22,691 nucleotides of DNA from a virus, in IMG/VR virus record IMGVR_UViG_3300034066_003047, positions 1 through 22,691 of that record; one strand, 5' to 3'. Below, piece by piece: positions 1-22,691 of the stretch. Below the pieces are notes generated by a model, which was not told the origin of the DNA, searched no databases, and was given only the letters and a program-made list of their open reading frames with translations. Each line of letters begins with the position of its first letter. Position 1 is the stretch's first letter. The translations under genes were made by a program, and so were the position numbers.

Positions 1-766
1 CGTCGGCGTTGGTCGGTTTGACGATGCCGTTGTCGACGTCGCTCGCGGCGACGTAGGTGCTCTTGAGCTTGTAGAAGCGGAGGATGTCCGGCGCGCCGGT
101 GACGGCTTCGGTGAGAGCGACGATGCAGCCGATGGGGAAGGTGGTGCTACCGGCGTCCTGTCCGTCGAGGGTGGTGGCGCCGCCGCCGGTGAGGCTGGTG
201 ACGCCGGAGAGGTTGATCACGTACCCGGCGCGGGCGGTGGTGGTCTCGAGGTACGTCGCGACGTCGAGCGTCGCGGGGGAGCCGGTCAGCACGCCGGGCT
301 TCACCTGGACGTTGAGCAGGCCCATCGTCTGCGTCGTGCCGCCGGTGGTCTTGCGGAGCTGCAGGGTGAAGTGCCGGTAGGGCCGAATCAGCCCGATGGC
401 GCGGTTTAGCTCCTCGGTGTTGAGGGCGAGCGTGCCGACGCGGGTGTTGCCGGAGATAGAAAACCCGAGCGTGCTCGCGTAGGTGAACGACTGCGTGGGG
501 TCGGGGTCGCCCAGGCCGGCGACGAGGGTGGTGGATCCGTCGGTGATCCAGCTCGAGATCGTGCCGGCGGTGTCATCGATGGACGAGATCACCAGCGGTT
601 CGCCGGTGTCGGATTGGATGAGCGTCTCGACCTTGCCGACGACGCGGTCGATAGTCGCGGCGTTGTCGGCATCGGCGGGGTCAGCGAGGGCGCCGAGCAA
701 AGCTTGCGCGTCCGCGAGACTCGTCGCGGCTACGTCGAGGTATCCTTTGACGAGGTAGATGGTCAC
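1..766 (-). CDS. Virion/tail-tip region protein, partial (runs off left edge)
   Basis: The minus strand is open without a stop from a GTG at 766 to the window edge, giving about 255 residues that begin MTIYLVKGYLDV. I translated it by hand in this frame. The protein is rich in Thr, Ala, Gly and Val with short beta-type stretches (TLVAGLGDPDP, FSISGNTRVGTLALNTEE, GLLNVQVKPGVLTG), typical of phage structural proteins but with no motif I recognise. An in-frame TTG lies eight codons upstream and is an alternative start; no Shine-Dalgarno site is visible for either. It follows repeat R1 and the small-gene group that ends at 898. Its position after the tape measure and tip genes suggests a distal tail, fibre or baseplate component. 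That role is inference; its being a real coding region is well supported by codon pattern and context. Confidence 0.7.
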   Translation of the reverse strand, partial: MTIYLVKGYLDVAATSLADAQALLGALADPADADNAATIDRVVGKVETLIQSDTGEPLVISSIDDTAGTISSWITDGSTTLVAGLGDPDPTQSFTYASTLGFSISGNTRVGTLALNTEELNRAIGLIRPYRHFTLQLRKTTGGTTQTMGLLNVQVKPGVLTGSPATLDVATYLETTTARAGYVINLSGVTSLTGGGATTLDGQDAGSTTFPIGCIVALTEAVTGAPDILRFYKLKSTYVAASDVDNGIVKPTNAD

Positions 767-783
767 GGTTGCAAAACCGAGAC

Positions 784-790
784 GTGTCAA
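784..790 (-). promoter_or_regulatory. TTGACAC motif upstream of the 766 gene
   Basis: An exact TTGACAC lies 17 bases before the GTG start. The same motif recurs in the leaders of several other genes in this window. It resembles a sigma-70 -35 box, but no convincing -10 hexamer follows, and here a promoter would overlap the coding start. Confidence 0.2.
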
Positions 791-811
791 TGGGGGATCA
801 GGCCGGAGTTT

Positions 812-901
812 TTAACCACAGATCAAACCGGATTCAAACCGGATAAAACCTTTGGGCTTGGAGCCTTCATCCGGTTTGGATCCGGTTTGATCTGTGGTTA
901 A
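812..901. repeat. Palindromic intergenic repeat R1 (type A, ACCACAGAT family)
   Basis: A 33-base left arm starting TTAACCACAGATCAAACC (812-844) is matched by an inverted right arm (869-901) at 32 of 33 positions, with a 24-base loop. This is the most perfect of eight related copies. It could form a very stable hairpin or cruciform on either strand. The right edge overlaps the stop codon of the 33-residue gene at 898-900. Confidence 0.95.
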
Positions 902-999
902 TGCCTTGCCCGGAAGAGATCGATAAACCGGGCGAGGCCGAGCAGGAAGACGCCGAGCCCGGTGAGCACGAGGAACGAGACCAGGGCGGTGGTGATCAC
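898..999 (-). CDS. 33-residue single-span membrane microprotein (possible lysis-related)
   Basis: A GTG start at 999 gives a 33-residue product, VITTALVSFLVLTGLGVFLL followed by GLARFIDLFRARH (first residue read as Met). It is nearly all one hydrophobic segment of about 20 residues with a basic C-terminal tail (R-x-x-x-L-F-R-A-R-H), predicting one transmembrane helix with the tail in the cytoplasm. The start forms a GTGA overlap with the stop of the upstream gene (996-998), which argues for translational coupling and a real gene. The stop TAA is the first triplet of the TTAACCACAG edge of repeat R1. In tailed phages, tiny membrane proteins near the tail tip are often holin-, antiholin- or Rz-like. 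No enzyme partner is visible here, so that role is only a guess. A longer frame upstream is Arg/Pro-rich shadow and was discarded. Confidence 0.55.
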   Translation of the reverse strand: MITTALVSFLVLTGLGVFLLGLARFIDLFRARH

Positions 1000-1301
1000 A
1001 GGTGGATCCGGTTCAGGGCGGCGCGGCGCTTCTTGCAGCCGCCGCACTCGGCGAGCTTCGTGCCGGCGGCGGCATCGATCGCTCGGGCGATGGGCTGAGC
1101 GACGGCGGCGACGAGGTCGCCGAGGCCGCGCGGCGGCGATTTGCGCCGGACGGAGCGCGCCAGTCGGTACCATTGATCCAGAGGTATCTGGTGCGCGCCA
1201 TCTGCATGGGGAAATTGAAGGCGGATAGCGTTGACCAGTTCGGGCCCATAGGCGGCGCAGTACGCTTCCAGATCAGTAACAGGTATGCGCTTTGTGGTCA
1301 T
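996..1301 (-). CDS. Small phage protein with C-terminal CGGC-KKR-LN motif
   Basis: This encodes 101 residues from the ATG at 1301 (MTTKRIPVTDLEAYCAAYG), chosen over an upstream in-frame ATG at 1313 because it forms an ATGA overlap with the stop of the preceding gene (1298-1300). The C-terminus reads ECGGCKKRRAALNRIHL. A CxxC followed by basic residues and a Leu-Asn at the very end is a pattern I recognise from many small phage proteins encoded near tail-tip or lysis genes; their function is unsettled. A Cys pair could bind zinc or form a disulfide. The middle is helical and Ala-rich (LGDLVAAVAQPIARAIDAAAG). It is coupled to the membrane microgene downstream through a GTGA overlap, so the three genes 1654-898 form one tight unit. 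Confidence 0.7.
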   Translation of the reverse strand: MTTKRIPVTDLEAYCAAYGPELVNAIRLQFPHADGAHQIPLDQWYRLARSVRRKSPPRGLGDLVAAVAQPIARAIDAAAGTKLAECGGCKKRRAALNRIHL

Positions 1302-1654
1302 GGCACACTGCACACCACGTCAAAGGACCAAAACGTGGCCGTGTCGCCGAGGCAGTTGGGCGTAATAACCAAGCGCACGGTGCTCGAGCAAGCCGGGAGG
1401 GCCAGCGTCGTGCCTCCGGTGCCGGTGGTGCATCCGGTGTCGTAGGCCGCAGTGCCGGATCCGTTCAAGTAAACCTGAAGCCGGTCCGCTTTGGTGTTGA
1501 AGACCCAGTCTATCTCGAGCGAGCCCGCGCCCAAAATTGATCCGCCTCCCGTGATCAAGTCGTAGGTGGTGTCCCATCCAGCATCGCCGCCTTCCAGGTA
1601 GAGGCTGAAATCACATCCACAAGAACAGCCATCGGCTTTGATGTAGACCGCCAT
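1298..1654 (-). CDS. Cys-rich virion-associated protein, unknown function
   Basis: The product has 118 residues, starting MAVYIKADGCSCGCDFSLYL. It is unusual in this window for carrying eight cysteines: a CSCGC cluster near the N-terminus (three), and single residues in YDTGCTTGTGG, LPACSST, TPNCLGD and the C-terminal DVVCSVP, with one more count depending on reading of the cluster. The sequence is otherwise Gly/Thr-rich beta type (ITGGGSILGAGSLEIDWVF, TADRLQVYLNGSG-like), suggesting a compact exported or surface-exposed domain. It starts three bases after the stop of the 2137-1658 gene and overlaps the next gene by ATGA, so it belongs to the tail-tip operon. I do not recognise the family. 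A small fibre, tail-tip decoration or metal-binding protein would fit the position. The reading frame and coupling are clear; the function is not. Confidence 0.65.
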   Translation of the reverse strand: MAVYIKADGCSCGCDFSLYLEGGDAGWDTTYDLITGGGSILGAGSLEIDWVFNTKADRLQVYLNGSGTAAYDTGCTTGTGGTTLALPACSSTVRLVITPNCLGDTATFWSFDVVCSVP

Positions 1655-1657
1655 AGG

Positions 1658-2137
1658 TTAAACGTAGGGGGCACTTCCCAAGACGAGCATTTTCTTGGTG
1701 ACGCCGGCGTCGCAGACGTCGATCTCGCGGATCGACATGCTCTGGGTGAGGTTGCTCTCCAAGAGCTCCAGCGAGTGCGTGCCGACCATCCTGATTCCCG
1801 GCAAGCCGCCCGGTGAGCCCATTTCCATGTAAACGCCGGAGGCGACGTGGACGGCCCGGAGCGTAGTCGGAAACGTGCCGATGTTGGCGTTGGCCACGTA
1901 GGCGTTGGCGAGGTAGCCGGTGGAGCCGACGAGGTTGGCGGTGTTGGCGGCGACGTTGCCTGGCGGCCCCGCGGCGATGTTGGCGCGGATGATGGCGTTT
2001 TTCTCGGCCATGACGATGTCGATGCCGTTCTGGCCGACCATGCCGGCGAGGAGGTCGACGAGGGCGTTGTGCTTCGCGGCGAAGCCGGCGAAGGCGAGGG
2101 GGCTGTCGTCGATGCGAAGTGAGTCTAGTTTCCCCAT
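1658..2137 (-). CDS. Hypothetical tail-region structural protein
   Basis: This gives 159 residues, starting MGKLDSLRIDDSPLAFAGFAAKHN. The N-terminal third is helical (NALVDLLAGMVGQNGIDIVMAEKNAII), followed by an Ala/Asn-rich stretch (IRANIAAGPPGNVAANTANL) and a C-terminal beta-like part (GIRMVGTHSLELLESNLTQ, CDAGVTKKMLVLGSAPYV). The start lies six bases from the edge of repeat R2, so R2 separates it from the 3138-2227 gene. No Shine-Dalgarno site is apparent. Phage genes with a small helical head and a repeat-like beta tail at this position are often fibre or host-contact proteins, in which a conserved N-terminus attaches to the virion. I cannot assign this one. It is followed immediately by the Cys-rich gene, suggesting co-expression. 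Confidence 0.65.
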   Translation of the reverse strand: MGKLDSLRIDDSPLAFAGFAAKHNALVDLLAGMVGQNGIDIVMAEKNAIIRANIAAGPPGNVAANTANLVGSTGYLANAYVANANIGTFPTTLRAVHVASGVYMEMGSPGGLPGIRMVGTHSLELLESNLTQSMSIREIDVCDAGVTKKMLVLGSAPYV

Positions 2138-2143
2138 ACAGGC

Positions 2144-2223
2144 TTAACCACAGATGGCACAGATGAGCACAGATAAAGGCAGGTTGAATTTATCCGGTTT
2201 GGATCTGTGAAATCTGTGGTTAA
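2144..2223. repeat. Palindromic intergenic repeat R2 (type B)
   Basis: It is bounded by TTAACCACAGAT on the left and ATCTGTGGTTAA on the right. It belongs to type B, with a second CACAGAT unit and an AGATAAAGGCAGG segment after the left edge and GGATCTGTG before the right edge. It lies between two tail genes and does not touch either reading frame. Confidence 0.9.
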
Positions 2224-2226
2224 AAA

Positions 2227-3138
2227 TCAGCGCGCCGCCACTACCAGCGTCGTTCGCTCCCAGATGTTGCCGGCGTACTTGCGGCGGTCGGAGCGTTGGG
2301 CGACGATCAGGCTGCCGGCGGCCACCATGCTGGCGTAGGTGGTCGAGTTGGGATAGGTGGCGGTGCCGGTGGAGAGGGTGTCGACCGGGTAGCCGGTGGA
2401 GTTGACGGGCGAGAAGGCGTCGACCTGGGGGAGCAGGATGTCGGCCGTGGTTTCGTCGCAGATCGCGTACTCGTGAATGACGAAGGAATCGACCGCGAGC
2501 GACTCGGCGGTGGTGCGTCCCGTGCTCCACTCGCGCACGGTGCCGCTGACGCTGCTGAAGGTGCCGGCGCCGGGGAGGACTTTGGCGATGCCTACGTTGG
2601 TGCCGCTGCTGGCGTACTTGGCAGCCGCGACAAAAGTGAGGTGGTAGTTCTGGCTGCTGCGCAGGTAGCTCAGGTCGAACATCACCGTGTCGTTGGCGAC
2701 GATGTTGGTGGCGTTGGTGTTGACCGTGTAGAAGTTGCCGTTGGCGATGGCCCCGGTGGCGGCGAAAATGGTGCCGAATGCGACGCCGGCGGGGTAGGCG
2801 GGAAACGTGAATGCAAACGTGCCGCCGGGCTCCTGCCAGGTGGCGGGGATGGTGGCCCAGGTGCGCGTCCACTCTTGAACGCCGCCGCCGACATCCTGAA
2901 ACTCGACGTCGTCGACGAAGTAAGCGGTGACGTCGGCGCCGGCGCCGTTGTCGTAGGTGAGGGTCGAGTTGACCGCGGGGCGCGCGTAGTCGGCGCGCGT
3001 CTGCCAGTAGCGGGCTTTGATGAAAAGCGCGGTCGGCTCGTTGGCGCCGAGGGCCTGCGTGATGACGTAGTCAGAGACGCGCGCCTCGGTGGTAAACGCT
3101 GGCTGGCCGACGGCGGTGATGAAAGAGGGCAGGCTCAT
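2227..3138 (-). CDS. Distal tail / virion structural protein
   Basis: The 303-residue product starts MSLPSFITAVGQPAFTTEAR. It is beta-rich with many Thr, Ala, Gly and aromatic residues (ALFIKARYWQTR, VTAYFVDDVEFQDVGGGVQEW, WATIPATWQEPGGTFAFTF, NYHLTFVAAAKY) and few charges, the usual look of a tail-tip or tail-fibre protein. There is no signal peptide or membrane segment. The start overlaps the tape-measure stop by ATGA (3135-3138), so it is directly downstream and coupled; in siphoviruses this is where distal tail or tip proteins lie. It is shorter than typical multidomain hub proteins, and no hub or lysozyme motif is visible. Adhesin-like or tip-decoration roles are possible. I do not recognise a specific family. 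Confidence 0.7.
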   Translation of the reverse strand: MSLPSFITAVGQPAFTTEARVSDYVITQALGANEPTALFIKARYWQTRADYARPAVNSTLTYDNGAGADVTAYFVDDVEFQDVGGGVQEWTRTWATIPATWQEPGGTFAFTFPAYPAGVAFGTIFAATGAIANGNFYTVNTNATNIVANDTVMFDLSYLRSSQNYHLTFVAAAKYASSGTNVGIAKVLPGAGTFSSVSGTVREWSTGRTTAESLAVDSFVIHEYAICDETTADILLPQVDAFSPVNSTGYPVDTLSTGTATYPNSTTYASMVAAGSLIVAQRSDRRKYAGNIWERTTLVVAAR

Positions 3139-4691
3139 TTCTCGGTGTCAGTGGGGGCGAGGTTCTTGTTGATTTCCTCGAGGGCCTTGTGAATGCGGAT
3201 GAGCTGGCCGACGGCGGGGTCGGTCTTGTCGATCTGCTTGAGCGACTTCTCGGCGCGACCACCGGCTTTCTCGAAGTCGCGCGTGGCCATCTTGGTGAGG
3301 CGGGCTACGTATTCCGGGCTCTTACCCGTGCGCACGGCTTCATCCGCCTGCATCCGATACGATTCGCCACGGTCGGCGATCCGCTCCTTCTCGCTGCGCC
3401 CGCGGGAGCGCGGGGCGATGGCGCGGCCCGTGGATAGCGACGAGCCGAGCTCAACCAGCGTAGAGCGGCGCGCGCTGCCAGCATTGCGCTGATCGATGGC
3501 GATTTCGTTCTCGAGCCGCCGCTGCTCGTTCAGGTTGGCCATGCCGGCGGAACCGACGGTCGCGCGCTGCTGGATCACCGCGTACTCACGGCGCAGAGCA
3601 TTTAGCCGGAGTTGCTTCTTCTCCACATCGCCAGCGTTGCGCAGTTCAGCCGCGGCCATTTCAGAATCGAGCCGAGCCGTGCGGGCCAAGTCCTCCCGTT
3701 TTTCGCGTTCGTTGCGGAAAAAGATTTCCCGCTCTTTTTCCAGCGCCGCCTGCCGGTTGGCGTTTTCTTGGAGTGTCGAAGGCAAGGCCCCCTGCGAGCG
3801 GAGCACGTTGTATTCCTCGACCAGCGCCCGGCGGCGCTCGTCAAACTTCATGGCCTCCACGCCGTGGCGAAGTTCGATGTTGGCGAGGTTGGTGGCAAAG
3901 ACCTGCTGGCGCTTGAGCGCCTCGGTCCGGCGGTTCTCCTGGATCGTCGTGATGTCGATCGCCGCTGCCAGGTCGCTTTGCTGCTTGATCAGCGACTGGA
4001 GCGCCTGCTCCTGCTCCAGCATCAGGCCGGGGTTGCGGACCTTGTCTAGGATGGAGAAGCTCGCGAGCAAGCGACGCTGGTCTTCGATGTCGCGGTTAAG
4101 TTCCTTGAACTGGCGGGCCTGCATTTCCAGCTCGCGCGTGGGCCCGCCCGCGACGCCGATCAGGCGCAGAGTGCCCTGATACATTTCGTTGGTGTGCCCG
4201 GCGAGTTGTTTGGCACTGGCGGCGGCGGTCTGGAAATGTTCCGCCACCATGGCGGCGATTCCGCCCACGCCCAGGCCGACACCAAAGCTCCGAAAGGCGT
4301 CCTTGAAGATGTCAGTCGCGCTAAACTTTCTCCGGAGCAAACCGAGAATGCCATTGGCGCGCCGCTCTACGACCGGAAGCGGCGGGAGAAGCGCGCTGAA
4401 GGCGGATGCGCTTTCCGCGGCAGACTTGCCGGCGCGATCGCCGATGCCACCGGCGCCGCTCGCCATGGCGCGCTCGAGGCGGTCTCGGTTCAGGACGCCG
4501 AGGTGCTGCCGGTGGGCGCGCTCGATCTCCTGGAACACCTCCGCGGAATCGCGCGCGGACTTGGAGGGGATGACCTCGATGGGACGCCGCCGGAGTTTTT
4601 GTCCGAACGCTTCCCAGCCGCGCTCGGCGTCGGTCAGGCCCTGCTGGAAGCGCGCGGAGTTGAGGCCGAGCTTGGCGATGATTTCAGCCAT
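3135..4691 (-). CDS. Tail tape measure protein (short)
   Basis: The product has 518 residues, starting MAEIIAKLGLNSARFQQGL, the form typical of phage tape measures, in which a short N-terminal motif precedes long helices. A hydrophobic Gly-rich stretch lies near residues 135-150 (FGVGLGVGGIAAMVAEHF). From about residue 185 to 395 the protein is almost continuous charged helix with heptad-like spacing (many Glu, Arg, Gln and Leu), predicting coiled coil. Its place directly after a chaperone-position gene and before tip genes fits lambda-type order. The length would correspond to a tail of very roughly 75-90 nm if the usual ruler relation holds. The start overlaps the previous stop by eight bases. 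A GAAGGG eight bases before the ATG is a good Shine-Dalgarno site and is part of a dispersed REP motif. Confidence 0.82.
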   Translation of the reverse strand: MAEIIAKLGLNSARFQQGLTDAERGWEAFGQKLRRRPIEVIPSKSARDSAEVFQEIERAHRQHLGVLNRDRLERAMASGAGGIGDRAGKSAAESASAFSALLPPLPVVERRANGILGLLRRKFSATDIFKDAFRSFGVGLGVGGIAAMVAEHFQTAAASAKQLAGHTNEMYQGTLRLIGVAGGPTRELEMQARQFKELNRDIEDQRRLLASFSILDKVRNPGLMLEQEQALQSLIKQQSDLAAAIDITTIQENRRTEALKRQQVFATNLANIELRHGVEAMKFDERRRALVEEYNVLRSQGALPSTLQENANRQAALEKEREIFFRNEREKREDLARTARLDSEMAAAELRNAGDVEKKQLRLNALRREYAVIQQRATVGSAGMANLNEQRRLENEIAIDQRNAGSARRSTLVELGSSLSTGRAIAPRSRGRSEKERIADRGESYRMQADEAVRTGKSPEYVARLTKMATRDFEKAGGRAEKSLKQIDKTDPAVGQLIRIHKALEEINKNLAPTDTEK

Positions 4692-5373
4692 GGTTCAGCC
4701 CTTCGACCTGATTCAGCCCTTCGACAGGCTCAGGGTGAATCTCGCTTGGGCTCGATTCAGCGTTCAGACGATTCGCTTCATCGAGGCACTGGGCGAGCAG
4801 GCCGGCGGCGGCGCCGCGGTCGCTCAGTTTGGCGCCGGCTTCGATGGCGAGGATCTTGCGGAACTGGAAGAGCTGCGCGATGGGGGTGTCCATGATCGCG
4901 AGGGGCGTCAGCGACGGAATGCCGGCGGCGATGCGAACGATCAGCGGGGCGACAAAGCTCGTGCCGATGGGTTCTGATTCCCCGCCACCACCACCACCAC
5001 CCGCCCGCGGCGCATCGGCAAACGTGCGGTCGAGGTAGCGGCGGATCTCAACGACGGAGTCCGCATAGATCAGGTCGCCGACATGGCGGAAAAACTTCCG
5101 CTCCGCCCACCATCCCTGCGGCTGGGGGTCGCAGAGTTGCCAGAGGAACTGCGGAATGTGGCACTCCTTGATCTCGCCGCCGCGGATAAACGGGGAGCCG
5201 GCGTAGTCGAGGTGCAGCAGATCCCGGGGCGTCAGCGGGCGCAGCTCGAGGCCGCAGACGGTGCGGGCGACGTCGATGAAATCCTCCGCGCGGCGCGCCG
5301 CCTCCTCCGCCTCGGCGGCGGCGTGGAGCGCGGCGTATTTGTCAGACCAAAGTTGTTCGACGGTGATGGGCAT
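4684..5373 (-). CDS. Tail assembly chaperone-position protein with repeat-encoded C-terminus
   Basis: It encodes 229 residues from the ATG at 5373 (MPITVEQLWSDKYAALHAAA); the longer open frame to 5442 only crosses a hairpin repeat. The N-terminal half is helical with a central block (LRPLTPRDLLHLDYAGSPFI) resembling proteins that sit just before tape measures and act as tail assembly chaperones. That role is inferred from position, and no programmed frameshift product was found. A seven-residue poly-Gly linker, encoded mostly by GGT repeats near 4981-5002, separates two helical domains. The last 17 residues (HPEPVEGLNQVEGLNHG) are translated from two tandem REP-type motifs, so the original C-terminus was probably shorter or different. 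It overlaps the tape measure by eight bases. Confidence 0.7.
   Translation of the reverse strand: MPITVEQLWSDKYAALHAAAEAEEAARRAEDFIDVARTVCGLELRPLTPRDLLHLDYAGSPFIRGGEIKECHIPQFLWQLCDPQPQGWWAERKFFRHVGDLIYADSVVEIRRYLDRTFADAPRAGGGGGGGESEPIGTSFVAPLIVRIAAGIPSLTPLAIMDTPIAQLFQFRKILAIEAGAKLSDRGAAAGLLAQCLDEANRLNAESSPSEIHPEPVEGLNQVEGLNHG
4694..4740. repeat. Tandem REP-type motif inside the chaperone/tape measure junction
   Basis: TTCAGCCCTTCGAC occurs twice (4694-4707 and 4712-4725), the second followed by AGGCTCAGGGTGAA. CCCTTCGACAGGCTCAGGG is an imperfect palindrome widely dispersed in bacterial chromosomes. On the minus strand it is translated as the C-terminus of one gene and also places GTCGAAGGG just ahead of the tape measure start. 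Confidence 0.85.
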
Positions 5374-5387
5374 CTGGGCAAACAGTA

Positions 5388-5437
5388 AGCCCCGGCCCTT
5401 CGACTCCGCTGAGGGCGGCCGGTCGGAGTCCGGGGCT
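5388..5437. repeat. REP-type hairpin with AGCCCCGG/CCGGGGCT arms
   Basis: Outer arms AGCCCCGG (5388-5395) and CCGGGGCT (5430-5437) enclose a CCCTTCGACTCCGCTGAGGGC motif variant. The structure lies between the tail-tube-position gene and the chaperone-position gene, 14 bases upstream of the latter's ATG. It may work as a weak terminator or leader hairpin; only a short, mixed T tract follows on the minus strand. Confidence 0.75.
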
Positions 5438-5444
5438 GTCACAT

Positions 5445-5463
5445 CGGGAGCAGGATGCTCCCG
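5445..5463. repeat. GGGAGCA hairpin, copy 1
   Basis: A perfect inverted repeat CGGGAGCA-gga-TGCTCCCG lies three bases downstream of the stop codon at 5467. Two more copies occupy the same position after other structural genes (13350 and 14332). There is no T tract, so it is more likely an RNA-stabilising 3' hairpin or a dispersed repeat than a terminator. Confidence 0.9.
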
Positions 5464-5466
5464 CTA

Positions 5467-5823
5467 CTAGCGGGCCTCGCGGAAGCTGATGTCGCAGTTC
5501 TTGAACTGGTCGAAGGCTTCGGGGACGCCGGACTCCGTGATGAAGAAGTTGACGTTGGTGTTCTCCTGCTCGACCCGCGCTGAGAACGTCATCGAGACGT
5601 TCGGAAACGCGATGTTGGTGTTGGCGACCTGGATCTCGGCCGAGCCGGTGTAGGGCGCATCGAGCAGGACGGCGCCACTCGGGGCGGCGAGGTGATCGAA
5701 TCGCTCGAGCAGACGGCCGGCCTTCTGCACGCGGAAGTTGGTCGCGATGTAGCTGACGCCGTTGATCGTGAGGATACGAGACCCGTAAGGCAGGTTGGCG
5801 GAGGTGGAATATGGCAGCGGCAT
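5467..5823 (-). CDS. Tail tube-position structural protein
   Basis: The 118-residue product starts MPLPYSTSANLPYGSRILTI. Alternating hydrophobic strands (SRILTINGVSYIATNFRVQK, AEIQVANTNIAFPNVSMTF, NVNFFITESG) and the N-terminal extension resemble small major tail proteins. By order (connector, morphogenesis protein, terminator-position protein, this gene, chaperone, tape measure) it holds the slot of the tail tube protein. Tube proteins are often longer, about 140-250 residues, so a compact version or a tube-associated protein are both possible. A TTGACAC lies 21 bases before the ATG and an REP motif just beyond that. A GGGAGCA hairpin follows the stop immediately. Identity rests mainly on synteny. 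Confidence 0.6.
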   Translation of the reverse strand: MPLPYSTSANLPYGSRILTINGVSYIATNFRVQKAGRLLERFDHLAAPSGAVLLDAPYTGSAEIQVANTNIAFPNVSMTFSARVEQENTNVNFFITESGVPEAFDQFKNCDISFREAR

Positions 5824-5844
5824 GGGGCGTTGCCGTTGGCGAGG

Positions 5845-5851
5845 GTGTCAA
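5845..5851 (-). promoter_or_regulatory. TTGACAC motif upstream of the tail-tube-position gene
   Basis: An exact TTGACAC is followed by 21 bases and then the ATG at 5823. It is one of the recurrent leader motifs in this window. No matching -10 sequence is visible, so a promoter call is tentative. Confidence 0.2.
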
Positions 5852-5886
5852 ACGAGCGAAGCGAGTCCCTGAGCCTGTCGAAGGGA
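5852..5886. repeat. REP-type palindrome (CCCTGAGCCTGTCGAAGGG)
   Basis: The imperfect palindrome TCCCTGAGCCTGTCGAAGGGA (5866-5886) is flanked by GAGCGAAGCGAG. It fills most of the 75-base gap between the terminator-position gene and the tail-tube-position gene. It has the opposite orientation to the copy at 4694-4740. Confidence 0.85.
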
Positions 5887-5898
5887 TGGTGCGACGCA

Positions 5899-6354
5899 CT
5901 ACGTCACCTGACTGCCCACGATTTCCATTTCGACGATGTACGTGAGCGGGGTGTGGTCAGCGTCGGTCTTGACCTCGATTTCAGGATCCGAAGCCGTTTC
6001 GGAGACGCGAAGGACCGTGTAGCACGGCAGGTTGTTGCCCGTGAAGAATTGGGTCGGGCGCGACATCATGTTGCGGATGTTCGACACCCACACGTTGTGG
6101 TTGACCGCATTGGCGCCGGCGCGCTGGGTGAAGACGCCGAAGGCGAGGACGCCGGAGTAGTGGTTGCGAAACCATTCGCCGCCGGCGCTCTGGGTCATAC
6201 GGGCGGATGCCTCGTAAAACCCCGTCGCGGTGACCTCGACCCGGTCCTGCGTGTTTTCGCTGTTGGCGCGCGTCGACCCATGGGGAATGCCCCGGGCGGT
6301 AAGGCCGGTGAAGCAGACGTTCTGCAGATTGTCTTCGAAGATCCAGGGGTCCAT
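5899..6354 (-). CDS. Tail terminator-position (gpU-like) protein
   Basis: This gives 151 residues, starting MDPWIFEDNLQNVCFTGLTA. A central segment (HNVWVSNIRNMMSRPTQFFTGN) and the C-terminal strands (PCYTVLRVSETASDPEIEVK, YIVEMEIVGSQVT) give the alternating helix and beta pattern of small neck proteins that cap the tail, about 130-150 residues long in lambda-like phages. The start lies two bases after the stop of the preceding gene (TGATCATG), so the two are co-translated. In gene order it occupies the slot of lambda U, the tail terminator. The functional call is inference from length and synteny; I see no diagnostic motif. Confidence 0.55.
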   Translation of the reverse strand: MDPWIFEDNLQNVCFTGLTARGIPHGSTRANSENTQDRVEVTATGFYEASARMTQSAGGEWFRNHYSGVLAFGVFTQRAGANAVNHNVWVSNIRNMMSRPTQFFTGNNLPCYTVLRVSETASDPEIEVKTDADHTPLTYIVEMEIVGSQVT

Positions 6355-6356
6355 GA

Positions 6357-7202
6357 TCAGGAGGAGGAAAAACTAGCTTTGAGAAACGGATACGCGCGGA
6401 CGGTTTGTTCGATCGAGTTGAACACCCCGAGGGCGAGGTTTTTCTCGAAGAAGGCCGATTGGCCGAGAAGGACGGAACGCAGCGTGCGATCCATGCCTAT
6501 GCGGCGGCCGGCGGGGTAGCGGTTGATGAGGGTCAGCATGATGCCCTGCTGGCTTTCCTCGCGCCGGGAGAGTCCGTTCTGATAGGCGCGACCGCGGTAG
6601 CTCACGGCGCCGCGGGCCTGGCTGATCGCACTGCTCGAGATGCGGCCACCGCCGCGGACGTCCTCGAGGCGAATCCCCAGCGTGTCGCCGATCTGCACCC
6701 ACGCCTGACGACCGAGCGCGCGCGTGCGGCGGCCGGCCTCGCGGGCGCCGGCCAAGCCGGAGCGCACGGCGCCGATGGCGGAGCGGATCACGAGCCACTC
6801 ATAATCGGAGTAGTGGTCGCCGAGTTTTTTTCGGCCTTTGGACGGGATGCCGGCGACCGGACGAAAGTTTGCCTCGTGGGTTCGGCGCCAGCTTCCGGTG
6901 CTGGTGCGCAGGAAGACGCGGCCAAACGCGGCTTTGGCGCCGGAGTTGATCGTCACGATGTCGAGCGCCGTGGCGTGCTTGCCGCCGGTCAGTCCCAAAT
7001 CAGCCATCAGGCGATACTGGGAACGGACCTGCGTGTTGGGCACACTGGCGACGGCAGTCTCGCCCGCGCACGCCTTGAGCACGACACCGGCAAACCCTTC
7101 GACGACCTTGTTGGCGGCGACGCCCGTGGCCCCTGCGATCGCGCGGAGGGCGGTGGGGAGCTTGGCCAGCTCGGGCGAATCAATTTGGGCGGTGGTGACC
7201 AT
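6357..7202 (-). CDS. Tail completion / morphogenesis protein (Z-position)
   Basis: The product has 281 residues from the ATG at 7202 (MVTTAQIDSPELAKLPTALR). I rejected the upstream extension of this frame because it crosses a palindromic repeat and the neighbouring gene. The N-terminal part is helical (LRAIAGATGVAANKVVEGFA), the middle carries many basic residues (SKGRKKLGDHYSDYEW, REAGRRTRALGRQ), and the C-terminus ends KASFSSS. It sits between a small connector gene and a tail-terminator-position gene, the slot of minor tail or completion proteins in lambda-like phages. It has one of the few good Shine-Dalgarno sites here, AAGGA nine bases before the ATG, supplied by the REP motif at 7211-7230. 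Family not recognised. Confidence 0.6.
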   Translation of the reverse strand: MVTTAQIDSPELAKLPTALRAIAGATGVAANKVVEGFAGVVLKACAGETAVASVPNTQVRSQYRLMADLGLTGGKHATALDIVTINSGAKAAFGRVFLRTSTGSWRRTHEANFRPVAGIPSKGRKKLGDHYSDYEWLVIRSAIGAVRSGLAGAREAGRRTRALGRQAWVQIGDTLGIRLEDVRGGGRISSSAISQARGAVSYRGRAYQNGLSRREESQQGIMLTLINRYPAGRRIGMDRTLRSVLLGQSAFFEKNLALGVFNSIEQTVRAYPFLKASFSSS

Positions 7203-7210
7203 GAGGTGGG

Positions 7211-7262
7211 ATCCTTCGACGCGCTGCGCTTGCTCAGGATGTTCCGGCTCAGGCCGGAACAC
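7211..7262. repeat. Composite repeat: REP motif plus GTTCCGG palindrome
   Basis: A variant REP (ATCCTTCGACGCGCTGCGCT, ending TGCTCAGG) is joined to the perfect palindrome TGTTCCGGC-TCAG-GCCGGAACA (7240-7261). The palindrome's loop contains the TGA stop of the 7575-7249 gene. The REP part carries the Shine-Dalgarno site of the 7202 gene on the minus strand. Confidence 0.85.
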
Positions 7263-7575
7263 ATGCCAGCGACCAGCACGGGCCGGCGGGGGAGACTTTG
7301 GTGCACCACCAGCTGCGGCCGAGGGCGGTGACGCCGAAGCGGGGGGCGGCTTCGGGGGCGGTGTCCCACTGGGCGCGGGTGGCGACGATCTCGAGTTCCT
7401 CGATGCGCTTGAGACCATTGGGGCCGGGCTCCATGCCGACGGTGCGGAGGTTGAGGACGCCCTTGTAGGCGTCGCCGCCGATGGTGAACGCGCCGGAGTC
7501 GTCGGGGTCCGCCATGGGGGCGAGGATCGCCTGAGCTTGCTTGGCGGCTTGGGCGAGGATGTTTGAGTAAGACAC
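7249..7575 (-). CDS. Head-tail connector-position protein with repeat-derived end
   Basis: The 108-residue product starts MSYSNILAQAAKQAQAILAP. Features are an N-terminal helix, then short strands (DDSGAFTIGGDAYKGVLNLR, IEELEIVATRAQWDT) and a GRSWWC segment. It is the first gene after the accessory island and opens the neck and tail block, the slot of small head-tail joining or stopper proteins (lambda FII is of similar size). The C-terminal residues CVPA and the stop are read out of the GTTCCGG palindrome, so the ancestral end was probably elsewhere. The leader holds a strong hairpin with a T-rich tract 14 bases from the ATG and a CCCGGTTTGACAC motif further out. Function is inferred from position only. 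Confidence 0.6.
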   Translation of the reverse strand: MSYSNILAQAAKQAQAILAPMADPDDSGAFTIGGDAYKGVLNLRTVGMEPGPNGLKRIEELEIVATRAQWDTAPEAAPRFGVTALGRSWWCTKVSPAGPCWSLACVPA

Positions 7576-7580
7576 AGGGA

Positions 7581-7615
7581 AAAGAAAAGCCCCCGCCCGC
7601 TAGGCGGACGGGGGC
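7581..7615 (-). terminator. Rho-independent terminator or leader attenuator ahead of the 7575 gene
   Basis: A 12-pair stem with one mismatch (7589-7600 pairing with 7604-7615, loop TAG) begins GCCCCCG and is followed on the minus strand by TTTTCTTT. It lies 125 bases beyond the stop of the 8477-7740 gene, yet only 14 bases before the next ATG. It may close the accessory island, attenuate the tail operon, or both. Confidence 0.8.
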
Positions 7616-7653
7616 AGGGCACGAATGAACTAGGGCTGGCAACTACGCGGGGA

Positions 7654-7666
7654 GTGTCAAACCGGG
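7654..7666 (-). promoter_or_regulatory. CCCGGTTTGACAC leader motif
   Basis: This 13-base sequence is identical to the one at 19894-19906. In both cases it precedes a terminator-like hairpin that abuts the start of a head-tail joining gene. TTGACA resembles a -35 box, and GCGT-n-GTT follows five bases after the motif in both copies. No clear -10 box is seen. Confidence 0.3.
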
Positions 7667-7671
7667 GCAAG

Positions 7672-7733
7672 ACAGGATGGACAGGATGGACAGGATCGAA
7701 TCCTGTGAATCCTGTGAATCCTGTGCATCCTGT
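7672..7733. repeat. ACAGGAT/ATCCTGT 9-base periodic hairpin array
   Basis: Three ACAGGAT units at 9-base spacing are followed, after CGA, by four inverted ATCCTGT units at 9-base spacing. The array therefore folds into a long periodic hairpin. On the plus strand it is followed by TTTTT. It begins six bases after the stop of the 8477-7740 gene. A three-unit version lies inside that gene at 8035-8059. Confidence 0.92.
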
Positions 7734-7739
7734 CGTTTT

Positions 7740-8477
7740 TCAGGATGCTCGGAGGGCCGCGTGGGCGATGTCCCAGGGCATGATCTCGGGCGGGCGGTGT
7801 TGGCCGTTGGTGCGGAGGGTGGTGAATTCCGTGCGGAGGGTTTCGTGGAGGTCGATGCTCCCGCGCTCGAGGTTGGCTTTGACGAGGCTTTCGGGATGGA
7901 ACGGGCAGCCGGCGGCGAGCAGTTCGGGGATGGCGGCGAAGGTGTTGCAATAGGTCTGCGCGGCGAGCGGGCCCATGATGGCGAAGCGGTCGTTGATCCC
8001 GCCGAAGCGGCCCCACCAAGGCGTAAAGCAGGAGACAGGATGAACAGGATCGACAGGATCCCAATCCATACTGTGAAACCAGAGATCCGCACGCATACGG
8101 ATGATGGTTTCAAACTTGTTACTTGAAGCCTTGTCACTTGTTACTTGGCGGAAGTGCTTCCAGCACTCCGCCTGATACCAGTGCTGCAGGAGGAGCTGGT
8201 GCGCGGGGGCAGCGTTGGCGTAGGGGGCTTGGTGGTAGGCAGCGGCGAGCTCGGGGGTGAGGTGGTCGGAAAGGTCGGGGTCCTGCCGGCCGTCGACGTG
8301 CACGCGGTCGGCGCCGAACTCGCGGCGGAGGTCGTCGGTGAGTTGGATCTCGGGACCGTCTTGGACGGTGATAAAGAAGTGAGGATCGGCAAAGTGACGC
8401 AGGACGTGCCAGCGTTGAGTGGGCCAGCACTTGGCGAAGGTGCGCAGTTGGCCGGAGATCAGAATGGCGGTGCTCAT
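7740..8477 (-). CDS. Glycosyltransferase-like protein with repeat-derived insertions
   Basis: The product has 245 residues, starting MSTAILISGQLRTFAKCWPT. An N-terminal ISGQ-R-F motif, a central IIRMRADLWF and a later FGGINDRFAIMG are the signature pattern of phage and bacterial glycosyltransferase-like proteins of the ISGQ type; the Arg-x-Asp segment probably plays the DxD-like metal or donor role. Two internal segments derive from dispersed repeats. Residues about 111-121 come from the ACTTGTTACTTG pair and residues about 138-149 (WDPVDPVHPVSC region) from an ACAGGAT array; both preserve the frame. It is the last gene of the accessory island. Activity may be affected by the insertions, but they fall between conserved motifs. 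The donor and acceptor are unknown. Confidence 0.65.
   Translation of the reverse strand: MSTAILISGQLRTFAKCWPTQRWHVLRHFADPHFFITVQDGPEIQLTDDLRREFGADRVHVDGRQDPDLSDHLTPELAAAYHQAPYANAAPAHQLLLQHWYQAECWKHFRQVTSDKASSNKFETIIRMRADLWFHSMDWDPVDPVHPVSCFTPWWGRFGGINDRFAIMGPLAAQTYCNTFAAIPELLAAGCPFHPESLVKANLERGSIDLHETLRTEFTTLRTNGQHRPPEIMPWDIAHAALRAS
8035..8059. repeat. Intragenic ACAGGAT array (3 units)
   Basis: ACAGGAT occurs at 8035, 8044 and 8053, an exact 9-base period that keeps the reading frame. On the minus strand it encodes the DPV-DPV-HPV tripeptides of the glycosyltransferase-like protein. It matches the left half of the hairpin array at 7672-7733. Confidence 0.92.
8114..8147. repeat. Intragenic ACTTGTTACTTG direct repeat
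   Basis: The 12-base sequence ACTTGTTACTTG occurs at 8114-8125 and 8136-8147. On the minus strand it encodes part of QVTSDKASSNK in the glycosyltransferase-like protein. It lies about 55 bases from the intragenic ACAGGAT array. Confidence 0.88.
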
Positions 8478-8483
8478 AAAAGA

Positions 8484-8574
8484 TTAACCACAGATAAAAC
8501 CGGATTCAAACCAGATGAGGGCACCAAGCCGGAAGGGTTTGATCCGGTTTAAATCCGGTTTGATTTGTGGTTAA
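8484..8574. repeat. Palindromic intergenic repeat R3 (type A)
   Basis: The left arm is TTAACCACAGATAAAACC and onward, to 8516. The right arm ends GATTTGTGGTTAA at 8574. It lies between the Zn dehydrogenase and the glycosyltransferase-like gene, six bases from the latter's ATG. Confidence 0.93.
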
Positions 8575-8584
8575 ATGGATTGGG

Positions 8585-9607
8585 TCAGGCGGCTTGCTGC
8601 AGGGCTTGGGGCGGGCTGCATTCGATCATGACGCGGCCGGCGGCGCCGGCGACGACGAGGTCGAGGGCGGCGTTGATTTTATCGAGGGGGAAGACGTGGG
8701 TGACCATGCGGTGAAACATGATCGAGGAGGCGAGCTTGAGGTAGCGGGGGATGTCGCGATCGGGGCGGAAGCCGCCGCCCTGGGTCGCCTTGATCTGCTT
8801 GCCTTCGCCTTCGAACAGGTGCCGCGCGTTGCGCACGCAGACGGGCTTGCCGGGCGCGGGCTGGCCGATCATGACGTACCGGCCGCTGGGCGCGAGTTGC
8901 TCGAGCGCGTGATCCATGGTGTCCACCGCGCCGGCGGTATCGATGACGAGGTCGAAGGGGCCGGTGACCTTTTCCGCCGCGGCGAGGTTAACGAAGTCGG
9001 CGCCCTGCAGCTCGGTTGGGAGGCGCTTGTCCTCGTGGAGATCGCAGCAGACAAGGCGCGTGGGCTCGACCATCTCGAGGGCGCCCAGCAGCGCCATCCC
9101 CAGCCCGCCGGCGCCGATCACGAGCACCCGCTCGCCCCAGCGGGCCTCGCTCTCGACCGTGGCAAGGGCGGTGGACACCGAGCAGCCGAGCAGCGCGGCG
9201 ACCGTGGGGTTGGTGTCGGCAGGGACCGGGGTGAGCCGGTTCTCGGAGCAGATCGCCTGCTCGGCGAAGGTCGTGACGAGGCCGCTCGTCATCGTGGCGC
9301 TCTGGTAGTGATACTTCGGGAAATCGCTCTCGATGCCGGCGGCTTTGCGCCAGTGCATGACCACCTTGTCGCCCTCGCGCACGCGCGTGACGCCGGGGCC
9401 GATCTTCTCGACGATTCCGCAGCCCTCGTGTCCGAGCGGGTGCGGAAGCGGGCCGGTTTTCTTTTCGCCGCGGATTTCTTGGAGTTGGGCGCCGCAGATG
9501 CCGGAGACCAGCACGCGGACGAGCACTTGGCCGAAGTCGAGCGGCATCGGAGTGATGTCGGCGATCTTGAGGGGGGCGTTATGGCGGGTGAGTAATGCTG
9601 CTTTCAT
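8585..9607 (-). CDS. Medium-chain Zn-dependent dehydrogenase (MDR family)
   Basis: The 340-residue product starts MKAALLTRHNAPLKIADITP, full length for the family. The N-terminal GroES-like domain carries likely catalytic zinc ligands Cys38 (GICGAQ), His60-Glu61 (LGHEGCG) and Cys142 (LLGCSVSTALAT). The Rossmann NAD(P) motif is VIGAGGLG at 163-170, and Asp189 in the following strand end (CCDLHEDK) suggests NAD preference. The four-cysteine structural zinc loop usual in classical alcohol dehydrogenases is absent from the segment around residues 80-120. Substrates in this family include alcohols, polyols, threonine and butanediol, and cannot be assigned. It is flanked by R3 and R4 and sits downstream of the E1-like pair, so it may act on a keto or hydroxy product in the same pathway. 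No virion role is expected. Confidence 0.88.
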   Translation of the reverse strand: MKAALLTRHNAPLKIADITPMPLDFGQVLVRVLVSGICGAQLQEIRGEKKTGPLPHPLGHEGCGIVEKIGPGVTRVREGDKVVMHWRKAAGIESDFPKYHYQSATMTSGLVTTFAEQAICSENRLTPVPADTNPTVAALLGCSVSTALATVESEARWGERVLVIGAGGLGMALLGALEMVEPTRLVCCDLHEDKRLPTELQGADFVNLAAAEKVTGPFDLVIDTAGAVDTMDHALEQLAPSGRYVMIGQPAPGKPVCVRNARHLFEGEGKQIKATQGGGFRPDRDIPRYLKLASSIMFHRMVTHVFPLDKINAALDLVVAGAAGRVMIECSPPQALQQAA

Positions 9608-9625
9608 GCGGAAGGCTCGGAAGTT

Positions 9626-9713
9626 TTGACCACAGATTTCACAGATAAAGGCAGGATAAAGGCACCGACGCCTGAGCTTTTATCCGGCTGGGATCTGTGT
9701 AATCTGTGGTCAA
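9626..9713. repeat. Palindromic intergenic repeat R4 (type B)
   Basis: It is bounded by TTGACCACAGATTTCACAG and AATCTGTGGTCAA, with AGATAAAGGCAGGATAAAGG after the left edge. It fills the gap between the dehydrogenase start and the E1-alpha-like gene. Its right edge supplies that gene's TGA stop (9710-9712). Confidence 0.93.
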
Positions 9714-10390
9714 ACGGTTTGGCGTTTGAGTCTTTCGATCGCTTCGGGCTGGAAGGTGATGAAGTGTTTGCAGCCGCTGCCGGCGTGGGGGTAGGTCGGG
9801 GTGTAGTGGTAGCGGCGCACGCAGTGGAAGTGGTCGAGCGGCGTAGCGGCGCGGCCGGTGCGGCGGTGGTCCTTGGGCGTGTCGACCTGACGGGCGTTGT
9901 CTTCGATGATGAAGGTGCAAGGCAGGGCGTTGGCCTCGACGAAGAGGGCGGCCTCGTAGAAGTGTCCCTCCTCTTCGGCGCCGTCGCCGAGGAAGCACCA
10001 GACTTTAGGCGCAAGGTGCGCGCGATCGTGGAGCATCGGGCGGCAGGCGTAGGCCACGCCGGCGGCGATGCCGCAGGTGCCGGCAAGGATGGCGCTCGAG
10101 TAGATGTTTGCGTCTGCATTCTTTCGCGCGCGCCGGAAGGTAAACATGCTGCGCCCATCGATGATCGCCTGCTCGAGTTCGGCCTCGGGCATCCCGCAGA
10201 GCAGGGCGTGGTAGTGGTTGCGGTGGGTGGAGAAGACCCAGTCGCCGGGGCGGATGCGGGCGAAGATTTCCAGCAGGTGGTCTTCGTTGCCGCCGCAGAG
10301 GTGGATCAGGCTGGGCAGGCGGCCGGCTTCCCAGTGGGCTTTGATGCGGTTTTCGAATGCGATGAGAGATTGGGCAGTGTGCTGGATCAT
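9710..10390 (-). CDS. Thiamine-diphosphate E1 alpha-like subunit (short form)
   Basis: The product has 226 residues, starting MIQHTAQSLIAFENRIKAHW. The ThDP/Mg-binding motif begins GDG at 135-137 and ends EDN at 163-165. HRNHYHALL (56-64) matches the active-site His region of 2-oxo acid dehydrogenase E1 alpha subunits. Full-size E1 alpha proteins have about 320-400 residues, so this is a reduced version holding mainly the pyrophosphate-binding core. It is paired with the E1-beta-like gene upstream; in the E1 family the two subunits form the active site together. Such pairs also occur as stand-alone carboligases in sugar-branching pathways such as those of orthosomycin antibiotics. No E2 or E3 gene is present here, so oxidative dehydrogenase function is not supported. 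The stop codon is the edge of R4. Confidence 0.8.
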   Translation of the reverse strand: MIQHTAQSLIAFENRIKAHWEAGRLPSLIHLCGGNEDHLLEIFARIRPGDWVFSTHRNHYHALLCGMPEAELEQAIIDGRSMFTFRRARKNADANIYSSAILAGTCGIAAGVAYACRPMLHDRAHLAPKVWCFLGDGAEEEGHFYEAALFVEANALPCTFIIEDNARQVDTPKDHRRTGRAATPLDHFHCVRRYHYTPTYPHAGSGCKHFITFQPEAIERLKRQTV

Positions 10391-10398
10391 TTTATTTA

Positions 10399-10462
10399 TC
10401 GCGAAAGCGCGAAAAGGCGGAGGCGCGGAATTTTGTGGTTTCGCTCTTCCGCGTTTTCGCGA
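10399..10462. repeat. TCGCGAAA/TTTTCGCGA hairpin repeat between the E1-like genes
   Basis: Arms TCGCGAAA-GCGCGAAAA and CCGCGTTTTCGCGA enclose GGCGGAGGCGCGGAATTTTG. The repeat begins nine bases upstream of the E1-alpha-like ATG and directly abuts the E1-beta-like TAA. It belongs to a different family from R1-R8 but occupies an equivalent junction. Confidence 0.85.
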
Positions 10463-10990
10463 TTAGATCAGATCCTTGTACTCGACCAGCACGGTGGACT
10501 CGCCGCGGAGCTGTTGTTCGCGGGCGGCGGCGTAGATGCCGGCGATGTCGTCGGCGGCCTCGAGCTGGATGACGGGCGTCTCCTTGAGCATCCAACGCAG
10601 GGCGAGGCTGAAGTCCTGAACGTGCGGCGGGCCGGTGAAGAGAGGCTTGGTGTGATTGCCCACGGTGATGCGGACGATCACCGCGGGGGTGAATTCGCCC
10701 CGGGAGAGGTTTGCGGCTTTGTCGAGGTGATTGACCAGGCAGTCGAGGGCGTTGAGGAGGAAGTCCATCCGCTCGATGTAGGCGACCGGGCGGAGGCCGG
10801 CGAGGGAGAGGCCGGTGGCGACGCCGAGCAGGAGGTTTTCCGCCACGGGCGTTTCCACGATCTGCTCGCGCGGGACGTGGCGCAGCGTGCCGAGGGCGCC
10901 GCCCTTGGCCATGCCGTAGCCGACGAACCGCGTGAGCGGATCCGCGGCGAGGGCGGACATGGCGGCGGTCAGGGATTCCTTGTAGGTCAT
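10463..10990 (-). CDS. Thiamine-diphosphate E1 beta-like subunit (PYR domain only)
   Basis: It encodes 175 residues from the ATG at 10990 (MTYKESLTAAMSALAADPLT); a longer frame only reads into repeat R5. The block VETPVAENLLLGVATGLSLA (45-64) matches the E1 beta signature TP-x-x-E, with Glu51 the expected residue that activates the aminopyrimidine ring of ThDP. LRPVAYIERMDFLLNALDCL continues the PYR domain. Usual E1 beta subunits have about 325 residues with a C-terminal transketolase-type domain, which is absent here; the protein ends cleanly at EYKDLI. It probably pairs with the E1-alpha-like protein. Loss of the C-terminal domain suggests a simplified enzyme, perhaps an acyloin-type carboligase, but this is inference. 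Confidence 0.8.
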   Translation of the reverse strand: MTYKESLTAAMSALAADPLTRFVGYGMAKGGALGTLRHVPREQIVETPVAENLLLGVATGLSLAGLRPVAYIERMDFLLNALDCLVNHLDKAANLSRGEFTPAVIVRITVGNHTKPLFTGPPHVQDFSLALRWMLKETPVIQLEAADDIAGIYAAAREQQLRGESTVLVEYKDLI

Positions 10991-10997
10991 TTTTTGG

Positions 10998-11080
10998 ACC
11001 ACAGATAAAACCGGATGCAAACCGGATGAAGGCATCAAACTTTGCGGCTGGATGCTGCTTTTATCTGTGTGATCTGTGGT
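10998..11080. repeat. Palindromic intergenic repeat R5 (type A/B chimera)
   Basis: The left edge ACCACAGATAAAACCGGATG is of type A, while the right edge TTATCTGTGTGATCTGTGGT is of type B. This suggests recombination between the two repeat types. It separates the E1-beta-like gene from the GT9-like gene. Confidence 0.92.
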
Positions 11081-11095
11081 TGAAAGGCTTGGAGC

Positions 11096-11869
11096 TCAAA
11101 GGAGGCCGCGGTCGCGCAGGATTTCGGGGACGAGCGAGAGGCTGTTGCAGTGGACGGTGCGCTCGGGGATGTAGTCGACGCGCTCCTGGTCGAGGAGGTG
11201 CACGCGGAGCGCGACGGTGTCGGCGTTCCACTGGTTGAGGCAGGGCCACATCGGGCCGGTGACGCAGCCGATGATGCAGCGGGCGCGGTGCGAGACCATG
11301 CCGATGTGGGTGATGTCGCCGCCGACGTCTTGCGTGCATCCAATGTTGCCGCCGCACGGGGCCGTCGTGAGAACGCTGTACTTTTCCGCCAGGCTACGAG
11401 CGAGCCGGGCGAAGCCGGCGCCATCGAAGCCCTGCCACTGGCCCGATGAGGGAGGGCTGTTGATAATGAGGAAGTCCAGCGGGTAGCGGAGCTGCGGGGG
11501 ACGCAGCGCCGGGTAGTCAAACAGCATGTCGCGGCCGCAGTGGATCGGCGACTCGAGGCCCATGGCGCGCGCGAGGTGGCGGAACCAGTCGAGGTGGTAG
11601 GCGACGAAGTCGTTGCGCTGCGGGTGGGCGTACCAGTGGCCGCCGGCGCCGCGCCAGCCGTTGATGGCGCCCTGGCCGACCTCGCCAATGCTTTTGACGG
11701 TGAGGTTTTCGAGATCCTGCCAGACGGGGTAAAGTTGCGCCAGGTGGTGGTCGGGGGCGCCGTGGATGAAGTGGGTGTCTGGATACGCCTGCGCGAGTTT
11801 GCGCAGGAAGTGCAGATGGACGAGGTTGTCGCCTAAATGGAGGGCGTTGAACGTGGAGATGGTTTTCAT
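11096..11869 (-). CDS. GT9/heptosyltransferase-like protein (short)
   Basis: The 257-residue product starts MKTISTFNALHLGDNLVHLH. The N-terminal GDN motif (13-15) after a strand, then HFLRKLAQAYPDTHFIHGAP, is the pattern of glycosyltransferase family 9 (ADP-heptose:LPS heptosyltransferase type, GT-B fold). The C-terminal region with DFLIINSPPSSGQWQGF, a GMVSHRARCIIGCVTGPMWP segment and the following strand is where the nucleotide-sugar site would be. GT9 proteins are usually 320-360 residues, so this is a compact relative; some related forms bind but do not transfer sugar. It lies alone between R5 and R6 in the accessory island. Its acceptor could be a host surface glycan or the virion. Confidence 0.7.
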   Translation of the reverse strand: MKTISTFNALHLGDNLVHLHFLRKLAQAYPDTHFIHGAPDHHLAQLYPVWQDLENLTVKSIGEVGQGAINGWRGAGGHWYAHPQRNDFVAYHLDWFRHLARAMGLESPIHCGRDMLFDYPALRPPQLRYPLDFLIINSPPSSGQWQGFDGAGFARLARSLAEKYSVLTTAPCGGNIGCTQDVGGDITHIGMVSHRARCIIGCVTGPMWPCLNQWNADTVALRVHLLDQERVDYIPERTVHCNSLSLVPEILRDRGLL

Positions 11870-11887
11870 TGCAAACTGCCGGAAGTT

Positions 11888-11973
11888 TTAACCACAGATT
11901 TCACAGATAAAGGCAGGATGAAGGCAGCGCGGCCGGGGACTTATCCGGTTTTATGTGTGCAATCTGTGGTCAA
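11888..11973. repeat. Palindromic intergenic repeat R6 (type B)
   Basis: It is bounded by TTAACCACAGATTTCACAG and AATCTGTGGTCAA. The 3' end of the small gene 12165-11941 is read from inside the right arm, including its stop codon. Confidence 0.93.
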
Positions 11974-12165
11974 CGGATTGGGATCTCGGAGGCGCATGAG
12001 GTGAATGCGTTGGTCGAGAAGTTCGTTCATGCGAGTCATCCAGTGGCGGCGTTCTTTGCTGTTGGGCGACGATTCTAGCCAGTAGGCGCGGACGGTGCTG
12101 ATCACGGCGTCGAGTTGCGCGATCAGCCCGGCGGATTCGGATTTGAGGTCGTGGATCTGGCTCAC
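11941..12165 (-). CDS. Small helical protein coupled to the glycosyltransferase
   Basis: It encodes 74 residues from a GTG at 12165 that forms a GTGA overlap with the stop of the glycosyltransferase gene. The sequence SQIHDLKSESAGLIAQLDAV and onward is charged helix (STVRAYWLESSPNSKERRHW, MTRMNELLDQRIHLMRLRDP), probably a coiled coil. The last 11 residues (PLTTDCTHKTG) and the stop are encoded by repeat R6, so the native C-terminus was likely near LRDPN. I do not recognise the family. Translational coupling implies equal expression with the transferase, perhaps as a partner or as a remnant of the phage gene that originally followed the capsid region. Confidence 0.6.
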   Translation of the reverse strand: MSQIHDLKSESAGLIAQLDAVISTVRAYWLESSPNSKERRHWMTRMNELLDQRIHLMRLRDPNPLTTDCTHKTG

Positions 12166-13160
12166 GCGGCGGCGGCCTGGGGCGCGAGGGCTTTGGCGAG
12201 GCGCGCGCGGTCGACGGCGGGGTGGTTGTGCTCGAGGAGGTGGATGACGGCGCCCTCGAGTTCGGCCACGGTGGGCGGGTAGAGGAGATTGCCGAAGTGG
12301 CGGAGCTTGATCTCGGTGTCACCGTACACCTTGCCGCCGAGTTCCTGCCAGAAGCGGCAGATCTTCCAGTCTTCGGAGAGCCAGTGGGAGACGCCGTCGC
12401 CTTGGTAGTGCTTCCAGCCGCGGAGCGTGGCGAGCTGCGCGGGGGTAAGGTCGGACTCGGGAATCTTGGGCCCGTAGACGCCGCTACCGAAGTAGCTGAA
12501 GTGAATCTGGCCGGCGAAGGGCGTGTTGGGCGCGCAGATGTAGGGCTTGACCTCGGGATGGTCCTGCAGGGCAAGGAAGACATCGCGGTGCATCAGCAAG
12601 CAGCCGGTGCCGGCATCGGACAACTCGATCAAGCCGGTCGTCGGATCCGGCCGGGCGCCGCGGGCGACGTTGGCGACGAAGGTCGGTTGCAAACACTTCA
12701 TCGCGTAGTGCCCGGCGACCATCTTGTAGCCGTTCATCGCGTGCTGGAAGAGGCGGGCGATGTGGGGCGGGAGGAACTGGATGTCGCCATCGACCCAGAG
12801 CAGCCAGTCGGTCTGGTTCTGAACGACGAAGTGATTGGCGAGGATATTCCGCGCGCGGTCGATGTGGGAATCGTTGCCGACCGTCAGCCGGCCGCTGCTG
12901 CCGTTCTCGAGGTAGCCGGCGAAGACCGTATCCAAGGAAACGCTACCGTCGGCGTTGCGGAACCGGGCCGACGGTGCGCGCTCGCACGCGCGGAGGCTCT
13001 CGAGGTAGACCTCGGTGGAGAGGTTGCCGTAGGCGGGGGTGGCGATCTGGAATCGCTGGCGGCGGTCGAAGATTTCGACGGCGACGCCGTTTTCGGGGCG
13101 CGTGCTGCGTTTGACTTGGGCGGGCGCGGCCGCCGCGATGGGATGCGGGGGGAAGTTCAT
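12162..13160 (-). CDS. GT-A-like glycosyltransferase
   Basis: The product has 332 residues from the ATG at 13160 (MNFPPHPIAAAAPAQVKRST). The start is set by AGGTG ten bases upstream, and the longer open frame crosses R7 and a terminator. WLLWVDGDIQFLPPHIARLF contains the metal-binding Asp-x-Asp (DGD, 124-126) after a strand, and DRARNILANHFV precedes it, as in family-2-like transferases. A later GTGCLLMHRDVFLAL block is typical of phage and capsule transferases of this class. It is the first gene after the major capsid protein, separated by a terminator and repeat R7. Phage glycosyltransferases can decorate capsid or tail, modify DNA, or change host surface sugars; nothing here decides which. 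Confidence 0.8.
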   Translation of the reverse strand: MNFPPHPIAAAAPAQVKRSTRPENGVAVEIFDRRQRFQIATPAYGNLSTEVYLESLRACERAPSARFRNADGSVSLDTVFAGYLENGSSGRLTVGNDSHIDRARNILANHFVVQNQTDWLLWVDGDIQFLPPHIARLFQHAMNGYKMVAGHYAMKCLQPTFVANVARGARPDPTTGLIELSDAGTGCLLMHRDVFLALQDHPEVKPYICAPNTPFAGQIHFSYFGSGVYGPKIPESDLTPAQLATLRGWKHYQGDGVSHWLSEDWKICRFWQELGGKVYGDTEIKLRHFGNLLYPPTVAELEGAVIHLLEHNHPAVDRARLAKALAPQAAAA

Positions 13161-13179
13161 ACGTGCAACACCTGCGCGC

Positions 13180-13186
13180 GTGTCAA
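13180..13186 (-). promoter_or_regulatory. TTGACAC motif upstream of the glycosyltransferase
   Basis: An exact TTGACAC lies 19 bases before the ATG, just after the capsid terminator and repeat R7. Because a strong terminator precedes it, some new promoter is needed here if the island is transcribed. This motif is a candidate -35 box, but no clear -10 box follows. Confidence 0.3.
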
Positions 13187-13200
13187 GCCGACCAAGGCGG

Positions 13201-13278
13201 TGACCACAGATAAAACCGGATCCAAACCAGATGAAGGCTCCAAGCCGGAAGAGCGTGATCCGGTTTGATCTGTGGTCA
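13201..13278. repeat. Palindromic intergenic repeat R7 (type A)
   Basis: It is bounded by TGACCACAGATAAAACCGG and CGGTTTGATCTGTGGTCA. Its last base overlaps the T tract of the capsid terminator. It marks the border between capsid genes and the accessory island. Confidence 0.93.
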
Positions 13279-13308
13279 AAAAAACAGCCCGCCGGTAAGG
13301 GCGGGCTG
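13278..13308 (-). terminator. Rho-independent terminator after the major capsid gene
   Basis: A perfect 9-pair stem CAGCCCGCC/GGCGGGCTG (13285-13293 and 13300-13308) has a six-base loop and is followed by seven T residues on the minus strand. It lies 65 bases after the capsid stop and should end the head operon. Confidence 0.92.
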
Positions 13309-13349
13309 CGAACCGATACAAACCTCGGCGGGGTGGGCGGAAAAGATTT

Positions 13350-13366
13350 GGGAGCAGGATGCTCCC
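13350..13366. repeat. GGGAGCA hairpin, copy 2
   Basis: A perfect inverted repeat GGGAGCA-gga-TGCTCCC lies six bases after the major capsid stop codon. It is nearly identical to the copies at 5445 and 14332. Confidence 0.9.
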
Positions 13367-13372
13367 GCCACT

Positions 13373-14266
13373 TTACGTGTGCTTGATGACGACGGCGGCG
13401 GAGTTGTCGCCGATGGCGGCGGCGCCCTGCATCCAGTCGTAGGAGATCCACATCGTGCGGGTCGCCGTGCTCATCCAGGTCGTCTGGAGGAGTTGCACCG
13501 TGGGCGTGGACAGCGCGCCCTGGTTGATGGTGCCGCGGCCACCGAGCGGGACGGAGATGACCTGCTGCTGGATCGCCTCGCCGAACATGGACGGGACCGC
13601 TTCCGGCAGGCCGGTCAGGAGCGCGACGGCGCCCGGCGTGACGGCCGCGGCGTAGATGTTGGCGCCGGCACCCGTCCACCTCGTGTTGAGGTAGAAGTTG
13701 TCGAAGCCGGCGAGACCGGCGCGCGGGCCGAACTCGGTGGTGAGCGAGGCCGGCAGCATTTTGCTGTAGCTGGTCGCATCCAGGACCGCGCTCTTGGTCT
13801 GGCCCTTGGCGGTGATGGCCCACGCCTGCTGCAGCGTGCTGGCGAGGTTGGCCTGCGTGAGGTTGGCCAGCGTCAGCGTGAGGTTCTGGAAGTTGGTCGT
13901 CGTGAGCGGCGTGAACGCGACGTCCATGAACTTGTTCGCGATGGCCTGGATGCCGACGTCGATGGCCTGATCGAGCCGGAACTCGTTGTTGAGTTGCCGC
14001 GGCGTGAGGGACATCGACGCCGAGTACTGGTTGACCAGGATGTTGACGTTGGTCAGACCCCAGGTGCCGGATTCCCAGTTGGTGGGGTTGGTCTGGACCG
14101 TCGGGCCGGCGTTGGCGACCTGGAAGCGGACGTTCTGGCCCTGCGTGTATTCCTCGTTGGAGAAATCCGTGCTGAAGGCGTTGAGCGGCGCGAAGACGTT
14201 GCCGAGGTAGGTGACCGTGCGCTTGGAGACGCGGTCGAGGACGAGATCTACGGAAAAGCTAGACAT
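13373..14266 (-). CDS. Major capsid protein (probable HK97 fold)
   Basis: The product has 297 residues, starting MSSFSVDLVLDRVSKRTVTY. The N-terminal region with FAPLNAFSTDFSNEEYTQGQ, a central helical part (LDQAIDVGIQAIANKFMDVA) and C-terminal strands (TRTMWISYDWMQGAAAIGDN) are the general layout of phage coat proteins, and the size is usual for HK97-type heads. Position supports the call: it follows the S49 protease and a scaffold-position gene, and is followed by a strong terminator, as fits a very highly expressed gene. There is no clear Shine-Dalgarno site. The head would be matured by the protease upstream. I see no decoration domain in the chain. The alternative, another virion shell protein, is less likely given the order. 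Confidence 0.8.
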   Translation of the reverse strand: MSSFSVDLVLDRVSKRTVTYLGNVFAPLNAFSTDFSNEEYTQGQNVRFQVANAGPTVQTNPTNWESGTWGLTNVNILVNQYSASMSLTPRQLNNEFRLDQAIDVGIQAIANKFMDVAFTPLTTTNFQNLTLTLANLTQANLASTLQQAWAITAKGQTKSAVLDATSYSKMLPASLTTEFGPRAGLAGFDNFYLNTRWTGAGANIYAAAVTPGAVALLTGLPEAVPSMFGEAIQQQVISVPLGGRGTINQGALSTPTVQLLQTTWMSTATRTMWISYDWMQGAAAIGDNSAAVVIKHT

Positions 14267-14331
14267 GGGTGGGTGCCAGCCCGTGTCGTTTTACGTGATG
14301 TGATGAAGTGGTGGGTTGGGACGGAGGGAAA

Positions 14332-14350
14332 CGGGAGCAGGATGCTCCCG
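14332..14350. repeat. GGGAGCA hairpin, copy 3
   Basis: CGGGAGCA-gga-TGCTCCCG lies eight bases after the stop of the scaffold-position gene and before the major capsid gene. It could partly terminate transcription or protect the upstream message, setting a scaffold to capsid ratio; that is inference. Confidence 0.9.
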
Positions 14351-14358
14351 CTACGTGG

Positions 14359-14949
14359 TCAAGCGTGGTTGCGCTCGAAAGAGGTGATAGCGGCCTCGTG
14401 CTGGCTGAAGAAGTTGAGGCGCTCGGGGCTGGGCTTCATCGCTTTCCACTGGGCGTGGAGTTCGGCGAGGGTGGGCTGGGCGGCGGCCGGCGCTGCGTCT
14501 GCGGCGGGAACGTGCGCGGGCGGGTGGCCGGTCTTGGCGAGGGCGAGGGTGGTGGCCTTCGAGACATGAGCCTCGAAGGCACCCTTGATGACTTCGGGCA
14601 AGGCAGCGCCGGCCGGCTTGAAGCCGATGGCGGCGAAGATGGCGGCGTGCGAATCGAGCTGGGCGGCGGATGCGACCAGCTTGGCTTCTGCCACCGTGAG
14701 CTGTTCGCCCAGGCGTCCCGCCTCATCGAGCGCGGTGGCCAGTTCCTCGGCGTTGTCGAGTGACTCGAGGTGGGCCTTCAGGGCGTCGGGTCCGGCGGCG
14801 AGCATTTGCTCGAGGTTGAGGCCGGCGGCGGTGAAGAGGGCGGCGACGCTGTCGAGCGTGGCCTTGGCGCCGTCGATCGCCTCCTTGGCCTGCGGAAGGT
14901 TTTTCGGGGCAAGACCGAGAGCGGCGAGGAGATCGGGAAAGGAGGGCAT
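14359..14949 (-). CDS. Scaffold-position Ala-rich protein
   Basis: It encodes 196 residues from the ATG at 14949 (MPSFPDLLAALGLAPKNLPQ). A TTG ten codons upstream is possible but falls on a TTGACAT motif. The chain is almost all helix with many Ala, Leu, Glu and Lys (LPQAKEAIDGAKATLDSVAA, LDEAGRLGEQLTVAEAKLVA), then a Pro/Ala linker and a basic C-terminal helix (LHAQWKAMKPSPERLNFFSQ). That design, a long helical body and a small C-terminal coat-binding helix, is typical of phage scaffolding proteins, and the gene lies between protease and major capsid gene as scaffolds do. No sequence family was recognised, so the function comes from composition and synteny. Confidence 0.65.
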   Translation of the reverse strand: MPSFPDLLAALGLAPKNLPQAKEAIDGAKATLDSVAALFTAAGLNLEQMLAAGPDALKAHLESLDNAEELATALDEAGRLGEQLTVAEAKLVASAAQLDSHAAIFAAIGFKPAGAALPEVIKGAFEAHVSKATTLALAKTGHPPAHVPAADAAPAAAQPTLAELHAQWKAMKPSPERLNFFSQHEAAITSFERNHA

Positions 14950-14973
14950 GGGTACGGTTGCTTGAAGTGAGGA

Positions 14974-14979
14974 TGTCAA
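14974..14979 (-). promoter_or_regulatory. TTGACA motif upstream of the scaffold-position gene
   Basis: TTGACA, followed by T rather than C, lies 24 bases before the ATG, downstream of repeat R8. It is the sixth member of the leader motif set. No convincing -10 box is seen. Confidence 0.2.
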
Positions 14980-14991
14980 GGGGTCGGGCTT

Positions 14992-15081
14992 TTAACCACA
15001 GATCAAACCGGATCCAGACCGGATAAAGGCACCAAGCCGAATGGATTGATCCGGTTTGGATCCGGTTTCATCTGTGGTTAA
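14992..15081. repeat. Palindromic intergenic repeat R8 (type A)
   Basis: The left arm TTAACCACAGATCAAACC onward (14992-15024) pairs with the right arm (15049-15081) with only a few mismatches. It closely resembles R1. It separates the protease gene from the scaffold-position gene, inside the head operon. Confidence 0.95.
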
Positions 15082-15096
15082 AAGCCTTGGGAAGAA

Positions 15097-15933
15097 TCAG
15101 GCGGCGGCGATGGCCAGGGCGAGGGCGGCGAAGGCTTCGTCGCGTTCGCCGATGCGGTCGACGAGGTTGGACTCGAGTGCTTTCCTGCCACTCATTACCT
15201 GGCCGCGCATGGCGCTGTCGGGGACGTCGCGGTGTTGCCGGATGTGCGCTTGGAAGTTGTCGAAATCTTCGTCGACCTCCTCCTGCAGATGGGCGCGCTG
15301 GGCGTCGCTCAGCTTGCCGCCGAAACCGATGGCCTTGAGATCGCCGCCGGTGTTGACGATGGGGTCGGGCTTGTAGCCGGCGCGCTCATAGGCGGCCGAC
15401 GTATCCATCCAGGGGATATACACCCCGATAGAGCCGACCGAGGCGGACGGACTGGCGACGATCACGTCGGCCCCGCTCGCGAGGTAGTAGGCGGCGGAGG
15501 CCATCATGTCTTCGGTGTACGCGACGGTGGGCAGCGGCTTGGACGCGATCAAGTTGGCCAGCTCGGGCGTGCCGGTGATCGTGCCGCCGGGGGAATCGAA
15601 ATCGAGGAGGATGCCGCGGGCGCTCTTCTCGAGCGCCTTGGCGTAGTCGGCGCGGATCTGCTCGAAGCCCGTGGCGCCGCAGGATTGCTCGATCTTGGAA
15701 AGGTTCTTGCCCAGCGGGCCCATGACGTGGATCGAGGCGATGCCGGTGGCGTCGTCGATCGTGAGCGGGCGGCGCTTGGGGAACAGGTCGAGGAGGGAGG
15801 ACTCCTCCAGCCGGGAGTCCAGCAGGCCGGACGACATCGCGCGCTCGAAGACCGTGCGGATGGCGGCGTGGGCTTCCGCGGTGATGAACCACGGGCGATG
15901 GTAGATTTGCTCGGCGAGGTGGGTGAAGCGCAT
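15097..15933 (-). CDS. S49 (SppA/protein C-like) capsid maturation protease
   Basis: The 278-residue product starts MRFTHLAEQIYHRPWFITAE. The substrate-strand motif ILLDFDSPGGTITGTPELAN precedes the nucleophile Ser146 in MMASAAYYLASGAD. SPSASVGSIGVYIPW follows, and the general base is likely Lys200 in GGDLKAIGFGG, 54 residues later, the spacing expected for the Ser-Lys dyad of SppA-type enzymes and lambda C. There is no signal peptide or membrane anchor, which favours a phage prohead protease over a host signal-peptide peptidase. Lambda C carries the scaffold as its C-terminal part, whereas here the protein stops after the protease and a separate scaffold-position gene follows. The region FDNFQAHIRQHRDVPDSAMR is helical. 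This is the best-supported head enzyme in the window. Confidence 0.92.
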   Translation of the reverse strand: MRFTHLAEQIYHRPWFITAEAHAAIRTVFERAMSSGLLDSRLEESSLLDLFPKRRPLTIDDATGIASIHVMGPLGKNLSKIEQSCGATGFEQIRADYAKALEKSARGILLDFDSPGGTITGTPELANLIASKPLPTVAYTEDMMASAAYYLASGADVIVASPSASVGSIGVYIPWMDTSAAYERAGYKPDPIVNTGGDLKAIGFGGKLSDAQRAHLQEEVDEDFDNFQAHIRQHRDVPDSAMRGQVMSGRKALESNLVDRIGERDEAFAALALAIAAA

Positions 15934-15945
15934 GGGAAATTGGGG

Positions 15946-16638
15946 TTACAGGAAAAACGCGGTGAGCAGATCGCGCTCGCTCCGCCCGCGGGTGGCGTAG
16001 CCGGCGGTGAGGCTGCGCGCCGGGCGTTGCATGACCCGGCTGCGGCCGGTGAATTGGTGCTGAATTTGTCCGGTAGCGACGACGCGGACGGGCTGGCCCA
16101 AAACCTGGCTGCGACCGGCAAAACGCTGACGCGCGAGCCCCCGACCGCGGGGCGGGCGGGCGAGGGCGTGCGCGGTGCCCTCGATCTTGATCTGGAGATG
16201 GCCGCGCGCAACAGAGAGGGCGGACGGTGCGGTGACGTGCGATTCTCCAGTGTGCCGCAGCACCTCGCGGTCGCGATGGACTTTCACCATGCCAGCGCCA
16301 CTGGAGCTGGAAGCGGGCGGAGATTCGACGTCGCCGCCGGCGGATCCGCTGGCCGTCGTCGTGGCGGGGGCCGCGAGGTTTTCCGCGAAACCTTCGAAAA
16401 TCAGCACGCCTTCGCCCAACACCGTGGCGGCGGTGGCCGTGGGCTCGCTGACGCCGACAAAGATAAGGACGCCGGCGCTTTCGCTGGTCGCTGCAGTGGC
16501 CGTGGTGGCGCTGGTGCCGGTAATATCGGGCACACCAAACATCTCCAGCCGCGTCACCTCGGCAAGCGCCGGGTTTACGCCGTCGGCATTCGGCCGGTTG
16601 AGCCGTTTGCTGCCAAAGATGTTTAGCGTGCCGTTCAT
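15946..16638 (-). CDS. Repetitive virion-like protein of unknown function
   Basis: The product has 230 residues from the ATG at 16638 (MNGTLNIFGSKRLNRPNADG), two bases after the preceding stop (TGACCATG). The N-terminal half repeats a short strand motif at roughly 20-25 residue intervals: TLNIFG, RLEMFG, GVLIFVG and GVLIFEG near residues 4, 30, 56 and 77, each followed by Thr/Ala-rich linkers such as TATAAT. After a Ser/Pro linker the C-terminal half is basic, with GHLQIKIEG, GRSQVLGQPV, GQIQHQFTGRSRVMQRPA. This looks like stacked beta repeats of a capsid decoration or fibre protein. I do not recognise it. It lies between two putative structural genes and the protease, an unusual place for such a protein. 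Confidence 0.6.
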   Translation of the reverse strand: MNGTLNIFGSKRLNRPNADGVNPALAEVTRLEMFGVPDITGTSATTATAATSESAGVLIFVGVSEPTATAATVLGEGVLIFEGFAENLAAPATTTASGSAGGDVESPPASSSSGAGMVKVHRDREVLRHTGESHVTAPSALSVARGHLQIKIEGTAHALARPPRGRGLARQRFAGRSQVLGQPVRVVATGQIQHQFTGRSRVMQRPARSLTAGYATRGRSERDLLTAFFL

Positions 16639-16640
16639 GG

Positions 16641-17453
16641 TCAGCCCACGTCTAAGACCGCAAAGCCGGCATCGATAAAGGTAGCGGTGGTTGCACCCGC
16701 CTGCCAGATGCCCATGAGGCAAGCGTCGTCGGGCACGCGGGCGAGCGCGGCGGCGGCGTAGTCGAGCACCTGGCCAACACCAGCAAGCGGAATCGGAATT
16801 TCCACGATGCGCTTGGCGAGCGTGATGCCAAAGGTGCCGGAGGTCCACGTGGCGGAGTTGACGGCGGAGACGACCGATCGGATGCCGGTGTCGCCCACTT
16901 GCAGCGGGATTGGCTGCATCTGGCCGGCGACCGGAGCGGAGACAACGGCAGCGATCACGCCAGCTTTTGAGGCATCGGCTACATTTTTGTAGTTTAGCGT
17001 GAGGGTGCCGGACGCATTGCCGGCTGCGACAAACTGCTCAACCCATGCCTCCACGCCGACGCCGTTGTCGGTGATCCGCGCCGGAAGGCTGCCAGGCGTA
17101 GTCACTGAATAGGTGGAGGCGGCGAAACCCATGCCACTGCAGGACCACAGTCGATCAACCAAGATGAGCTTGCCGATGATGGCCGACGACGCTTGCGCCC
17201 TGCCGATCCGATTGACGAGGCCACCGCCGGCGGAATTGGCGTAGTTGACGATGGCGCCGTTAGTCGTTTTGGAGCAAGTGTAACCGCTGCCGGCCGTGTA
17301 CGCCGGGGCCGCAGAGCCAGCACCTGGGTTGCCGGCGGCAAGCCAGCAAGATTGAAAGGCGCCTGCCGACTTGGCAGCGGTGGTCGTCTTCTGAAAAATC
17401 AGCCTTTGCGCGGACGCGAGGGCTGATGCGAGACTGTCTACCGTGATGGCCAT
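16641..17453 (-). CDS. Putative virion structural protein
   Basis: The 270-residue product starts MAITVDSLASALASAQRLIF. It has an Ala/Gly/Thr-rich, low-charge composition with beta-like segments (LNYKNVADASKAGVIAAVVS, GTFGITLAKRIVEIPIPLAG) and an aromatic C-terminal stretch (ACLMGIWQAGATTATFIDAG). It overlaps the preceding stop by one base (TAATG), so it is translated with the 129-residue protein. Two cysteines, FQSCWLAAGNPG and SGYTCSKTTNG, may form a disulfide. I have no family name for it. The position right after the portal suggests a head, neck or vertex component. Proteins with this composition are also seen in tail fibres, so the assignment is open. Confidence 0.65.
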   Translation of the reverse strand: MAITVDSLASALASAQRLIFQKTTTAAKSAGAFQSCWLAAGNPGAGSAAPAYTAGSGYTCSKTTNGAIVNYANSAGGGLVNRIGRAQASSAIIGKLILVDRLWSCSGMGFAASTYSVTTPGSLPARITDNGVGVEAWVEQFVAAGNASGTLTLNYKNVADASKAGVIAAVVSAPVAGQMQPIPLQVGDTGIRSVVSAVNSATWTSGTFGITLAKRIVEIPIPLAGVGQVLDYAAAALARVPDDACLMGIWQAGATTATFIDAGFAVLDVG

Positions 17454-17842
17454 TAGGTCGGGAGGGTGTAGGTCAGCGCGGAAATCGAGACCGTCGCGCC
17501 CGACTGGATGGCCACGCTGTTCAGGTTGAGATCGGCACCGCTAGTGCTGACGGAGCCATCCCACAGCACCGTCGTGCCGTCGCTTTGCAGGACGCGATAG
17601 TAGCCCGCGCTGCCCGTGGCATCGGCTGAGGAGTCGGACGTGATGGCATTGGCGGTGATTACGCCTGACGCGGCGGCGCCGAAGGCCGTGGCGTTAAGGC
17701 GCAGCTCGGCGAGTAGGACGCCACTGGCAGCGGTTTCAGGCGTGGCGGGCGGCGAGCCGGAATAGATCCGGAGGTAGCCGCTGTCGGCAAGCGCCGCCAA
17801 GGCGTCAAGCTGAGCGTTGCGAGCAACGATGGAGGCTTTCAT
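17453..17842 (-). CDS. Small beta-rich virion protein
   Basis: The product has 129 residues, starting MKASIVARNAQLDALAALAD. A short helical N-terminus is followed by SGYLRIYSGSPPATPETAAS and beta-like strands (GVLLAELRLNATAFGAAASG, SAGYYRVLQSDGTTVLWDGS, ATVSISALTYTLPT). The start overlaps the portal stop by ATGA, so it is coupled to portal translation. Similar small proteins with an RIYSG-P segment are frequent among uncharacterised phage structural genes. I infer a virion role, possibly capsid or tail decoration. There is no signal peptide, membrane span or catalytic motif. It begins a run of three virion-like genes that splits the usual portal-protease pair. Confidence 0.65.
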   Translation of the reverse strand: MKASIVARNAQLDALAALADSGYLRIYSGSPPATPETAASGVLLAELRLNATAFGAAASGVITANAITSDSSADATGSAGYYRVLQSDGTTVLWDGSVSTSGADLNLNSVAIQSGATVSISALTYTLPT

Positions 17843-19548
17843 TCGGTGAATTCTTCGGTGATGTTCGCGATCTCGCCGCGTTCGTCGCGGGTGACCTTGA
17901 GCTTGCGCGGGGCGCGCTTAGCGTCGCTGTGCGAAAGGTTGATGTTGATGTCGCCGGCGCGGCCCTGCGCGGCGCCGCCAGTTGCAGGGTCCGCTTTAGG
18001 TTGAGGCGCGGTCGGATCGGGCATCGGATCGTTTTGCGGATAGAAGCCCGTGCGGCCGGCGACAAAGCCGAGGTCGCCGAGTACGATCTCCAGCGGGATC
18101 TTGTTTTTCGTGGCAATCGCTTTTGCGAGCAGGTACGTGCGCGCGCGGGCGTGGAAGACTTCCTCGCTGCTTTTGCCGTCGCGGGCGTGCAGCTCGCTCA
18201 TTGAAACGCGACCGGCCGCGACGTCTTCGATGTCGTACTTGGCAGAAGCTCGATCCACTTCGAACCACGGGGGCGTGGCGATGCCCCACATGCGGGACTC
18301 GGCGTGAAGCGGGAGGACGTTGAGGGGGGCGCCGGTGAGTTTGGCGGCGATGTAGCCGAGGGCGCGGCCGGCGCCTTTGGCGACGGTGGAGAACGATTCG
18401 CGGATCAGGGTGTTGATCTGATCCTGCAGGGCGCGGTTGCTCGCGGCCTTGAGCGCGGCGGGGTCAAGCATTTCAGAGCGCCAGCGGATGCCGGCGGCGC
18501 CGCGGGAGTGGATGCGCTGGTCGAAATTCTGCCACTGGTCGGTTGGGCGGGTGGGCGCGGGGAAATCGAGCTTGCCCTTGCCGCTTTTGACGTACCGCCA
18601 CTCGCCTTGGTCGACGAGCTGGGTGGGGGTGCCGTCGAGGTTCTTCGGCGCCATGCCGGCGAGCTCGAGGTTGGGATCGGCTTTTCCGGTCTCGTTGGTT
18701 TCGACGACGGTGAGCTTGGCGTCGTTGATCTGAGAGGTCAGCGCGGCGCTTTGCGCGAGCTCGAGGCCGATGAAGTCGAAGAGGGCGGGGGCGATTTCAG
18801 GAGGTGTAGTTCCTTCAGAGAATGACCGCGGGCGGGCGACGGGAAAGAGATCCCGAGCGGAGATGTCCTGATCATCGCGACCATCTGGGTCGGGACCGAG
18901 AACCCGATAGGCAACCTCGGTGCCGGAGGGGTTGTAGATGATCCCGTTTTTGATCCGAAGGTCACGATAAGCCCCGCGGATGCGTGAGCCATCTGGGGTG
19001 GTGGTGTATGCGTCATCTTTTTCGACTTTCTCTTTGCTGTCGTCGCGTTGGCCGATGCGGTGGGCTTCGAGGATTTGCAGGGCCGGGTAGTCGGTGTCGG
19101 GCCAGGTGGTGAGGAGGACGTAGACGCGTCCGCTGGTGGCCATGGCGGGGATGGTCAGGCGCCAGGTGGTTTTCCAATCGAATAGCCAGCCGCGGAGGTT
19201 GCAGATTTTTAGGGCGTCTTCGAGGAGGGGGAGAGCGGTGGTGCCATAGTTGGCATCGGTGCCGAGGAAGGTGGGGCGGAAATCGCTCGCGGCGACGTAA
19301 TCGGCTTTCTGCTCGAGGAGGCTGGCGGGTTGGCCGCGGGTGCCGATGGCGCGGGACTCGCTGATGAGTTGCTTGGCGCGGCGCGGGGAGAGTAGGTCGA
19401 TGTAGTCGCCGTAGTGGTTGGGCGGGGCGGGGCGGAGCTTGTCGTCGCGATCGGTGCGGCGATACATCGTGCCGGACGGCCCAGCGGACATCGGATTGCC
19501 GCGGGAGTCGAGAATGGTGGCGAAGCCGGGGACGGTGGCGGAAGGCAT
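17839..19548 (-). CDS. Phage portal protein (lambda B-type)
   Basis: It encodes 569 residues from the ATG at 19548 (MPSATVPGFATILDSRGNPM); upstream extension runs through the joining-protein gene and is rejected. Portal-like features are the N-terminal SPRRAKQLISESRAIGTRGQ, a conserved-looking hydrophobic strand and helix region, and the C-terminal crown segment WRSEMLDPAALKAASNRALQ, which resembles the lambda-type portal family. The size is close to lambda B (533). The tail is polar (GDININLSHSDAKRAPRKLK). It overlaps the upstream joining gene by one base (TGATG) and the next gene by ATGA. Portal rings form the DNA entry vertex and dock the terminase; the order terminase, joining protein, portal, protease matches lambda. 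The segment SEGTTPPEIAPALFDFIGLE is typical of the wing/stem transition. Confidence 0.85.
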   Translation of the reverse strand: MPSATVPGFATILDSRGNPMSAGPSGTMYRRTDRDDKLRPAPPNHYGDYIDLLSPRRAKQLISESRAIGTRGQPASLLEQKADYVAASDFRPTFLGTDANYGTTALPLLEDALKICNLRGWLFDWKTTWRLTIPAMATSGRVYVLLTTWPDTDYPALQILEAHRIGQRDDSKEKVEKDDAYTTTPDGSRIRGAYRDLRIKNGIIYNPSGTEVAYRVLGPDPDGRDDQDISARDLFPVARPRSFSEGTTPPEIAPALFDFIGLELAQSAALTSQINDAKLTVVETNETGKADPNLELAGMAPKNLDGTPTQLVDQGEWRYVKSGKGKLDFPAPTRPTDQWQNFDQRIHSRGAAGIRWRSEMLDPAALKAASNRALQDQINTLIRESFSTVAKGAGRALGYIAAKLTGAPLNVLPLHAESRMWGIATPPWFEVDRASAKYDIEDVAAGRVSMSELHARDGKSSEEVFHARARTYLLAKAIATKNKIPLEIVLGDLGFVAGRTGFYPQNDPMPDPTAPQPKADPATGGAAQGRAGDININLSHSDAKRAPRKLKVTRDERGEIANITEEFTE

Positions 19549-19820
19549 CAGGCGAAGCGGAGCGCGGCGCGGTTGGAGGTGGGGAAACCGTAGTCGGTGA
19601 TGCCAAGGGAGACGTAGGCGGCGGCGAGGGCGTCGCCCCACTGCTCGAGGGTGAGCTCGCGTCCGCCGACCTGGAACTGGAAGGATTGGCCGTTGATGCT
19701 GGCGCCGGTGAGCTGGGTGTTGCTCTTCTGCACTTCCGCGATGTAGCGCAGCCGCTCCTGGTTCAGTTGAGCCAGGGTGAAGAAGCGGTAGAGGCCGGCG
19801 GTGACGGTGGGCTGAGGCAT
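19548..19820 (-). CDS. Head-tail joining protein (gpW position)
   Basis: The product has 90 residues from the ATG at 19820 (MPQPTVTAGLYRFFTLAQLN). Two helices (TLAQLNQERLRYIAEVQKSN; ELTLEQWGDALAAAYVSLGI) are separated by a strand (GQSFQFQVGGREL). Small size, this fold pattern and its place between the terminase large subunit and portal match lambda W, which completes the DNA-filled head. Similarity is by pattern only. The start abuts a T-rich tract of a strong hairpin, leaving no room for a Shine-Dalgarno site. The stop overlaps the portal start by one base. The larger open frame upstream, to 21209, is an antisense-phase shadow of the terminase. Confidence 0.72.
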   Translation of the reverse strand: MPQPTVTAGLYRFFTLAQLNQERLRYIAEVQKSNTQLTGASINGQSFQFQVGGRELTLEQWGDALAAAYVSLGITDYGFPTSNRAALRFA

Positions 19821-19860
19821 TGGAAAACGGAAAACCCCGGCGGCAGGGCGCCGGCCGGGG
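19821..19860 (-). terminator. Rho-independent terminator or leader attenuator ahead of the joining gene
   Basis: A 7-pair GC stem CCCCGGC/GCCGGGG (19835-19841 and 19854-19860) with a 12-base loop is followed on the minus strand by TTTTCCGTTTTCC and then directly the ATG at 19820. It lies 79 bases after the terminase stop. Its closeness to the next start suggests it may also act as a leader hairpin. Confidence 0.8.
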
Positions 19861-19893
19861 TCAGGGAGAAGCGGAGATGTAACCACGCCGAAC

Positions 19894-19906
19894 GTGTCAA
19901 ACCGGG
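19894..19906 (-). promoter_or_regulatory. CCCGGTTTGACAC leader motif
   Basis: This is identical over 13 bases to the motif at 7654-7666 and likewise lies upstream of a terminator-like hairpin that abuts a gene start. It may be a -35-like promoter part or a protein-binding site. No -10 box was found. Confidence 0.3.
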
Positions 19907-19940
19907 TCTCGCGCAGAGGCGCGGAGGCGCGGAGAAATTC
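19907..19940. repeat. CGCGGAGGCGCGG dispersed repeat at the terminase stop
   Basis: The motif reads TCTCGCGCAGAGGCGCGG then AGGCGCGGAGAAATTC. It abuts and slightly overlaps the stop codon of the terminase large subunit (19939-19941). GCGGAGGCGCGGA also appears inside the hairpin repeat at 10399-10462, suggesting related families. Confidence 0.75.
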
Positions 19941-21768
19941 AGGCTTTGGGCTGATCGGTGGCCACGGTCTCGATGCTTTCGGCGCCGATGAGGCCGGCCA
20001 TGGAGGCGAAGACCACCTGCATGGCTTCGTCGTCGCCGGCGTGGTCGTCGTGGAGGCCGTGCCAGACCCAGTAGATCTGCCCCTCGTCGGTGGTTTTCTT
20101 GATCCGGTAGTGGGCGTCGATCTCCTTGAAGTACCAGTCGGGGGCGTTGCGGGCGGCGGTCCACTGTGGTTGGCCGTCGGGGCCGCCAAGGGTGCGCACG
20201 AGGTGGAGGCGGGAGAGGGCTTTCTGTTTGTTGAAGAGAATCTGCGCGACATTGACGGGGGCGTGGGCGGTGCCCTGCCAGGCGTTGATCCAGCGCGGCT
20301 CGTCGTAGATGCGATACGTGCCGGTGGCGGGGTGGTGGTAGCCGGTGGCCTTGTCCTTCTCGCCCATGAAGACCCGCCAGCCGTAGGGCGCGCAGATGCG
20401 GCGGACGTACTCGGAGTCGTGGCGCGCATCGAGAAAGACCCGCTCGGAGGGCACGGCGTGGCGGAGCTGGATGTCGCGAATCGCCGACGGTGAGGTAACT
20501 TTGGAGACGTGGCGCAGGCGGCTGCCGGACTTGCCCCACATGCGCACGAGCGGCACGAAATAGTCCTGCTGCACGTCGCAGGTGAGACAGCGGACCGGGC
20601 GGCCGTCGGGGTCGAGGGCCTCGCCAGCCCAGGGCGTGGCCTCGGTGGCGTCGGTCTGCATATCGTAGTCGCCGACCGGGCGGGCCTTTTGCGTGCGAAG
20701 GTATTTCTCGGGGATCCAGACCCCGGCCATCTCCTCGCGGATCCATTTGCCCAGCGGCTCGAGGTCGCCGCGCTTGAGGGCGAGCTGGGCTTTCTCGAAT
20801 TTGAAGGCGGTGTCGATCCAGGGGCGGATGGCGAGGGCGGGGAACGTCCAGCCGAAGCAGCGCGCGTGAGCGTTGGCGTTTTTGCTGACGTAGAGGCCCA
20901 CGGGGCGGTCGCAGGTGCCGGAAAGCGCGAGGCGGGAGGCTTGGGAATCGGGGAGGACGGCCTGGCAGCGGGGGCACTGGTGGTGCAGCGTGGCGGCGAT
21001 GGCGTTCTTGTCGGGCAGGCCGTCGGCATCGAAGGCCTTGGTGTAGCGGATGCCGCCGATGATGGGGGATTCGGGGTCGTCCTCCTTCTCGCGGTGGAGA
21101 TAGAGCGGCTCGAAGAACTTGCGGCACGACGGACACCGGACGTGCCAGGTGCGCTGGTCGGTGGATTTCCAGATGCCGACGGCTTCGGAGCCGGTGGCGC
21201 CCTCGCCATCGGTGAGGCCGGTGGACATGAAGGTCTCGGTGAACTCCTGCGACTCCGTGTACGCGCCGCGGCGGTTGCTGGCCTGCTCGATCCAGCCCGG
21301 CTCGTAGAGGTGGGGTTCGTCGAAGTAGAGATCGCAGTACGTGGCGCCGGTGCGGTCGTTTTCTGTATTCGCGGAGAGGATATGGTGCGAACCGCTGGTG
21401 AATTTCCAGTAGAGCTTGTGCTGCTTGAGCGCGACGTTGATGAAATCGGAGTCCTTGGCGGTGAAGATCGCCTCGAGCAGCGGGTTGAGCTTCTCGTCGG
21501 CGAACTTTTTGGCGAAATCGATGGTGGGGGCGTACCAGCCGGCGGGGCGGGGGCGGATCCAGTGGTTGCGGGCGAGGCGGAGCTGGCCGAGGGCGGACTT
21601 CAGCGACTGGTAGCAGCCGAGAATGAAGAAGCGGGCGCCATCGTGGGCGTCCATGGTGGCGAGGATGTCGCCGGCGAGGGCGAGGTCGAGGGCCTCGCGG
21701 AGCTTGGCGCCGTTGTCGAGGCGGGCGCAGGCGCGACGGGCGAAGGTGAGGGTGGAGAGGCGCTTCAT
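19939..21768 (-). CDS. Terminase large subunit (GpA family)
   Basis: It encodes 609 residues from the ATG at 21768 (MKRLSTLTFARRACARLDNG), chosen because it makes an ATGA overlap with the small subunit stop. The ATPase domain has GCYQSLKS at 51-58, matching GxxxxGKS except that the second Gly is Leu, and a Walker B-like YFDEP with Asp150-Glu151. Two CxxC pairs (212/215, CPSC; 265/268, CPRC) form the zinc knuckle typical of GpA proteins. The nuclease domain shows LTCDVQQDYFVPLVRMWG (Asp398), VFLDARHDSEYVRRICAPYG (Asp448) and HDDHAGDDEAMQ (Asp579/580), the expected metal-binding acids. It should cut concatemeric DNA and pump it into proheads through the portal. Length fits the family (lambda A is 641). 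Confidence 0.93.
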   Translation of the reverse strand: MKRLSTLTFARRACARLDNGAKLREALDLALAGDILATMDAHDGARFFILGCYQSLKSALGQLRLARNHWIRPRPAGWYAPTIDFAKKFADEKLNPLLEAIFTAKDSDFINVALKQHKLYWKFTSGSHHILSANTENDRTGATYCDLYFDEPHLYEPGWIEQASNRRGAYTESQEFTETFMSTGLTDGEGATGSEAVGIWKSTDQRTWHVRCPSCRKFFEPLYLHREKEDDPESPIIGGIRYTKAFDADGLPDKNAIAATLHHQCPRCQAVLPDSQASRLALSGTCDRPVGLYVSKNANAHARCFGWTFPALAIRPWIDTAFKFEKAQLALKRGDLEPLGKWIREEMAGVWIPEKYLRTQKARPVGDYDMQTDATEATPWAGEALDPDGRPVRCLTCDVQQDYFVPLVRMWGKSGSRLRHVSKVTSPSAIRDIQLRHAVPSERVFLDARHDSEYVRRICAPYGWRVFMGEKDKATGYHHPATGTYRIYDEPRWINAWQGTAHAPVNVAQILFNKQKALSRLHLVRTLGGPDGQPQWTAARNAPDWYFKEIDAHYRIKKTTDEGQIYWVWHGLHDDHAGDDEAMQVVFASMAGLIGAESIETVATDQPKA

Positions 21769-22619
21769 GCCGGCGGCGGCGCGTCCGGATCCTCGAGGGC
21801 GGCGGCGAGCGCGGCGCGCATGGCGGCGAGAGCCCACGTCGGGAGCGCGGCGCCGGTGCCGGCGGCGAGATCAGTGGAGCGGCGGAGCGGCTCGAGGACG
21901 CGGGTCGTGAGCAGGACGGGCTCGAGAATGGCGTCGACCTCCTGGCGGAAAAGCGGGCCCGTAGCGGAGGCGGCGGCGAGGCGAGGCGCGAGCGCGGCCT
22001 TGGCATCGTCGACCGTGCGGACCAGCCAGTAGGCGAGCGCGCGGAGCTGCCGCTCGTAGTCGGCGCGCGGAATGATGTCGCCGATCTCGCGGCCGAGGCG
22101 CTGGGCGCGCAGCTCCTCATCGTGAATGACGCCGGAGAGGCGGGTGATGGCCTCGGTGACGTCTTTTATTACGGGGAGGTTGTTCGTGGTGTTGGCGCGC
22201 TGAAGTTTGAAGATCGCGAAATCGCGCTCTTGGATGAGATCGCGGAGGTACGTGGTGTTCGGCGCGGGGACGCCGGCCGCCGTGGGCGTGGCGGCAGCGG
22301 CGCGGGCGGCCAGGAACGCGGCACGGTCGGGATCGTGCGGGGCGCCGGTCGGTGGCGCGGAGGAGGAGCCGACGTCGTTGGTCGCGGCGCTGGCCGGCGC
22401 CCGCGCCGCCTCGATGCGCAGCTCATCGATGCGCCGGCGGAACGAAGGCGAGAGCTTCGCCTGGATGACCGAAGGCTGGGAAGCGACCCACGCGAGCATC
22501 GCCGCCGGGTCGTCTACCGGGAGCGGCGGCGTGCGCGCGACCCACCGCTGAATCGTGCGCAGGTCCACGCGCCAGAAGGCGGCGCGCTGGGCGTTGAGGG
22601 AATTGGCGGTGTCAGCCAT
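21765..22619 (-). CDS. Terminase small subunit (DNA recognition)
   Basis: It encodes 284 residues from the ATG at 22619 (MADTANSLNAQRAAFWRVDL); a GTG at 22631 is also in frame but lies inside a hairpin, so the ATG is preferred. The N-terminal segment SLNAQRAAFWRVDLRTIQRW resembles the helix-turn-helix of Nu1-like small terminases that bind the packaging site. A long Ala/Pro linker (residues about 75-115) leads to a helical C-terminal domain (YLRDLIQERDFAIFKLQRAN onward) for oligomerisation and contact with the large subunit. Lambda Nu1 has 181 residues, so this is a long form. It overlaps the large subunit by ATGA, as expected for a two-subunit terminase. It is the first gene of the module in this window. 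Confidence 0.78.
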   Translation of the reverse strand: MADTANSLNAQRAAFWRVDLRTIQRWVARTPPLPVDDPAAMLAWVASQPSVIQAKLSPSFRRRIDELRIEAARAPASAATNDVGSSSAPPTGAPHDPDRAAFLAARAAAATPTAAGVPAPNTTYLRDLIQERDFAIFKLQRANTTNNLPVIKDVTEAITRLSGVIHDEELRAQRLGREIGDIIPRADYERQLRALAYWLVRTVDDAKAALAPRLAAASATGPLFRQEVDAILEPVLLTTRVLEPLRRSTDLAAGTGAALPTWALAAMRAALAAALEDPDAPPPA

Positions 22620-22626
22620 ATGGCGC

Positions 22627-22645
22627 GACACGACAGGTCCGTGTC
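22627..22645. repeat. Inverted repeat GACACG-ACAGGTC-CGTGTC at the terminase start
   Basis: A perfect 6-base inverted repeat with a 7-base spacer lies eight bases upstream of the ATG at 22619 and covers the alternative GTG. It could be a leader hairpin or an operator controlling terminase expression. Short palindromes are also common by chance in GC-rich DNA. Confidence 0.4.
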
Positions 22646-22656
22646 ATCCTTCGCTC

Positions 22657-22682
22657 ATAAAAAAACGACGCGAGTCGCGTTA
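22657..22682 (-). terminator. Probable terminator upstream of the terminase operon
   Basis: The minus strand reads TAACGCGACTCGCGTCG followed by seven T residues. ACGCG/CGCGT gives a 5-pair stem with a three-base loop. It would end transcription of the gene to the right of the window. The stem is short, so strength is uncertain. Confidence 0.55.
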
Positions 22683-22691
22683 CCAGATCGG

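Follow-up and report, generated by a model that had tools for sequence, protein, structure and literature searches.

The window analysed here, a virus record of 22,691 nt (IMGVR_UViG_3300034066_003047, positions 1 to 22,691), carries an island of seven genes, all on the minus strand, between the putative major capsid gene (13373-14266) and the ORF 7249-7575, which is the next structural gene beyond the ISGQ end of the island. The putative capsid gene follows a head protease (phrog_53), and its product had no Pfam or PHROG match of its own. From the capsid side, the island consists of GTA (12162-13160), encoding a putative GT-A glycosyltransferase of 332 aa; a small ORF of 74 aa (11941-12165), GTGA-coupled to GTA; a gene for a GT9-like GT-B transferase of 257 aa (11096-11869); PYR (10463-10990, approximately 175 aa) and PP (9710-10390, 226 aa), whose E1-beta-like and E1-alpha-like products represent the pyrimidine-binding and pyrophosphate-binding TPP halves, respectively; Zn-ADH (8585-9607), encoding a Zn-dependent alcohol dehydrogenase (MDR) of 340 aa; and ISGQ (7740-8477), encoding a GT-A-fold protein of 245 aa, a probable glycosyltransferase. 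These gene calls were in agreement with the initial annotation, which had described seven genes beside the capsid gene, and no homologue of the small ORF, its "small partner", was found among the fetched relatives. Rfam and tRNA scans of the DNA found nothing, and a 785-aa ORF (19763-22120) considered as a terminase was rejected, since it looks like a frame shadow and had no phage match.

Sequence and fold matches of the island proteins

PP matched E1_dh (2.5e-14) and PDH E1-alpha chains (9.5e-18), and the TPP-binding GDG...N motif was found in it, with an invariant GDG and a near-invariant N165. PYR matched positions 233-401 of phrog_34187 (1.4e-37) and Transket_pyr at 3e-5, which lies below the Pfam cut-off; in this protein, whose Pfam match is itself sub-threshold, the transketolase C domain was not seen, the chain stopping after approximately 175 aa. 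The two proteins would thus constitute a two-chain TPP enzyme made of E1/transketolase-fold halves, apparently without the C-terminal domain. The Zn-ADH was recognized by ADH_N (8.7e-19), phrog_2640 (6.5e-69) and ADH structures (6e-44). Genes for TPP enzymes and dehydrogenases occur in saccharide clusters elsewhere, as in the L143 locus, which reads GT9-ADH-E1-PfkB-SIS. In the cyanophages S-SM2 and P-TIM68, a Zn-ADH (phrog_2640) adjoins a fused E1 (phrog_34187) within a saccharide cluster (for the LPS cluster of S-SM2, PMC3037559) that also holds kinase, nucleotidyltransferase and phosphoheptose isomerase genes. The cyanophage proteins are 48-50% identical to the ADH and 48-50% identical to the PP of the window; however, PP and PYR form a single chain there and two chains here, and the cyanophage cluster comes from a large phage of T4-like kind, where the stretch seen contains no capsid gene. 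In the literature searched, nothing was found on a split-TPP module of this kind.

The reading of the island as a glycan gene set was borne out by its transferases, two of which were assigned by fold and the third by a DxD-like motif together with PHROG matches. The AlphaFold model of the GT9-like protein (pLDDT 93) matched 3tov, WaaC, WaaF and TibC over the whole chain (Z 13-14, 9-15% identity), the acceptor of TibC being a protein. It shares the GT-B fold with these GT9 heptosyltransferases but is shorter, and as the Pfam family PF01075 was matched by none of 21 members, we call it GT9-like rather than GT9. The model of ISGQ (pLDDT 85) matched the metal-independent GT6-type enzyme BoGT6a (Z 12.9 over 184 residues), which it resembles in the GT-A fold while being only 10% identical; together with a weak DUF7796 match, this modelled fold makes ISGQ a probable glycosyltransferase. 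GTA matched phrog_1574 (9.8e-12) and phrog_34859, a "glycosyltransferase" family (3.1e-7), with a weak Anp1 match at the DxD-like motif LLWVDGDI, and it directly follows the capsid gene also in distant phages of the L034 type.

Conservation, linkage and transcription signals of the module

Three relatives were compared with the window, namely L058 (= L013), L059 (= L011) and L065. In all of them the capsid-to-connector interval contains the six main genes of the island, with 46-66% identity to those of the window. The corresponding values for the structural genes were 64% (portal), 58% (MCP), 46-51% (g19) and 35-68% (protease), these ranges overlap with that of the island genes, whose divergence is about that of the structural genes. 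The sole rearrangement seen was a swap of ADH and PP in the window relative to the relatives.

Beyond this clade, the module persists across dozens of phage contigs. Among 80 viral loci carrying PP, PYR lies within 3.5 kb of it in 77, and the GT9-like gene is retained in 65; the middle gene is a Zn-ADH in 13 loci and a radical SAM enzyme in 66, with no locus having both. In three loci of another phage type, a PF05065 capsid gene is followed by GT9-PYR-ADH-PP-ISGQ-GTA, and across diverse phages the module repeatedly adjoins a capsid or portal gene. To judge from these sequence comparisons, it is a long-conserved sugar/glycan gene block.

A TTGACA promoter-like motif (13181-13186, minus strand) precedes GTA at the start of the island unit and was present at the same place in four of four relatives, in each of which TTGACA was counted six times in sense and never in antisense orientation. 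The sigma-70 scan did not find a complete promoter. Behind this motif the module is probably one transcription unit. An intrinsic-terminator-like hairpin with a 10-bp stem and a T run (13284-13309, minus strand) follows the capsid gene, as it does in L058 and L059. This hairpin (13309-13284) and another at 7615-7589 were the two best terminators in the region, so that a terminator does lie on each side, as had been proposed; the left-hand one, however, need not close the island, because it is preceded by a conserved promoter-like motif and a leader of its own.

Palindromic hairpins and their distribution

The repeat previously claimed for nearly every junction was confirmed: all seven intergenic spaces between the capsid gene and the next structural gene contain a strong dyad. 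At the same threshold, three order-1 Markov-shuffled versions of the window yielded 0, 0 and 0 dyads. Hairpins of the CACAGAT/ACCGGAT family were located at 13201-13278 (dyad scan and RNA fold) and 10998-11080, of the CACAGAT family at 11888-11973, where the terminal codons of the small ORF extend into the hairpin, and 9625-9714 (RNA z -7.6), and of the ACCGGAT family at 8484-8574 (z -8.4). The hairpin at 10405-10464 (TCGCGAAA; z -3.5) belongs to a separate family, and that at 7671-7734 (z -5.9) to a third, ACAGGAT. Outside the island, three more of the same class were found, at 14987-15086 (z -13, the strongest in the window), 2144-2223 (among the downstream genes) and 812-901. The arms consist of quasi-repeated words of about 8-10 nt and form stems of approximately 26-40 bp, some copies being about 90% alike. 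On the sense strand, the last bases of CACNGAT-class hairpins are GTGGT, after which comes CAAAA or TAAAA and no U-tract.

Multiple copies of these elements were seen in this GC-65% phage clade alone; 16 other loci, ten of which carry the PP/PYR module, had essentially none. Within the clade they fill intergenic spaces, and in the relatives they occur equally between downstream structural genes. Between L058 and L065, their presence or family differs at PYR|ADH, PP|ISGQ and GTA|GT9. They also lie within genes: the ADH of L058 contains an in-frame hairpin of 32 codons that leaves the gene open, an intragenic palindrome of RPE-like kind, of which L059 retains a remnant. The window itself has only single arms of this kind, in ISGQ, such as that at 8034-8060 (GATCCTGTCGATCCTGTTCATCCTGTC, ACAGGAT family), a stretch that is not the same in the relatives. 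REP elements (GTAG/CGTC-tagged) and Rickettsia palindromic elements are likewise dispersed, mostly intergenic and in part located within ORFs; the stems in the window clade are, however, far longer, fall into several unrelated families and are phage-borne. The unpaired GTAG tag at one end and the stem of 5-13 bp that define GTAG REPs (PMC3733652) were not found in the hairpin sequences. Both a transposase and an insertion duplication were looked for and neither was found, the scanned ORFs of this partial contig having no PHROG transposase match; the literature searched held nothing on such hairpins in phages. Taken as a group, the hairpins behave like an independent, dispersed class of palindromes of RPE/REP type with fast turnover.

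The hairpins and PP were also used to search for a host, which, to go by the GC content and the repeat style, might belong to the Verrucomicrobiota (Opitutaceae-type). Window-specific hairpin patterns gave zero matches in genome contigs, viral contigs and plasmids, and a genome scan with the PP alignment gave at least eight loci in several phyla, none indicating a host. With a broader hairpin pattern, matches appeared in about two dozen viral contigs, several copies being confined to this clade. Single copies turned up in 1 of 297 genomes drawn from one phylum and 2 of 296 from another, and these matches name no host.

Origin of the island and target of the module

We favour, at roughly two chances in three, the view that the interval combines two unrelated things, a conserved glycan module and dispersed, fast-turnover hairpins that did not assemble the island. 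The initial annotation had instead seen an array of cassettes, each joined singly by recombination between palindromic repeats. Such assembly could account for the presence of a repeat at each of the island's intergenic spaces, for copies about 90% alike and for the swap of ADH and PP within a repeat-bounded stretch. In the relatives, however, the same genes stand in the same place with no repeat at GT9|PYR (19 nt) or, in L059, at PYR|ADH (12 nt), and with different, unrelated hairpin families at other junctions, and the module is also found in phages that have no such hairpins. Although hairpin density in the window favours the island (seven of seven intergenic spaces against three found outside), hairpins are also found in other parts of the genome and within genes, and therefore the block was not built gene by gene via repeats. 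Where cassettes had been expected to come and go across the capsid-to-connector interval, gene content was conserved and the swap was the only rearrangement seen; it could be the one candidate repeat-mediated event in the window. Thus, the glycan part of the earlier reading stood, while cassette assembly, now very improbable, is as a general model already refuted by these comparisons. Misjoining of contigs would be conceivable for a repeat-rich metagenomic contig, but its likelihood is negligible given three relatives on independently named contigs with a matching layout across the same junctions.

A regulatory role of the hairpins as terminators, attenuators or mRNA-stability elements under selection would suit their mostly intergenic location and highly stable RNA folds (z -3.5 to -13 for five island dyads and one outside). 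We regard it as unlikely, because the CACNGAT class lacks a U-tract and true terminators stand separately beside some of the hairpins, because family and presence change among close relatives, and because hairpins are present also within coding sequence. For the module, the competing proposal is that it alters the surface polysaccharide of the host rather than the virion, for instance to block superinfection or change a receptor. The GT9/heptosyltransferase fold would fit this, as would the ADH-E1 pair in cyanophage LPS-type clusters (PMC3037559 for S-SM2) and in a cellular, apparently surface-glycan cluster with GT9, PfkB and SIS genes. Against it stands the recurrent placement of the module next to capsid or portal genes, in phages of diverse kinds, which suggests expression with virion proteins; furthermore, the GT9 fold includes the protein heptosyltransferase TibC. 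A host-surface target is less likely than not.

In the reading that we prefer, the TPP enzyme and a redox enzyme, Zn-ADH in the window and radical SAM in most relatives, may produce an unusual sugar or polyol unit, which the GT-B heptosyltransferase-like enzyme and the two GT-A-type enzymes would attach, most likely to a virion protein from the same operon. An unusual-sugar pathway with three glycosyltransferases thus probably decorates the virion. More tentatively, and at less than even odds, the locus may reveal a mobile-like hairpin system with no known enzyme, whose unrelated families of one architecture swap at fixed intergenic slots and enter genes in-frame, together with a head-operon pathway for an undescribed virion sugar in which Zn-dehydrogenase and radical SAM enzyme serve interchangeably in the redox step.

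The comparison with relatives separates two processes that resemble one in a single genome. Phage pairs with filled and changed hairpin sites make palindrome turnover directly testable, and the module raises the biochemical question of what the split TPP enzyme makes with an ADH or a radical SAM enzyme, and whether the product is virion-bound. The module, which recurs next to capsid or portal genes in phages of diverse kinds, is therefore a candidate virion-decorating pathway that would be widespread among uncultivated phages.

Gene content of the island and its predicted enzymes

In the 22,691-base window (an IMG/VR virus record; GC approximately 65%), the recognised genes were all located on the minus strand, and a phrog_53 head protease, a head protein of phrog_3758 and a match to the portal marked the head module. 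The gene at 13373-14266 (minus strand) had no Pfam or PHROG match of its own and was putatively assigned as the major capsid gene from its position and the synteny in relatives. The initial annotation of the island (13160 to 7740, minus strand) was confirmed for its six main genes and for the repeats, one of which lies in each of the seven intergenic spaces, and the two flanking terminators were the best in the region in a terminator scan.

On the basis of its Pfam assignment, a match to the PDH E1-alpha chain, an invariant GDG and a near-invariant Asn, PP is identified as an E1-alpha-type TPP half, and PYR, whose chain is very short, is the matching E1-beta-type half; both matched a single phage family, phrog_34187, the members of which are fused. 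The Zn-ADH matched phrog_2640. Structure prediction gave a GT-B fold of the WaaC/WaaF/TibC kind for the GT9-like protein and a GT-A fold for ISGQ, closest to the metal-independent BoGT6a, while GTA is a putative glycosyltransferase as judged from a DxD-like motif and PHROG matches. The small GTGA-coupled ORF (11941-12165) has its 3' end within the adjacent hairpin, and its last residues are therefore hairpin-encoded.

Conservation of the module in phages and cells

A capsid search retrieved two contigs carrying the island and a PP search a third (L058, identical to L013; L059, identical to L011; and L065). All three phage relatives possess the island genes within the corresponding interval, in the order GTA-GT9-PYR-ADH-PP-ISGQ; in the window PP precedes ADH. 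Since ADH sits between PYR and PP in every locus with a GT9-PYR-ADH-PP run among the best 80 PP matches, the window order is probably the derived one. The island genes were 46-66% identical to those of the window, a range shared with the structural genes, which speaks for vertical co-inheritance over a long time. The L065 capsid gene (5284-6180) showed 64% identity to its best query match, and the L065 island genes approximately 77-93% to those of the relatives; probably, the capsid gene alone was exchanged there.

TTGACA occurred six times in sense and never in antisense orientation in each of the window and these relatives, at mostly matching sites, the conserved ones including those directly ahead of GTA and directly after ISGQ. 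It is likely a phage promoter motif, and the island may form its own transcription unit, a reading that stays at the motif level because a sigma-70 scan found no complete promoter. At 7589-7660 (minus strand), upstream of ORF 7249-7575, a TTGACA-like motif is succeeded by a leader and then by a terminator, all inside approximately 70 nt; this stretch, whose leader (GCCAGCCCTAGTTCATTCGTGCCC) has an almost identical counterpart in the relatives, occupies the same place in all four genomes and is perhaps a small RNA or attenuator.

Beyond these relatives, in a more distant phage group (L034 and others) GTA immediately follows the capsid gene and ISGQ lies ahead of the portal, and in three loci of another phage type a PF05065 capsid is followed by GT9-PYR-ADH-PP-ISGQ-GTA. 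No island genes were seen in capsid relatives of approximately 30% identity. Among the 80 best viral PP matches, which are partly redundant, include the three relatives and are thus counts rather than independent events, PYR lay within 3.5 kb of PP in 77 loci and GT9 was present in 65. A radical SAM gene was found in 66 of the 80, ADH in 13 and both in none, and this mutual exclusion suggests that the two carry out the same step. In many radical SAM-type loci, the portal gene is followed downstream by an additional gene for a large GT2-like protein (L064:5946-7634), which precedes GT9. As for cellular loci, the E1 pair is accompanied by ADH, GT9, PfkB and SIS genes in L143 and by radical SAM genes in L140 and L141. 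In cyanophage saccharide clusters ADH adjoins a fused E1; the LPS cluster of S-SM2 was described by Sullivan et al. (PMC3037559), who call its function not known.

Architecture and turnover of the hairpins

A gapped dyad scan recovered the repeats and found none in shuffled window sequence, and their single-strand folds were far more stable than those of shuffles. Three further hairpins lie beyond the island (812-901, 2144-2223 and 14987-15086); the class is therefore genome-wide, yet in the window genome it is densest in the island. The arms are composed of quasi-repeated words and fall into several families (CACAGAT/ACCGGAT, CACGGAT, CGCGGAT, AAAGAG, ACACGAAA, AGTAGCGAG, CACAGAGCC and ACAGGAT), those of the CACNGAT type having a common scaffold, which in L058 and L065 ends in CAAAA and then YTCCG in 13 of 14 cases. 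Single copies of this architecture were also noted in the cellular loci L173, L174 and L175, which belong to genomes from two phyla, one that of a Desulfobacterales MAG and the other that of a Bacteroidales MAG.

The hairpins are polymorphic: between L058 and L065, at PYR|ADH, PP|ISGQ and GTA|GT9, a hairpin in one is matched by another family or by nothing comparable in the other. Within the ADH of L058, a hairpin (9122-9225) lengthens the open reading frame by 32 codons; the site is variable, L059 retaining a remnant there and the sequences of L059 and L065 being different and shorter. The ISGQ gene of the window contains single arms, some from the ACAGGAT family and some from a CTTGTTACTTG word. 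In the remaining loci examined, module carriers among them, the class was absent or nearly so.

Rather than having built a cassette array gene by gene through repeat recombination, as initially proposed, the hairpins form a separate RPE/REP-like class that changes fast, may be mobile and happens to occupy the island gaps. The island itself is a conserved phage glycan module, which would perform sugar chemistry and for which the virion is the probable glycan acceptor.
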